From an uncultured Alphaproteobacteria bacterium (lineage in GTDB: Bacteria > Pseudomonadota > Alphaproteobacteria > HIMB59): 64,000 nucleotides of DNA. Every line of letters begins with the position of its first letter. The first letter of the stretch is position 1. A model generated the notes under the pieces. That model searched no databases. It worked only from the letters and a program-made list of their open reading frames with translations, and was not told where the DNA came from. Position numbers and translations under genes: made by a program. This document shows, in pieces, positions 1-64,000 of the stretch. The DNA lies in contig CACLZM010000002.1 in assembly GCA_902611415.1 (NCBI GenBank), positions 62,001 through 126,000 of the forward strand. The letters are read 5' to 3'.

Positions 1-296
1 TGGCTCATTAAAAATTGCTGAGGAAAGGGCACTTTAAGATAAGAGGCATATTGCCTAGTAAAAAAGTAATTTAAGGGATACTGGATAAATTCTAGATTAC
101 CATTCTCAAGAGCATCAAGAGTGCTACGAGAATAATTCAAATGCTGCATTACATCCTCAACAGAAATATTATTTTCTTGCCTGATTTGTGCTAAACAACG
201 CAAATACTCTTCAATATCTCTTAGGGATTGGGGTTCATTTTTTTTATTAGAGGACAACCTCCTACCTAAAGTAGGAGTAATATAATTAGACTTCAT
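1..296 (-). CDS. RodZ-like HTH_25 domain protein, N-terminal part (truncated by window start)
   Basis: Minus-strand reading starts ATG at 296: MKSNYITPTLGRRLSSNKKNEPQSLRDIEEYLRCLAQIRQENNISVEDVMQHLNYSRSTLDALENGNLEFIQYPLNYFFTRQYASYLK. This is the RodZ-type N-terminal HTH pattern. Not in the ORF track because it runs off the edge. Confidence 0.65.
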   Translation of the reverse strand, partial: MKSNYITPTLGRRLSSNKKNEPQSLRDIEEYLRCLAQIRQENNISVEDVMQHLNYSRSTLDALENGNLEFIQYPLNYFFTRQYASYLKVPFPQQFLMS

Positions 297-331
297 GAAA
301 ATAATAATGAGGAATATTATTTCTACAAATA

Positions 332-356
332 GTCCAAAGCTTTTTTACTTTTGGAC
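332..356. promoter_or_regulatory. Inverted repeat GTCCAAA-N11-TTTGGAC between the rodZ-like gene and the CII-like operon
   Basis: Direct reading of sequence; 7-bp arms in the divergent intergenic gap. Confidence 0.4.
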
Positions 357-401
357 ATAGATTATTGATTACCCGCTTAACATAAATTGCTATAGTGGGG
401 T

Positions 402-866
402 ATGTCTAAAACAAAAGAAATTATCACCATTGAACATACCCTAAAAGAGGTTCTTAAAAATTTAAGTGATCAAGACATTCAAGATATCACTGGGAAGTCT
501 AAGTCTTATATATACAAATGTGCTGATCCTGACGACAGTGATAGGAATATACAATTTAGAACTGTCATTCGGTTAGAGCATGCTATGCATAAAATTTACC
601 AAAAAACTCCTTTTAGCAATTTTTTGAAAGATTATCTAGCAACCACCCAACCTGAAAAACCTGCTAGTGAGAGTGAAGTACAATCAGAGATATTAGCAAT
701 AGGCGGAAGATTGGGAGATTTAATGGATGCTGTGCGTGAGTCAATGGATGAGAAAAGTTCAGGGGGGTCAAAAATAGTCCCTCATGAAAAAGAGAAAATT
801 TACCAAGACATCCAAAAATTAGATGATCAGTTGAGTAAAATTAAGAGTGTGTTAAAGTCACTCTAA
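402..866 (+). CDS. CII-like HTH cytosolic protein (copy 1)
   Basis: IEHTLKEVLKNLSDQDIQDITGKSKSYIYKCADPDD...EILAIGGRLGDLM; paralogous to 4446..4907; the TGKSxSxxxKCxDxxD pattern resembles phage regulatory CII-type proteins. Confidence 0.6.
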   Translation: MSKTKEIITIEHTLKEVLKNLSDQDIQDITGKSKSYIYKCADPDDSDRNIQFRTVIRLEHAMHKIYQKTPFSNFLKDYLATTQPEKPASESEVQSEILAIGGRLGDLMDAVRESMDEKSSGGSKIVPHEKEKIYQDIQKLDDQLSKIKSVLKSL

Positions 867-867
867 T

Positions 868-2253
868 TTGTTTTTAAGGGGGATTATTTTAGGATTTTGG
901 GTTTTTTTTTCCAGTGTTAGCTGGGGAGCAGAAATTTGTGAACGACTTTTAAAAAAAGACTTCAGAGAAACTTCTAACATAAGGCTTGCTTATAACGACA
1001 GCGGTGTAGTTCTTGAGCAAAATCAACCTATTATCAACAAAAAACGCTTTGGTTCCTTCGCTTTTAATACCCCACTTAAGGTGGGAGACCGTATCTTAGC
1101 TGTTGATCAAAAACTGGTTGCCTCCAATGATACCGATGCTTACTTGTATTTATCCAACTTACTAGAAACCTCAGCAATGAGAGATCTCTCATTAACTGTT
1201 CAACATTTAGATGGGGAAGAGGAGATAGTTGATCTAAAAAGAATTCCTTATCTAGGTCACCCTATAGTCGAGGCAGATATAATATTAAATGATTTTGAGG
1301 TAACTCAGCAAAGTAGTAAATCAAATCTAAATTTAGAGGTGAATTTGCAGTGGCAAAATGAAGATTTAATACATAATTTTTTCAATTTAACAGATCTTGA
1401 TAAATCACCTATCAAATGTATTTTCAGAAAATCAGCTGAACTTGAAAATATCTTACAAAAAATTTGGTATCCTACATTTGAAACTACGCAAACAGGATCT
1501 TTTATAAATGATATTACTTTTAAAAGTTTACTTATTACAAATGATAAATCTGATCCTTTTAATTTTGTTCTCAAACAACAAATTAATTATCAGGTAACTA
1601 ACTCCTCCGATTTTAGAAAATTCCCTTTTGATAATATCTCAACATCTGCCGATTTTATATTTCAAGATGTTGATTTAAGCACCTCTCCTCGATACAACCC
1701 AGAGTTTAGTATGATGGAGGGCAATGAAATTTTGTATGAATGGGAAATTAATGACCACCGTTTAAACTGTTGTGATACTCAACTTTATGGGCAAGGAGTG
1801 CTTCAAACACTCGAATACAGTTTTGATCTCAATCGCAAATCTTTCTACTATATTTTAAAGATCATTCTTCCAGTGATCTTCCTAGTCTACCTATCCTTTA
1901 GTGTTTTTTACATCAGGGCAAGAGAGTTAGAGTCGAAACTGGCAGTTTCAATGGGTAGTTTGTTAACTTTGGTTGCCTACAACTTTGTATTTGGAGACGA
2001 TGTTCCAAAATTAAACTATATCACTATTTTAGATGCTTGGATTTTACTTTCATATTTATTTGCTGGCTTATCTACCATGATAACTATATGGAGCTATTGG
2101 GACTATCATAGGGATAATCAAACTGGTCTCTATAATACAATCGATAGTAAACTTCGGTGGTTTGTCCCAATAACCTACCATCTTTTTTTGGTTATTTTAT
2201 GGTGGGGGATTACAAAAAATTGGAATTTTTATGGGACAAGTATTCCTGTCTAA
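868..2253 (+). CDS. Pentameric ligand-gated ion channel (Cys-loop/GLIC-like) with signal peptide and N-terminal PDZ-like domain, copy 1
   Basis: Signal peptide; PDZ-like PLKVGDRILAVDQKLVAS; ligand-binding-domain motif FRKFPFDN; TM block FYYILKIILPVIFLVYLSFSVFYIRARELESKLAVSMGSLLTLVAYNFVFGDDVPKLNYITILDAWILLSYLF aligns with the GLIC M1-M3 pattern; TTG start right after the upstream stop. Confidence 0.85.
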   Translation: MFLRGIILGFWVFFSSVSWGAEICERLLKKDFRETSNIRLAYNDSGVVLEQNQPIINKKRFGSFAFNTPLKVGDRILAVDQKLVASNDTDAYLYLSNLLETSAMRDLSLTVQHLDGEEEIVDLKRIPYLGHPIVEADIILNDFEVTQQSSKSNLNLEVNLQWQNEDLIHNFFNLTDLDKSPIKCIFRKSAELENILQKIWYPTFETTQTGSFINDITFKSLLITNDKSDPFNFVLKQQINYQVTNSSDFRKFPFDNISTSADFIFQDVDLSTSPRYNPEFSMMEGNEILYEWEINDHRLNCCDTQLYGQGVLQTLEYSFDLNRKSFYYILKIILPVIFLVYLSFSVFYIRARELESKLAVSMGSLLTLVAYNFVFGDDVPKLNYITILDAWILLSYLFAGLSTMITIWSYWDYHRDNQTGLYNTIDSKLRWFVPITYHLFLVILWWGITKNWNFYGTSIPV

Positions 2254-2479
2254 AATTTATTAATTTCTCCCCAATCTTTATTTTTAAAAATTAATATCTT
2301 TGTCTTTAGTGCAAAGACCTCTCTCTTCCTTTCTGTTTTCTAGTTACTCCTTCTCTAAGTCATTTCCTACCAGGTTAATAAATGACAAACAAAAAAAAGA
2401 GAGAGGAAAAATTGAGGTGGTTTTTTCATGGTTCCTTTCTGTGCTACGGCTAATCCCATCCTCCTGTACATTAGCCGTG

Positions 2480-3079
2480 GTGCAAAGAGGAAAATACTTA
2501 ATACTAATAATTACCTCTCTATTTATTGTCTCCTTAAGCTCAGCGATGACTTTAGAAAAATTCCACGGTTGGAATATTCAATTATTGGAGGAGGAAATGA
2601 TTGCAATCGAACGTAGTGGTGATGTTGAAGACTCAGAAAATATAATTTTTGTTATGACAAAAAATAATTGTGATCGTGTTCTTCAATTTTTTGAATTATT
2701 TACTTTATCAGTTCACCCTGATCTTACAAAATTAATAGATAAAGAAATTGAACTCAAGGAAAATGGCTATTCAACCACCGGAACGGTGTATGAAATATAT
2801 CCGTATAAGAACGGACACATGATTTTAATAGGCATGGGTTCATACAATCATGAAACAATTAAAGAATATTATACTTTTCATAAACGCTCTCGCTTAACAG
2901 TCACTGATGTCCCATTCGAGGAACCAGTAGCCTTAAGAACTTTCATAGACCTGCCTACAATTCAGTGGGCTATGCCTCAAGTAGAGGAGGCGATGGATAG
3001 AGCGCATAGGCACTGCAAAAAAATACCTGACCCCATTTCAGCTAGCCTAAACAATTCTCAGAAAGGACTAAAAACATGA
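2480..3079 (+). CDS. Secreted hypothetical protein (paralogous to 3878..4420)
   Basis: Within ORF 2300..3079. GTG start inferred at 2480 from the signal peptide YLILIITSLFIVSLSSA; mature part HGWNIQLLEEEMIAIERSGD...NNCDRVLQFFELF. Confidence 0.5.
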   Translation: MQRGKYLILIITSLFIVSLSSAMTLEKFHGWNIQLLEEEMIAIERSGDVEDSENIIFVMTKNNCDRVLQFFELFTLSVHPDLTKLIDKEIELKENGYSTTGTVYEIYPYKNGHMILIGMGSYNHETIKEYYTFHKRSRLTVTDVPFEEPVALRTFIDLPTIQWAMPQVEEAMDRAHRHCKKIPDPISASLNNSQKGLKT

Positions 3080-3303
3080 CTTTTTTACATTTTTTAGCTG
3101 CAGTTATATTCTTGTATGTTGCAGATGAGCAAAATCACAGTCAACTTCATTTTGGTAAGAAGTGCTTTCAAAATGAAAACGGGGATATTATTTTTTCTCA
3201 CATTTGGGTAACACGACCTTTTGATGAATTACCTGCTAACAAAGAGCAATGTACATTGCCAGAGGAGCCCGAGCCCCCGGTAGTTCCTAAATATGGGAAA
3301 TAA
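3076..3303 (+). CDS. Small secreted hypothetical protein
   Basis: ORF overlaps the upstream stop by 4 bp; hydrophobic N-terminus and proline-rich C-terminus. Confidence 0.45.
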   Translation: MTFLHFLAAVIFLYVADEQNHSQLHFGKKCFQNENGDIIFSHIWVTRPFDELPANKEQCTLPEEPEPPVVPKYGK

Positions 3304-3332
3304 TATTTTCCATGAAATTAAAATTTACTTAT

Positions 3333-3422
3333 GCGGCCTTAGCTTAAATGGAAAAGCGTCCCACACTGAGATTTCTTGCGGGAAGGGAAGATGCAGGTTC
3401 GACTCCTGATCCGGCTGCACCA
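3333..3422 (+). tRNA. tRNA-like sequence with non-canonical anticodon arm (possibly degenerate)
   Basis: Acceptor-like GCGGCC.../...GGCTGC A CCA; D-arm TAGCTTAAATGGAAAAGCG; T-arm CAGGTTCGACTCCTG; encoded CCA. The anticodon stem CCCACA/TGCGGG has an A-C mismatch and an 11-nt loop. Confidence 0.45.
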
Positions 3423-3464
3423 AAACTATTTGGGGAGTTTTCAAAAAAACTTATAATACCTCTT

Positions 3465-3878
3465 ATGGGTCATAGCTATTTTATTGAATGTCAAAAATGT
3501 GATTACAAATCTGAAGAGATCACAATGGGAGTTGGCTTTTTATTTGGAAATATTGATGACATACTCCATGCACTTAGAGGTAATGACAAAAAAACAGTAC
3601 AACTCCTTAAGCACCGAAAACAAATTCATACCCATTATTCACGAGGTTATTCTCTTTATCAGTGTAGTAAATGCCACTCATTAGAAAATAAGTGTCACCT
3701 TACATTGTACAACCAACAAGGAGATCTTATATTTCAAACAGAGTCTTATTGCCGGTCATGTCAAAAGGCAAGAGAGTATATGCCAGAGGATAGTGATAAT
3801 GAAACTATTCCAGATCTGTGCTGTCCTAAATGTCATCAGCAGGATCTTAAAGTCTTGCTAGGTATACTGTGGGACTGA
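3465..3878 (+). CDS. Zinc-ribbon hypothetical protein
   Basis: Four CxxC motifs (ECQKC, YQCSKC, SYCRSC, CCPKC); start moved to ATG 3465 because the upstream part of ORF 3348 lies in the tRNA-like element. Confidence 0.5.
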   Translation: MGHSYFIECQKCDYKSEEITMGVGFLFGNIDDILHALRGNDKKTVQLLKHRKQIHTHYSRGYSLYQCSKCHSLENKCHLTLYNQQGDLIFQTESYCRSCQKAREYMPEDSDNETIPDLCCPKCHQQDLKVLLGILWD

Positions 3879-4420
3879 TGTACTATTCAAATGTGAATTT
3901 AAAATACTTTATATTCTTCTTAATTTGGCTGACACCAATTTTTGCCTTTGCTTATCCATGGCAAATTGATCAAGATGAAAATTTCATCACTTTAAAAAAA
4001 AATGGTGAAATCCAACATGGAAATAACATCCACTTTAATTTTGATAAGGATAATGGTTGTAGGTTTAATGTTTTTTTCTTTATTTATACGATGCAAGATA
4101 ACCCATCACCTTTAAATGAAATCTTTGAAGATCAACAAATTTATTTAAATTTTGGTGGCCAAGAGATATTAGCGAGTGTTGCTTTTACATCACCATTTGG
4201 ATTAGGCGAGATTGCAGGTATTTATGTGGCTCAAAATATCCCACTTTCAAAAGAATTTATCAAAATGAACGAGGATATGTTACAAGACGACTTAATGACT
4301 ATGACTATTCAAAAAGAGTATGCAAAGTATTTTGATATTCCCGAAGAAAATTGGAGTTTTGAAAATTTTGAAGACAAAATCTACGAAGCTCATAATATTT
4401 GTATAGCTAATCAAATATAA
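3878..4420 (+). CDS. Secreted hypothetical protein
   Basis: ATG at 3878 overlaps the previous stop; signal peptide LKYFIFFLIWLTPIFAFA; PWQIDQDENFITLKKNGEIQHGNNIHFNFDKDNGCRFNVFFF resembles the 2480..3079 product. Confidence 0.5.
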   Translation: MYYSNVNLKYFIFFLIWLTPIFAFAYPWQIDQDENFITLKKNGEIQHGNNIHFNFDKDNGCRFNVFFFIYTMQDNPSPLNEIFEDQQIYLNFGGQEILASVAFTSPFGLGEIAGIYVAQNIPLSKEFIKMNEDMLQDDLMTMTIQKEYAKYFDIPEENWSFENFEDKIYEAHNICIANQI

Positions 4421-4445
4421 ATATTGGACACATTTCAATAAAATA

Positions 4446-4907
4446 TTAGTTCTTGTCTACTGATATTTTTAAATTAACAATCTTTTCTTCAAGACTTGCT
4501 ATCGATTTATAAATTTCATCTTTCTCTCTTTTGGATAAACTAATACCACCTTCACTATGAATATGAGTAAAATCTTTTATTTTCTCCATCAATGATCCAA
4601 TCCTACCACCTATATTCAATAAAGCTGTAGTTATGGCTTCATATTCATTAACTGTGCCTTTACTTTTTATTAAGGCTTCGATACAGGACGTGAGAGGTGT
4701 CCCTAAACCTTTTTTCAAAGCTAAAATGTCTAATTCTACAGCATCTTTCAAGTGAAGATTATGTTCATTATCATTTTCATCACTGCACTTCCGAAAAAAA
4801 GACTCTGATTTACCAGTCGCACTCTTAATATCCTCTTTATCAATTTTTCTTACAATTTCTTTTAGAGCTTGTTCTATTGATAAAAACTCTCTTGTATATC
4901 CAGACAT
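4446..4907 (-). CDS. CII-like HTH cytosolic protein (copy 2)
   Basis: IEQALKEIVRKIDKEDIKSATGKSESFFRKCSDENDNEHNLHLKDAVELD...ALLNIGGRIGSLMEKIKD...KREKDEIYKSIASLEEKI; alignable with 402..866. Confidence 0.6.
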   Translation of the reverse strand: MSGYTREFLSIEQALKEIVRKIDKEDIKSATGKSESFFRKCSDENDNEHNLHLKDAVELDILALKKGLGTPLTSCIEALIKSKGTVNEYEAITTALLNIGGRIGSLMEKIKDFTHIHSEGGISLSKREKDEIYKSIASLEEKIVNLKISVDKN

Positions 4908-4915
4908 TTTCTTAT

Positions 4916-4941
4916 GTGAAATAACTTATAATCTTTTTCAC
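4916..4941. promoter_or_regulatory. Spaced dyad GTGAAA-N14-TTTCAC (site A)
   Basis: In the divergent gap 4908-4988; same half-sites and spacing as 5525-5550 and 10842-10867. Confidence 0.5.
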
Positions 4942-4988
4942 TTTAATTTAATCATCTTTGACACATACTTTCAACTAGGACTGATTAA

Positions 4989-5525
4989 ATGAAAAAGGGA
5001 AAAATTGTTGATATTACTGATTACTTTGAAGAAGGAGACGAGTCAAAAAAACCTCAATACATACCTCAAATTACAAATGCAAAAAGAGATTTAAATTTTT
5101 TAAATTCCAAATTAAATCTTGACGTGGTTTATAAAGAAATTGATAAGTCTAAAAATAAGCATGATAAAAAATGGGGTGGTGCTGATACTTGTATTATATC
5201 TCCTAATGATATGAAAAAATTTCAAAATGACCCCAGGGGTTTTAATTATATTGTTACACATTTTTACAAAGAACTTAGTTGGTTATTTATCGTGATAACA
5301 CAAGTATGTCATAGAAATAATTTGTATGACTATTTAACTAAATACCATTTTTATTATTTACTTGCTGTTAGGGCAAATAACTACATAAAAAAACACAATG
5401 AAAAAGAATTAAGGAAAAATCAAATATACTCTAGAAAGTATGTTCAAAGTCTTTTTGATGAAGTATTAGATGAATTTGATTTATTTATTCACCAATTAGA
5501 GAAAGAATTAATCTCAGTTAATTAG
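4989..5525 (+). CDS. Hypothetical protein
   Basis: 178-aa ORF divergent from the CII-like gene; no family recognised. Confidence 0.45.
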   Translation: MKKGKIVDITDYFEEGDESKKPQYIPQITNAKRDLNFLNSKLNLDVVYKEIDKSKNKHDKKWGGADTCIISPNDMKKFQNDPRGFNYIVTHFYKELSWLFIVITQVCHRNNLYDYLTKYHFYYLLAVRANNYIKKHNEKELRKNQIYSRKYVQSLFDEVLDEFDLFIHQLEKELISVN

Positions 5526-5576
5526 TGAAAAATAAAATTAAACATTTCACTAAAAATTTTTAAACAAATCACTAAA
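5522..5576. promoter_or_regulatory. Dyad TTAGTGAAA-N14-TTTCACTAA (site B) plus direct repeat AACAAATCACTAAA
   Basis: Upstream of the AlpA-like gene; AACATTTCACTAAA (5541-5554) is identical to 10858-10871; a degenerate copy starts at 5563, 22 bp later. Confidence 0.55.
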
Positions 5577-5598
5577 TGTATTTTATAAGGAGAAAATA

Positions 5599-5808
5599 AT
5601 GAAAACTAGAAATGCGAAAATACATTTAAATGAAAAAAGTCTTGCTTCTTATCTAGACATTCCATATCACACGTTAAGGTATTGGAGGAAGACGGGACAA
5701 GGTCCTAAATTTATGAAATTATTAAATGGCAAAGTTAGCTATGTTAAGTCTGACATTGATAAATTTCGTGATGAACAATTGAAGAAGGAGAGTATAAATG
5801 ACTTATAA
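5599..5808 (+). CDS. AlpA/excisionase-like (HTH_17/MerR-type) DNA-binding protein
   Basis: LNEKSLASYLDIPYHTLRYWRKTGQGPKFMKLLNGKVSYVKSDIDKFRDEQ. Confidence 0.75.
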   Translation: MKTRNAKIHLNEKSLASYLDIPYHTLRYWRKTGQGPKFMKLLNGKVSYVKSDIDKFRDEQLKKESINDL

Positions 5809-6130
5809 TATTTCTATGAACAAACCTGCTGAAAATTTTTTCTTGTCTTTCTGGAGAGGAGAATTAAGTTTAGGTGCATCTTTTTGGGGGATTTTTGTTT
5901 TCCTGAGTATCGTAGTTACTAGTTTGCTTGGAATATCTATGGACTATATACCAAAGCAAATATCTTTTGCTTTGATGACCGCCTTTATGATTTACACATG
6001 TGTAGGTATGTACCAATCAAATATTAAGCATGAGTCACATGGATTTATCACTTTTATATTACATCTTTGTGTTCTTAGCAGGTTTATCAAAGCAGTTTTA
6101 TTTTTGTTCGCAACAATTACAAGCTTTTAA
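5798..6130 (+). CDS. Small integral membrane protein
   Basis: FWRGELSLGASFWGIFVFLSIVVTSLLGI and further hydrophobic segments. Confidence 0.5.
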   Translation: MTYNISMNKPAENFFLSFWRGELSLGASFWGIFVFLSIVVTSLLGISMDYIPKQISFALMTAFMIYTCVGMYQSNIKHESHGFITFILHLCVLSRFIKAVLFLFATITSF

Positions 6131-6133
6131 GTT

Positions 6134-6442
6134 ATGAAAAAAATATTTGCTCTAATAATTATTATGATTTCTTTAAATTCCTATTCTTACGCAAAAGAAT
6201 ATAAAGCATTTTTATGTAATTATTACGTGTCTTCAACCTTGGCAGGTGATTACTGCCAAGGAACAAACAGTTGGTATAAAATTTACTTCCCAGATTTATA
6301 TAAAACAAAGGAAATTTGCAATTTGCAAAGTGAGGCAATATTCAATAATAATTTGATTTTAGAAATATTCCCCGATTATCAATCATCTGGGGATGAGGTA
6401 AAGTCTTGGGTATCTGGATGCGATAATTCATGGTTGCACTAA
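6134..6442 (+). CDS. Small secreted hypothetical protein
   Basis: Signal peptide MKKIFALIIIMISLNSYSYA, then a Cys-containing mature part. Confidence 0.5.
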   Translation: MKKIFALIIIMISLNSYSYAKEYKAFLCNYYVSSTLAGDYCQGTNSWYKIYFPDLYKTKEICNLQSEAIFNNNLILEIFPDYQSSGDEVKSWVSGCDNSWLH

Positions 6443-6487
6443 AAAACTAACTTAAATTCTTAATATATATTTGTTACTGTTAATAGA

Positions 6488-7888
6488 ATGGTAACAAAGT
6501 TTAGATATTTATTAATTTTTATTATTAGTCTGTTTTTTTTTAATGGAACATTTACAATTTTAAAAGCTAGTGAAATTTGTAATAAACTTATAAATGTTAA
6601 TTACTTTTTTTCAGATCGATATATTGACAAATACGATCATGGAATAGGCTTAGAGGATTATGATGACCCAAACTCTGATAAAATTTTTATTTTGTCTATT
6701 GAAAATTTTTCCCCTGCAAAAGAAATTGGCCTTGAAAAGTTTTTAGAAATTCACTCAATAGATAATATAAAAATTCACGATAATCTAAAAGATAATTTTG
6801 AGGACACAATCGATTATATTTACGATCTAATGGACAAAAATAGTTTTTCTATCAAGGTCGTCGATGAAAATTCCGAAATTATTAATTATGATATAACTAA
6901 GTTCACATATAAATCTGAACCAGAAGTTATAAGTAATTATTATATTGATAAAATTCAAATTGTTAATTTAAACCGAGAAGCAAAGGCAAGATTTAGAATT
7001 TGGACTGACTGGAAAAATCCAAATTTTTTGAGTTACATAAAAAAATCTTTTAACAATAATCAAGATTTTTCATGCTATTACACAAATAAAGACAATATTG
7101 AAAAGCTTTTACAAAAATTTTGGTATCCGATTACCAGAGTTGATCAGACTGGTAGCACATTCTCCCTTGTAGATATTCTTGGTGTTGGTATTGACACATC
7201 TCTTGAGGATCCTTTTTCAATTACTTATGATATAGAAAGTTCTGTACCCACTGATGCAAATTTAAAGAAGTTTCCTTTTGACAACATGTCATTTTATTTT
7301 GATTTCAGTTATTTCTCAGGTGGAGATTTATTTCTCGCTGATGATTGGTTCGAACAATTAGATGATGGTGTTGATAGAACTAACCGTTATCTTTATGAGT
7401 GGCAAATTGTAGATGCCGAATTAACTTATGATCAAGACACATATGATATTGGAGGAGATCTTGTTTATCCACTCCATTATTTGGAATTTGAGTTAGAGAG
7501 AAATACGCTTTATTATTTTATGAAGATAATTTTTCCCGTCATTTTTATAGTTTTAATTTCTTTTTCAGTATTTTGGATTAAAAATCAGGAGATCGAAGCA
7601 AAACTTAATGTGTCTATAGTGAGTTTACTTGCTCTTATTGCATATAACTTTGTTTACAATTCAGAATTACCAAAATTAAACTTTATCACAATAATTGACT
7701 CATTAGTTTTCATTTCATATTTGTACTCTGGTGCAGCAACGATTGTTTCAATATACTCCTATTACGATTATAGAAGAGATGGCCAGAAAGGTGAGTTTAA
7801 TTCATTAGATATAAACTTGCGATATATAGCACCAATATCATATTTTTTAATTATTCTCACTACGTCGTTTATTATATACAATAACTAA
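6488..7888 (+). CDS. Pentameric ligand-gated ion channel (Cys-loop/GLIC-like) with signal peptide and N-terminal PDZ-like domain, copy 2
   Basis: PDZ-like FSPAKEIGLEKFLEIHSIDNIKI; LKKFPFDN; TM block LYYFMKIIFPVIFIVLISFSVFWIKNQEIEAKLNVSIVSLLALIAYNFVYNSELPKLNFITIIDSLVFISYLYSG; paralogous to 868..2253. Confidence 0.85.
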   Translation: MVTKFRYLLIFIISLFFFNGTFTILKASEICNKLINVNYFFSDRYIDKYDHGIGLEDYDDPNSDKIFILSIENFSPAKEIGLEKFLEIHSIDNIKIHDNLKDNFEDTIDYIYDLMDKNSFSIKVVDENSEIINYDITKFTYKSEPEVISNYYIDKIQIVNLNREAKARFRIWTDWKNPNFLSYIKKSFNNNQDFSCYYTNKDNIEKLLQKFWYPITRVDQTGSTFSLVDILGVGIDTSLEDPFSITYDIESSVPTDANLKKFPFDNMSFYFDFSYFSGGDLFLADDWFEQLDDGVDRTNRYLYEWQIVDAELTYDQDTYDIGGDLVYPLHYLEFELERNTLYYFMKIIFPVIFIVLISFSVFWIKNQEIEAKLNVSIVSLLALIAYNFVYNSELPKLNFITIIDSLVFISYLYSGAATIVSIYSYYDYRRDGQKGEFNSLDINLRYIAPISYFLIILTTSFIIYNN

Positions 7889-7913
7889 TATAGTTTTATT
7901 TTAAAAATTTTTT

Positions 7914-8738
7914 ATGGGTACAGCCTTTTACTTATCTCTTAACTCTATACCAGCTATCTTTATTCTAGGAATCTTTTTACTTAGAGAGAAAAAAAAAGAG
8001 CCTATATCAATAGTATTATCTGCTTTCGCTTTGACCTATATTATAGTCATACCATTAGATATATTAATTAGCATTGTAGATCCTTTTCTTGATACCAACT
8101 TTCAAAATAAAGAGGCAAACCCTTTTTTAACAGATGAGGTTTTTTATAAACATTATTATTCTATTTTTGCTTTTTTTAGAGCAGCTTTTCTTGAAGAATT
8201 TTTGAAATTCTCAGTATTATTTTTATTTATTTATCAAAATACTAATTTTGATGAACTATCTGATGGTGTAATTTACGGTGCAGCAGTAGGCTTGGGTTAT
8301 GCTGTTGTAGAAAACTATAATTATCTTTTTAATTATTATTTATATGACACACCTATGCTTTATTTTATTCAAGACAGATGGTGGGCATTAATTGCACATG
8401 TAACTCTAGGCATTATTATGGGAATACTTCTAGCTAAATCAAGATTGTTAAATGTCAATAAATACCTAACGTTATTTTCATCCTTGTGTGTCCCAATATT
8501 TTTACATGGACTTCACAATTATACGTATGATAGTAAAATACTTTATGAAAACAATATTCATTTTTATTTACTAATATTTTATTTTCTTGTTATTCTTCTT
8601 TCCTTAGTATTTTTACCAAAATTAGAGACTTATAAATTTAGATATGAAAAAAATTCAATTTATGGCGACTATATCAAGATTTCTTTTTGCGGTTTAATTT
8701 TTTCATTGATATTAGCAATATTTTTTGGTTTCATTTAG
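7914..8738 (+). CDS. PrsW-family glutamic-type intramembrane protease
   Basis: AAFLEEFLKFSVLF (EExxK), FDELSDGVIYGAAVGLGYAVVENYNYLF, HVTLGIIMGILLA, HGLHNY; polytopic. Confidence 0.75.
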   Translation: MGTAFYLSLNSIPAIFILGIFLLREKKKEPISIVLSAFALTYIIVIPLDILISIVDPFLDTNFQNKEANPFLTDEVFYKHYYSIFAFFRAAFLEEFLKFSVLFLFIYQNTNFDELSDGVIYGAAVGLGYAVVENYNYLFNYYLYDTPMLYFIQDRWWALIAHVTLGIIMGILLAKSRLLNVNKYLTLFSSLCVPIFLHGLHNYTYDSKILYENNIHFYLLIFYFLVILLSLVFLPKLETYKFRYEKNSIYGDYIKISFCGLIFSLILAIFFGFI

Positions 8739-8740
8739 TT

Positions 8741-9328
8741 ATGAAACTAATCAAATGTATATTTTTTTTAGTTATATTGAACATATCCACAAATTCTTTT
8801 GCAGGCAAAGATGATCCTATTTTCTATGATGAGGTAGGTGGCTGGGAAATTGGTATCCTTCCGCACCTAAATTTTGGTTGCTATACATCGTCACCAATAT
8901 ATGAAGACGGCGAAATGTTATCAGTTTATGTAGATAACAGACAAAACGCGAAAAACGTTTACTTGCATCTTGTTAACCCTTTGTGGAGCAGTTTAAGAGT
9001 TGGCGATATTCATGAAATGGGTGTAATTTTCGAACCATTTTCTGATAAATGGATTGGTGAAGCAGAAGTTGTGAGTTATGGCGATCATAAAGGAATTGAA
9101 TTCATAGTTGGCACAGAATTCCTTACCACCTTTGCAGAAATGGACTCAATTAGATTTACATATAATGACAGAGACTTATTAGGTTTAATTTTGGATGGTA
9201 GTTACAATGCAGCGGTTTCTCTTGTAGAGTGCCAGCAATTAGTTGCTGAAGCTGCGTCTTCAGGAAACAGTTTAAGTATGAAAAGGGAATTAAAAAAACC
9301 ATCCACCAGGGATCCTTTTAGACAGTAA
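8741..9328 (+). CDS. Secreted hypothetical protein
   Basis: ATG 8741 inside ORF 8687; signal peptide MKLIKCIFFLVILNISTNSFAG; GGWEIGILPHLNFGCYTSSPIYEDGEML... Confidence 0.55.
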   Translation: MKLIKCIFFLVILNISTNSFAGKDDPIFYDEVGGWEIGILPHLNFGCYTSSPIYEDGEMLSVYVDNRQNAKNVYLHLVNPLWSSLRVGDIHEMGVIFEPFSDKWIGEAEVVSYGDHKGIEFIVGTEFLTTFAEMDSIRFTYNDRDLLGLILDGSYNAAVSLVECQQLVAEAASSGNSLSMKRELKKPSTRDPFRQ

Positions 9329-9332
9329 TTAT

Positions 9333-10085
9333 TTGAGACTAAGGCTTGTTCATCTAAAGAACTCTATCAATTTTTTTGATTACTCAACTTTAAAAAGAGT
9401 AGTTGATCTCGCAATTTTTTTAACAATTTTTGCACTAATAGCTTCAGTAATCTCGATTAGTTATGAAATAAAAATAAATGATATTTCTTTGCAAATATCT
9501 AAAGAGCAAACAAAACAAAGAATTTATAATCAATGGGTACAGTTGATTAGTGAAAATCTCCATAAGTCTGACAGGAGATTTACCCAAACTTCTGACATTA
9601 TAAATATTACTTATGAAACATTCGAAAAAGAAATTGATCGAGAACAAACAATAACATTTAGAATTTTCCAAATTCTTAATCAAATGCCAACTCAACTTAA
9701 AAATTCAGCTAGAGATATGAAATACAATTTCACAAATGAACAATTATCTAAATATGACATTGAAGAATTAGAGGAGGGGTACAATAAAGCAGTTGAAGTT
9801 CTTAAAAGTACTGATTTTAATAGTGAAGATCCTAATACTGATTTCAGAACTTTTCAAAGAAATTTAATAGACTCTATTTTTGAAACTAGGGGCTTACTTG
9901 AAAATGCCTTAAGTATATTTCAATCTGCTAAAAATGAAGTCGATAAAAAAATAATAGATCTTAATTTAAAAAAAAATGAAACATCTCAACTATCGACAAA
10001 TATCATTTTAATTTCATTTGTTTTGCAATTATTAATTTTCATCGTAATTCAGTTTGTGGATATTAGAAGCAGTGAAGAAGTCTAG
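9333..10085 (+). CDS. Membrane protein: TM, coiled-coil, TM
   Basis: Hydrophobic segments near both ends flank a long charged helical region; TTG start. Confidence 0.5.
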   Translation: MRLRLVHLKNSINFFDYSTLKRVVDLAIFLTIFALIASVISISYEIKINDISLQISKEQTKQRIYNQWVQLISENLHKSDRRFTQTSDIINITYETFEKEIDREQTITFRIFQILNQMPTQLKNSARDMKYNFTNEQLSKYDIEELEEGYNKAVEVLKSTDFNSEDPNTDFRTFQRNLIDSIFETRGLLENALSIFQSAKNEVDKKIIDLNLKKNETSQLSTNIILISFVLQLLIFIVIQFVDIRSSEEV

Positions 10086-10716
10086 TAAAATTAGCAAAAG
10101 AGGTTTCATAATTTTGATCATAGCTGGTGTTTTACAATTTGGATCTTTGGCAATTCAACAATATGTTGTTCAAGCAGAGGGGAATATTAGAAACATGCAG
10201 GAAAGAATACCAGAGTTAAATAATAAATTTCAAAATATACAATCCTCTTATTTCTCACTTACATCTTTAAACAGTGAGTATTTAGAGTCAATTCAAATGT
10301 CAATAAATTTTGGATTATATAGTGATAATTTATTATTTAATTTGAAATTTTATACTTCAAATTTTATGGAAATAGTGATTTCAAATAAATATGTAAAAGA
10401 GTTCATAGATCCAGATCCAATTAAAAATTTTGAGAATTTAAAAAAAAATGTTGAAGAATTAGAAGTTGAAAATTTAAACAGTTATTCCGTTTTCGAAGAT
10501 TATTTATACGAAATTATGAAATTTTATAGAGTTTTGCAAAAAGAAGCAGGTGCCACTTTAGGAGAAATTGATAATCTAAATATTGAAATTAATAATGCGA
10601 ATAATAATAAACAAATTTACTTACTTTTTTCTATTGTTTTAGAAATTTTATCTTTTTTATTAATCTTAATTTTTTTTAGATTATTTATTCAGAAAAACCT
10701 AATTAAAAAAATTTAA
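10054..10716 (+). CDS. Membrane protein: TM, coiled-coil, TM (same architecture as upstream gene)
   Basis: Overlaps the previous gene by 32 bp; N- and C-terminal TM segments. Confidence 0.5.
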   Translation: MWILEAVKKSSKISKRGFIILIIAGVLQFGSLAIQQYVVQAEGNIRNMQERIPELNNKFQNIQSSYFSLTSLNSEYLESIQMSINFGLYSDNLLFNLKFYTSNFMEIVISNKYVKEFIDPDPIKNFENLKKNVEELEVENLNSYSVFEDYLYEIMKFYRVLQKEAGATLGEIDNLNIEINNANNNKQIYLLFSIVLEILSFLLILIFFRLFIQKNLIKKI

Positions 10717-10723
10717 TTGAAAT

Positions 10724-10752
10724 ATCAAGCACCCTTTTAAAGGGTGCTTGAT
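10724..10752. terminator. Near-perfect palindrome ATCAAGCACCCTTT-T-AAAGGGTGCTTGAT
   Basis: 14-bp arms just after the stop at 10716; no T tract follows on the + strand, so terminator or operator. Confidence 0.55.
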
Positions 10753-10783
10753 CCGGCTCATTAACAAACAAAAAGGAGTCAAA

Positions 10784-10834
10784 ATGCTAAACAATAAACA
10801 TAAAGACAATTCTAAAATACTTCTCTTATTATAA
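10784..10834 (+). CDS. 16-aa leader ORF MLNNKHKDNSKILLLL
   Basis: AAAAGGAG ribosome-binding site 8-9 nt before ATG; its last codons lie inside the left arm of hairpin 10811-10898. Confidence 0.35.
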   Translation: MLNNKHKDNSKILLLL

Positions 10835-10898
10835 TTATTTAGTGAAAAAAAAAGCTCAACATTTCACTAAATAATCATAATAAGAGAAGTATTTTAGA
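10811..10898. repeat. Long inverted repeat (37-nt arms, 36/37 paired, 14-nt loop)
   Basis: Left arm 10811-10847 tctaaaatacttctcttattataattatttagtgaaa; right arm 10862-10898 tttcactaaataatcataataagagaagtattttaga; one A-C mismatch. Confidence 0.9.
10842..10867. promoter_or_regulatory. Spaced dyad GTGAAA-N14-TTTCAC (site C)
   Basis: Inner end of the 10811-10898 inverted repeat; same arrangement as sites A and B. Confidence 0.5.
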
Positions 10899-10924
10899 TC
10901 TGTACATGTATAAGGAGATAAATT

Positions 10925-11185
10925 ATGAAAAACTTAATTAAAATTGTAACTTTAGGTTTAGTTATATCAACATTATCAAGTAAATCCTTTTCAGGAAGTA
11001 GCTGTAAATATGATTTTTTTGGTAACCTCACTTGTAATAGCACTGGTAACACAGGTAATTGGAATTCCAATACAAGAACAGATTTTTTTGGAAATGACAA
11101 TCATACTATTTATGACCGCGATACCAATCGAACTTATAACTACTCTTGTAGAACAGATTTTTTTGGAAATTACGTTTGTAATTAA
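10925..11185 (+). CDS. Small secreted protein with DFFGN repeats
   Basis: Signal peptide, then KYDFFGNLTCN, RTDFFGNDNHT, CRTDFFGNYVCN; ribosome-binding site AAGGAG upstream. Confidence 0.65.
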   Translation: MKNLIKIVTLGLVISTLSSKSFSGSSCKYDFFGNLTCNSTGNTGNWNSNTRTDFFGNDNHTIYDRDTNRTYNYSCRTDFFGNYVCN

Positions 11186-11215
11186 TGAGAATTAGATTTT
11201 TAAAATAATAAATTA

Positions 11216-11241
11216 TTAATGCCCATTTAGTTGGGCATTAA
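11216..11241 (+). terminator. Hairpin TTAATGCCCA/TGGGCATTAA
   Basis: 10-bp arms, downstream of the DFFGN gene. Confidence 0.6.
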
Positions 11242-11337
11242 TTTAATGCTTGATGAAAGGTATAAAGAAATAGTCAAAATTTTTTAACAAAAACAAGATA
11301 CAATAATTTTGATCTATTTTAATGAACACTGTATATT

Positions 11338-12753
11338 TTGCTCATGAACTTAAATTCTCAAAGTTTCTTATTAATCATAATTTCTCTTTTAATAGTATGT
11401 ATAATTTTTCTTTGGTTTAGAAATTCTAAAAGTAACATTAGTGACCCCAGCAAAGAAAGTGCTATTGAAGATTTAAAACTTGAAAATAACTCACTAAAAA
11501 AAGATATTGAAAATAAGGATAATCTTTTTCAGCAAGAAATCAGTAATAAAGAAAACCTTATGCAAGAAAAAGAAAAGAATTTTAATTCTTTGTTAAAAGA
11601 AAAAGACGAACAAATTAGTCAAGCATTAAAAGAAAAACAAGAACAAATAGAAAATCTTAAAATTGAAAGAGATAATATTGTTGAGCAATTAAAAGAATAT
11701 CTAGGCACACAGTTTCAAAATACCTCAAATAAAACACTCGATAATGTCAGTAATAGTTTTAGGGAGCAATTTGAAAATTTTTTTGAAAACAAAAATCAAT
11801 TAGCAACTAAAAATCTAGAGGAAATGATCAATCCAATTGAACAGTTAATGACTGATTTAAAAAGTACTAATCTAAATTTTGTTAAGACTTATAAAGAGGA
11901 CTTTACTAATTTTGGATCGGTATTATCTGATGTTAAATCCACCCATGAAAAGGCAATATCAGAGACTTCAAAATTAACAAATGCTTTAAAAGGATCTTCA
12001 CAATCAGCTGGTAGATGGGGGGAAGAAAAATTAAAAAATATTTTAGATATGATGAATATGTCAGAAGGTGTTGATTATGATATGCAGGCAACCACTGATG
12101 AAGAGAGTTTAAGACCTGACTGTATTGTAAATATTCCTGGTGACTTAAAATTAGCAGTAGACTCAAAAGTTTCTATTCAGGACTACTTGAGTGCAATGGA
12201 AACAAACGATGAAGCTGCAAGGAATATCTACTTACAAAAAAATGCAGCAAAGATTAGAAATCATATGCAAGCACTCTCAAAAAAAGAGTATTTTAAGAAA
12301 ATTAAAGGAAGTTTACCTGAGGTTTTGATGTTTATACCTGAGGAAAGTATTTTTTATTCATCTCTTCAAAATGATAAGAAGTTGTATCAGGACTCTTTAA
12401 AGTCAAATATTATAATTGTAGGCCCAACTGGCTTATTAATGATGGTGACTATGATAAAAAAAATGTGGGCCTCTCATAAACAGTCTAAAGAAGTTTCAAA
12501 GATAGTTGATATAGGTTCTGAGTTATATAAAAGGTTTCAAACTATGTCATCACATATAGCCAGTTTAGGTGACAGCATTGAAAAAACTTCAAGCAACTAT
12601 AATAAATTTATAGGAAGTATGGACTCCAAAGTTTTGCCTAAATTTGAAGAGATCTCAAAATTTTACCCCTCAGCAATAGGTGATAAATATAAAAAACCTA
12701 AAATTATTAGTGATAGTGTCCGCAAATCATCGAAACTTATAAAAGATGCATAA
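11338..12753 (+). CDS. rmuC: DNA recombination protein RmuC
   Basis: N-terminal TM, long coiled coil, SAGRWGEEKLKNIL, RPDCIVNIPGDLKLAVDSKV. Confidence 0.9.
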   Translation: MLMNLNSQSFLLIIISLLIVCIIFLWFRNSKSNISDPSKESAIEDLKLENNSLKKDIENKDNLFQQEISNKENLMQEKEKNFNSLLKEKDEQISQALKEKQEQIENLKIERDNIVEQLKEYLGTQFQNTSNKTLDNVSNSFREQFENFFENKNQLATKNLEEMINPIEQLMTDLKSTNLNFVKTYKEDFTNFGSVLSDVKSTHEKAISETSKLTNALKGSSQSAGRWGEEKLKNILDMMNMSEGVDYDMQATTDEESLRPDCIVNIPGDLKLAVDSKVSIQDYLSAMETNDEAARNIYLQKNAAKIRNHMQALSKKEYFKKIKGSLPEVLMFIPEESIFYSSLQNDKKLYQDSLKSNIIIVGPTGLLMMVTMIKKMWASHKQSKEVSKIVDIGSELYKRFQTMSSHIASLGDSIEKTSSNYNKFIGSMDSKVLPKFEEISKFYPSAIGDKYKKPKIISDSVRKSSKLIKDA

Positions 12754-12838
12754 ATAAAAAAGAAAACCTTACTTATATCACTGATGATGAATTAGATATT
12801 ATTTTATGGTGTGTATGGGTTCTAGAAGTCATAGGCGA

Positions 12839-13588
12839 CTAATACAGTCTTACTTTATTATTAGAAAAAAATTTGGAATTTGAAAGTTTTTGAATAATTT
12901 TAGCACACGCTATTGCATCAGACTCAGCTTCATGATGGTTTAAATTAAATTTGATTTTTTTTGCAATTGTTGATAGTTGATGATTGTTTACATCAATTCC
13001 TTTTTTCCAATAAATCCGAGAAATTTGAAGTGTACAAATAAATTTTATTAAATTTTTTTTAAATTTAGATTTATATAAGCAGTTATCTAATACTCTTTTA
13101 TCAAAAGGTGCATTGTGAGCTACAAAATAATCAATTCCCTTAAATTCTTTTTGAATTTTTGGCCATACCTTGTGAAAGTCTAATTTATTTTTAACCATAC
13201 TAGCTGTAATTCCATGCATATAAGTATATTTAAAATCATTTGTTTTTGGTTTTATATAAAAAGACCCTATTTTGTAGATTTTGTTTTTTTTAATAATGAC
13301 ATATCCTACCTGACACGCTGAGGAAGGGTCATCATTTGCAGTCTCAAAGTCAATGACTGCTAAGTTTTTTGATTTTATGTTTTTTATATAAATATCGTTT
13401 GATTTAGTTGTGCTTTTTCTTTTATAGGTGGGTTTGAATGTAGCTTTAGGACGATAATCTCTGTAAGTTTTAGTTTCATTTTGGGCTCTTTGCTCATAAT
13501 CTTCATTCACTTCTCTATCCATTCTTTTATTGTCAGTTAAATAGAAATAGAGAAAAGCAAGAATTGCCAAAATTATAATTATGTCCAT
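12839..13588 (-). CDS. DnaQ-like 3'-5' exonuclease
   Basis: LAVIDFETAN, VAHNAPFDKRVL, HHEAESDAIACAKI (DEDDh motifs). Confidence 0.85.
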   Translation of the reverse strand: MDIIIILAILAFLYFYLTDNKRMDREVNEDYEQRAQNETKTYRDYRPKATFKPTYKRKSTTKSNDIYIKNIKSKNLAVIDFETANDDPSSACQVGYVIIKKNKIYKIGSFYIKPKTNDFKYTYMHGITASMVKNKLDFHKVWPKIQKEFKGIDYFVAHNAPFDKRVLDNCLYKSKFKKNLIKFICTLQISRIYWKKGIDVNNHQLSTIAKKIKFNLNHHEAESDAIACAKIIQKLSNSKFFSNNKVRLY

Positions 13589-16203
13589 TAATCTAAATCA
13601 CTTGTATTCCCACAGTTAAAACACTTCCTAAATTTACCGTATTTCCCATTCAAAATAACCGTATCACCCTCACTACAAACAAAGCATTTTTCAGGTACAT
13701 ATTGGCATTTTTCATTACTACAAACTTTTAAATTCTCATCTTTGTCTATCAAATATCCTTTTTCACATTCGCTGCATAAATTATAGCTGTTTTTACAAAC
13801 GGGAAAATTAGTGCATGAGTAAAATGGTTTAAACTTATTTTCTTTACTCTCGACGTACCTCATAATTCCATTATTACATTTCTTACATCCATAAATTTTT
13901 TTCATTGTATTAACTTGTTTTATCGAGGGGTTAAAATCATTAATGACTTCAATGGTAAAACTAGAGGGCTCTTGATCACTATCTATTAAAAATATTTGTT
14001 TTTTAGCTCTAGTTAATGCAACATAAAACAACCTTCTTTCTTCAGCAAAGGGGTAAGTTTCATTATCTTCAATTACTAAATTTAATAGTGGATCATCCAT
14101 AATTTCACTTGGAAATTTATAAGAAGGTGAGTTAATCAAATTAATAATAACATAATCTGCCTCCTCTCCTTTTGATGAATGAATAGTTTTAAATTGAATA
14201 TTTTGATTTGAATATTTTTCTAAAATTTGAGGCTTACTATTTTTATATCTTCCTAAAACTAAAATAGAAGATGGGTTTTTCTTTGATATAATTTTTTTTA
14301 GAATTTGCTCTAACAAAAATTCTTCTTCATCAAAAAATACACCAATGGGACTAAGTTTATTATTAATAGAAGAGGTTATTTCTTTTTTAATCTGACTTGG
14401 GTTTTTTAAAATAAAATTTTGTGATATTTCTGCTATTGATTGAGAAAAACGATATGTTTCTGGAATAATAACTTTCTCTAATTTTTTATCTTTTTCACCA
14501 AAGTTTGAAAATAAATCTATTCTACTTCCAGCAAACTTGAAGATTGACTGCCAGTCATCTCCCACAGTATAGCAGGACGTGTTCTCATTATTATTAATTA
14601 GCGATTTTACTAACTTGAGTCTTAGTGAGGAAATATCTTGAAATTCATCAATGATAATTTCATCAAAATGCATATTTTCATTCTTGGCTATATTTTGAGT
14701 TGCAAGATTAATCATATCGCTAAAATCTATTTCATTTTCCTCCTTTAATTTCTTTTCATAGTTATCAAAGATTATTTTAAAAATTTTTAAAAATGCTTGA
14801 TATCTAGATGAGTCTTCATATTTTAAAGATTTATTCTTGAGTTCATGAAAGGAACTTTCCGAAGACTTATAATGATTAAGGAAACTTACACAAAGTTGAC
14901 TAAATTTTCTAATTTCCGAGTTAAACTTTAATTTTTTTAATATTTCTTTTTCAGAGTTCTTTTTGAATTTTACACCAAATGATTTTAATTGTCTTTCAAG
15001 CTCAATTGTCAATATCCCTTTTCTTTTTTGGTATGAGTATGTTGAAATTAATAGTGTTCCATATTGACTATGAATAACTTTTTTCCATTCTGCCTCTGTT
15101 GCATAATTTTTATTCTTAAACCATAAGGGAGCTTGACCATTTTCATCTAGTGCAAAATGTTCAATATAAAGTGCATATTCAGGTAAATAGAAATCCGGCT
15201 TGTATTGCCTCTTTTTTTCACTGCTTAAATCATGTTCATATTTTTTTTCATAGACATAATCCACCCCATTCAAATATAAAAAGTTTGCAATTTCACATTC
15301 CTCAATACTTTTTAGTTTTTCTCCTTTTAAAGAATAGTTCGATCTAAATTGTTTTAAAAATGTTGTGTATTCATCAAGACTATTAAAATCAAAAATGCTT
15401 TTGTATGGTCTTAAATAGTGAGCAAAATAATCATAAATTAGTTTTTTATTTCTATCGTTAGAGCAGATTTTGCTTATCTCATTTTCAATAAATTTATCAA
15501 ATTTAATAATATCTTGAGTTAATTCTGAAACGTCAGGTTTCTTGGAAAAACCTAAGTTTTTATAACCAAAAGAGTGAAATGTCTCTATTTGAATACCTTT
15601 ATACTCTGAGAGGCGATCATCAATTTCCTCTTGAGCGTTTCTCGCAAAAACTAAGATTAAAATTTTATGAGGATCGGTTTCTAAAATGTCTAAAAGATAT
15701 CGCACTCTACCAACTATAGTTGATGTTTTTCCAGATCCCGCGCTAGCCACAACTTGAATAATCGGTTCTCTATTTACACAAGCAAATACTTGAGAGTACG
15801 AGTACTGTCCTTTAGAGTTTAAAAAAATTTTTTGATATTTTTTTTGAGCTCCTAAGGTAAAATTTTCATTATTTTCTAACCTTTTTTCAGAAATACCAGA
15901 TAAGTAGTTTTTGTTTTCTAAAATTATATTGAATAAATTTTTATCTTTTTCTTTCAATTTCTCTGGAATATCTAGTGCATTGATACTTTGGTATTTATCA
16001 GATAAAGAACTAATATCTTTTTCAGTCACAAATTTTTTTTTATCAAATACATTCTTCAAATGATGATTCATTTGAAGAAATGTTTCTCTCTGGTTTAAGA
16101 TTAATTCTATTTTCTTATCAATACTTTTAATTTTTGAAAAAATTTTGACTATTCCTGCTAGTGTAGCAAAACCAATAAAATAAGCAGAAAAGCCATCAAA
16201 CAT
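13588..16203 (-). CDS. Superfamily 1 UvrD/helicase IV-like protein with internal nuclease-like domain and C-terminal zinc fingers
   Basis: ASAGSGKTSTIVGRVRYLL, IIIDEFQDISSLR, GDDWQSIFKFAGSR; YKPDFYLPEYALYIEHF; several Cys4 modules at the C-terminus. Confidence 0.85.
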   Translation of the reverse strand: MFDGFSAYFIGFATLAGIVKIFSKIKSIDKKIELILNQRETFLQMNHHLKNVFDKKKFVTEKDISSLSDKYQSINALDIPEKLKEKDKNLFNIILENKNYLSGISEKRLENNENFTLGAQKKYQKIFLNSKGQYSYSQVFACVNREPIIQVVASAGSGKTSTIVGRVRYLLDILETDPHKILILVFARNAQEEIDDRLSEYKGIQIETFHSFGYKNLGFSKKPDVSELTQDIIKFDKFIENEISKICSNDRNKKLIYDYFAHYLRPYKSIFDFNSLDEYTTFLKQFRSNYSLKGEKLKSIEECEIANFLYLNGVDYVYEKKYEHDLSSEKKRQYKPDFYLPEYALYIEHFALDENGQAPLWFKNKNYATEAEWKKVIHSQYGTLLISTYSYQKRKGILTIELERQLKSFGVKFKKNSEKEILKKLKFNSEIRKFSQLCVSFLNHYKSSESSFHELKNKSLKYEDSSRYQAFLKIFKIIFDNYEKKLKEENEIDFSDMINLATQNIAKNENMHFDEIIIDEFQDISSLRLKLVKSLINNNENTSCYTVGDDWQSIFKFAGSRIDLFSNFGEKDKKLEKVIIPETYRFSQSIAEISQNFILKNPSQIKKEITSSINNKLSPIGVFFDEEEFLLEQILKKIISKKNPSSILVLGRYKNSKPQILEKYSNQNIQFKTIHSSKGEEADYVIINLINSPSYKFPSEIMDDPLLNLVIEDNETYPFAEERRLFYVALTRAKKQIFLIDSDQEPSSFTIEVINDFNPSIKQVNTMKKIYGCKKCNNGIMRYVESKENKFKPFYSCTNFPVCKNSYNLCSECEKGYLIDKDENLKVCSNEKCQYVPEKCFVCSEGDTVILNGKYGKFRKCFNCGNTSDLD

Positions 16204-16283
16204 AAATAAAATATATGAAAGATTAAAGTATTTTCCTAATATAAGTTTTTATTGAATTTAAATTATAGATTAAATTAAATTAA

Positions 16284-16982
16284 ATGATAAAGATCTTATT
16301 ACCATTACTACTAATTTTTTTAATATATTTTCCTTATATTTACGTTCGCTACACATATCAAAATTATAATAAATCATTAGATTTAATGCCTTTTAAAGGA
16401 AGAGAATTTGCTGATAAAATACTCAATGACCAAGGGTTAAAAGAAGTACAAATAGAACCACAAAAAGTTAGTTTGCAAAATTTTTACAATCCTAGAAATA
16501 AATCAATAGGCATTGAGAATGAACTATTAAATAAAAAAAGTCTCACCGCACTATCTATTATTGCTCATGAAGTAGGACACGCAATACAGCATAAAGAAAA
16601 TTATAAACCCTTGATACAAAGACATGAGCTACTCGAAAAGACCGTTGTTTTTCGAACAATCGGATCATCTATTGTAACGCTAGGAGTTGGTCCAATATTT
16701 GCTTTTACTAATAGTCTTTCTTTAACTTTAATTGCTACGGTTATCGCTCTTCTTTTTTTTTGTATTGAGATTTTTATTAATCTATTTACTTTAAAATGTG
16801 AGTATGATGCAAGTTTTAATCGGGCAATGCCAATCTTAAAAGAAAATGTTCCCAGTGAATACATAGATCAGTGTAAAAAAGTTTTAAATGCTGCCGCTCT
16901 CACATATGTTGCAAATTCTATAATTCGAGTTTTATCACTGAGAAATTTCTTTTTTATTTTCTTACGTCTACTAAAACGTTAA
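16284..16982 (+). CDS. Zinc metallopeptidase, YugP-like
   Basis: HEVGHAIQHKENY plus TM segments. Confidence 0.75.
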   Translation: MIKILLPLLLIFLIYFPYIYVRYTYQNYNKSLDLMPFKGREFADKILNDQGLKEVQIEPQKVSLQNFYNPRNKSIGIENELLNKKSLTALSIIAHEVGHAIQHKENYKPLIQRHELLEKTVVFRTIGSSIVTLGVGPIFAFTNSLSLTLIATVIALLFFCIEIFINLFTLKCEYDASFNRAMPILKENVPSEYIDQCKKVLNAAALTYVANSIIRVLSLRNFFFIFLRLLKR

Positions 16983-17217
16983 AATTAACTATGAAAAGTT
17001 CATTAAATTAATTCTACTCATAAATTATGATTAATGATTTCTATAAATTAAGGAAATTTGCAAAATATTGAAACTTTTCTATTTATCCAAAGATAAAAAA
17101 AAGTTAACTACAACTTCTTATTCTTAGATCTTTTGACTAGCTCTTTGACGGTATCCTCATATCTTTGAGTTAAGGATTTGTGGCCTTTAAGGTTTTTTTT
17201 AAATGCTTTACTTAATT

Positions 17218-17371
17218 CAAGATAATACCAAGGTATCTGTTGGAGGGGTTTCTTGTAGCGCGGAGGTGGGAGAGTTGGGTTTAGTGATTTCGGGGAACGA
17301 ACCCACTGAACGGTTGAAAAATAAGAAACAAGCGATCCATCAACGTATCCGTGCTTACAGTACTGATCTTG
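17218..17371 (+). ncRNA. Candidate structured RNA of unknown family
   Basis: GC-elevated intergenic stretch with nested pairings CAAGAT/ATCTTG, GTTTCTT/AAGAAAC, TGGGTT/AACCCA; strand uncertain. Confidence 0.25.
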
Positions 17372-17566
17372 GTCACGATTCTCGCTATGGGTGCTGGATT
17401 GACCCCTTCGAGTTTGTTTACAAGACCAAAAGAAAGTCCAAAACCTATGAATATTACAAAAAAATCATTATTTATAGGTATTTTTTGGTTGTGTCAAAAT
17501 ATGTTGGAATTGGGGTCGATTACTCTTAACACGAGGACTCTTTTTGCTATTATCTCGTGCTTAATC

Positions 17567-19906
17567 ATGGCTGCGTTTAAAAAAATTGTTGTAATAGGAG
17601 CAGGGACAATGGGCTCTGGTATTGCTGCTCACTTGGCTAATTCTAACCGCCAAGTAGTTTTGCTTGATCTCAAAGGAAAAGACAAGCCTAACCAAATATC
17701 TGAAAATGCCATTGATATTATCAAAAAGTCAGACCCGCCTCTATTAGTGGAAAGGTCTCGAATTGATCATATCAAACCAGGTAATCTTGAAGACGATTTT
17801 GATGAGATTAAAGATGCGGATTGGGTTATAGAAGCTGTTGTTGAGCGTATTGATATCAAACACAAACTTTACTCCCAAATTGATAAAGTTCGCAGCCCCA
17901 ACTCTATTATTTCATCTAATACTTCGACTATTCCTCTTTCAATTTTGACACAAGAGATGTCCGATAGCATGAAAGCAGATTTTTGTATTACTCACTTTTT
18001 TAATCCTGTCCGATTTATGAGATTATTAGAGATCGTTGAAACACCAACTATGAATAAAGATAAGATGGGTGGACTTCGTGATTTTTGTAAAAATGAGCTA
18101 GGTAAAGGAATTGTCAATTGTAATGATACTCCTGGTTTTATCGGTAATCGAATTGGTGTGTATGCAATGCAGGTTGCGATGTATGAGGCATTAGAGCGAG
18201 GCCTCCCAGTAGAAATTGCAGATGCCTTATTTGGGCGACCTTTAGGAATTCCTAAAACAGGAGTTTTTGGACTGTATGATCTCATTGGTATTGATTTGAT
18301 GAAAGATGTGCTTGCAAGTTTCAAAAAAGAGTTACAAGAAAATGATCCTTTTATGGATGTGGTGAAACCTCATCCTCTGGTCGAGCAGTTACTTGAAAAA
18401 GGTTTTAATGGAAATAAGGGCCCTGGGGGGTTTTATCAAACAACAATTGTTGATGGTGAAGAACATGTTAAAGCCATGAACACTTCAGACATGAGTTATT
18501 ATGATTTTGATAAAGTAGATTTAGAAATCGCAAGAAGAGTTGAGAAAGAGGGCATCAAAGCACTTCTTGATGATGATAGTGATTATGGTCGATATGCTTT
18601 TGCAGTATTAGCTAAAATTATTAATTATAGCGCTTTTTGCATTCCCGAGGTTTCATCAAAGGTAACTGATATAGATGATGCACTTCGTATGGGGTTTAAC
18701 TGGAATGAGGGTCCATTTGAATTATTAAATGAGTACGGGCTCACCAAATTTGTCCAACGACTTCAAGATGAAAAACAAGATGTTCCTGAGCTGCTAACAA
18801 CTATGATTAGATTAAAACAAGAACCTTATGACTCTACTTCTTCACGCGCCTATAATCATGAAGCAGGTATGAAATTTATCTCTAGAGGAGCGGGAGTTCG
18901 CCGATTAGGTGACCACAAAAAATATGCAAATCCATTATCTCGAAATTTTGCTGCAACTATTTGGCAATTTAATGATGAACCTCGAGAACAGAAGATACTG
19001 TGTTGTGAATTTCACACTAAGGCAAATGCTTTGAACGCAGATGCAATGAATATTCTAGAGGAGTCAGTTAACCGTCTTGAGCAAGATAATTATCAAGGAC
19101 TAGTTGTTTATAATGAGGCCATGAACTTTTCTGCAGGAGCTGATTTAAATACCATGATTGGTTTAGCTGACGTAAAAGATTGGAAAGGTATCGATAAATA
19201 CCTATCTGATTTTCAATCTGCATGTATGAAAATGAAATATGCTTCGAAACCAACAGTTAGTGGCGTTGCTGGATTAGCTATTGGTGGTGGTTTTGAAGTA
19301 GCATGTCAAACTTCTAAGATGGTTGCTCACATGAATAGTACTTTAGGTTTAGTAGAAACAGGTGTCGGCCTTGTTCCAGGTGGTGGAGGGTGTAAAGAAT
19401 TATTATGGAGATGGGTACAAGACAAAAAATACATAAATAACCATGATCAAGCAGCTCTTCAGGTATTTGATATTATAGGATATGGCCTAATGGCCCATTC
19501 CCCATTGCAAGCTAAAAAGCATAAATTTTTTCTAGATGATGATATTTTTGTTTTAAACAGAGATAATCTTCTTGTGGAGGCCTTTAATCAAGTATCATTA
19601 TTAAAAAATGGATATTCAGCTCCTGAAAAGCCAAAGTTCACACTAAGCGGACCTGAGGTAAAAGAGAAAATGCACCAAGTTTTATTGGATTTAGAGCAAA
19701 AAAAAATCATTTTTGGCTATGATGTTGATATTGGTCTTCATCTAGCAACCGTACTTAGCGGTGGCGATACAACTAAATCAAAAGAATTGTCTGAAGCTGA
19801 TCTTTATGATTTAGAGCGACAGTCTTTGATAAATTTAATACAATCCAACAAGACGAGGGATAGGATACATGCAATGTTGTCTACGGGGAGAAGACTAAAA
19901 AACTAA
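17567..19906 (+). CDS. 3-hydroxyacyl-CoA dehydrogenase/enoyl-CoA hydratase (FadB/FadJ-type)
   Basis: Start at ATG 17567: MAAFKKIVVIGAGTMGSGIAAHLANS; hydratase region GVAGLAIGGGFEVACQ. Confidence 0.85.
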   Translation: MAAFKKIVVIGAGTMGSGIAAHLANSNRQVVLLDLKGKDKPNQISENAIDIIKKSDPPLLVERSRIDHIKPGNLEDDFDEIKDADWVIEAVVERIDIKHKLYSQIDKVRSPNSIISSNTSTIPLSILTQEMSDSMKADFCITHFFNPVRFMRLLEIVETPTMNKDKMGGLRDFCKNELGKGIVNCNDTPGFIGNRIGVYAMQVAMYEALERGLPVEIADALFGRPLGIPKTGVFGLYDLIGIDLMKDVLASFKKELQENDPFMDVVKPHPLVEQLLEKGFNGNKGPGGFYQTTIVDGEEHVKAMNTSDMSYYDFDKVDLEIARRVEKEGIKALLDDDSDYGRYAFAVLAKIINYSAFCIPEVSSKVTDIDDALRMGFNWNEGPFELLNEYGLTKFVQRLQDEKQDVPELLTTMIRLKQEPYDSTSSRAYNHEAGMKFISRGAGVRRLGDHKKYANPLSRNFAATIWQFNDEPREQKILCCEFHTKANALNADAMNILEESVNRLEQDNYQGLVVYNEAMNFSAGADLNTMIGLADVKDWKGIDKYLSDFQSACMKMKYASKPTVSGVAGLAIGGGFEVACQTSKMVAHMNSTLGLVETGVGLVPGGGGCKELLWRWVQDKKYINNHDQAALQVFDIIGYGLMAHSPLQAKKHKFFLDDDIFVLNRDNLLVEAFNQVSLLKNGYSAPEKPKFTLSGPEVKEKMHQVLLDLEQKKIIFGYDVDIGLHLATVLSGGDTTKSKELSEADLYDLERQSLINLIQSNKTRDRIHAMLSTGRRLKN

Positions 19907-21531
19907 TGAGCAATTTTGAGCAGGGAATGCATAAAAATGATGCAAACTTTGTTCCTTTAACACCTATCAGTTTCCTTGATCGAATAAAAGATGTTTACCC
20001 CGACTATGAAGCCATAGTATACAAGGAGAGAAAATACTCATGGAGACAGGTTTACGATCGATGTACTCGATTTGCTAGTGCCTTAACTAAAGTTGGAATT
20101 GGCAAAGGCGATGTTGTTTCTATTATGGCAGCAAACACACCTGAATTATTTGAAGCACATTATTCTGTTCCTATGACAGGAGGTGTAGTTAATACAATTA
20201 ATACTCGTTTAGACACCAGAACAGTTGCTTACATACTAGATCATAGTGACTGTAAAGTTTTTATAGTGGATCGACAATTTCACAATGTAGCAATTGACGC
20301 TATTGCTCATGTTAACCGAGATATCATCGTTATTGATATCGACGACAAGCAAGCAGATTTAGGAGATATTCCATCAATTGGAAAACTAGAGTACGAAAGT
20401 TTCCTACAAACAGGTGATGAGGGTTTTGAATGGATAAGACCTGATGATGAGTGGCAGGCTATTTCACTGAACTATACATCTGGAACAACAGGAAACCCAA
20501 AAGGTGTTGTGTACCATCACAGAGGGTCCTATTTAATGTCAATGGGAAGTATTACGGCATGGAATATGCCTAACCGGCTAACATATTTATATACAGTGCC
20601 AATGTTTCATTGCAATGGCTGGGGGTATCCATGGACTTTGGCGATGCTCCATGCCCGTGTAATATTTATACGAAATATTGTTGTTAAAGAAATTTTCGAA
20701 TTAATTGATAAATATGAGGTGACTCACTTTGGAGGTGCTCCTATCGTATTAAATATGATAGCAAATGCCCCATCGGATGATCAAAAAGCATTGAAAAATA
20801 AGGTTTATGTTATGACTGCTGGTGCACCGCCCCCTAGTTCAATTCTTCAAAAAATGGAGTCTTTAGGCTTTGAGGTTATGCATGTATATGGACTGACTGA
20901 AACTTACGGTCATGTTGTTCATTGTGCTTGGAATAAGGACTGGGATAATCTAGCAGATGAAAAGCGATCTGAGCTCAAAGCCTATCAAGGAGTTCGCTAT
21001 CCGCACACAGAAATGGTATCGGTCATGAACCCAGAAACACTCGAACCTGTCCCTTCCGATGGAGAGACTATGGGGGAGATCATGATCCGAGGAAATACTG
21101 TCATGATGGGGTACTACAAAAATGAAGAGGCTACTAAAGAGTCGATGAAAAGTGGATGGTTTCACTCAGGCGACTTAGCAGTAATGCACCCTAGTGGATA
21201 TATTCAAGTTAAAGATAGATCAAAAGATATTATTATTAGTGGTGGTGAAAATATATCATCTGTAGAAATTGAAAATATTATTACAAAGCACCCTGCAGTA
21301 TCATTAGCAGCAGTTGTTGCTAGACCTGATGAAAAATGGGGTGAGACACCCTGTGCTTTTATAGAATTAATTGAAGGTCAAACGGTAGAAGAAGATGAGT
21401 TAAAGAAATTTTGTAGAGAGCACTTAGCTGGTTTTAAAATGCCCAAAACTTTTGTATTTCAGGTCTTACCAAAAACATCAACTGGTAAAATTCAAAAGTA
21501 CGAGCTAAGAGAAACAGTCAAAAATCTCTAA
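19906..21531 (+). CDS. Acyl-CoA synthetase (AMP-dependent ligase)
   Basis: NYTSGTTGNPKGVVYHHRG, YGLTETYGH, GWFHSGDLAV, KDIIISGGENISS, PKTSTGKIQK. Confidence 0.9.
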   Translation: MSNFEQGMHKNDANFVPLTPISFLDRIKDVYPDYEAIVYKERKYSWRQVYDRCTRFASALTKVGIGKGDVVSIMAANTPELFEAHYSVPMTGGVVNTINTRLDTRTVAYILDHSDCKVFIVDRQFHNVAIDAIAHVNRDIIVIDIDDKQADLGDIPSIGKLEYESFLQTGDEGFEWIRPDDEWQAISLNYTSGTTGNPKGVVYHHRGSYLMSMGSITAWNMPNRLTYLYTVPMFHCNGWGYPWTLAMLHARVIFIRNIVVKEIFELIDKYEVTHFGGAPIVLNMIANAPSDDQKALKNKVYVMTAGAPPPSSILQKMESLGFEVMHVYGLTETYGHVVHCAWNKDWDNLADEKRSELKAYQGVRYPHTEMVSVMNPETLEPVPSDGETMGEIMIRGNTVMMGYYKNEEATKESMKSGWFHSGDLAVMHPSGYIQVKDRSKDIIISGGENISSVEIENIITKHPAVSLAAVVARPDEKWGETPCAFIELIEGQTVEEDELKKFCREHLAGFKMPKTFVFQVLPKTSTGKIQKYELRETVKNL

Positions 21532-21728
21532 TTTAATTTTTTATTTTTATCTTCAGTATTTATCACTTTAATTGCTTTTAGTTTTTTATAACACATGTAA
21601 CAGACAAGATTATGATGACTTTTAATTAAATTTTGAACTTTCTTAGGAGCTGTTCGAATTTCAGATTCAATATACACACTGTCCATGACTGATAGCTCTC
21701 CCTCGCAATATTTGCATTTCTCAGCCAT
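21528..21728 (-). CDS. Small CxxC hypothetical protein
   Basis: KCKYCEGEL...LVCYMCYKKL. Confidence 0.5.
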   Translation of the reverse strand: MAEKCKYCEGELSVMDSVYIESEIRTAPKKVQNLIKSHHNLVCYMCYKKLKAIKVINTEDKNKKLN

Positions 21729-21730
21729 GA

Positions 21731-22126
21731 CTAATATTTTAAATTTTTCTTAATTTTGTTCCAATACTGAAAAAATCTTTTTGCTGGATGAAGATAATTC
21801 TCCTGCAATAAGAAGTAATCGGGTAACTGCTCTAAATCATATTTTTCACCTAATTTTTGAAATAAATTTTGGTAAATAGGTCTAAAAGTAGATTTTGTTA
21901 TAATTTTGGATATGGTGTTTTGGTTATGAATTTCTTGCAATATCTCATATGTATTACCTCTATAGATTTCAGCCCCTGCCTCTTTAGCTAAAAAGTATCT
22001 ATTTTCAATGATTTTGTCACTAAGCTCATAGCCTTCAGTTAAAGTATCATCAAAGATGTAAACAGGATTACCCTCAATACCGGCTGGCACTCTCATAAAC
22101 TCGTCATATAAATAAATTAAGTTCAT
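21731..22126 (-). CDS. Photolyase/cryptochrome N-terminal (Rossmann)-like stand-alone protein
   Basis: LIYLYDEFMRVP...NPVYIFDDTLTEGYELSDKIIENRYFLAKEAGAEIYRGNTYEILQEI; overlaps the FAD-domain gene by 4 bp. Confidence 0.5.
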   Translation of the reverse strand: MNLIYLYDEFMRVPAGIEGNPVYIFDDTLTEGYELSDKIIENRYFLAKEAGAEIYRGNTYEILQEIHNQNTISKIITKSTFRPIYQNLFQKLGEKYDLEQLPDYFLLQENYLHPAKRFFQYWNKIKKNLKY

Positions 22127-22860
22127 AAATTGGGAAAGAGCCTCGAGCTAATTTCTTCATAGCTGCCATCTATTTCTCTATTCTTCTCAGGTATAATATC
22201 TATGCTTTTGTGACAGTATTTGTGAACATTTTCTAAATTAAATATATAAGGTTTTCCTGCAAAGGTACTCGCGATCCACTGCCAAGAGAAGTTATTACTT
22301 GCAATATCTCCATCCAGTAAATGACTCATAAAAAACTTCGCTCCAGCTTGCCATTTCACTCTTCTAAAGTGAATAATATAAGAAGCCAAATACATACGTG
22401 CATGGTTATGAAGGTACCCAGTGCTAGTGAGTTGCTCGATGAAAATATTAATAATTTGTGTTGGTGTTGTTGCTGACATAACATCCTCAGGCAAGTTATC
22501 TTGATATTCTTGAGCTTGAAATCCAGTTTTATATTCTTCTACATCTGTCCATAGTCGATCAGGATGATGGTAGGCATAGCTTCTCCAAAAATCTCTCCAT
22601 GCTAATTCTTGAATAAACTTTTCACTCTCAACAAAATTATATTTTTCTCGAATATATTGAAAGAGCTCTTTGTTAGTGATGATTCCATATTTTATATGGG
22701 CTGATAATCTTGAAATTTGTCCATTCAAAAAGTTTCTTGTTTTTGCATAGAGAGCAGGATTAAAAGAATTGAATTTTTCCAGTGCATCATGTCTTGATAA
22801 CATTGTGCTATTCGAATTTTTCGATATTGGTATTAGATCTTGAACACTTGAGATTTTCAC
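22123..22860 (-). CDS. Photolyase/cryptochrome FAD-binding domain, stand-alone
   Basis: ELAWRDFWRSYAYHHP, GYLHNHARMYLASYIIH, HLLDGDIASNNFSWQWIASTFAGKPYIFN. Confidence 0.8.
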   Translation of the reverse strand: MKISSVQDLIPISKNSNSTMLSRHDALEKFNSFNPALYAKTRNFLNGQISRLSAHIKYGIITNKELFQYIREKYNFVESEKFIQELAWRDFWRSYAYHHPDRLWTDVEEYKTGFQAQEYQDNLPEDVMSATTPTQIINIFIEQLTSTGYLHNHARMYLASYIIHFRRVKWQAGAKFFMSHLLDGDIASNNFSWQWIASTFAGKPYIFNLENVHKYCHKSIDIIPEKNREIDGSYEEISSRLFPNL

Positions 22861-22884
22861 TTTTAATTATACATAAAATCTGTG

Positions 22885-23763
22885 CTAATAGATTGTTTGT
22901 AAATCGAAGGTGATTTTGGTTTCAGGGGGGAGCTGAGAGATTCTTGAAATATCCACTTCATTTAAAATTGCAATTTTTGGATACCCGCCAGTACAAGGAA
23001 TGTCCCGCATTAATACAATGGGTTGCCCATCACTTGGCACTTGAATAGACCCAGGTAATATTCCTTCAGACAAAATATCATGAGACTGAGAACTAATGAG
23101 ACTCTCACCTTTGAGCCTGATACCCATTCGATCACTTTGATTAGTTATCGTAAAAACACCGCTAATAAAAGATTGTAGAGTATTGTCTGAGAAATATTGA
23201 AGTTGAGGACCAGGATAAACTTTGAAATTGGTTACCTTTTCTAAATCAGGTTTTGGTATAGAGATAAGATCCCAAGAGCTTACATCTTTGCTAATGTGAA
23301 ATATATCTTTATCATTTAAAGGTCGATTAATCGAACCTATTCCTGCTTTTGTGTCAGTAGAGTAGCTATTAAGACAAGGCTCTAACCCAAGTCCATGCTC
23401 AAAAGCTATGTATCCATATACTGAGTCTATTGTATTGTGAATAATCAATTCATCGCCCTCAAATAAATTAATACTTTTATAGGGCTGGCACTCAAGCTGG
23501 CTGTTGTTATTTTTCTGAATACTCATATTACAATTACCACCAACACAAATCTTAACAGATCCTTCTTTTACTTTTATTGAAGGCCCCACATAAGCAAATT
23601 CTAGAAATTGATTTTGATGATTGGGTATAATTTTTTGTAGCTCTGTAATAATTCTTTGGTCCATTGCTCCACTTGGTGAAACTCCTAAGTGCTGATATTG
23701 AAATCTTCCAAAGTCTTGAATCGTTGAATGAGTCCCTGCACGAGTGATTATGATTGAGTTCAT
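22885..23763 (-). CDS. pxpC: 5-oxoprolinase subunit PxpC (biotin-dependent carboxyltransferase family)
   Basis: DFGRFQYQHLGVSPSGAMD...; SDRMGIRLKG...; GSIQVPSDGQPIVLMRD. Confidence 0.85.
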   Translation of the reverse strand: MNSIIITRAGTHSTIQDFGRFQYQHLGVSPSGAMDQRIITELQKIIPNHQNQFLEFAYVGPSIKVKEGSVKICVGGNCNMSIQKNNNSQLECQPYKSINLFEGDELIIHNTIDSVYGYIAFEHGLGLEPCLNSYSTDTKAGIGSINRPLNDKDIFHISKDVSSWDLISIPKPDLEKVTNFKVYPGPQLQYFSDNTLQSFISGVFTITNQSDRMGIRLKGESLISSQSHDILSEGILPGSIQVPSDGQPIVLMRDIPCTGGYPKIAILNEVDISRISQLPPETKITFDLQTIY

Positions 23764-24479
23764 GACGAGTATTCCTTGATCAATTCATTTAATGAAAAAT
23801 TATATTTTCTTATTTTTTCAAACTCTGAAAGTGATACGGAGTAAAATTTTACTTCATCACCCGGAAGAAAAAGGGAAGGGTAAGAACTTTGTAAATCAAA
23901 AATATCAAATGGTATTTGTCCAATTATATTCCAACCTCCAGGTGAAACTTTTGGATATATACAGGTATGGTTTTTTGCTATGCCAATGGATCTAGCAGGA
24001 ATTTTTACCCTTGGAGTAGCTAACCGCGGTGTGATTAATTGGGAGGGAACATCCCCTAAATATGGAAACCCCGGCATGAAGCCTATATAATATGTATAGT
24101 AACGAATTGATGAGTGAAGATTGATAACCTCTTCTTTTGTAATCTTGTGAAGTTTTTGGATGATCTTTATATCTAAAGCAAAATCTTCATTATAGCATGC
24201 CGGTATTTCCCATGTTTTAGTGACTTTTTTGTTAGTTTGAGGGTTTGTATCTTTCATTTTCATACTAATTTTGTCTTTGTTTTGATCTCTAATTTTAGAG
24301 TTTTCAAAAATTACAACTATTTTATTGAATGAGGGAATAATGTTTAGTGATTGAAGATTAAGGTTTGAAATATTTAAAAATGCCTCATTTACCTCCTGTG
24401 ATATAGATTTTGAGGTTTCATTTCCAAAATCTAAGACTAAACCCCGATCCCCATAAGAATTTATTCCTTTGAAATACAC
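23760..24479 (-). CDS. pxpB: 5-oxoprolinase subunit PxpB (KipI-like)
   Basis: YIGFMPGFPYLGDVP, RLATPRVKIPARSIGIA, SPGGWNIIG. Confidence 0.88.
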   Translation of the reverse strand: MYFKGINSYGDRGLVLDFGNETSKSISQEVNEAFLNISNLNLQSLNIIPSFNKIVVIFENSKIRDQNKDKISMKMKDTNPQTNKKVTKTWEIPACYNEDFALDIKIIQKLHKITKEEVINLHSSIRYYTYYIGFMPGFPYLGDVPSQLITPRLATPRVKIPARSIGIAKNHTCIYPKVSPGGWNIIGQIPFDIFDLQSSYPSLFLPGDEVKFYSVSLSEFEKIRKYNFSLNELIKEYSS

Positions 24480-24499
24480 GCTAATATCATAATGTAACT

Positions 24500-25276
24500 T
24501 TGGTGCATTTGAATAAAATTAATTTAAATTCTGATATCGCAGAAAAAGATCTCAGTTTTTTCGAGACTGTTGATTCGCAGTTAATAAATAAAATTAGCTC
24601 TGCTAATCTTTCTTGTTTATATCATGGGGGGTCAGAAGACGTTGTTTTTAAAGCACTAAATTACTGTAAAACAAAACGTGTTTCAGTTGGTGCGCATATT
24701 TCTTTTTTAGATAGAGATAATTTTGGGCGCACAAAAATTAATTGGAACAAAAAATTAATCCAAGAAATTGTCAAAGACCAGTTAATGTTTATGCATAATC
24801 TTGCCTCTAATATTAATTTTCCATTAACACATGTTAAGCTTCATGGAGCTTTGAGTAATATGGCATGCATTGACCAAGACCTTTCTAGTGAAATAGTAGA
24901 TGTTTTAAAAAAAAATTACCCATCAATGATATTACTTGCACCTGCTTTAAGTGAACTTGCTAAAATCGGTATGAATTGCAACATACCCACCGCCCTTGAG
25001 ATTTTTGCAGATCGCACTTATGAAGATGATGCTACTTTAACACCTCGTTCCATTAATGACTCTTTGATAACAGATCCTAGAAGCGCCAAGGAGCATGTAA
25101 AAGCCATGCTTATACAAGAAGGGATTATTTCACGTTATGGGAATACTCTCAAAACAAACATTCATTCAGTGTGCGTTCACAGTGATACGCCAAATAGTGT
25201 TGAAATTTCTGAACAAATTTGCATACTCCTTCATGAAATGAAGATAAAAAAAGCAGCTCTTCCAGAATTTTTCTAA
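24500..25276 (+). CDS. pxpA: 5-oxoprolinase subunit PxpA (LamB/YcsF family)
   Basis: INLNSDIAE...SVGAHISFLDRDNFGR...HVKLHGALSNM...EIFADRTYEDDATLTPRS. Confidence 0.85.
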   Translation: MVHLNKINLNSDIAEKDLSFFETVDSQLINKISSANLSCLYHGGSEDVVFKALNYCKTKRVSVGAHISFLDRDNFGRTKINWNKKLIQEIVKDQLMFMHNLASNINFPLTHVKLHGALSNMACIDQDLSSEIVDVLKKNYPSMILLAPALSELAKIGMNCNIPTALEIFADRTYEDDATLTPRSINDSLITDPRSAKEHVKAMLIQEGIISRYGNTLKTNIHSVCVHSDTPNSVEISEQICILLHEMKIKKAALPEFF

Positions 25277-25283
25277 GACTAAA

Positions 25284-25781
25284 ATGAATAATTATTTTTT
25301 TTACGGCACTCTTCGCTCTATTGCAATATTAGAGAAGGTTATAGGAGGAAAAACTGATCACTTAAAAATAACTAAAGCTTTTGTACCAAAAAGTGAATTG
25401 CGTTTAGTCATTAATGAAAACTTCCCTGTAATAATCTTCGGTGAAAATTATTCTGGCGTTGAAGGTATAGTGGTTAAAGGATTAACCGAAGAAGATATAG
25501 CACGTATACGTTTTTTCGAGGATGTAGAGTTTTCTCCTAAAACAATGATTATAGACATAGGGGGAATTCATGAAGAGGTCAATTATTTTTCACAAAAAGG
25601 AGTTGAGCCCTCTTTAGACCCTTGGTTCTATGATGAGTGGAAAGAAAAAGAGGAAGCTTTATCTTTAGTGACAACTGATTTTTGGATGCAACTTTACGGA
25701 AAATATACAGCTGAAGAGGCAGATCAATATTGGAATGACGTAAAAAAGCAGGCATATCATCATTACCTCTCACAACAATGA
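25284..25781 (+). CDS. Gamma-glutamylcyclotransferase (AIG2-like) family protein
   Basis: NNYFFYGTLRSIAILEKVIG. Confidence 0.65.
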   Translation: MNNYFFYGTLRSIAILEKVIGGKTDHLKITKAFVPKSELRLVINENFPVIIFGENYSGVEGIVVKGLTEEDIARIRFFEDVEFSPKTMIIDIGGIHEEVNYFSQKGVEPSLDPWFYDEWKEKEEALSLVTTDFWMQLYGKYTAEEADQYWNDVKKQAYHHYLSQQ

Positions 25782-26335
25782 AAATTGTTAATTTCTTTTT
25801 CTTAATTTCTCTTTTTTTTACATTTAATTCTTTATCTGATGAAACAACAAGTTGGGAATTATTAAAAGAGGGTGGTAAAGTAGTTTTTATTCGTCACGCA
25901 TATGCTCCTGGAGGCGGTGATCCCAATAATTTTGAATTATACGATTGTTCAACACAAAGAAATTTAAATGAACAAGGAATTAATCAATCTAAACGAATGG
26001 GTATATTATTTTCTAAATATTCTATTCCAATAGACTCTGTTTATTCCAGCGAATGGTGTCGCTGCAAAGAAACCGCTCGTCTGGCATTTGGAAATTTTGA
26101 GAGTTTAAGTGCCTTAAATTCAACATTTTCAGCTGATTATCAAAAAAACCATTCAAAACAAATGTATGAATTAAATCAATTCATTAAAAATTGGGACGAC
26201 AGTCAAGGTAATTTAATTTTTGTAACCCATTATGTAATTGTTGGTGGTTTTCTTGATTATTATCCAAGTTCAGGAGAAATGGTGATAACAGATAAATCTC
26301 TATCAGTTCTTGGCACTATTAAAATAAATTTTTAA
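25778..26335 (+). CDS. Secreted histidine phosphatase family protein
   Basis: Signal peptide; VVFIRHAYAPGGGDP, VYSSEWCRCKETARLAFG, LIFVTHYVIVGG. Confidence 0.75.
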   Translation: MKIVNFFFLISLFFTFNSLSDETTSWELLKEGGKVVFIRHAYAPGGGDPNNFELYDCSTQRNLNEQGINQSKRMGILFSKYSIPIDSVYSSEWCRCKETARLAFGNFESLSALNSTFSADYQKNHSKQMYELNQFIKNWDDSQGNLIFVTHYVIVGGFLDYYPSSGEMVITDKSLSVLGTIKINF

Positions 26336-27459
26336 AAGAATACTCTTTCAATAAACCAATATAAACCAATCATTGAAATTATAATCGAAATAGGAATTTG
26401 CAAAAATGCTCTATACCAACTTTGACGTGAAGGTATTATAAAGATAATTGATGCTAAGATAATAATTGCTATCTGTGCTATTTCTACACCAATGTTAAAT
26501 GAGATTAAACTTAAAACAAGTTGACTAGTATTTAACCCAATATCTCCCAGCACAAACGCAAAACCTAAACCATGAATTAATCCAAAAATAAAAATTATTA
26601 AATACCGAAGTAAAGTTGAACGTCTTTGAAATATATTCTCAATTGCAACATAGCTTATAGATAATGCTATTAACGGTTCAACAATAGTAGCAGGTATAAA
26701 AATTAAATTAAAACTAGCTAGAATAAGTGTGATCGAATGCGCAACTGTAAACATTGTGACTTGAAGTAATAAAGGTTTAAATTTGATGGCGTAAAAAAAG
26801 ATACCTATTATGAATAAGATATGGTCAAGTCCCTTAGGAACAATATGCTCTATCCCTAAAACTAAATATTCAATTGTTGTACTTAAAGCTGAAGACCGTG
26901 TCTGTTGGGATATGAGTGATGATCTTTCAGCAGGTTGTAAATAAGTTGTAAATAAAACAGACTCTTTTGATAAATCCTCAAAATGTCTAATTACCACGGG
27001 ACCCAATTCTTTCTCAAATTGAATGGTAAAAGACTCATCTTTTATTTCAAAACCTATGTTTAAAGTTGTATCTCTGGGAAATTCATCGTTTATTTCTTGA
27101 AAAGTATCTACATTTCTTAAAGAAAGCGGAATAGTTTCATCTCCGATATTGATTTTAATCTTATCTGTAAATTTGTTTTCATTTTCTATGACCATTTTCT
27201 CTACTTCTTCAGTGGAAAGTGCCCGTAACGCATCATATTTTTGAGATTGAGGTGAGTCGTTGGTATCCTGATATAAAGAGGCATCAATTTCAGAAAGAAC
27301 AGTTTCTGCATTTAATTTAAATTCGATTGATGCATTTCCTTCAATAATGGTAATATCCATCACCGCGGGTTTAATTTCGTGTGAATGCAGAGGAGAGCTC
27401 AATATTAAAATTAGAAAAAATAAGTACTTAATCATTCGGTCATGTTTACCAAAATTCAT
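26332..27459 (-). CDS. HupE/UreJ-family membrane protein
   Basis: GIEHIVPKGLDHILFIIGIFF, TVAHSITLIL, FGLIHGLGFAFVLGD. Confidence 0.75.
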   Translation of the reverse strand: MNFGKHDRMIKYLFFLILILSSPLHSHEIKPAVMDITIIEGNASIEFKLNAETVLSEIDASLYQDTNDSPQSQKYDALRALSTEEVEKMVIENENKFTDKIKINIGDETIPLSLRNVDTFQEINDEFPRDTTLNIGFEIKDESFTIQFEKELGPVVIRHFEDLSKESVLFTTYLQPAERSSLISQQTRSSALSTTIEYLVLGIEHIVPKGLDHILFIIGIFFYAIKFKPLLLQVTMFTVAHSITLILASFNLIFIPATIVEPLIALSISYVAIENIFQRRSTLLRYLIIFIFGLIHGLGFAFVLGDIGLNTSQLVLSLISFNIGVEIAQIAIIILASIIFIIPSRQSWYRAFLQIPISIIISMIGLYWFIERVFF

Positions 27460-28275
27460 CTAAAAATTCTTTATATTTTTTTGCTCCTTATTGCTTATTC
27501 TATTAGAGCAAACGCTCATGAATTTTGGATCGAGCCTACGCAATATCAACTTAATGATGACTTAATAAATGCTCACTTGAGGGTAGGACAAGAATTTCAA
27601 GGTATGGTTTTAATGTATAATCCACAAGATTTTAAAACATTTAAAATATTATCTGGCTCCAAAAATAAAAAAGAAAAAATAAAGGGCATACTAGGTGATG
27701 TGCCTGCAATTAATATAACGACTAATTTAGACAATTTATTAATTATTTATCATGAAACTAAAGATAAATATGTTGATTATAAAAAGTTTCAAAAATTCGA
27801 GGATTTTGTTAATGAAAAAGGTTACCAGCAACTAATCAATACTCATTTTGAGAAAGGATTTCCCGAAAGTAATTTTATTGAGAGTTATCGTCGTTATGCA
27901 AAATCTCTTATTACACTAAATGGCAGTGAGGGGAAGGATAAAAAAACAGGACTTCTATTTGAATTTGTTTTAGACCAAAATCCTTACAAAGAATTGAATT
28001 CAAAGCAAATGAGTGGAACTTTATATTACAAAAAAAAACCACTAAAAAAAAATCTTGTTACAATTTTTTCGAAATATAAAAATACAAAATTATCAATTGT
28101 AAATACCATAACGGATGACAAAGGAAAATTCACTTTTGATATTGAACCAGGAAGGGAATATCTTTTAGACTCAGTTGTGATTTATCCATTAAAAGCAGAC
28201 CCAGAAAAAAATGAGCCAATCTGGCATAGTGATTGGGCATCAACAACTTTCTTAATATCTGAAAATAATCTTTAA
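27442..28275 (+). CDS. DUF4198-type periplasmic protein (metal-uptake associated)
   Basis: ANAHEFWIEPTQYQLNDDLINAHLRVGQEFQG; 5' overlap with the divergent hupE-like gene. Confidence 0.65.
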   Translation: MFTKIHLKILYIFLLLIAYSIRANAHEFWIEPTQYQLNDDLINAHLRVGQEFQGMVLMYNPQDFKTFKILSGSKNKKEKIKGILGDVPAINITTNLDNLLIIYHETKDKYVDYKKFQKFEDFVNEKGYQQLINTHFEKGFPESNFIESYRRYAKSLITLNGSEGKDKKTGLLFEFVLDQNPYKELNSKQMSGTLYYKKKPLKKNLVTIFSKYKNTKLSIVNTITDDKGKFTFDIEPGREYLLDSVVIYPLKADPEKNEPIWHSDWASTTFLISENNL

Positions 28276-28305
28276 TTATTATTAATTAGTATAAAATAGA
28301 TAATT

Positions 28306-28641
28306 ATGATTTTTGCTTTAAAAGTTTTATTAGCTGCTCTTGTGATTGCATTTGCAAGTTGGCTTTCCGGTAAAAAACCTGAGCTATCTGGATTTATTAT
28401 TGCTCTTCCAATAGCAAGTATAATAGCCATAGCCTTCTCTTTCTTAGAGCATAAAAATACTGAAAATACTGTAATATTTGCAAAAAGCATTCTTATTGGA
28501 GTGCCTGTCTCATACTTATTTTTCTTACCTTTTTTCTTTGCAAAAAATCTAAATATGAATTTTTGGTTAATTTATTTGATTGGATTGACTTTACTCGTAA
28601 TAGGATATTTTGTTCATAAATATATTATGAGTTTAATTTGA
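28306..28641 (+). CDS. DUF3147-like membrane protein
   Basis: ASWLSGKKPELSGFIIALPIASIIAI. Confidence 0.55.
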   Translation: MIFALKVLLAALVIAFASWLSGKKPELSGFIIALPIASIIAIAFSFLEHKNTENTVIFAKSILIGVPVSYLFFLPFFFAKNLNMNFWLIYLIGLTLLVIGYFVHKYIMSLI

Positions 28642-29256
28642 ATGTTTGAGTTATTTGCAGACTCAACTCCAAATGCAAGAAAAGTTTCAATAATGTTAGA
28701 GGAGATTAATGAGAGTTATGATTTGACTTTAATTAATTTAAATAAGGGCGAACAATTCAACGAGGAGTTTATAAAAATTTCTCCATTTTCAAAAATTCCT
28801 GTTTTAAGACACAATAATAAGACCATATTTGAGTCTGGTGCTATCTTAATTTACTTGGCAAATTTATCAGGAGAATTTTATGGCTCAAATCAAAGTTTAA
28901 CAACCCAGTGGTTGATGGCTCAAATGGGTTATATAGGCCCCATGTTAGGTCAGCATCATCAATTTCATCATTATAATCCCGGTAAAAGTGATTTTGGTGA
29001 AGATAGATATTTTAAAATTGCAGAAACGATATACAAAAATTTAGATGATCATTTATCTATAAATGAATATTTAGCAAATGAATATTCAATTGCAGATATT
29101 GCAACATTTCCTTGGATCGCCAGACATCCAATTCATGATATAGGTCTGAATAAATATATCAATTTATTACGTTGGTATAATCAAATATCACTTAGACCTG
29201 CTGTCTTAAAGGGATATGATCTATTTAAAGATGGCTCAATACCACCACCCGCATAA
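28642..29256 (+). CDS. Glutathione S-transferase family protein
   Basis: ELFADSTPNARKVSIMLEEI...SPFSKIPVLRHNNKTIFESGAILIYLA. Confidence 0.85.
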   Translation: MFELFADSTPNARKVSIMLEEINESYDLTLINLNKGEQFNEEFIKISPFSKIPVLRHNNKTIFESGAILIYLANLSGEFYGSNQSLTTQWLMAQMGYIGPMLGQHHQFHHYNPGKSDFGEDRYFKIAETIYKNLDDHLSINEYLANEYSIADIATFPWIARHPIHDIGLNKYINLLRWYNQISLRPAVLKGYDLFKDGSIPPPA

Positions 29257-29261
29257 TCAAA

Positions 29262-29600
29262 ATGAAAGTATACTTTAATGGTTCATGTAATATTTGTAAT
29301 GCAGAGATAAGTCACTATAAAAAGAAAACCTGTAATATAAACTATGTTGATATTTCAAAAAATAAAGATGAGCATATAAATCATCTTTCCAAAAAAGATT
29401 TATTTAGAAGAATGCATGTATATCATGATGGAAAAATTTTTTCTGGATCAGAGTCCTTTCTAGTTTTATGGGATACTATTCCAAGATGGAGATACCTGTC
29501 TTTATTGTTGAAGCTACCATTATTTAGACAACTATGGAAAATCGGATACGAAGGATTAGCTTTACTACTTTATTTGAAAAACAAAAAGAAGATTAAGTAG
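29262..29600 (+). CDS. DCC-family thiol-disulfide oxidoreductase (DUF393)
   Basis: VYFNGSCNICNAEISHYKK. Confidence 0.8.
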   Translation: MKVYFNGSCNICNAEISHYKKKTCNINYVDISKNKDEHINHLSKKDLFRRMHVYHDGKIFSGSESFLVLWDTIPRWRYLSLLLKLPLFRQLWKIGYEGLALLLYLKNKKKIK

Positions 29601-29634
29601 AACCATTCTTGAAGAAAACCACAAGAATGGTTCT
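29599..29634 (+). terminator. Inverted repeat AGAACCATTCTTG/CAAGAATGGTTCT
   Basis: 13-bp arms, 10-nt loop, right after the DUF393 gene. Confidence 0.6.
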
Positions 29635-29746
29635 GGAGGATTAAGGTTAGTTTATAATTCTTACTTTTCTGAGAAAATTTAGATCAATCAATATATCTTT
29701 ATAAATGCGGATATTATTGTTATTTGGCACTATATAAGGAAAGAAT

Positions 29747-30994
29747 CTAATTTTTTAAACGATTTAATTTTATCACTTCACCGATAAAATATAATGATCC
29801 TCCAAAATAAATTGAGGTCTGATTTGATGAGAGTTTATTAATAATTTCAAATGAGTCTGATAAGGAATTTGCAAAATAAAGCTTCAGGTATTTGGGTAAT
29901 AGATCTTTAGTAATCGAGTTTTCCTCGTTCATTTTAACAACAATTATTTTATTAAAATGATTTGATAAGCTAGAGAGCATTTGAGTATATTTTTTATTAT
30001 TTAAAAAAGAGCATATAAGTATTTTTCTATTTTTTGTTAATGATTTAAGTAATGCTTTCATTCCATCGATATTGTGAAACCCATCTAAATAAATATTTTT
30101 ATATTTCTTTATTTTTTTATTTAGAAGTCCACTCTTAATTTGTTGTAATCTCCCAGGCCACTCACAATTCATCAACGCTTTTTCTGTTTTTTCTATTACA
30201 AATTTTTCTTTCAATATATTCCTAGCTAAGTGTATTGCTAATCCAGCATTAATTAATTGATGTGATCCTAATAAACTTAATTTTGATAAATTAACTCTTA
30301 TATCATTAGATAAATAAATATTAGATTTAATTTTCCAATGAGTATTAAATAGATTTGCATTTAATTTTCTTTTTTTTAATTGTGACTTAATAAATTTCAT
30401 AACATTTGTTTTCTGTTGATTAATAAAAATTGTACTTTTTGAGTTCAATATTCCTAATTTTTCAAAAGCAATTTGATCCAATGAATTTCCTAAATAATCT
30501 TGATGATCTAAAGAAATTGGAGTAATAGCTGCATACTTTGATTTTTTTAAAATATTTGTAGCATCAAATCTTCCTCCAAGTCCAACTTCTAATATTAGAT
30601 AGTCAGCTTTATGATCTTGAAAAGCTTTAAACGCCGCCGCAGTAGTAATTTCAAAAAATGTTATCAAATTTCCTTCATTTTTATCTTCGCAAAACTTCAA
30701 ATATTCTAATAATTTTTGTTTTGAAATTTCTTTAGATCTTAATTGAATTCTTTCATTAAATTTTACTAGGTGAGGTGTGGAGTATACGTGTGTTGAATAA
30801 TCATGATGATTGAGAATTGATTTTAAAATAGCTGCTGTTGAGCCTTTTCCATTAGTACCAGCTATATGAATGACTTTGGGCAGTAAATTTTCATCAAAAT
30901 TGATTTTCTTTAAAAGTTTTTTAATTCTCCATAAAGATAAGTCTGAAAATTTTGGATGTAGATTTAGTAGTCTTTGAAAAATGGGATCTTTCAA
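29747..30994 (-). CDS. folC: Folylpolyglutamate/dihydrofolate synthase
   Basis: VIHIAGTNGKGSTAAILKSIL, DYLILEVGLGGRFDATN. Confidence 0.9.
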   Translation of the reverse strand: MKDPIFQRLLNLHPKFSDLSLWRIKKLLKKINFDENLLPKVIHIAGTNGKGSTAAILKSILNHHDYSTHVYSTPHLVKFNERIQLRSKEISKQKLLEYLKFCEDKNEGNLITFFEITTAAAFKAFQDHKADYLILEVGLGGRFDATNILKKSKYAAITPISLDHQDYLGNSLDQIAFEKLGILNSKSTIFINQQKTNVMKFIKSQLKKRKLNANLFNTHWKIKSNIYLSNDIRVNLSKLSLLGSHQLINAGLAIHLARNILKEKFVIEKTEKALMNCEWPGRLQQIKSGLLNKKIKKYKNIYLDGFHNIDGMKALLKSLTKNRKILICSFLNNKKYTQMLSSLSNHFNKIIVVKMNEENSITKDLLPKYLKLYFANSLSDSFEIINKLSSNQTSIYFGGSLYFIGEVIKLNRLKN

Positions 30995-30998
30995 GAAT

Positions 30999-31844
30999 TT
31001 ATTTTTTTACGAATGATAAAACTTTTGAAAGTGTTTGACTTAATTCTTTTCGATGGACAACCATATCAACCATTCCGTGTTCAAGAAGGTATTCGGCAGT
31101 CTGAAAATCCTCAGGTAATTGTTCCTTGATTGTCTCTTCGATAACTCTTTTTCCAGCAAAACCAATCATACTTCCTTTTTCAGCAATGATAATATCTCCA
31201 AGCATTGCAAACGAAGCACTGACACCTCCAGTGGTAGGGTGAGTTAGAACACTCACGTAAGGAATTTTATATTGATCTAGCATATTTACAGCTGCAACTG
31301 TTTTAGGTAGTTGCATTAAACTTACAATACCTTCTTGCATCCTTGCACCTCCTGAGGAAGCAACAGATATAAATGGACAATTCAAATCAACAGCGTTTTG
31401 ACAGCCAATTTTAAATGCTTCACCAACAAATTGACCCATTGAACCACCCATAAAATTAAAATCTAAAATAAAAACTACAACTTTTGTGCTTCCAATTTCA
31501 CCTTTAGCTAGAATGGCGGCATCTTTTTGATCAGTTTTCTTTTGTGCAGCTTTCATCCTGTCCGTGTATTTTTTAAGATCTTTAAATTTTAGAGGATCAT
31601 TATTTTCAAAAGGTACCTCGATAATTTCATAATTTTCGTTATCAAATAAATTTTTTAATCTACTATTTACATCCATCCCCATATGAAAGTCACAATATGA
31701 ACAAACATTTAGATTTTCTTTTAAATCACTTACATACAAGGTTCTCTCTCCACATCCACACTTGGTCCATAAATCAGACGGAGGTTCTTTTCGATTAACA
31801 AGGGAGCTTAATTTTGGTTTTACATAATCTGTGAGCCAATTCAT
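30999..31844 (-). CDS. accD: Acetyl-CoA carboxylase carboxyltransferase subunit beta
   Basis: Zn finger CGCGERTLYVSDLKENLNVCSYC; SSGGARMQEG. Confidence 0.95.
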   Translation of the reverse strand: MNWLTDYVKPKLSSLVNRKEPPSDLWTKCGCGERTLYVSDLKENLNVCSYCDFHMGMDVNSRLKNLFDNENYEIIEVPFENNDPLKFKDLKKYTDRMKAAQKKTDQKDAAILAKGEIGSTKVVVFILDFNFMGGSMGQFVGEAFKIGCQNAVDLNCPFISVASSGGARMQEGIVSLMQLPKTVAAVNMLDQYKIPYVSVLTHPTTGGVSASFAMLGDIIIAEKGSMIGFAGKRVIEETIKEQLPEDFQTAEYLLEHGMVDMVVHRKELSQTLSKVLSFVKK

Positions 31845-31846
31845 TT

Positions 31847-32632
31847 TTAGATTTTAACCTCTTGAATAAATTTTTTAAGGCTTTTAAGGTACTTATTAAA
31901 ATCCATCTTTATATCAAAATATTTTTGAATCAGAGCTGAGCCAATTATAACACCATCTGCATTTGTTTTTTTGGATATATCAATGACATCTTTTTTAGAC
32001 TTGATCCCAAATCCAACTAAAACAGGAACAGAAGACATTTTTTTTATAGATTTAACATTTTTATTTATTTCTTTGTAATCTAATTTATTTGAACCAGTGA
32101 TTCCAGTTGCTGATATATAATAGATGAATCCTTTTGAATTTTTTAAAAGTTTTTGAGATCTTTTCTTATCTGTCATTGGAGAGATTAACTTAATCAAGTG
32201 GATGTTATTTTTAGACAATGACTTTTTGATTGCATCTTCTTCTTCAAAAGGCAAATCAACAATTATTATACCATCAACAATACTTTTAATATTTTTGATG
32301 AATTTATTTAATCCAAATTTACGGACAGTATTTAAATAACACATAATGACAAATGAAGTATTATATTTAGATTTACTTAATTCTTTGATTAAATTAAGTG
32401 ATTGTTGTGTTGATAATTTTGATCTAAGTGCAAGTTTATTTGCCTCTTGGATAATAGGGCCATCTGCCATCGGATCAGAAAAAGGAAGCCCAAACTCAAT
32501 AATATCTGGTTGATAAGATAACATTTCATTAAAAACCTTTTTACTTTGATTTAGTGTAGGAAAACCACACGTCATAAATAACGAGAGTATTTTTTTTTTA
32601 GGAAGAGTGTCTAGATTATTCATCTGCATCAA
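31847..32632 (-). CDS. trpA: Tryptophan synthase alpha chain
   Basis: [32 protein letters not shown]. Confidence 0.93.
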
Positions 32633-33821
32633 ATCCTATTGCTTTAGCTGCAGTAAATAAATCTTTATCACCTCGTCCACACAAATTTAAAATTACAACT
32701 TTGTTTTTATGTTTATTTTTAAATGCTTTAATTAAGTAGGCTAGGGCATGGGAAGGCTCTAGTGCAGGAATAATTCCCTCTAGTTTTGAACATGTTTGAA
32801 ATGCTTCAAGAGCTTCTTTATCAGTTATACCAAAGTATTTAACTCTTTTAATATCTTTTAAGTAGGAGTGTTCAGGCCCTACACCAGGATAATCGAGACC
32901 AGCTGAAATAGAATGAGCCTCTTTTATTTGCCCATCATTGTCTTGTAAGACATAACTGTAACTACCATGCAAAATACCGGGAGTTCCAGATGTCATTGTA
33001 GCAGCTGTTTCTTCTGTTTTAGCGCCTCTACCAGCTGCCTCAACTCCAATAATCTTTACCTTTTTATCATTTAAAAATGGATAAAATAAACCCATTGCAT
33101 TTGATCCGCCTCCAACGCAAGCTATCAAATAATCTGGTAGTTTTTTCTCTACTTTTAATATTTGTTCTCTAGCTTCTTTTCCAATTACAGATTGAAAATC
33201 TCTTACCATTTTTGGATAGGGGTGAGGGCCAGCTGTAGAGCCAATAATATAAAAGGTATCTCTAACGTTTTTAATCCAATCTCTTAAAGCTTCATTCATC
33301 GCATCTTTTAACGATTTACTACCAGATTCAACCTGAATAATGGTGGCACCCAGAAGCTTCATTCTAAAAACATTAGGTTTTTGTCTCTCGATGTCTTTAG
33401 ACCCCATGTAAATATAACAAGGAAGACCAAAAAGAGCACAAACAGTAGCTGTTGCAACTCCGTGTTGTCCGGCACCAGTTTCAGCTATAATTCTTGTTTT
33501 GCCCATTTTTTTTGCAAGGAGTATTTGTCCTAGGCAATTATTGATTTTATGGGCTCCTGTATGATTTAGCTCATCTCTTTTAAAATATACTCTTGGTCCA
33601 TTAATATATTTAGATAAATTTTTAGCAAAGTGCAAAGATGAGGGCCTACCTACGTAGTTTTTAAAAAGATCATTCAGCTCTTTTATAAATTTTTTATCCT
33701 TTTGAATTTTTTTGTAAGATTTATCTAAATTTAATAATAGGGGCATTAATGTTTCTGAGACATACATGCCTCCGAACTCACCAAATCTTCCAACAGAGTT
33801 AGGTTGTTTATAAGTTTTCAT
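32616..33821 (-). CDS. trpB: Tryptophan synthase beta chain
   Basis: [42 protein letters not shown]. Confidence 0.95.
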
Positions 33822-34447
33822 TAATTATAAATCGATGAAATAATACCATCTATCAAAGTAAGGCTTTTTTCACCTGGTTGTTCCTCTACACCAGAATTTA
33901 TATCAACAAAATCCGCACCTGTTAAGCTAATTGCTTTTTTGATATTAGTGACATTTAGACCTCCCGATAAAATATAAGGAAGTTTTTTTATATTTTTAAA
34001 ATCAGACCAATCCCAAGTTGTATTGTTTCCTCCAGGCATCTGATTTGAAGAGGGTTTCGCTTCGATGAGGAACCGATCTACATCAATTAACCCAGTAGTT
34101 TTAAAATCTTCTGGGGATATTGATTTATATATCTTTTTCTTAAATTTACTTTTAATTTCACTTATTAAGTTTTGATCTTCATTACCATGAAGTTGAATTA
34201 TGTCAAAATCAAAAATTTCTAATTTATTTTTAATTTCATCAATTGATGGATTAACAAAAACACCCACAAATTTGTCTTTATGTGTTTTAAAATATTGGTT
34301 AACAAGAGCTAACGTTTCAGTATCTATAAACCTCGGACTCTTTTCATAAAAAATTAACCCTTGATAAGAGATATTTAAATCAAGACAGTGGTTAATAATA
34401 GCTGGATTATTTTGTCCACAAATTTTTATCTTTATGTTGTTCGCCAT
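33821..34447 (-). CDS. trpF: Phosphoribosylanthranilate isomerase
   Basis: [46 protein letters not shown]. Confidence 0.88.
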
Positions 34448-35114
34448 ATTTTTTTAATAATTCTAACGGTTTTTTGCTTTCTATTAATTCTCTACCTATT
34501 ACAACAAAGCTAGCACCATCTTGTAAAGCATTATGAGCAAAAGTAACTCTTTTTTGATCATCATTTCTGGCAAACATTTTAACACCAGGTGTTATTTTGA
34601 TTAATTTATTAAATTCTCCTAAAACTCTTAGATCATTACCTGAACAAACAAGGCCATGAATATTTACATTATTAGCGATTTCAGTAAATTTTTTTACAAG
34701 TTTTTTTGTATTTCTTTCTTTATATATTTTTTTGCTATCATTTCCATCTAAGCTCGTCAATAAGGTTACACCTAAAATTTTAGTTTTAAGTTTATTTTTC
34801 TTAATAGAGTTTACGGCAGCTTTCATCATCTCTTTACCTCCTGATATATGCAAGGTAAGAAAATCAGGGTTTATATTCGATAAAGAGTCTATAGCACTCT
34901 TAACTGTGTTCGGTATATCATGAAGTTTTAAATCAAGGAATAATTTACATTTTGATTTTTTAATTTCTGAAATAAGCTTGATTGAATGATTGTTATAAAA
35001 AGATCTATATCCCACTTTAAAACCATAAACATGGCGGTATAGTTTTTTAACAATATTAATATTTTGAGTGTTCGACTTTAGGTCTAGGGCTATAAAAGAT
35101 TTAAGTTTTTTCAT
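34407..35114 (-). CDS. pyrF: Orotidine 5'-phosphate decarboxylase
   Basis: FIALDLKS, LFLDLKLHDIPNTVKSAI, TPGVK. Confidence 0.88.
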   Translation of the reverse strand: MKKLKSFIALDLKSNTQNINIVKKLYRHVYGFKVGYRSFYNNHSIKLISEIKKSKCKLFLDLKLHDIPNTVKSAIDSLSNINPDFLTLHISGGKEMMKAAVNSIKKNKLKTKILGVTLLTSLDGNDSKKIYKERNTKKLVKKFTEIANNVNIHGLVCSGNDLRVLGEFNKLIKITPGVKMFARNDDQKRVTFAHNALQDGASFVVIGRELIESKKPLELLKKYGEQHKDKNLWTK

Positions 35115-35421
35115 TTAACTTTTTATTTATATTCTCACTTGCTTTGAATTTAACCTTCCACTTGGAGGGGATATAAATTTTTTTCTTATTTCTAGGATCA
35201 GAGCCGTATCTAGAATTCATAAATTTAGATTTAAAAGTACCAAAATTCCTTAACTCTATAGGGATATGATTAGAAATATTTTTCTCTAAAGTATCAAAAA
35301 ACCTTTTAAATATATCTTTGTTAATTTTAGGTGTTAGATCTTTTTCTGATTCTAAATAAGTCCTCAAAATATCAGACTTATTCTTTTTTAGGTTCCTTGT
35401 CCTCATCCAAAGCCTTGCCAA
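35101..35421 (-). CDS. ihfB: Integration host factor beta / HU-like protein
   Basis: IELRNFGTFKSKFMNSRYGSDPRNKKKIYIPSKWKVKFKASENI; follows rpsA. Confidence 0.8.
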   Translation of the reverse strand: MARLWMRTRNLKKNKSDILRTYLESEKDLTPKINKDIFKRFFDTLEKNISNHIPIELRNFGTFKSKFMNSRYGSDPRNKKKIYIPSKWKVKFKASENINKKLNEKT

Positions 35422-37075
35422 GAATATCCCCTAAAACTGAACCAGATGATTTAGATCCATATTTTTCTAATAAACTTTGTTCCTCATCTATTTCTAATTG
35501 TCTTATTGATAGTGAAAATTTTCGGTTAGTAAGATCAATAGAACTAATTTTAGCGTCAATTTTTTGACCTTCGTTATATCTAGATATATTCTGTTCCTCT
35601 TTATTTTTTGAAAGCTCTTTTCTTCTTATCGTAGTCTCTATAAAGTTGGCTACTTCAACATCAATTCCGTTGTTGCTAATTTTAGTGATTTTAGCAGAAA
35701 CAATGTCACCTTTTGATTTATCTTTGAAAAATTCATTAAAGGGATCATTAGATAGTTGTTTAATACCAAAACTAATTTTTTCTTTTTCTGGGTCAATTTC
35801 TAAAATCTTAACTTTGATGTTTTGCCCTTTTTGATATTTTTTTAATGTTCTATCACCATTAGTGTCTGTCCATGACAAATCATTTTTATGTATCAATCCA
35901 TCAATATTTTCATTTAGTTTTGCGAATATGCCAAACTCTGTAATATTTTTAATCTCAGTATCAATGGTTTGATCTTTTCTGTATTCATTAAGAATATTTT
36001 CCCATGGATTTGGCTCCGTTTGTTTAATTCCAAGACTTATTCTTTTCTTTTCTTTATCAATTTCTAAAATCTTCACTCTGATGTTAAAGCCAACCTCTAA
36101 AATTTTATTTGGATGTATATTTTTTTTTGTCCAACTAATATCATTAGAGTGCACTAAACCCTCTAAATCTTTTTCAGTAAGTTGAACAAAAGCACCATAG
36201 TCAGTTATATGTGTTATTTTGCCATCATATATTTCATCGAGGCTAATCTTTTCCTCTATTTTTTCCCAAGGGTCATCTTTTAGCTGTTTGTACCCTAAGC
36301 TAATTTTATCTGAGTCATCAGACACTTTAAGAATTTTAAATTCGTACTTTTTTCCAATCTCTAATACATCTGAGGGATGATTAATCCTACTCCATGAAAT
36401 ATCACTTAGGTGAACTAATCCGTCAATACCACCCAAATCAACAAATGCTCCGTAGTCTGTAAATGTTTTTACTTTACCTGTGACAACGGAATTATTTTGT
36501 GATTTTGATAAAATTTGATTTTTAATTTCTTTTTGCTTTTCCTCAAGTATAGCTTTTCTTGATACAACTATATTTCCTTTAGAATAATCCATTTTTAAGA
36601 TCTCAAAAGTTTCTTCAGTCTTAATAAGATGGCTCACATCTCTGACAGGACGTAAATCTATTTGACTCAAGGGTAAAAATGCGTTTGTCCCCATAATTTT
36701 CACATAAAGGCCAGCTTTGGCTTTACCAACTATGAAACCTTTTACTCTTTCTTTATTGTCAAATAGTTTTTGAAGTTTTTCCCATGATTTCATTTTGATA
36801 GCTTTTTCATGAGATACTTTTACGTTACCCTCTCTGTCCTCTAGTTTTTCAACAAATACTTCAATAACTTTTCCTGTTTTTAAATCATCCGATGATCCTG
36901 TATTTAAAAATTCTTCTTTAGGTATTTGGCCTTCACTTTTATATCCAATATCAACAGTTATATATTGATCACTTATTTTAAGAATAGTTCCAGAAATTAT
37001 CTTATTTGCCGATATTGCGTTCTTAGTCTCGAATTGTTTTTCTAGCAATTTGCTATATTCGTCATTAGAAATCAT
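35378..37075 (-). CDS. rpsA: 30S ribosomal protein S1
   Basis: Multiple S1 repeats (VTGKVKTFTDYGAFVDLGGIDGLVHLSDISW etc.). Confidence 0.95.
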   Translation of the reverse strand: MISNDEYSKLLEKQFETKNAISANKIISGTILKISDQYITVDIGYKSEGQIPKEEFLNTGSSDDLKTGKVIEVFVEKLEDREGNVKVSHEKAIKMKSWEKLQKLFDNKERVKGFIVGKAKAGLYVKIMGTNAFLPLSQIDLRPVRDVSHLIKTEETFEILKMDYSKGNIVVSRKAILEEKQKEIKNQILSKSQNNSVVTGKVKTFTDYGAFVDLGGIDGLVHLSDISWSRINHPSDVLEIGKKYEFKILKVSDDSDKISLGYKQLKDDPWEKIEEKISLDEIYDGKITHITDYGAFVQLTEKDLEGLVHSNDISWTKKNIHPNKILEVGFNIRVKILEIDKEKKRISLGIKQTEPNPWENILNEYRKDQTIDTEIKNITEFGIFAKLNENIDGLIHKNDLSWTDTNGDRTLKKYQKGQNIKVKILEIDPEKEKISFGIKQLSNDPFNEFFKDKSKGDIVSAKITKISNNGIDVEVANFIETTIRRKELSKNKEEQNISRYNEGQKIDAKISSIDLTNRKFSLSIRQLEIDEEQSLLEKYGSKSSGSVLGDILGKALDEDKEPKKE

Positions 37076-37144
37076 TAGTCATTATTTACCTTTCGGATTG
37101 AATTAGGTCCTTTTAAAGTTTTATTGGTGTTTTTCAAGAAAAAA

Positions 37145-38443
37145 TTAATTACTAAATTTTGATATATCTTGGAAAAATGTCGGATAGCTTGTTTTTACAC
37201 ACGATTTGTCTTTAATTATATTATTTTTTTTACAAATCATATTTGCGATAAAAAAAGACATTAATATTCTATGGTCTTCATTATGTTTGATAATGGCATT
37301 ACCCTTCTTTAAATAATGATTACCATAAACATATAGATCATAATTTCTAATTTTAGATTTTACTCCAATTTTTATTAAATTTTCATGTATTAATTTCAAT
37401 CTGTTGCTCTCTTTCACTGTAAGCTCTTTTAATCCTTTAAAAATTGTCAAACCCTTTGCAAATGATGCGGCTATAGATAAAATTGGAATTTCATCCACCT
37501 GTAAAGGGACATCCTTAGACTTTAGTGTGATTGATTTCAAATTTCTCTTTTGTTCGATTTTAATATCAGCAATTAATTCATTATGAACTTTTCTTTTGCC
37601 AATTAATTTTATATTGCCCCCCATTTTTTTTAGAGTTTTTATGAAACCTATTCTGGTTTTATTAAAAAGTATATTTTTAACAACAAGATTTGATCCAGGT
37701 TTTAAACAAGCTGCCGAAATAAAAAATGCTGCTGATGATGGATCACCCGGAACTTTATAATTTATAACTCTTAAATTTTTATTATTTTTCATTTCTATAA
37801 ATCTAAATTTAGAGCTCTCTTTTACTTTTATATTATATCCCATAGACTTGAGCATGTTCTCAGTATGATTTCTTGTAGTTTTAAATTCTTTAATTTTAAC
37901 AGTTCCATTAGTATTTAAAGCTGAAAGCATAATAGCACTTTTAATTTGAGCAGATGGAATTATTATTTCAAAAGATAATGGCACTGCATTTCCAGTCCCA
38001 TTTAATGAAATAGGTGGAAACAAGTTTTTATTTAATTTAATCGTTGCCCCTATTCTAACCAAGTGTTCAGTGACCCTTTTCATTGGTCTTTTGCTCAAAG
38101 ATCTATCTCCAACTAGTGTTGCTTTGATATTATTTGAAGAAATTAAACCAGTTATAAGCCTGATACCAGTTCCTGAATTACCAAAATCAATTTTTTTATT
38201 TGGTTGAAATAGTGCTCCTGGTGGAATACCAAAAATAATATATTTATTTCCTTCTTTCTTTATTTTCACACCCAATAATTTCATTGCTTTTAGTGTATTA
38301 AACACATCCTCACCCTCTAATAGATTATAAATTTCAGATTTACCGATTGCTTGCCCAGCCAGAATTAAAATTCTATGGCTTATTGACTTATCGCCAGGAG
38401 GATAATATGTGCCTTTTATAGAACTACGTTTATTTAAAGGCAT
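37145..38443 (-). CDS. aroA: 3-phosphoshikimate 1-carboxyvinyltransferase
   Basis: PPGDKSISHR, DFGNSGTGIRL, GDRSLSKRPM. Confidence 0.93.
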   Translation of the reverse strand: MPLNKRSSIKGTYYPPGDKSISHRILILAGQAIGKSEIYNLLEGEDVFNTLKAMKLLGVKIKKEGNKYIIFGIPPGALFQPNKKIDFGNSGTGIRLITGLISSNNIKATLVGDRSLSKRPMKRVTEHLVRIGATIKLNKNLFPPISLNGTGNAVPLSFEIIIPSAQIKSAIMLSALNTNGTVKIKEFKTTRNHTENMLKSMGYNIKVKESSKFRFIEMKNNKNLRVINYKVPGDPSSAAFFISAACLKPGSNLVVKNILFNKTRIGFIKTLKKMGGNIKLIGKRKVHNELIADIKIEQKRNLKSITLKSKDVPLQVDEIPILSIAASFAKGLTIFKGLKELTVKESNRLKLIHENLIKIGVKSKIRNYDLYVYGNHYLKKGNAIIKHNEDHRILMSFFIANMICKKNNIIKDKSCVKTSYPTFFQDISKFSN

Positions 38444-38447
38444 AAAG

Positions 38448-39164
38448 CTAATTATAACTCTTGCCTAAGTAAATTTTTTTGACAAAGTTATCAGAAGTAA
38501 TATCTTTTGGACTACCTGATTTAATGATCTCACCATTATAAATAATATACCCATAGTCAACAATACTTAAGGCTTCTTTAACATTATGGTCAGTAATAAT
38601 CATTCCTATATTCAATTTTTTTAGTAATGAAATTGTTGATTTAACTTCTTCGATAGCTATTGGATCTATACCAGCAAAAGGCTCATCTAGTAGAAGAAAT
38701 TTTGGACCACTTGCTAATGCTCTAGCAATCTCAGTTCTTCTTCTCTCACCCCCTGATAACAATTTACCTTTAGTTCTTTGAAAATTACTCAAAGAGAATT
38801 GTTTAATTAAATTTTCAGTAATTTGTCTTGAATTATTTTTATTGTGAAATAGTTCTGCTATCGAAAAAATATTGTCGTAGACACTTAAGTCTCTAAAAAT
38901 TGATGCCTCTTGAGGTAAATATGAGATACCTAGTTTTGTTCTTAAGCTAAGACTTTTATCATTTAAAATATTATCATCTAGTAAGATTTTTCCTAGATCA
39001 GGAGATGTAAAACCAGCTATGATATTAAAGAGAGTTGTCTTTCCACTTCCATTTGGCCCAAGCAAACCATTAATTAGATTGCTTTTAAATTCGATATTAA
39101 TTTTGTTGAGTGCTTTTTTTGTTTTAAAGCTTTTACTTACTTCAATTAGCTTAATTGTTTGCAT
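38448..39164 (-). CDS. lptB: LPS export ABC transporter ATP-binding protein
   Basis: LLGPNGSGKTTLF, LSGGERRRTEIARAL, LLDEPFAGIDP. Confidence 0.92.
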   Translation of the reverse strand: MQTIKLIEVSKSFKTKKALNKINIEFKSNLINGLLGPNGSGKTTLFNIIAGFTSPDLGKILLDDNILNDKSLSLRTKLGISYLPQEASIFRDLSVYDNIFSIAELFHNKNNSRQITENLIKQFSLSNFQRTKGKLLSGGERRRTEIARALASGPKFLLLDEPFAGIDPIAIEEVKSTISLLKKLNIGMIITDHNVKEALSIVDYGYIIYNGEIIKSGSPKDITSDNFVKKIYLGKSYN

Positions 39165-39657
39165 TATCTTCTAATAAAACTTCAACAAGAGATTCTTTAT
39201 CTGCTGAATTTAGTATCCTCTTATTGTTATCTATATCAGCTATTAATTCATTTCCAGTTAGTAATCTTGTTGATGACTCAATTGAGACATTACCAATAAG
39301 TTTTATTATATTATCATCTCTTGTGTATATGGCATAATTACCTTTAAAGGTCTCTTCTTTAAATTTAATTACCACATTATCAAAAAGTTCTATGATTGTG
39401 AAAACCTCATCATTTTTTTCTTCTATGTAATTAGCAATCATTTTATCGGCAAAAGCTATAAATTTATCATTTTTGAATTCTACGTTTCCATGAGCAGTAT
39501 AACTTTTGTTTTCTGAGTCCCAGACCAAGCTTTTACCAGCCTTAACATAGCTTTCACTATTTGCATTAAAAACAAATATAAAAAAAAACATTAAGTAAAG
39601 TAATTTATTTATTAATGACAAATTCAACCTCACCACTAAAAAATATTTTACCATCAT
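39151..39657 (-). CDS. lptA: LPS transport periplasmic protein LptA
   Basis: OstA-like repeats; position between lptC and lptB. Confidence 0.8.
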   Translation of the reverse strand: MMVKYFLVVRLNLSLINKLLYLMFFFIFVFNANSESYVKAGKSLVWDSENKSYTAHGNVEFKNDKFIAFADKMIANYIEEKNDEVFTIIELFDNVVIKFKEETFKGNYAIYTRDDNIIKLIGNVSIESSTRLLTGNELIADIDNNKRILNSADKESLVEVLLEDNANN

Positions 39658-40033
39658 AATCTTGATTTTTAAAACCTTGCGCTTTCAATATGCCCATTTT
39701 ATTAATTACTTCAACCGGCTCATTGCTATTTGAAATTTCTTTAGAAATATTGATTGATATATTTTTTCCATAAATTTTATATTCTTTGTTTTCTAAGTAT
39801 GATTTTCCCTCGAGGTAAATATTATCGTCATCAATTTTATTTAATTTTTCGGAACCTACTTTAGTAATTCCTGAGTTACTCAAAACGATACTTGAAAAAT
39901 TTTCTACAGTTATAGTTTTTTGACTAAAGTTTTCAGTTAATGGTTTTTTATTAACAAAGTATATATAAAGCTGTATTCCAAAAATAATTATAATAAATAT
40001 GTTTATAGTTTTCTTATTAAAGTAATTAATCAT
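39605..40033 (-). CDS. lptC: LPS export protein LptC
   Basis: N-terminal TM, gene order kdsD-lptC-lptA-lptB. Confidence 0.7.
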   Translation of the reverse strand: MINYFNKKTINIFIIIIFGIQLYIYFVNKKPLTENFSQKTITVENFSSIVLSNSGITKVGSEKLNKIDDDNIYLEGKSYLENKEYKIYGKNISINISKEISNSNEPVEVINKMGILKAQGFKNQDYDGKIFFSGEVEFVINK

Positions 40034-40973
40034 TTTCCAAACATTGTTTTAGATTAACTATACCAATTGGTTTACCCTGGTTTTCTATAATAAGACTCGT
40101 AATAGAATGTTTATTCATCAGAACAATTGCTGATGAGATTAATAAATTACTCTTTGCCACTATTGGTTTACTCTTCATAATTTTAGTAGCTTTTGCTTTC
40201 ATATTAATTTTTGCAATAGATCTTCTTAAATCACCATCTGTAATAATACCTTTAATTTTTTTAATTTTATCTAAAACCACAACACAACCATATTTTTTTT
40301 CAGTCATAACTAATACAGCATCAATAATAGTTGAGTTTGATTGTATAACAGGAATTTCAATATCCATAATTTCACCTAATGTTTTTAATTTTCTTCCTAT
40401 TTTTCCCCCCGGATGAAGCTCACTAAATGATTTTTTATCAAATTTTCTTAGACTTAATACAGAACAACAAAGAGCGTCACCAAGAGCTAAAGACATAGTA
40501 GTTGACGTAGTAGGTATTATTTGCAATCTATCAGCTTCTTTATGATTTGGTAGTATTAAATTTATATCTGAATTCTTTGATATCAAACTATTACTAGTGG
40601 AAGTAATTAATATAATTTTTATTTTTTTTTTCTTACTAAAATTTATCAAATCTGAGAGTTCTTGAGACTCTCCAGAATTAGATAAAATGATTAGTACATC
40701 ATCTTTTCCTATTATACCCATATCACCGTGACTTGCGTCAACTGGATTTAAATAAATTGCTGGTAAGCCAGTTGATGTAAAGGATGCAGCAATTTTTCCT
40801 GCAATATTTCCACTTTTTCCAACACCAGAAATTATTATTTTACCATTTTGTTTTGAAATTAATTCTACAGCCTCAACAAAATTTTTATCTAAACTTTTAG
40901 ATAACTTAGATAAAGCAATAGACTCTAGCTTTATTACATCCTGCCCTATTTTTTTTATTTTTGATTTAAACAT
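40026..40973 (-). CDS. kdsD: Arabinose-5-phosphate isomerase (KpsF/GutQ, SIS+CBS)
   Basis: GVGKSGNIAGKIAASFTSTG, NPVDASHGDMG, CBS repeats. Confidence 0.9.
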   Translation of the reverse strand: MFKSKIKKIGQDVIKLESIALSKLSKSLDKNFVEAVELISKQNGKIIISGVGKSGNIAGKIAASFTSTGLPAIYLNPVDASHGDMGIIGKDDVLIILSNSGESQELSDLINFSKKKKIKIILITSTSNSLISKNSDINLILPNHKEADRLQIIPTTSTTMSLALGDALCCSVLSLRKFDKKSFSELHPGGKIGRKLKTLGEIMDIEIPVIQSNSTIIDAVLVMTEKKYGCVVVLDKIKKIKGIITDGDLRRSIAKINMKAKATKIMKSKPIVAKSNLLISSAIVLMNKHSITSLIIENQGKPIGIVNLKQCLEND

Positions 40974-40976
40974 TAA

Positions 40977-41645
40977 TTATTTGTGTGCAAAGATATCTAT
41001 ATTTTCCCATCCATCTAAATCTAAATCAACTCTTACTTCCATAAATTTCATTATTGATTTAAATAATTTTAATCTTTTTTGACTAAGCAATTTTTCATAA
41101 AGAGAGCTTTTTATTTCAGATAAATATAAAACATCATTAATTGCATATTCAATTTGTTTCTTAGTGAGTTTTTTTTTACTCCAATCAGATGACTGTTCTG
41201 TTTTATCTAATTGAGTATTTAATATTTCAGAAACTAAATCTTTGAGACCATGTTTTGAGGAGTATGTACGTGTTAATTTTGAGGCAACCTTTGTACAAAA
41301 AATATTTTTTACTTTTATTTTTAAATTTTCTTTTAAAACTGCCATATCAAATCGTCCAAAATGAAAGATTTTTGTAAGACTTTTATTTTCTAATAATATC
41401 TTTATATTTTTTGATAATTTCGGAGATAGGTCTTCTTCAAATTTTATTAGGTATACTTTTTTATCTGTCTCATTTCTTAATTGAATTAGACATAGCCTAT
41501 CTCTTTTAATGTTTAAACCAAGAGTTTCAGTGTCAATTGAGATGTCTCCTTTAAAAGTTTTTAAAACATTATTTGGCAGATCATTTTGAAATAATTGATA
41601 ATTTGACATCTTAGAACATATATTTATATAAGATAGATAATACAA
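40977..41645 (-). CDS. rnd: Ribonuclease D-like 3'-5' exonuclease
   Basis: ISIDTETLGLNIKRDRLCLIQL, YAINDVLYL. Confidence 0.85.
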   Translation of the reverse strand: MYYLSYINICSKMSNYQLFQNDLPNNVLKTFKGDISIDTETLGLNIKRDRLCLIQLRNETDKKVYLIKFEEDLSPKLSKNIKILLENKSLTKIFHFGRFDMAVLKENLKIKVKNIFCTKVASKLTRTYSSKHGLKDLVSEILNTQLDKTEQSSDWSKKKLTKKQIEYAINDVLYLSEIKSSLYEKLLSQKRLKLFKSIMKFMEVRVDLDLDGWENIDIFAHK

Positions 41646-42574
41646 TGAAAAACAAAAATATTTTAGTTTTTGGATCTACTGGTTTTATAGGAAGAAGTAT
41701 AACGAAAAGACTATTACAAAATGGTGACAAATTAATATGCCCTGTAAGGAATGCTAGTAGAGTAAAAAGAAATATACTCTCAGGAGATATTGGGCAGATA
41801 GAAGTAATAGAATTTGATATTCATAATTTAGAGGATATTAAAAATTTAATTAAAAAATCAGATTTGGTAATTAATTTAGTCGGTATTCTTTATGAAACAA
41901 GTAGTCTATCATTTGAATTAGTTCATTATTTACTACCAAAAAAAATTGCTAATTATTGTGAATTATTCAAAAAACCTTTTCTTCATATCTCTGGCTTAGG
42001 GTCTACATTCCAAACAAAATCAAATTATTTGATCAGCAAAAAAATGGGTGAAGAGTTTATTGAAAATAATAATACTAATCACATTATTATAAGGCCTAGT
42101 ACAGTTTATGGTGAGGAAGATAATTTCTTTAATTTATTTGGTAAGATGGCCAAAATTTTACCATTCTTACCTTTAATTAAAAATGGAAAGACTAAATTTC
42201 AGCCAATTTATGTAAATGACTTATCTCTTTTAATTTTTAATTTGTTAAATAATTTCGAAAAGCACAAAAACTCTAATATTGCCGCAGTAGGTAATGAAAT
42301 ATATACATTTAAAGAAATTTTGAGTCATATATTTTTTTCTTTGAAAAAAAAGGAAAGATTTTTTTACATACCTTCTTTTTTGGCAATTATTCAAGGTAAA
42401 GTATTAGAAAAACTACCAAAACCTTTATTTACATATGATCAGTATGTGACTCTTTCTCATGATAGCATCTCGGAGGGAAGTCAAAAATTAGTAACTAAAA
42501 TATTGAAACAAGATTTATCAGATATGAAGGTTATTACCTCAGAATATCTAAAAAAGTTTATCGATAAAGTTTAA
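41645..42574 (+). CDS. NAD-dependent epimerase/complex I NDUFA9-like protein
   Basis: NILVFGSTGFIGRSITKRLLQNGDKLICPVRN. Confidence 0.85.
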   Translation: MKNKNILVFGSTGFIGRSITKRLLQNGDKLICPVRNASRVKRNILSGDIGQIEVIEFDIHNLEDIKNLIKKSDLVINLVGILYETSSLSFELVHYLLPKKIANYCELFKKPFLHISGLGSTFQTKSNYLISKKMGEEFIENNNTNHIIIRPSTVYGEEDNFFNLFGKMAKILPFLPLIKNGKTKFQPIYVNDLSLLIFNLLNNFEKHKNSNIAAVGNEIYTFKEILSHIFFSLKKKERFFYIPSFLAIIQGKVLEKLPKPLFTYDQYVTLSHDSISEGSQKLVTKILKQDLSDMKVITSEYLKKFIDKV

Positions 42575-43330
42575 TTAAGTTAAATAAATTAATAAAATTA
42601 AACCTAATAAAATTCTATAAATTACAAAAGGTGTAAAGCCAATTTTATTTATCACTTTAATAAATACAGATATTGTAAAATATGCTGAAAAAAATGTAAT
42701 AATAAAAATTATAGATAAATTTTTATCTATAATAAAATTTTCAAATTCTTTAACATTGGAAAAAAAAGACAAACAAATTATAGGTATACCCATATACAAA
42801 CTATAAATAGATGAATATTTTCTATCTTCTCCAAATATTCTGAATGCAATTATACAACTTCCTGCTCTACTAAAACCTGGTAAAAAAGCTAGACATTGAA
42901 AAAATCCAGCCAGAATAAATTTGGTACTTTTATTTTTAATTTCTAACTTAAATTTTTTTGTTTTATCTGAAACATAGAGTAATATTGCTCCAGTAATCGA
43001 AGTGTATCCAATCAACTTTAAACTAATATAATTAACATTGTAAAATTTGATTATAAATCCAAGGATAATTGCAGGTAAGGTCCCATAGACTAATAGTTTC
43101 CAGTAAGCTTTGATATTTGATTTTGAAAAATGTTTGTTTGCAAATAAATATAATAATAAAGCAAATAAAGATGCAAAGTGTGCTGATGTTTCATACAAAT
43201 AATTTCTAGATTCTAAATTTTTAAAGTAGATTTCTAATATATTAATGTGCCCACTGGAACTTATGGGGATAAATTCAGTAATTCCTTGAATTAAACCATA
43301 AAAAACATAAAAAATACTACTATCAGTCAT
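42575..43330 (-). CDS. uppP: Undecaprenyl-diphosphatase
   Basis: GLIQGITEFIPISSSGHI, FLPGFSRAGS. Confidence 0.9.
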   Translation of the reverse strand: MTDSSIFYVFYGLIQGITEFIPISSSGHINILEIYFKNLESRNYLYETSAHFASLFALLLYLFANKHFSKSNIKAYWKLLVYGTLPAIILGFIIKFYNVNYISLKLIGYTSITGAILLYVSDKTKKFKLEIKNKSTKFILAGFFQCLAFLPGFSRAGSCIIAFRIFGEDRKYSSIYSLYMGIPIICLSFFSNVKEFENFIIDKNLSIIFIITFFSAYFTISVFIKVINKIGFTPFVIYRILLGLILLIYLT

Positions 43331-43424
43331 AATTTATTATCATTTATGAGTTTACTTAATTCACAAATCTATGTATTAATACACTCCATTTGTTTGTAGG
43401 AGAATAAAGTAATATTTTATTATC

Positions 43425-44837
43425 ATGTTAAAGTTTCATAAAAAAAAATCTAAGAATCCATCTAAAACTGAACCTGAAAAAAGAATAAAGAATTTTCAAG
43501 AGATTTATAGTCAGTTTAATAAAAATGACTCTGTTGAACAATCCTCAAGATGCTCTCAATGCGGAATTCCATATTGTCAAATACATTGTCCTTTAAATAA
43601 TAATATACCTGATTGGTTACGTTACATTGCAGAAGGCCGATTAGAGGAAGCCTATCAAGTATCTGCCTCTACAAATGCATTTCCAGAGGTATGTGGAAGA
43701 GTTTGTCCTCAAGATCGTCTGTGTGAGGGTAATTGTGTTGTTGAACAGGCGGGCTTTGGAGCCATTACAATTGGTAATTTAGAAAAATACTTAACAGAAA
43801 TAGCATGGGAAAAAGGATGGGTTAAAAACCTATCACCCCAAAACCAATACAAGCAGAAAGTTGCTGTAATAGGGTCAGGTCCTGCTGGAATGGCTGCATC
43901 AGCCTATTTAATTCAAAATGGGTATCAAGTAGACGTCTATGAAAAAAATGATCGAGCTGGTGGTTTGATGATTTATGGTATACCTAATTTTAAGTTAGAC
44001 AAAAAAATTGTTGAGAGAAGAACTGAGTGGCTTACTGATAGTGGTGTTGTATTTAACTTAAACACGGAAGTTGGAAAAAATATTTCCTTCCAAGATTTGG
44101 AAAAAGATTATGATGCAATATTAATTGCAACTGGTGTATACAAAGCAAGACAATTAGATATTGACACCTCTTCAGTCAACAATAGCATTCCTGCTCTGGA
44201 TTTTTTAATTGAGAGTAACAGAACTGGTTTAGGTGACTCTCCCTCAAAAAATAAATATCTTACAGCAAAAGATAAACATGTAGTTGTTATTGGTGGAGGT
44301 GATACTGCTATGGATTGTGTTAGAACAGCCATTAGACAACATGCAAAAGAGGTTACTTGTCTTTACAGAAGAAACAAAGAAAACATGCCTGGATCAGCAA
44401 GAGAAGTTTTAAATGCAGAGCAAGAGGGTATCAAATTTAATTGGTTATCTGTTCCATCCAAAATTATTAGTGATAGCTCTAATGCAACAAGTATGACATA
44501 TAAAGTGGCTACATTGGGTGAAGTGGACGAGAGTGGAAGAAGAAAACCAATAGATACTGGTGTTGAAAAACAAATTAAAAGTGACTTAATTATTCAAGCT
44601 CTTGGTTTTGAGCCTGAAGATTTGAACCATAATTTCAAAACAAATATTGAATTAACTAGCTGGAAAACAGTTAAAGTTGATTTTAAAAAGTTTCAAACTA
44701 GCAACCCAAAGATTTTTGCTGCTGGGGATATTGTTAGAGGCGCCTCTCTGGTTGTTTGGGCGATACATGATGGCCGAGAGGTTGCAAAATCAATTCATAA
44801 TTTCTTACAGAGCTCAAAAATTAAAAAAGCATCATGA
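43425..44837 (+). CDS. gltD: Glutamate synthase small subunit
   Basis: SRCSQCGIPYCQIHCPLNNNIPDW, GSGPAGMAAS, FAAGDIVRGASLVVWAI. Confidence 0.93.
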   Translation: MLKFHKKKSKNPSKTEPEKRIKNFQEIYSQFNKNDSVEQSSRCSQCGIPYCQIHCPLNNNIPDWLRYIAEGRLEEAYQVSASTNAFPEVCGRVCPQDRLCEGNCVVEQAGFGAITIGNLEKYLTEIAWEKGWVKNLSPQNQYKQKVAVIGSGPAGMAASAYLIQNGYQVDVYEKNDRAGGLMIYGIPNFKLDKKIVERRTEWLTDSGVVFNLNTEVGKNISFQDLEKDYDAILIATGVYKARQLDIDTSSVNNSIPALDFLIESNRTGLGDSPSKNKYLTAKDKHVVVIGGGDTAMDCVRTAIRQHAKEVTCLYRRNKENMPGSAREVLNAEQEGIKFNWLSVPSKIISDSSNATSMTYKVATLGEVDESGRRKPIDTGVEKQIKSDLIIQALGFEPEDLNHNFKTNIELTSWKTVKVDFKKFQTSNPKIFAAGDIVRGASLVVWAIHDGREVAKSIHNFLQSSKIKKAS

Positions 44838-47800
44838 AAGACAATCCACTAGAAATTTTTAAAATAAATAGACAAAAACTAAAAGATAATCACGTCTATA
44901 ATGAAAAATATGAACATGATAATTGTGGTGTAGGTTTAGTTGCCTCAATAAAAGGTGAGTCAAGAAGAGACATAGTCGAAAAAGGAGTTGAGGCACTTAA
45001 AGCAGTATTCCATAGAGGTGCAGTTGATGCAGATGGTAAAACGGGAGATGGTGCCGGTATTATGTTGGAGGTTTCAAACTCTTTCTTCAGCAAACAAATT
45101 TTAAAAATGGGTCACAGAAAAACTAAAGACTCTGTGTTAGGTGTAGGTATGATATTTTTGCCTAAAAGAGATTTTGGAGCCCAAGAAAAATGCAGAGCTA
45201 TCGTTGAATATGAAATTATAAAATCTGGAATGAATCTTTTTGGATGGAGACAGGTTCCTGTTAATACAGAGATTATTGGTGAAAAAGCTAACTATACTAA
45301 ACCAGAAATTGAACAAATAATTTTTTCACCTAAAGAAACAACACCTGACATCGAAAAGAAACTATACTTAACAAGGAAAAGGATAGAGAACAAAATCAAA
45401 GCACAGAGTATTAATGATTTTTATGTTTGCTCTTTGTCGACCCAAACGATTGTTTACAAAGGTATGTTTTTAGCTGAACAGTTATCAGAGTTTTACCCAG
45501 ATTTGCTTGATAATGAATTTAAATCTAAATTTGCTATTTACCATCAAAGATATTCTACCAACACATTTCCTACATGGTCCTTGGCACAACCATTTCGAGT
45601 TTTAGCTCATAACGGTGAAATCAATACTTTAAAGGGAAATATAAATTGGATGAGCGCACATGAACCAAGAATTACACACCCCTTTTTTAATGAGAGAATT
45701 AATGATTTGAAACCTGTACTCGACCCAGATGCATCTGACTCTGCTTCGCTTGATGCTGCTTTTGAACTTTTTGTTCAAACTGATAGGGACATGCCGATGG
45801 CAAAATCAATGATTATTCCTGAGTCTTGGTCTAATCGTTCTGATTTATCTGATCAATTAAAGGCCATGTATGCTTATTGTAACGCGGTTATTGAGCCATG
45901 GGACGGGCCAGCAGCAGTCTGTGGAAATTTTGGAGATTGGATAATATCTGGTATGGATAGAAACGGATTAAGACCTCTTCGATACATATTAACAGATGAC
46001 GACTTACTAATCTCAGGATCTGAAGTCGGCATGATAAATATAGATGAGAAAAATATAATAAAAAAAGGAAGAGTTGGGCCTGGTGAACTAATAGCAGTAA
46101 ATTATAAAGAGAGTAAGTTTTATGAAAGCTTTGAATTAAAAGATTTACTCAGTAAACGTAACAACTACTCAGACTGGAACGAAAAAACTATAAAGTTAGA
46201 TAACATTTTATCTAAAGACAAAATTTATGAACCATCAACAGTTGATGAAGAAAATATTTTTCAAATTGCTAAATCATTTAATTTAACATTAGAAACTCTT
46301 GATTTAATCTTAGATCCAATGGTTAAAACAGGGCTAGAAGCTGTCGGATCAATGGGAGATGACGCACCACTTAGTGTACTCACTGAAAGATACCGAGGTC
46401 TTCATAGTTTCTTTAAACAAAATTTTGCTCAAGTAACAAACCCTCCAATTGATAGCCTTAGGGAACAAGTTGTAATGAGTTTAAAAACTAGACTTGGAAA
46501 CCTTGGAAACATTGTAGAAGAAGACTCTGAGCAGTGTAATTTGGTACTTTTAGAGAGCCCTATATTACTAGATAATGAACTTGATACATTAAAAAGTCAT
46601 TTATCAAAGTATACAACCGAGATTGACTGTTCTTATAAATTAAATGAAGAGACTAATTTTTTAAATGAAATCCAAAGAGTTTGCTCTGAGGCTGAACAAG
46701 CAGTCAGGTCTGGTTCTCAACATCTAATTATCACTGATAATAATATTAATAAAGACAGAATTGCTTTACCAATGATACTTGCCACAAGCGCTGTTCATAG
46801 TTATCTAATAAAAAATAATTTAAGGACTTTTACTTCCTTAAACGTCTCCTCTAAAGAGTGTCTTGATGTTCACTACTTTGCAGTACTTATTGGTGTTGGC
46901 GCCACTACTGTTAATGCTTCATCAGTAGAAAAACTTATTTCAAATAGATACAAAAAAAATATTTATCAGAATACTGATTACCCTCAACTAATAAAAAACT
47001 TTAAAAAATCTATAGAGAAAGGACTGAGAAAAATTATCAGTAAAATGGGAATTTCAGTAATCAGTTCATATCGTGGTGGAAGAAATTTTGAAATAATTGG
47101 CTTAAGTAGAAGTATGGTAGAGAGTTTTTTTCCAGGAATGTCCTCCAGAATTTCTGGTATCGGATTAGACGGATTAGAAAAAAGAGTAAGGAGACAGCAT
47201 GAGTTATCATTTAAGTCTGATAATGTAATTTTAGACATAGGTGGTGAATATAGATTTAGAGCTAATAGTGAAGTGCACGCTTATGAGGGTGTTTCAATAC
47301 ATATGCTTCAAGAAGCTGTAACCAGAGACTCATATAATCTTTATAAAAAATATACCTCAAGAATTTATGGCTCCAAACCCATTCAAATAAGGGATTTACT
47401 TCAGTTTAATGAAAGCAGTAATTCTATAAATTTGGATAATGTAGAGAGCATTTCTGAAATAAGAAAAAGCTTTGTATCTCCTGGAATTTCACTTGGAGCA
47501 CTTAGCCCTGAGGCTCATGAAACTTTAGCTATTGCAATGAACAGAATAGGCTCAAAGTCAGATAGCGGAGAAGGGGGAGAGGATGCAAGAAGATATTCCA
47601 AATTAAAAAATGGTGATAATCCAAGTTCAGCCATCAAACAAGTTGCAAGTGGAAGATTTGGCGTGACCGCGGAATATTTAAATAACTGTTCAGAATTAGA
47701 AATTAAAATTGCTCAAGGTGCTAAACCTGGAGAGGGTGGTCAATTACCTGGTTTTAAGGTTACTGATTTAATTGCTAAATTAAGACATAGCACAAAAGGT

Positions 47801-49348
47801 GTAACACTTATTAGCCCTCCACCACACCATGATATTTATTCTATAGAGGATCTTGCTCAACTTATTTACGATTTAAAACAAATCAATCCAATAGCGAAGG
47901 TTTGTGTAAAACTGGTAGCGCAATCAGGAATAGGAACTGTTGCTGCTGGTGTTGCAAAGGCTAAAGCTGATGTAATTTTAGTTTCGGGACATTCAGGTGG
48001 AACAGGGGCAAGCCCTCAGTCAAGTATTAAGTATGTTGGCCTTCCATGGGAATTGGGAATAAGTGAGGTTCACCAAATTTTAGCTTTGAATGGTTTAAGA
48101 GACAAAGTTCTACTTAGAACAGACGGAGGTATCAAAACAGGAAAAGATATTGTCATTGCTGCAATATTAGGAGCTGAGGAGTACGGAATTGGTACAGCTT
48201 CATTAGTAGCTATGGGATGCATCATGGTCAGACAATGTCACTCAAATACTTGTCCAGTTGGTGTATGTACCCAAGATGAAAAACTTCGTGAAAAATTTGG
48301 AGGTACTCCTGAAAAAGTTGTCAATTTGTTTTCATTTATTGCCGAAGAAGTCAGAGAAATTCTTGCATCCTTAGGTTACAAATCCTTAAAGGACATTATT
48401 GGTAAAACAGAATTATTATCTCAAATTCATTATGGATCTAGTGATTTAGATAATCTTGATTTAAATCCTATATTAACAAAGATTGATGATGGCAAAATTT
48501 ATAATTACCATTCAAATAAAAAAAGAAATGAAGTACCTAAAACACTTGACGATCAGTTTGAAAAAGATGGAAAAGACTTTATTAATTCAGGTCAAAAAAT
48601 TGAATTAACATATAATATACAAAATACATTAAGAACAATAGGAACTAAAATTTCATCTATAATTACAAGAAAATATGGAATGAATACCTTATCTGAAGAT
48701 CATGTCACTCTTAAACTAAGAGGTTCAGCTGGCCAGTCTTTGGGAGCTTTTGCTGTCAAAGGTCTTACATTAAAAGTTTTTGGTGATGCTAATGACTATG
48801 TGGGCAAAGGTCTTTCTGGAGGAAAGATTATCGTTCAGCCAAGAAATTCATTTACTCAACCTAGTCATGAAAATGTAATTATTGGAAATGTTACCCTTTA
48901 TGGAGCCACTGATGGAAGGTTATATGCTTCTGGTCAAGCAGGTGACAGATTTTGTGTCAGAAATTCAGGTGCATTAGCAATAGTCGAAGGATGTGGTGCT
49001 AACGGCTGTGAGTACATGACAGGAGGGTCTGCAATTATTTTAGGAGATGTTGGTGATAACTTTGGTGCAGGTATGACTGGTGGTTCTGCTTTTATTTATT
49101 CCGAACAAAAGAATATTTCTGATTTGATGAACATGGAAACGATAGGACTTTATGAAATAGATAATAAAGATTGGAAAAACCATCTTCTAGATCTTTTAAA
49201 AGATTTCTACAAAGAGACTAAATCAAAAAGAGCAGAGTTTATTATTGAAAATTATGACTCTGAAGTCAAAAAATTTGCTCACGTCGTTCCTGATGAAGTG
49301 ATTGATAAACTAGAATTTCCAGTCACAAAAAAATCAAAAATAGCTTAA
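44834..49348 (+). CDS. gltB: Glutamate synthase large subunit
   Basis: DNCGVGLVASIKG; IKQVASGRFGVTAEYL; LVSGHSGGTGASP; 1504 aa. Confidence 0.95.
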   Translation: MKDNPLEIFKINRQKLKDNHVYNEKYEHDNCGVGLVASIKGESRRDIVEKGVEALKAVFHRGAVDADGKTGDGAGIMLEVSNSFFSKQILKMGHRKTKDSVLGVGMIFLPKRDFGAQEKCRAIVEYEIIKSGMNLFGWRQVPVNTEIIGEKANYTKPEIEQIIFSPKETTPDIEKKLYLTRKRIENKIKAQSINDFYVCSLSTQTIVYKGMFLAEQLSEFYPDLLDNEFKSKFAIYHQRYSTNTFPTWSLAQPFRVLAHNGEINTLKGNINWMSAHEPRITHPFFNERINDLKPVLDPDASDSASLDAAFELFVQTDRDMPMAKSMIIPESWSNRSDLSDQLKAMYAYCNAVIEPWDGPAAVCGNFGDWIISGMDRNGLRPLRYILTDDDLLISGSEVGMINIDEKNIIKKGRVGPGELIAVNYKESKFYESFELKDLLSKRNNYSDWNEKTIKLDNILSKDKIYEPSTVDEENIFQIAKSFNLTLETLDLILDPMVKTGLEAVGSMGDDAPLSVLTERYRGLHSFFKQNFAQVTNPPIDSLREQVVMSLKTRLGNLGNIVEEDSEQCNLVLLESPILLDNELDTLKSHLSKYTTEIDCSYKLNEETNFLNEIQRVCSEAEQAVRSGSQHLIITDNNINKDRIALPMILATSAVHSYLIKNNLRTFTSLNVSSKECLDVHYFAVLIGVGATTVNASSVEKLISNRYKKNIYQNTDYPQLIKNFKKSIEKGLRKIISKMGISVISSYRGGRNFEIIGLSRSMVESFFPGMSSRISGIGLDGLEKRVRRQHELSFKSDNVILDIGGEYRFRANSEVHAYEGVSIHMLQEAVTRDSYNLYKKYTSRIYGSKPIQIRDLLQFNESSNSINLDNVESISEIRKSFVSPGISLGALSPEAHETLAIAMNRIGSKSDSGEGGEDARRYSKLKNGDNPSSAIKQVASGRFGVTAEYLNNCSELEIKIAQGAKPGEGGQLPGFKVTDLIAKLRHSTKGVTLISPPPHHDIYSIEDLAQLIYDLKQINPIAKVCVKLVAQSGIGTVAAGVAKAKADVILVSGHSGGTGASPQSSIKYVGLPWELGISEVHQILALNGLRDKVLLRTDGGIKTGKDIVIAAILGAEEYGIGTASLVAMGCIMVRQCHSNTCPVGVCTQDEKLREKFGGTPEKVVNLFSFIAEEVREILASLGYKSLKDIIGKTELLSQIHYGSSDLDNLDLNPILTKIDDGKIYNYHSNKKRNEVPKTLDDQFEKDGKDFINSGQKIELTYNIQNTLRTIGTKISSIITRKYGMNTLSEDHVTLKLRGSAGQSLGAFAVKGLTLKVFGDANDYVGKGLSGGKIIVQPRNSFTQPSHENVIIGNVTLYGATDGRLYASGQAGDRFCVRNSGALAIVEGCGANGCEYMTGGSAIILGDVGDNFGAGMTGGSAFIYSEQKNISDLMNMETIGLYEIDNKDWKNHLLDLLKDFYKETKSKRAEFIIENYDSEVKKFAHVVPDEVIDKLEFPVTKKSKIA

Positions 49349-50070
49349 ATAAATTTAGATAGAGTTATTAAACTCTCTTTATCAGATAGGCTATGATCTG
49401 CATGTTTAATTAAAATATTTTTAAAGTTTTTAAATTTTTTACTAAAATTGAAACTATCATTATATCCATATGGAACAGCTTTGTCTTGGCCCCCATGAAG
49501 GAAAATAGTTTCTCCTAAAAAATTACCCTTGATCTTTTTAATTAAATATTTTTTGCTTCTTTTAAATAGTGCGGGAGAGTAATAATAAGAAAAATCAGAA
49601 CTAACCTTTTGTTTTACGATCTCATTATTTTTAATTTTATTTTTCTGATGATTATTAAAATTTTTCCAAATTAACTCTGTAGTAAAATCTGGTGCAGGGG
49701 CAATACCTATAAGCTTTGTAACTTTGCCTGGATGTATCAAAGCATATATGATTGCAACCCATCCACCCATACTACTCCCAACCAAAATAAAATTTTTTAT
49801 TTTCAAGTAATTTATAATATTGACTAAATCATTATACCAATCACTAATACCAAAGTTAGTGAATTCACCACTAGATCTTCCATGCCCTTGAAAGTCAAAA
49901 CACAAATATGAAATTTTATTTTTTCTGCAATAATTATTTAAAAAATTAGACTTTTTACCACTCTTATCTGATAATAAACCATGTAAAAAAATTAGAGTTT
50001 TTTTACTTCTTTTGTAGTATCTATAGGATATTTTAACACCATCTTTTTTATAAAAGCTTAGTTTTGACAC
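49345..50070 (-). CDS. Alpha/beta hydrolase
   Basis: LIFLHGLLSDKSG, LVGSSMGGWVAI. Confidence 0.85.
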   Translation of the reverse strand: MSKLSFYKKDGVKISYRYYKRSKKTLIFLHGLLSDKSGKKSNFLNNYCRKNKISYLCFDFQGHGRSSGEFTNFGISDWYNDLVNIINYLKIKNFILVGSSMGGWVAIIYALIHPGKVTKLIGIAPAPDFTTELIWKNFNNHQKNKIKNNEIVKQKVSSDFSYYYSPALFKRSKKYLIKKIKGNFLGETIFLHGGQDKAVPYGYNDSFNFSKKFKNFKNILIKHADHSLSDKESLITLSKFI

Positions 50071-51158
50071 AGATTAAAAATACAAAAAAAATAACTTGTT
50101 TACAAATAATTCCAACCATGGGCATTGGAGGTATTGAGACTGGAGTAAGAGATATTGCAAAATACCTTAATAAAAAAAAAATTGATAACTATATTTTATG
50201 TGAAAGCAGTAACAATAATTTAAATATCAAAGGTCTAAAAATAATAAAATTAGATAATTTAAAATTTAAAAATATTTTTGATCAAAACAAGATCAAAATG
50301 CAAATAAAACAATTAATAAAAAAAAAAAAAATAAATTTAGTTCATATATCTTCAAGGGCACCAGCTTTTTTTCTAATTAATTACATTAAAAATTTAAATA
50401 CAAAAGTTGTAACAAGTGTTCATAATAAATATGAGTCTAAATCATTTTTAAAAGATTGGTATAACAGTTTTTTATTGAAGGGTGATGCTATAATTTTTAA
50501 CTCAAATTTTGTAAAAAAAACATATGAGAATTATTTAAATGATAAAACTAAACTACATGTTATCCCAAGAGGTGTAGACACCAATTACTTTTCGCCATCG
50601 AGAAAAAAATTTATAGGTAAAAATATTTTTATACCCTCGAGGATTTCAAGTTGGAAGGGGCATGAATTATTACTGAAATACTTCTCATTATTACAGCAAG
50701 AGTACAAAGACACATTTAATATCCACCTAGTATCTTTAAATAAAAGTAAAGAAGAAAAAAAAATACAATTACTAATTAATAAATTAAATATATCAAAAAA
50801 AATAATAATTCATAAACCCACAATAGATATCCAAAAACTGTATCAAGGGGCATACTTGGTTGTGAATATCTCTAAAAGACCCGAAGGGTTTGGTAGAACT
50901 GTTTCTGAGGCATTATCCTTATCTAAAGTTGTAATAGCACCTAATCAGGGCGGGACTAAAGAACAACTTTTCAATTTTAATAAAAATTTGTTATTTGATG
51001 TGAATTCATTTCAGTCTTTCCAAAAAACTTTTAAATATGCTTTAAAAAATTATGACGCAATATCAAAAAAAGGAAGATTCTATATAAAAAAAAATTATTC
51101 ATCTGATCTCATGTGTAGAAAAACTCTAGGAGTTTATAATCATTTAGTTAATTTATGA
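50064..51158 (+). CDS. Glycosyltransferase family 4
   Basis: IIPTMGIGGIETGVRDIAKYL, VIPRGVDTNYFSP, EGFGRTVSEALSLSKVVIAPNQGG. Confidence 0.9.
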   Translation: MTQIKNTKKITCLQIIPTMGIGGIETGVRDIAKYLNKKKIDNYILCESSNNNLNIKGLKIIKLDNLKFKNIFDQNKIKMQIKQLIKKKKINLVHISSRAPAFFLINYIKNLNTKVVTSVHNKYESKSFLKDWYNSFLLKGDAIIFNSNFVKKTYENYLNDKTKLHVIPRGVDTNYFSPSRKKFIGKNIFIPSRISSWKGHELLLKYFSLLQQEYKDTFNIHLVSLNKSKEEKKIQLLINKLNISKKIIIHKPTIDIQKLYQGAYLVVNISKRPEGFGRTVSEALSLSKVVIAPNQGGTKEQLFNFNKNLLFDVNSFQSFQKTFKYALKNYDAISKKGRFYIKKNYSSDLMCRKTLGVYNHLVNL

Positions 51159-52063
51159 ATATTCTAGTTATTAAACATGGATCACTTGGTGATTTAGTCT
51201 TATCGTTTGGCGCTATTAAAACACTTAGAGATAATTATCCACACTCCAAAATATACTTACTTACTCAATCTAACTATAAACAAATTTTTAAAAACTTACC
51301 TTATGTTAATGAAATTTTAGTTGATAATAGGATATCAATTTTCCCATCAGTAAAAAATATTTTGAAGAAAGTTAAAGAAAAAGAAATAGATTTATTAATT
51401 GATTTACAAAATTCAACTAGGACAGAAATTTATAATTTATTTATTAAGATATTTACTAAATGTAAAATCTTATCTTCAAGAAAATTTTCAGATTATAGTT
51501 ATAGGCAAAAAAAACTTGGTGTTCAACACATCACTAAAAATCATCAAGAGCAATTAAAATATTTGGAAATAAATAACTACTCACAGCCCGATTTGAATTG
51601 GATGCTTAAAGGTAAAACAATACAATCAAAAAAAATTATTTTTATCCCAGGAACATCTAAATCTGGAGAATATAAAAAATGGCCTTCAGATAAATATGCT
51701 CAAGTAGCCATATATTTAGTTAGCAGAAACTATGAAATTTATCTGACAGGCTCTGATTTGGATTTAAATACAATTAATGAAATAATTAAATTATGTCCAG
51801 AGTCTAAAAATAAAATTAATGAGTCAAAGATTGAGGATTTTTATCAATTGTGCTTGTCGTCTGAGTTGATCCTTACAAATGATACGGGGCCAGCTCATAT
51901 CGCCAGTCTTACAAATAAAAATGTAATTTGGATAGCAAATGACAACGAAATTTCACGTTCATGTTATCCACTTGGTGATAATTTACATAAGATTACAGCA
52001 TCTAATGTAAAAAATATTAGTGTTAACAGTATTATTAATAAAATAGATCAAATATTAAAATAA
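51155..52063 (+). CDS. Glycosyltransferase family 9 (heptosyltransferase-like)
   Basis: ILVIKHGSLGDLVLSFGAI, LTNDTGPAHIASL. Confidence 0.9.
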   Translation: MNILVIKHGSLGDLVLSFGAIKTLRDNYPHSKIYLLTQSNYKQIFKNLPYVNEILVDNRISIFPSVKNILKKVKEKEIDLLIDLQNSTRTEIYNLFIKIFTKCKILSSRKFSDYSYRQKKLGVQHITKNHQEQLKYLEINNYSQPDLNWMLKGKTIQSKKIIFIPGTSKSGEYKKWPSDKYAQVAIYLVSRNYEIYLTGSDLDLNTINEIIKLCPESKNKINESKIEDFYQLCLSSELILTNDTGPAHIASLTNKNVIWIANDNEISRSCYPLGDNLHKITASNVKNISVNSIINKIDQILK

Positions 52064-52177
52064 TTTATATTTACAATTGATTTATCTTTGCTAATAATCC
52101 TAAGATGATTTTATATAATCAACCATTAGGGCACTTATAATTGGAAACATCCTTTTATTTCCTTTACACTTAATATT

Positions 52178-52723
52178 TTGAATAAACCCTTCCAAAGAAA
52201 TAATAATTTTCGTGGCAAAAAAGACCTTCACAAGATAAATAATTTTATTTCTGCAGCTGACGTAAGAGTTATTTTAGATGATGGAGAACAGTTAGGAGTC
52301 ATGAAAAAAAATGAAGCCATAGACATAGCAAAAGGCAGAGGTATGGATTTAGTTGAAATAGCTCCAAATAATAATCCTCCAGTTTGTAAAATAGTTGACT
52401 ATGGAAAATTTAAGTATCAAGAACAGAAGAAAAAAAACGAAGCAAAAAAGAAACAAAAAGTAATTGAAACTAAAGAGCTTAAAATTAGACCTGGTACTGG
52501 AGAACATGACTACCAAGTTAAAATAAGAAATGCTCAGAAGTTTTTAAAAGAGGGAAACAGAGTAAAATTTAGCTTGAGATTTAAGGGCAGAGAAATGGAA
52601 CATTCTAATTTAGGTATTGATATGCTTAAAAGAGTAAAAACTGATTTGGGAGAGCTGATCAGAGTTGAAATGGAACCTAAAATTGAAGGAAGACAAGCTT
52701 TCCTCGTAGTTGCACCGAAATAA
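52178..52723 (+). CDS. infC: Translation initiation factor IF-3
   Basis: DLVEIAPNNNPPVCKIVDYGKFKYQEQKKKNEAKKKQ. Confidence 0.95.
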   Translation: MNKPFQRNNNFRGKKDLHKINNFISAADVRVILDDGEQLGVMKKNEAIDIAKGRGMDLVEIAPNNNPPVCKIVDYGKFKYQEQKKKNEAKKKQKVIETKELKIRPGTGEHDYQVKIRNAQKFLKEGNRVKFSLRFKGREMEHSNLGIDMLKRVKTDLGELIRVEMEPKIEGRQAFLVVAPK

Positions 52724-52815
52724 ATTATATGATAATTAATTGACCTCAGTTAGTCGAAGGGGCTTTTAAAAGGGTATGCCTTAAGACTTTATTAAATTAC
52801 TCAAAAGGAGATAAA

Positions 52816-53016
52816 ATGCCCAAACTAAAAACAAAAAGTAGTGTTAAAAAACGCTTCAAAACATCCTCATCGGGAAAATTAATTGTCGGTAACGTTGGTA
52901 AACGCCATGGCATGTCTAAAAGAACAAACTCTTTTATCAGAAATTCTAAAGGTACTAGGGTCTTATCAAAATCTGCGTCAATAATAATTGAGTCAATGAT
53001 GCCATACTCAAAATAG
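52816..53016 (+). CDS. rpmI: 50S ribosomal protein L35
   Basis: [22 protein letters not shown]. Confidence 0.95.
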
Positions 53017-53032
53017 GTAAAGGAGAGATATT

Positions 53033-53392
53033 ATGCCAAGAGTTAAAAGAGGTGTTACAGCAAGAGCTAGACATAAAAAAGTTTTTGAATTTACAAAAGG
53101 TCATCGTGGTAGAAGAAAAAATGTTTACCGAGTAGCAACACAAAGCATGGATAAAGCACTTCAATATGCTTATCGCGATAGAAGAAATAAGAAAAGAGAT
53201 TTTAGAGGTTTATGGATCCAAAGAATTAATGCTGGTGTAAGAGAACATGGTTTAACTTATGCAAAGTTTATTGATGGACTAAAAAAAGCAAACATTGAAA
53301 TTAATAGAAAAATTCTCTCTGAGATTGCATTTCATGAACCAGCTGCTTTTAAATCAATAGTTGAGAAAGCTAAGGCTAATCTAGCCAGCTAA
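53033..53392 (+). CDS. rplT: 50S ribosomal protein L20
   Basis: [35 protein letters not shown]. Confidence 0.97.
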
Positions 53393-53399
53393 ATTAAAG

Positions 53400-54449
53400 A
53401 TGGACATTAAAAAAGTCCTTAATGAAGCTACAAAACAGATAGAGCGATGCTCTAGTCAACAAGAATTACAAAATGTCAAAGTAGCTTATTTAGGAAAAAA
53501 AGGAAAAATAACTGAGTTACTTAAAAGTCTTAAAGATTTATCATTAGAGGAAAAAAAGTCCACTGGTGCTAAATTAAACTCATTGAGAACGGATATTGAT
53601 GATCTTTTCAAAAATAAATTTAATAGTTTAAAAGTTAAAGAAATAAATTCTAAATTAAAAAATGAATTTCTTGATATAAGTTTTCCTCCACCAAATTTAA
53701 TTCCCTCTAAGGTCCATCCAATATCAAAAACTTTTGATGAGGTCATAAGTATTTTTGGATCAATGGGTTACTCTGTAGCCGAAGGCCCAGATATTGAGAC
53801 TGATTATTATAATTTTTCTGCACTCAATATACCTGAAAATCACCCTGCTCGAGAAATGCAAGATACATTCTACATAGATGATACAGATAAAGATAATAAA
53901 CCATATGTTCTAAGAACACATACAAGCCCAGTTCAAATTAGAACTTTATTAAATGAAAAACCCCCAGTTAAAATAATTGCTCCTGGTAGGACCTATAGAT
54001 GTGACTCGGACTCAACGCATTCCCCAATGTTTCATCAAGTTGAGGGTTTGTTTATTAATGAGAGTACAAACATGGGTGACTTAAAAGGAACTTTGATTGA
54101 ATTTTGTAAACAATATTTTAACGTACAAAATTTAAAGGTAAGGTTTCGACCTAGTTACTTTCCTTTTACAGAACCTTCTGCTGAAATGGATATCGCTTAT
54201 GAGATTGTTAATAACAAGATCCACCTAGGCACAGGTGATCTTTGGCTTGAAATTTTAGGATGTGGAATGGTAAATCCCACAGTTTTAGAAAATTGCAATG
54301 TGGATACAAATATTTATCAAGGTTTTGCTTTTGGAATGGGATTAGACAGAATTACGATGTTAAAATATGGATTAACAGATATCAGGTCATTCTTTAGCGG
54401 AAATTTAAATTGGATTGCTAATAACGGTTTTAGCATAGGAGATTATTAG
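53400..54449 (+). CDS. pheS: Phenylalanyl-tRNA synthetase alpha subunit
   Basis: HPAREMQDTFY, LRTHTSPVQIR, GFAFGMGLDRITMLKYG. Confidence 0.95.
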   Translation: MDIKKVLNEATKQIERCSSQQELQNVKVAYLGKKGKITELLKSLKDLSLEEKKSTGAKLNSLRTDIDDLFKNKFNSLKVKEINSKLKNEFLDISFPPPNLIPSKVHPISKTFDEVISIFGSMGYSVAEGPDIETDYYNFSALNIPENHPAREMQDTFYIDDTDKDNKPYVLRTHTSPVQIRTLLNEKPPVKIIAPGRTYRCDSDSTHSPMFHQVEGLFINESTNMGDLKGTLIEFCKQYFNVQNLKVRFRPSYFPFTEPSAEMDIAYEIVNNKIHLGTGDLWLEILGCGMVNPTVLENCNVDTNIYQGFAFGMGLDRITMLKYGLTDIRSFFSGNLNWIANNGFSIGDY

Positions 54450-56842
54450 TGAAGTTTAGTTATAGCTGGTTGTGCGATCATTTAGAAACAGATAAAAATG
54501 CAACTGAAATAGGTGATGCACTTACAAATTTAGGACTGGAACTTGAAAGTTTAACTGATTACTCCTCATACTCAAAATTTGTTGTTGCAACAATTAAAGA
54601 TTTTCATAAACATCCCAACGCAGACAGGTTGAATATCTGTACCGTTGATGATGGCACCAAGACCTACCAAGTAATATGCGGTGCAAATAATGTCAAGAAA
54701 GGACTAAAAGGTATATTTGCTAAAGATGGAATGTATATTCCCGGAACACAGATATATCTAAAAAAAGGTAAAATTCGTGGAGAAATCTCAGAGGGTATGC
54801 TTTTATCTGAGAGAGAGCTTAATTTAAGTGATGATCATGATGGTATTATTGAGCTTTCAGATAATTTTGAAAATGGAACGTCAGCGATTGATGCACTAAA
54901 ATTAAACGACCCTGTTTTTGAAATAGGTATTACACCTAACAGAGGGGACTGCCTTGGTGTTAGAGGAGTTGCCAGAGATCTTTCGGCTAAGGGTATCGGA
55001 AAACTAAAACCTCTAAAATATGAAAAAATTACAAAATTAGATTTTGAAAGTCCTATCAGTTGGAATATTGAAAATGATAATAATAGCTGTGAGTACGTAG
55101 TGAGTAGATATTTTAAAGATGTAAAAAATACAGCATCCCCTGAATGGTTACAAAAAAAACTTATTAGTCTTGGATTAAGACCTATTAATGCATTAGTTGA
55201 TATTACAAATTTTATAACCCATGATTTAGGTAGACCTTTACATGTATTTGATGCTGATAAAGTTGGAAAAAAGCTTCATATGAGATTAGCTAAACCTAAT
55301 GAAAAAATTCTTGCTTTAGATAACAAAGAATACACCTTAGATAGCAATTCAACTGTCATAGCTGATAATAATAATGCTCTTGCTATAGCTGGAATAATCG
55401 GAGGTGAAAGTAGTGGATGTACAGAGGATACAAAAAATGTATTTCTTGAAGTAGCTATCTTTGAAAAAGATAGTGTAGCAAAAACTGGAAGAACTCTTGG
55501 AATAAATTCCGATGCCAGATATCGTTTTGAAAGGGGTTTGGATAAAAAAATGGTTATTGAGGGTTTAAATTATGCATCATACTTAATAAACAAAATTTGT
55601 GGAGGATCTGTAAGTAAAAATATTGACTCAGGTAAGCTAGATACCAATGAACGCAAAATTAAATATAAGTTTGATTATTTTGAAAAAGTAATTGGCATAA
55701 AATTAGAACCAAAAAAACAATTAAATATACTAAAAGATTTAAAATTTCAAATCAATCAAAGCACCGAAAAAGAGTGTGACCTTCTCATACCTTCATGGAG
55801 AAATGACATTGAAAATAATATAGATGTAGTTGAAGAGGTGATTAGAATATACGGATATGAAAATATCACAGAGAGTATCCCATCGCCCTCAGATGATGAG
55901 ATTGTTAAGATTAATAATTCATTAATAAATAAAAAATTTAAAGCAATAAAAAAACTAAAGAAAATATTAATATCAAATGGACTTTCTGAGATTATAACTT
56001 TCTCTTTTCACTCAACAAAGGCTCATGAAATTCTTTCAGGCGATAAATCGTTAAAAATTTCAAACGCTATCAGTGATGATCAATCATTTATGAGAAACTC
56101 TATGATTTTTAATCATTTAGAAACTGCAGAGATGAACTATAAAAAAGGTTATAAAAATATTCAAATATTTGAAATTGGACCTATTTATAATACATCCCAA
56201 TCTCAAGAAAATATTCTATCAATGCTTATATCATCTCAGGAAAATACAAACTCAATTTTCAAATCAGAAGATTTAAATTTTTATTCTATATCAAATCTTG
56301 TATATAAATTAATAAGTTCATTAAATTTTGATGCAAAGCAGTTTAATATCTCAAGATCAACTTCAAATACTTTTCATCCTGGTCAATCTGCGGAACTAAA
56401 CATGGGAAAGAAATTAATTGCCAGGTATGGAAAAGTTCATCCATTAATTATAGAGGAATTCCCTAAACTTAAAAATAGTTACGCAATTGAGTTATTTTTT
56501 GAAAATCTCCCAATAGACTTTATTAGTAGAACTAATTCTTCCAACATTTTAGACTCCCAGTTTCAATTCAGTGAAAAAGATTTTTCATTTGTATTTGAAA
56601 AAGAGCAAAATCTTTTTGAAGTACAAAGATATGTTAATGGTATTGACAAAAACCTTATAAAAAATGTTGAATTTTTTGACCTCTATGAGTCAAAAGATTT
56701 AGGGGAAAATAGCAAAAGTGTAACATTCAGAGTAACTATTCAATCAAAAGATAAAACGCTTGATGAAAAAGACTTAGAGCAAATTCACAATAATATTTTA
56801 GAAAAAGTATCTAATAAATTTAAAGCAAACATTAGAGCATAA
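54449..56842 (+). CDS. pheT: Phenylalanyl-tRNA synthetase beta subunit
   Basis: [14 protein letters not shown]; tRNA-binding and B5 domains; 797 aa after pheS. Confidence 0.95.
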
Positions 56843-58641
56843 TGGAAATTTCTAAAATTAGAAATTTTTCGATTATAGCTCATATCGATCATGGTAAATC
56901 AACGTTAGCAGATAGAATGATAGAAATTTGCGGCGGAATGGATGATAGAACAAAAAAAGATCAAGTTCTTGACTCGATGGATATAGAAAGAGAAAGGGGT
57001 ATTACTATAAAAGCTCAAACTGTCAGATTAAATTATAAAAATAAAAATGGTGATGAATATCAATTAAATATATTAGACACACCAGGTCATGTTGATTTTT
57101 CTTACGAAGTTTCAAGATCATTATCTGCATGTGAGGGATCTGTTCTTGTTGTTGATAGCACACAGGGTGTAGAGGCCCAAACACTCGCAAACGCTTACCA
57201 GGCAATTGATGTCAATCATGAGATATTACCTGTGTTAAACAAAGCCGACTTACCAGCATCTGAACCAGAGAGAGTAAAAGAAGATATTGAACAAACAATA
57301 GGAATAGATACTTCTGAAGCCCAACTTGTTTCTGCAAAAACAGGATTAGGTGTTGATAGCTTATTAGACCAAATTATCGAAAAACTCCCAGCTCCACACA
57401 CAAATGAAAATCATCTAAAAGCCCTGTTAGTTGACAGTTGGTATGATAATTATTTAGGAGTTACAGTTCTTGTTCGTATTCTTGATGGTGTAATGAAAAA
57501 AGGAATGAAGGTAAAGTTTTTATCAAATAATCAACAGTACAATATAGATAGAATTGGATATTTTACGCCAGATATAAATTATTGCGATGAACTAGGTCCT
57601 GGTGAGATAGGTTTTATTAATGCAAGCATTAAGTCAGTTGCAGATTGCAAAGTTGGCGATACCATAGCAGAATTAAATGATCAAAAAGTTAAGCCGCTGC
57701 CCGGATTTAAGCCCTCATTGCCAGTTGTATTCTGTGGTATTTACCCAGTGGATACCTCAGACTATGAGAGATTGAAAGAAAGTTTTGAAAAATTGGCTTT
57801 AAATGACTCAAGTTTCACCTACGAGAATGAGACTAGTGCAGCATTAGGATATGGATTTAGATGTGGTTTTCTTGGGCTACTTCATTTAGAGGTAACAACA
57901 GAAAGATTGAGAAGAGAATTTGATCTTGATTTGATAACAACTGCACCCGGAGTTGTTTATAAAGTAATAGACAGAAATAAAAATGAAATTATTATAAGGA
58001 ACCCTTCAGAGCTCCCTGACCCTGCAGAAATTGAAAAAATTTTAGAACCTTGGGTCAAATCAACGATTATAGTCCCACAAGATTATTTAGGAACAGTAAT
58101 AACACTTTGTATTGAAAAAAGAGGTAAGCAAAAAAATTTAAATATACAAAATAATAGAGCTGTTTTAGAAATGGAACTTCCTCTTAATGAAATAGTAATA
58201 GATTTTTATGATAAATTAAAATCTTACTCCAAAGGTTATGCAAGTTTTGATTATCAAGTTTATGATTATTTTCAAGGTGACTTAGTTAAGCTTAATATTT
58301 TAGTAAACTCAGAAACTGTTGATGCATTTTCAAATATAGTTCATAAAACAAGAGCAGAAACAATTGGCCGAAAGATATGTAATAAGCTTAAAGATTTAAT
58401 TCCAAGACAAAATTTTCAAATTCCAATTCAAGCTGCGATTTATGGAAAAATTATTGCCAGGGAAACAATTAAAGCATTCAGAAAAGATGTTACAGCGAAA
58501 CTTTATGGAGGAGATGTGAGTAGAAAGAAAAAACTCCTTGAAAAGCAAAAAAAAGGAAAGAAAAGAATGAAACAATTTGGTAATGTTGAAATACCACAAA
58601 CAGCTTTTTTTGAGGCTTTGAAAATAGGGGATAGTGATTAA
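56842..58641 (+). CDS. lepA: Elongation factor 4
   Basis: [34 protein letters not shown]. Confidence 0.97.
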
Positions 58642-58646
58642 TTTTT

Positions 58647-58736
58647 GGAGAGATGGCCGAGTGGTTTAAGGCGCACGCCTGGAACGCGTGTATAGGGGCA
58701 ACTCTATCGTGGGTTCGAATCCCACTCTCTCCGCCA
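58647..58736 (+). tRNA. tRNA-Ser(GGA)
   Basis: GGAGAGA...TCTCTCCGCCA; anticodon arm CACGC CTGGAAC GCGTG; long variable arm; GGGTTCGAATCCC. Confidence 0.95.
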
Positions 58737-58741
58737 ATAAA

Positions 58742-59560
58742 ATGAGTGAGTCAATAGGATATAATCTTAGAAAATTTGCCAGAAAATTTACTGAGTTTCC
58801 ATTAGTTGAAATAAAAGACAAAATAATCAACCACAAATCAATTAATAAAATACCCCAAAATGTCTATCAAACATGGGAGACTAGATCTCTTGGAAAGACT
58901 CACGCTAAATCAATTCAAGAATTTAGAGAAAGAAATCCAACTTTCTCTTTCTATTTATATGATAAGGAGAAAAGGGATAGCTACATGGAGTCTAGTTGGG
59001 GCAAGGAAGATATTTCAAAAATATATTTCAAAAGTATTTTTGGTCCAATGAAAGCTGATATTTTCCGTTATTGTATATTGTATGAGTTAGGTGGTTATTA
59101 TTTCGATATAGCAAAAGGCTGCAAATGCCCACTTAATCAACTTCATGATAGTAATCACATAGGAGTCTTAACTTATGAGGATACAATATGCTATTACCCA
59201 CCAAATGATCCGAAACTTTTTTCACTACTCAGACCTTTTAACCATTTTTTGCAATGGGGACTTGCATTTTCATCAAAAAATTTGTTTTTAGAGAGTTTAA
59301 TTAATAATATTTGTTCAGACTATAAATATTATAGAGATAAAGTTTTTGAAAATCCAAAGGTAGCTATTTTAAATTTTACTGGACCTGGTATGTATACAAA
59401 AGTAATGAGAAATTATATTTCAAATAACGATATTTTTGACATGTCTGAATTAGATATAAAGTTTAATAACAATGGAATATTTAAATTAAAGGGATCCTCT
59501 GTAAGACATTATATAGTCCCAAGTTATACTTATAAAAAAAACTCAAAAATAGTTAGTTAG
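58742..59560 (+). CDS. Glycosyltransferase with DXD motif (GT32/Och1-like)
   Basis: IPQNVYQTWETRSLG, GPMKADIFRYCILYELGGYYFDIA; start moved downstream of the tRNA. Confidence 0.8.
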   Translation: MSESIGYNLRKFARKFTEFPLVEIKDKIINHKSINKIPQNVYQTWETRSLGKTHAKSIQEFRERNPTFSFYLYDKEKRDSYMESSWGKEDISKIYFKSIFGPMKADIFRYCILYELGGYYFDIAKGCKCPLNQLHDSNHIGVLTYEDTICYYPPNDPKLFSLLRPFNHFLQWGLAFSSKNLFLESLINNICSDYKYYRDKVFENPKVAILNFTGPGMYTKVMRNYISNNDIFDMSELDIKFNNNGIFKLKGSSVRHYIVPSYTYKKNSKIVS

Positions 59561-60530
59561 TATCAATTGATTTAAGGAATTCTTGTAAAATATTTTCATA
59601 AATATTCAATGGGAAATCTTTTAAATTTTTAAAACCATAATCTTTAATTTGAATTGTCTTTGAAAAACCAGGTCTTGAAAATTTTTTTTCACTTGTAACT
59701 CCAAATATTTTAAGTGTTTTTACTCCCATAAATTCAAACATCCAAGCAGTGCCACTATCATTGCAAAGCAAACAATTCATTTGTTTTGCTAAACCCATAG
59801 TAAAAGTTATATCTTTTGATATTAACTCACCATTTTTCCATTCTGGGCATTTAAAGCCATTCTTTATACAAATATTTAAGAGATGTTTTTCATCAGGCCC
59901 TAAAAAAAAGAAAATATTGTAGCCATTTTTCTGTAATTTGTGTGCAATCATTAAATATTTTTCAAAATCCCATTGTCTTATTTTATTCCCAGCGCCTGGT
60001 GAGATTGCAATATTTTTATTAATTTCCTCATTATTAAATGAAAATTTGACACTTTCTGGAAGTATTATATTAGGTATTTCTTTAATAACTTTTTTTTGAA
60101 GAGTTGATAAAATATTAAAATAAAATTGCTCAATATAAACATCTTTAAATTTTAAATTGTATTTATTTTTAATATCAGAAAAAAAAAAGTTTGCACATGA
60201 ACTAAAAAAATATTTGTGTGGTATTTTTTTTAGACTTAATGTCCTTAAAACAACTTTTTGTAAATCTATGATTAAATCAAAATATTGATTTTCAAGTTTA
60301 GTATTTTTTCTAAATAGATTTGATATTGATGACTGTATGCCATTATTTTCAATAATTTCAAAAATTGTATCTTTTACTAATGGATTTAATTTATCTTTAA
60401 AAGTTGTTGTATGTGTGGTCGTGTAATAAATTTTTGATTCAGGGTATATGTTTTTTAAAGTTTGTAAAAAAGTTACCTTTTGTAAGCCATCTCCAATTTT
60501 ATCATTAAAACTATATACAAGAATATTCAT
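59553..60530 (-). CDS. Glycosyltransferase family 9-like protein
   Basis: ILVYSFNDKIGDGLQKVTFLQTL, ISPGAGNKIRQWDFEKYLMIAHKL, LLCNDSGTAWMFEFMG. Confidence 0.75.
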   Translation of the reverse strand: MNILVYSFNDKIGDGLQKVTFLQTLKNIYPESKIYYTTTHTTTFKDKLNPLVKDTIFEIIENNGIQSSISNLFRKNTKLENQYFDLIIDLQKVVLRTLSLKKIPHKYFFSSCANFFFSDIKNKYNLKFKDVYIEQFYFNILSTLQKKVIKEIPNIILPESVKFSFNNEEINKNIAISPGAGNKIRQWDFEKYLMIAHKLQKNGYNIFFFLGPDEKHLLNICIKNGFKCPEWKNGELISKDITFTMGLAKQMNCLLCNDSGTAWMFEFMGVKTLKIFGVTSEKKFSRPGFSKTIQIKDYGFKNLKDFPLNIYENILQEFLKSIDTN

Positions 60531-61485
60531 TCATTAATATCTCAACTTTTGTTTTGGCACCTAAATCTTTAATTTTATTAGCCCTACTTAATAAACTACC
60601 CTTACCATCTATTATAAATTTTTTAGACTGATTTATATTTTCAGTTGATTTAATTAAACTTGCTTCAGTTTTTTCTAGCAAATTTAAAGTTTTTGCAATC
60701 TGGTCAAACATACTACCTTCAATTTCTGCAATTTCTTTTGAATTTTTATTTTGTTTCTCAAGTCTCCAAATACTCTCGACGAGTTTCATGCACATAATGA
60801 GAGTAGATGGTCCCACAATTATTACTTGTTTCTGTTGTGCATAGTTTGAAATACTCTGATCGTACTTTTGAGCAGTGATCAATGCATAATCATGAGGCAT
60901 GAATATAAAGACATAATCTGGCGAATTCACTTTTATGAGGTTTGTATAATCTTTTTTGTGAATTGCATTTATATGACTTTTCATTGAATTTATGAAATTT
61001 TTTATAGACACCTCTTTTGCCTTTTCATCATCAGTGTTTTGATAATCATACCAATCTTTCATTGGTAATTTTGAATCTATAATAATATTCCTTTTTTCTG
61101 GAAGAAAAATTACTACATCAGGCCTAAAAATTTGCCCACTCTCATTTTTATCAGTAAATTGCGTTTTGTAGTCTCTATCTTTGGTCATTCCACAATCTTG
61201 TAAGATATTCTCCAAAATAGCCTCACCCATGTCGCCCATATCGGAGATATTTGCTGTCATGGCATTAGTCATTTTTTTTGTTAAAACTCCAATTTCATCT
61301 ATTTTGGAATTAACATATCCTGTTTGTTCAAGAGTTTTATCAAATAGGTTTGCGAGGTTTTCGTTAATTTTTTTTAAATCTAAATCTGTGTTATCATTAG
61401 TCCTAGTACTTGACTTTAACAAAACAAAAATTAAAAGAACGATTACAATAATTAAAAATATAATTATTAAAAAATCCAAATTCAT
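60511..61485 (-). CDS. RmuC family protein (second copy)
   Basis: N-terminal TM; GEAILENILQDCGMTKDRDYKTQF...FRPDVVIFLPEKRNIIIDSKLPMKDW. Confidence 0.85.
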   Translation of the reverse strand: MNLDFLIIIFLIIVIVLLIFVLLKSSTRTNDNTDLDLKKINENLANLFDKTLEQTGYVNSKIDEIGVLTKKMTNAMTANISDMGDMGEAILENILQDCGMTKDRDYKTQFTDKNESGQIFRPDVVIFLPEKRNIIIDSKLPMKDWYDYQNTDDEKAKEVSIKNFINSMKSHINAIHKKDYTNLIKVNSPDYVFIFMPHDYALITAQKYDQSISNYAQQKQVIIVGPSTLIMCMKLVESIWRLEKQNKNSKEIAEIEGSMFDQIAKTLNLLEKTEASLIKSTENINQSKKFIIDGKGSLLSRANKIKDLGAKTKVEILMNEYSCI

Positions 61486-61502
61486 ATAAATTTAATTAAT
61501 AT

Positions 61503-61877
61503 TTAAGAGTAAATTTTATGAATATTATCAATATTACTCTTTAATTTGTTCTTTAATTTATTTAATGACTCATAATCAAAAAAATTCTGTTCTAAAAACT
61601 TATTATAACTTTGTTTAATCTCATGGGAGATTTGCTCGATTTTTAAAAAATCTTCAGGTATGTGATTTTTTATTTTTTTTACTTCTTGATTGAAATCATT
61701 AAGTGCATTTTTAAAATGTTTATCAGAAAAAGTTTCAAGTTTATTTTTAATATTTGAGATATTTAAATTAGTATCAATTTTAGACTCTAAGTCATAAACA
61801 GTTAAACTAAAATAGTCAAAAATTTGTTCATACAAATCGTAAAGTTTTTGGGAATTTATAACTTTTGGAATATTCAT
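61503..61877 (-). CDS. Hypothetical helical protein
   Basis: 124-aa charged helical ORF. Confidence 0.4.
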   Translation of the reverse strand: MNIPKVINSQKLYDLYEQIFDYFSLTVYDLESKIDTNLNISNIKNKLETFSDKHFKNALNDFNQEVKKIKNHIPEDFLKIEQISHEIKQSYNKFLEQNFFDYESLNKLKNKLKSNIDNIHKIYS

Positions 61878-61929
61878 ATATAAAGATTACATTAGATACT
61901 TTTGATATGTCAAAGAAATTTTAAAATGA

Positions 61930-61963
61930 AAAAAGCCTAAATACTTATTTATCTAGGCTTTTT
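61930..61963 (-). terminator. Rho-independent terminator downstream of the dmdA-like gene
   Basis: AAAAAGCCTA.../...TAGGCTTTTT hairpin; T-run on the minus strand. Confidence 0.8.
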
Positions 61964-61973
61964 AAAAATAAAA

Positions 61974-63278
61974 TTAATATGCTGTATCTCTTCCATCATC
62001 CTTTGCAATTTCTCGTGCATTAGGATTTACTGATGGTCTAAAAGGTATTTCAACTATTTCACCATCTACAGGCGACCCTGGAGTTTCACAATACTCATCA
62101 GGTAGATGAAATTTAAATTTATTACCTATGTCTTTTTTCTCATAAGGTACATATCCCATTGCGATATTTGTTCCCAATTCAGGGGAATACCAAGGTGATG
62201 TTAGATACCCTATTGGTGAAGACCCATCTTCAGATATAAGCCAAAAGTCTGGAGCATATTCATCAATGGGTTTACCACCTAATCTAAATCCAACTAGTTG
62301 GTTGCTATATGGTTTCTCACCTGCCTCAATTTTTGTTCTCATTGCCTCTAGAGCTTCTTTACCAATATAGTCAGCTTGTTTTTTTCTTGGAACCTGATAG
62401 CCAAGGTTACATTGAAATGGATAAGTTTCGGCATCAAGATCTTGACCCCAAGATAAAATTCCTGCAGCTATTCTTCTATGGTGTGCAGGTGCTATTACTT
62501 TTAGATTGTGTTTCTTTCCAGCCTCTAAAACAGCATTCCACATATCATCTGCATACAAAGTTGCATCTCTAAGGTAGATTTCATATCCCTTTTCCCCAGT
62601 AAAACCTGTTTGGGAAATAATACAATCTCTCCCTCCAACTTTTGCTGCCATTAATCCATAGTAAGGAATGTCTCTAACAGCATCTCCAACTAAATCTGCC
62701 ATAAGATCGATTGACTTTGGTCCTTGAATTTGAACAGGAGATACATCTATTTCATCTATTTCTACATTAAATTTTTTATCGTGATTTACGCCTTGAAGAA
62801 AAAACATAATATCAGAGTCAGATAGTGAAAACCAAAATTCATCCTCTGCAATTCTGAGCAATATAGGATCATTTAACACTCCTCCTTTGTCATTACAAAG
62901 AATTACATATTTTCCTTTCATTACTTCAATTCTTGTTGCATCTCTTGTGATAACAAAATTTGTAAATTTTAACGCATCAGGTCCTTTTACACGAATTTGT
63001 CTTTCAACAGCTACATTCCACATTGTTACGTGATTAACTAATGCATCATATTCAACCATTGCACCACCATCTTCAGGTTTTACATAACCTCTAGGATGAT
63101 ACATTCTATTGTATACGGTACATCTCCAACATCCTGCTTCCACTGATAGATGCCAATAAGGATTTTTTCTAACTCTAGTCGATATAAGCATTTGTTGAGG
63201 TGTTGGTCCTGATTGCCTTAAATTAAAAGGGACTTTTCTGTCAGATTGGTCCACTGAACTTGGTTGCTTAAGCTTCAT
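61974..63278 (-). CDS. DmdA-like (GcvT-family) THF-dependent demethylase
   Basis: RVRKNPYWHLSVEAGCWRCTVYNRMYHPRGY, MWNVAVERQIRVKGPDALKF, ISQTGFTGEKGYEIYLRD. Confidence 0.7.
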   Translation of the reverse strand: MKLKQPSSVDQSDRKVPFNLRQSGPTPQQMLISTRVRKNPYWHLSVEAGCWRCTVYNRMYHPRGYVKPEDGGAMVEYDALVNHVTMWNVAVERQIRVKGPDALKFTNFVITRDATRIEVMKGKYVILCNDKGGVLNDPILLRIAEDEFWFSLSDSDIMFFLQGVNHDKKFNVEIDEIDVSPVQIQGPKSIDLMADLVGDAVRDIPYYGLMAAKVGGRDCIISQTGFTGEKGYEIYLRDATLYADDMWNAVLEAGKKHNLKVIAPAHHRRIAAGILSWGQDLDAETYPFQCNLGYQVPRKKQADYIGKEALEAMRTKIEAGEKPYSNQLVGFRLGGKPIDEYAPDFWLISEDGSSPIGYLTSPWYSPELGTNIAMGYVPYEKKDIGNKFKFHLPDEYCETPGSPVDGEIVEIPFRPSVNPNAREIAKDDGRDTAY

Positions 63279-63358
63279 ATATCCTCCTATAAAAAATGCA
63301 GTAGCAATTTTTGAAAATTAATTTCTTTTTAGGGTCTATGCAATCGAAAAATTAGAAC

Positions 63359-64000
63359 TTAAAAGATTTTGTTGTGGAGGACTATTTTGTCATTTTCCAT
63401 TGTAAAATCACCATTTTGAAGAGCATTTAACCAATGACAGGTTTTCTCGAAGCCACCAAAAGGAAAACAGTGAAAATTTTTAAATGTACTTTGTTCTTTA
63501 GAGAAGTTTGCTAATTCAATAAACATTTCATCGTTTGAAGTTTTTGTTAAAAGGTCAGTTACTTTAGATGAGTTCTTTTTCAAAAAACTTAATGAATTTC
63601 CAACACCACTCATTATGCCAAAATTAAGAAGTGTTTTAAAAGAAGCTGGGCCTGGAAAACCTACTCTGACGGGTAATTTTATATTTGAATTATCTAAAAA
63701 TTTACACCATTTAATAAATGGTTCGGCATTAAAAAAAAATTGAGTAACAAGTTCTAAATTTAAATCCTTATCTTTTGATAATTCATATTTTTTTTTCAAA
63801 AATTCGTTCACAGTATCTTGATCAATATCAGGTGATCCTTCTGGGTGTCCAGCTATTCCTATCTCTTCAAAATCATTATCTTTTAATAAACCACACTTTA
63901 GTATTTCCAGAGAGGATGATACTGATCCATTTTGATTACCTCCACCACCTATAACAAGAATTTTTTTGCTATCTGTTCTATTTCTAAGTTCTTTTAGGAA
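63359..64000 (-). CDS. Methylenetetrahydrofolate reductase-like protein (truncated by window end)
   Basis: IGIAGHPEGSPDIDQDTV, TQFFFNAEPFIKWCKFL, VGFPGPASFKTLLNFGIMSGVG. Confidence 0.8.
   Translation of the reverse strand, partial: FLKELRNRTDSKKILVIGGGGNQNGSVSSSLEILKCGLLKDNDFEEIGIAGHPEGSPDIDQDTVNEFLKKKYELSKDKDLNLELVTQFFFNAEPFIKWCKFLDNSNIKLPVRVGFPGPASFKTLLNFGIMSGVGNSLSFLKKNSSKVTDLLTKTSNDEMFIELANFSKEQSTFKNFHCFPFGGFEKTCHWLNALQNGDFTMENDKIVLHNKIF

Follow-up and report, generated by a model that had tools for sequence, protein, structure and literature searches.

Predicted pentameric ligand-gated ion channels with a PDZ domain in tiny ocean bacteria

Pentameric ligand-gated ion channels (pLGICs) include relatives of the receptor channels of nerve signaling, and for most of their bacterial members neither the natural ligand nor the role is, to our knowledge, established. 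DegS is an established sensor of C-terminal peptides. Among the described bacterial channels, DeCLIC (6v4a, 9ftg, and others) possesses an N-terminal periplasmic accessory module with a proposed regulatory role (PMC9897478, PMC12664993), and its N-terminal domain affects gating kinetics (PMC9897478). In the main text of their survey, Tasneem et al. describe bacterial pLGICs with PBP-I, Cache, and MCP-N sensor domains located between signal peptide and receptor core (PMC549065); judged by eye, one of the relatives collected here (L128) resembles the PBP-I type.

The stretch of 64,000 nucleotides analyzed in this study (the window) encodes two pLGICs, channels A and B (Table 1), the only two pLGIC genes found in their genome, which is 81% complete. 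The hosts of these channels are tiny ocean bacteria. As an earlier note had claimed, the two reading frames are paralogous and share a common layout: they align with 33% identity over 447 aa (E 5e-64), including the N-terminal region. Signal peptides of both were judged by eye. The note had treated positions 868-7888 as one unit; instead, they belong to two distinct cassettes, and several further genes lie between the channels. A-type channels come with a CII-like gene and B-type channels with a PrsW protease.

Table 1. Features of the A and B cassettes; positions refer to the window.
Feature	Position	Strand	Basis or remark
XRE-type regulator (HTH_25), first gene of A cassette, divergent; 3' end precedes window start	1..296	-	Pfam HTH_25 E 1e-7, above cut-off
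CII-like (Phage_CP76 / phrog_101-like) putative DNA-binding protein, 154 aa	402..866	+	ends 1 base before channel A
Channel A, PDZ-containing pLGIC subunit, 461 aa	868..2253	+	TTG start
A N-terminal helix with Cys24	928..978	+	alignment A1 with PDZ-less L059, L061; helix in both models
A PDZ domain, ~residues 42-127	991..1248	+	Pfam on family, PDB profile search, fold search; invariant D-x-G carboxylate-binding loop
A ligand-binding (extracellular) domain	1249..1833	+	Pro-loop FRKFPFDN, loop-C Cys301-Cys302; beta-rich in model
A four transmembrane helices	1840..2250	+	Neur_chan_memb match; M2 with Glu355
Secreted or membrane-anchored protein, 259 aa	2300..3079	+	conserved 3' of channel A
Secreted protein related to 259-aa protein	3869..4420	+	23% identity, E 4e-6
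Second CII-like protein, B cassette	4446..4907	-	30% identity to 402-866; phrog_101-like family
B cassette gene, 178 aa, function unassigned	4989..5525	+	syntenic in G014, G044, G022
Small putative membrane protein, B cassette	5798..6130	+	syntenic in G014, G044, G022
Small secreted protein, B cassette	6134..6442	+	syntenic in G014, G044, G022; present in G108
Channel B, PDZ-like pLGIC subunit, 466 aa	6488..7888	+	ATG start
B PDZ-like region, ~residues 47-141	6626..6910	+	profile-profile match to A
PrsW-family intramembrane protease	7914..8738	+	PF13367 1.3e-25; starts just 3' of channel B
Secreted protein, 213 aa, B cassette	8687..9328	+	syntenic in G014, G044, G022; homologue in G108

By sequence, A and B are pLGIC subunits of the GLIC/sTeLIC/ELIC kind, and would form homopentamers in the inner membrane. 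In phmmer searches of the PDB, channel A matches sTeLIC (5.3e-15) and GLIC (2.7e-13) with alignments spanning residues 218-446, and channel B matches sTeLIC (9e-15) and ELIC (1.5e-12). The NCBIfam model LGIC_1 yields 3.8e-19 for A, under the model's cut-off, and 8.4e-19 for B; the Pfam model Neur_chan_memb scores A at 27.6 bits versus a cut-off of 28.1. A full-length model of A gave 644 Foldseek matches at E <= 1e-3, the best 50 of which are all pLGICs; this model is of low confidence (mean pLDDT 55), such that the placement of the PDZ domain relative to the pore is not readable from it. Four long transmembrane helices are predicted (residues 325-348, 351-378, 387-415, and 424-449). The motifs FRKFPFDN/LKKFPFDN and PKLNYIT/PKLNFIT with the following Asp, which the earlier note had pointed out, are present and align with sTeLIC and GLIC, and the pLGIC fold it expected in the C-terminal part is borne out by sequence, profile, and fold searches (phmmer matches to sTeLIC, GLIC, and ELIC at 1e-15 to 1e-12). 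Across 30 aligned sequences, Cys184, Glu355, and F252, P253, and D255 of the Pro-loop are invariant. Glu355 occupies M2 position -2' if GLIC is aligned gap-free, while HMMER opens a two-residue gap in the same stretch; an invariant Glu near the cytoplasmic end of M2 suggests that the pore is probably cation-selective. The cysteine pair that brackets the 13-residue Cys-loop of metazoan-type receptors is absent around FPFD in the alignment of both A and B.

The extra N-terminal region of A is a PDZ domain according to both sequence profiles and predicted fold. PDZ_2 assigns 14.2 bits (E 0.056) to the whole protein and 17.5 bits to the isolated region, both below the Pfam cut-off; the A orthologue L021 reaches 40.8 bits with PF00595 versus a cut-off of 23.2 (2.9e-10). 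PDZ families are top-ranked in 9-10 of the 11 A-family members, and nearly all PDB matches of a profile of this N-terminal domain (NTD) are PDZ chains. When the whole genome is searched with PDZ_2, channel A (17.4 bits) is outranked only by HtrA- and CtpA-like proteins. The fold model of the region (pLDDT 64) finds nearly exclusively PDZ proteins among its best Foldseek matches, at a probability of about 1 for the best of them but an E-value of only 0.009 and TM scores of 0.4-0.54; these are peptide-binding bacterial periplasmic PDZ domains of CtpA, DegP, DegS (with OMP-type peptides), and RseP. Hence, the PDZ-like region which the earlier note placed at about residues 35-135 of A stands, with the Pfam match of the orthologue, the PDB profile, and the fold matches in agreement. 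In the NTD alignment of 11 sequences D24 and G26 are invariant, and the x-Phi-G-Phi-type loop is kept as D-x-G-V/I. A carboxylate-binding loop opening with an invariant Asp is unusual and could disfavour a carboxylate. For channel B, PDZ_2 alone yields only E 0.038, and an HMM built from A-type sequences scores B no better than the best shuffled sequences; it was dropped as a detector in favor of profile-profile comparison, by which hhalign aligns the B and A regions over 109 columns (E 3.9e-5, probability 70%). The PDZ-like core that the earlier note saw in B is thus retained by homology to A, with a weak single-sequence signal, and B is a putative PDZ-bearing channel on this basis; alignment A6 of the divergent NTDs was unreliable and was left out.

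The fusion of PDZ domain and channel proposed in the note is found as well, although the domain does not simply sit at the N-terminus: judged from the alignments, it is inserted between a conserved N-terminal helix/Cys segment and the strand that opens the ligand-binding domain. Relatives without a PDZ domain retain the helix and both cysteines as well as the remainder of the channel, and the PDZ domain thus represents a separable module. A Cys24-Cys184 bond may pin the N-terminal helix to the receptor core. In genome G022, the corresponding genomic slot holds an allele that lacks the PDZ domain; the domain is consequently not essential to the role of the cassette. Where flanking genes share 93-97% identity between genomes, the channel genes share 66-81%, and divergent alleles, even PDZ-less ones, replace one another between near-identical flanks. 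This suggests diversifying selection on partner specificity, and repeated swapping would fit control of the channel by a protein partner that changes and lies outside the inner membrane. The apparently short channels of G009, G012, and G033 are cut at contig ends and do not represent separate genes.

The best explanation, held tentatively, is a peptide-binding pLGIC with a ring of PDZ domains, in which binding alters pore opening. The periplasmic part of each subunit would hold a PDZ domain between N-terminal helix and ligand-binding beta-sandwich, and five such domains would circle the periplasmic rim. They may recognize a periplasmic partner by its C-terminus or by an internal peptide, and this binding could move the balance between closed and open pore, much as other channels are modulated by accessory N-terminal domains. 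Gating by periplasmic C-terminal peptides is plausible, and the earlier note's suggestion that a peptide or the C-terminus of a misfolded protein gates or clusters the channel is likewise an inference. A more specific version, a peptide- or protein-gated channel whose gate is controlled by the periplasmic PDZ domain and whose recognition modules are exchanged between strains by recombination, appears somewhat unlikely.

Alternatively, the PDZ domain may serve as a docking or clustering tether to a periplasmic or outer-membrane protein, e.g., the small secreted proteins of the cassette, and have no role in gating; sensing of a small molecule or of pH would then fall to the ligand-binding domain, as it does in GLIC and sTeLIC. 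We regard this as somewhat unlikely. The PDZ-less allele in the same slot is in agreement with it, and so are the conserved secreted neighbours at both loci, which we count among the conserved operon partners. The 259-aa protein follows the channel in A-type loci, and homologues of 24-28% identity follow the PDZ-less channels L122 and L123; no Pfam family matches it. Also in its favor, the last residue of a 183-aa protein is hydrophobic in each of the seven orthologues printed (I, V, V, V, L, I, L). However, for the 259-aa protein, A's closest conserved neighbour, most orthologues have T or S as the last residue.

It is improbable that the region is a degenerate PDZ fold acting as a mere structural spacer. 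The case for it comes from channel B and from L119, L121, and L124, whose N-terminal regions have diverged to the edge of Pfam detection or beyond. Against a spacer, an A-type orthologue passes the PDZ cut-off, and the invariant residues of A-type domains cluster in the D-x-G loop and the RFGS and GD-I segments.

Also improbable is a phage- or competitor-related system, with a channel that would collapse the membrane potential when open and would be under the control of the paired CII-like and XRE regulators, and with allele swapping as the outcome of an arms race. CII-like and Cro/C1-like regulators do border the channel. The CII-like protein upstream of A has a weak Pfam CP76 match, and phrog_101, 'CII-like transcriptional activator', matches six of nine family members (best 7e-8); within the genus, 31 of the 32 genomes with a pLGIC carry its gene, and no genome lacking a pLGIC does. 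Strong matches to the XRE regulator are likewise confined to channel-bearing genomes. Presence of pLGICs is patchy (32 of 52 genomes), and alleles are replaced between near-identical flanks, although such replacement fits a surface receptor or sensor as well. A known defence system was rejected, as PADLOC returned nothing convincing, only weak regulator-like and REase_II-like matches, and so was a phage or viral origin, with no homologue in viral contigs or 50,697 phage records.

Least probable is that the B-type channel and PrsW constitute one periplasmic stress sensor, by a logic analogous to PDZ control in DegS/RseP: PrsW (PF13367, 90.5 bits versus a cut-off of 23.5; 86.7 versus the 225 required by the NCBI equivalog for true PrsW) adjoins eight of eight B-type or f2-family pLGICs and otherwise occurs in only 11 of the 154 remaining genomes of the order (19 of 162 in total), and in G022 pLGIC and PrsW have diverged together (40% and 64% identity) between flanks of 82-98%, but A-type channels lack a nearby PrsW (nearest 12.7 kb away, or on another contig), the cluster contains no recognised anti-sigma or sigma factor, and the genomes counted are related rather than independent observations.

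Returning to a PDZ domain that binds peptides, a self-ligand was considered, since A-type channels end in Phi-x-Val, resembling a class-II PDZ ligand on a presumed periplasmic tail. This idea was mostly rejected for three reasons: GTC is invariably the last codon and TAA AA invariably follows it, although only 54 of 388 Val codons counted are GTC; the PDZ-less L122 also ends in GTC TAA AA; and four PDZ-bearing channels (L073-L076) lack the ending. This pattern suggests conservation at the DNA level or a recombination junction. At -2, a hydrophobic residue is kept with varying codons, which leaves a weak case.

If the PDZ domain binds its partners as proposed, the search for a ligand narrows to proteins or peptides. 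Alleles with and without the PDZ domain occur naturally in one genomic slot and offer a ready comparison. Conserved neighbours (regulator, protease, and secreted proteins) make function accessible to genetics, and the system as a whole would give structural biology a compact model of accessory-domain control of a receptor channel. Neither in the literature searched nor among the other pLGICs of about 780 sampled genomes did we find a PDZ-pLGIC fusion. With sTeLIC, GLIC, and ELIC, the two channels share the ligand-binding domain and four-helix block, the FPFD Pro-loop, the M1 proline, and an M2 ending in PK/PR, whereas those channels have no accessory PDZ domain and A and B carry about 90 extra residues. 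In DeCLIC, the accessory module consists of two jelly-roll lobes and not of a PDZ domain, and PDZ is absent from the main text of the survey by Tasneem et al. (PMC549065). DegS, RseP, DegP, and CtpA share the periplasmic PDZ fold and provide the best structural matches of the A domain, DegS-peptide structures among them; there, however, the PDZ domain is joined to a protease, and here to a predicted ion channel.

By sequence comparison, A and B are certainly members of the pentameric ligand-gated ion channel (pLGIC) family, albeit divergent ones. Both open reading frames and the family assignment of the earlier note are confirmed: among all PDB sequences, A matches sTeLIC (5.3e-15) and GLIC (2.7e-13), B matches sTeLIC (9e-15) and ELIC (1.5e-12), and NCBIfam LGIC_1 finds both (3.8e-19 and 8.4e-19, each far under the model's strict bit cut-off). 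Pfam Neur_chan_memb scores slightly below its cut-off in A. The full-length model of A is poor (mean pLDDT 55, pTM 0.34); of the 644 Foldseek matches of this low-confidence model with E <= 1e-3, the 50 listed are all pLGICs, with DeCLIC and sTeLIC among the first. A and B, called paralogues in the earlier note, share 33% identity over 447 residues, N-terminal region included, and no other pLGIC gene was found in the source genome (81% complete).

Four lines, from sequence profiles and a fold model, settle the extra N-terminal region of A as a PDZ domain. In A alone the signal is weak (PDZ_2, E 0.056 for the whole protein, 0.0052 for the isolated region). Among 11 aligned N-terminal regions, ten match PDZ_2 and nine each PF00595 and PDZ_6, the best (E 2.9e-10; 40.8 bits, cut-off 23.2) being L021, the orthologue in genome G014. 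The profile of these regions finds PDZ proteins almost exclusively in the PDB, DegQ first at 1.4e-6. In the AlphaFold2 model of the A region, of moderate confidence (mean pLDDT 64), strands and helices follow one another much as in a PDZ fold; the top of its Foldseek list consists almost entirely of PDZ proteins, with CtpA, DegP, DegS and HtrA2 in the lead and modest values (E 0.009 and up, TM-scores 0.4-0.54). Finally, in a whole-genome PDZ_2 search only HtrA- and CtpA-like proteins outrank the A region. The PDZ-like domain proposed from the sequence holds directly for A, fold included; for B the call is weaker and indirect, through homology to the A region: profile-profile comparison gives a full-length match (109 columns, E 3.9e-5, probability 70%), while PDZ_2 gives E 0.038 and an HMM from A-type regions only scores B no better than shuffled sequence.

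The domain had been described as an N-terminal addition. It lies in the N-terminal part, yet is inserted behind a helix: two PDZ-less channels of the same genus (L059 and L061, about 405 aa) have the N-terminal helix with its cysteine followed directly by the ligand-binding domain, so the PDZ domain is a module between these two segments. In 30 aligned channels, with or without PDZ, Cys184 is invariant and the N-terminal Cys24 nearly so; a Cys24-Cys184 bond may fix the helix to the receptor core. Glu355 in M2, likewise invariant, would suggest a cation pore; it falls on position -2' if the alignment to GLIC is gap-free, a provisional register given the gap that HMMER puts there.

Of the 52 genomes of the genus, 32 contain a channel gene, either complete or cut off at a contig end; those relatives that carry names are genomes of single-cell type, recorded as uncultured Alphaproteobacteria or Pelagibacteraceae. 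B orthologues are limited to three genomes, and a second family of the order holds distant relatives in three. Among 385 genomes sampled from the class and 399 from the phylum, only a handful have other pLGICs. None of these aligns to the PDZ part, Pfam found no PDZ in three of them, and none was seen by eye in further sequences; L128 resembles, by eye, a known periplasmic-binding-protein fusion. This survey represents one search model and a genome sample, and PDZ fusions may exist elsewhere. The term PDZ is absent from the main text of Tasneem et al. (PMC549065), from Jaiteh et al. (PMC4795631) and from the DeCLIC paper (PMC9897478). A keyword search for PDZ with pLGIC in open-licence literature returned no relevant paper; an earlier description is possible.

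Recombination appears to exchange entire channels, parts of the pore and even the PDZ domain, because divergent channel genes sit between near-identical flanks. Between the window and G014, the CII-like and 259-aa genes are each 96% identical and the channel gene 67%; along the alignment, 97% identity gives way to 51-70% shortly after the channel gene begins, and 98% is reached again just past its end. In G041 mainly the last part is replaced, from about M1-M2 to the end. At the B locus of G022, flanking genes share roughly 82-98% amino-acid identity, PrsW 64%, and the channel, entirely without PDZ, 40%. Divergent alleles between such flanks were noted at both loci (also L117, L074, L120). We tentatively attribute this swapping to diversifying selection acting on how the channel recognises its partner or ligand. 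The ending GTC TAA AA is invariant in otherwise divergent A-type genes and recurs in PDZ-less L122, possibly as a recombination junction or regulatory signal.

The most likely of our readings, still a tentative one, is that a ring of PDZ domains would bind the terminus of a periplasmic protein, and that this binding would modulate gating. Alternatively, the domain may dock the channel with no role in gating, or be a structural spacer. Two further alternatives concern the neighbourhood. In the A cassette, an XRE-type regulator gene points away from the genes for a CII-like protein, the channel and a secreted or anchored protein of 259 aa; the cassette might be a phage- or competitor-related system. 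Of the genomes in the genus, 31 combine a channel with a CII-like gene, 20 lack both, one has just the channel, and the CII-like gene never occurs by itself (Fisher p 1.7e-13, relatedness of genomes ignored). The channel of the B cassette is accompanied by a CII-like gene specific to that cassette, by small genes, by a PrsW-type protease gene beginning directly downstream of it, and by a gene for a secreted protein. Across the order, PrsW turns up in just 19 of 162 genomes, yet it adjoins the channel in 8/8 genomes whose channel is B-type or belongs to the second family; the channel could be coupled to PrsW proteolysis.

The small secreted proteins near channels (also L131, 15450-15977) gave no Pfam family; the 259-aa and 183-aa proteins are related, the others similar by eye. 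In G036 (L072; G036:C7:41553-43407), stops or frameshifts interrupt the CII-like gene and channel start, possibly a pseudogene or assembly error. Elsewhere in the window, one ORF reads by eye as a hydrophobic stretch followed by an apparent fatty-acid oxidation (FadB-like) enzyme; its given start codon is probably wrong.

Features of the window discussed in the text
Feature	Position	Strand	Length
XRE-type regulator	1-296	-	
CII-like gene, A cassette	402-866		
Channel A	868-2253		461 aa
Cys301-Cys302 codons in A	1768-1773		
GTC TAA AA	2248-2255		
Secreted/anchored protein	2300-3079		259 aa
Small secreted protein	3869-4420		183 aa
CII-like gene, B cassette	4446-4907	-	
Channel B	6488-7888		466 aa
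PrsW-type protease	7914-8738		
Small secreted protein	8687-9328		213 aa
FadB-like ORF	17351-19906		

The adjacent Cys301-Cys302 lie in predicted loop C (beta9-beta10 hairpin) in 26/26 A-type sequences listed, and are absent from B and from the PDZ-less channels. According to Tasneem et al. (PMC549065), a dyad of this kind is restricted to some of the cation channels of animals. Compared with the nicotinic pair, the register of Cys301-Cys302 seems shifted.
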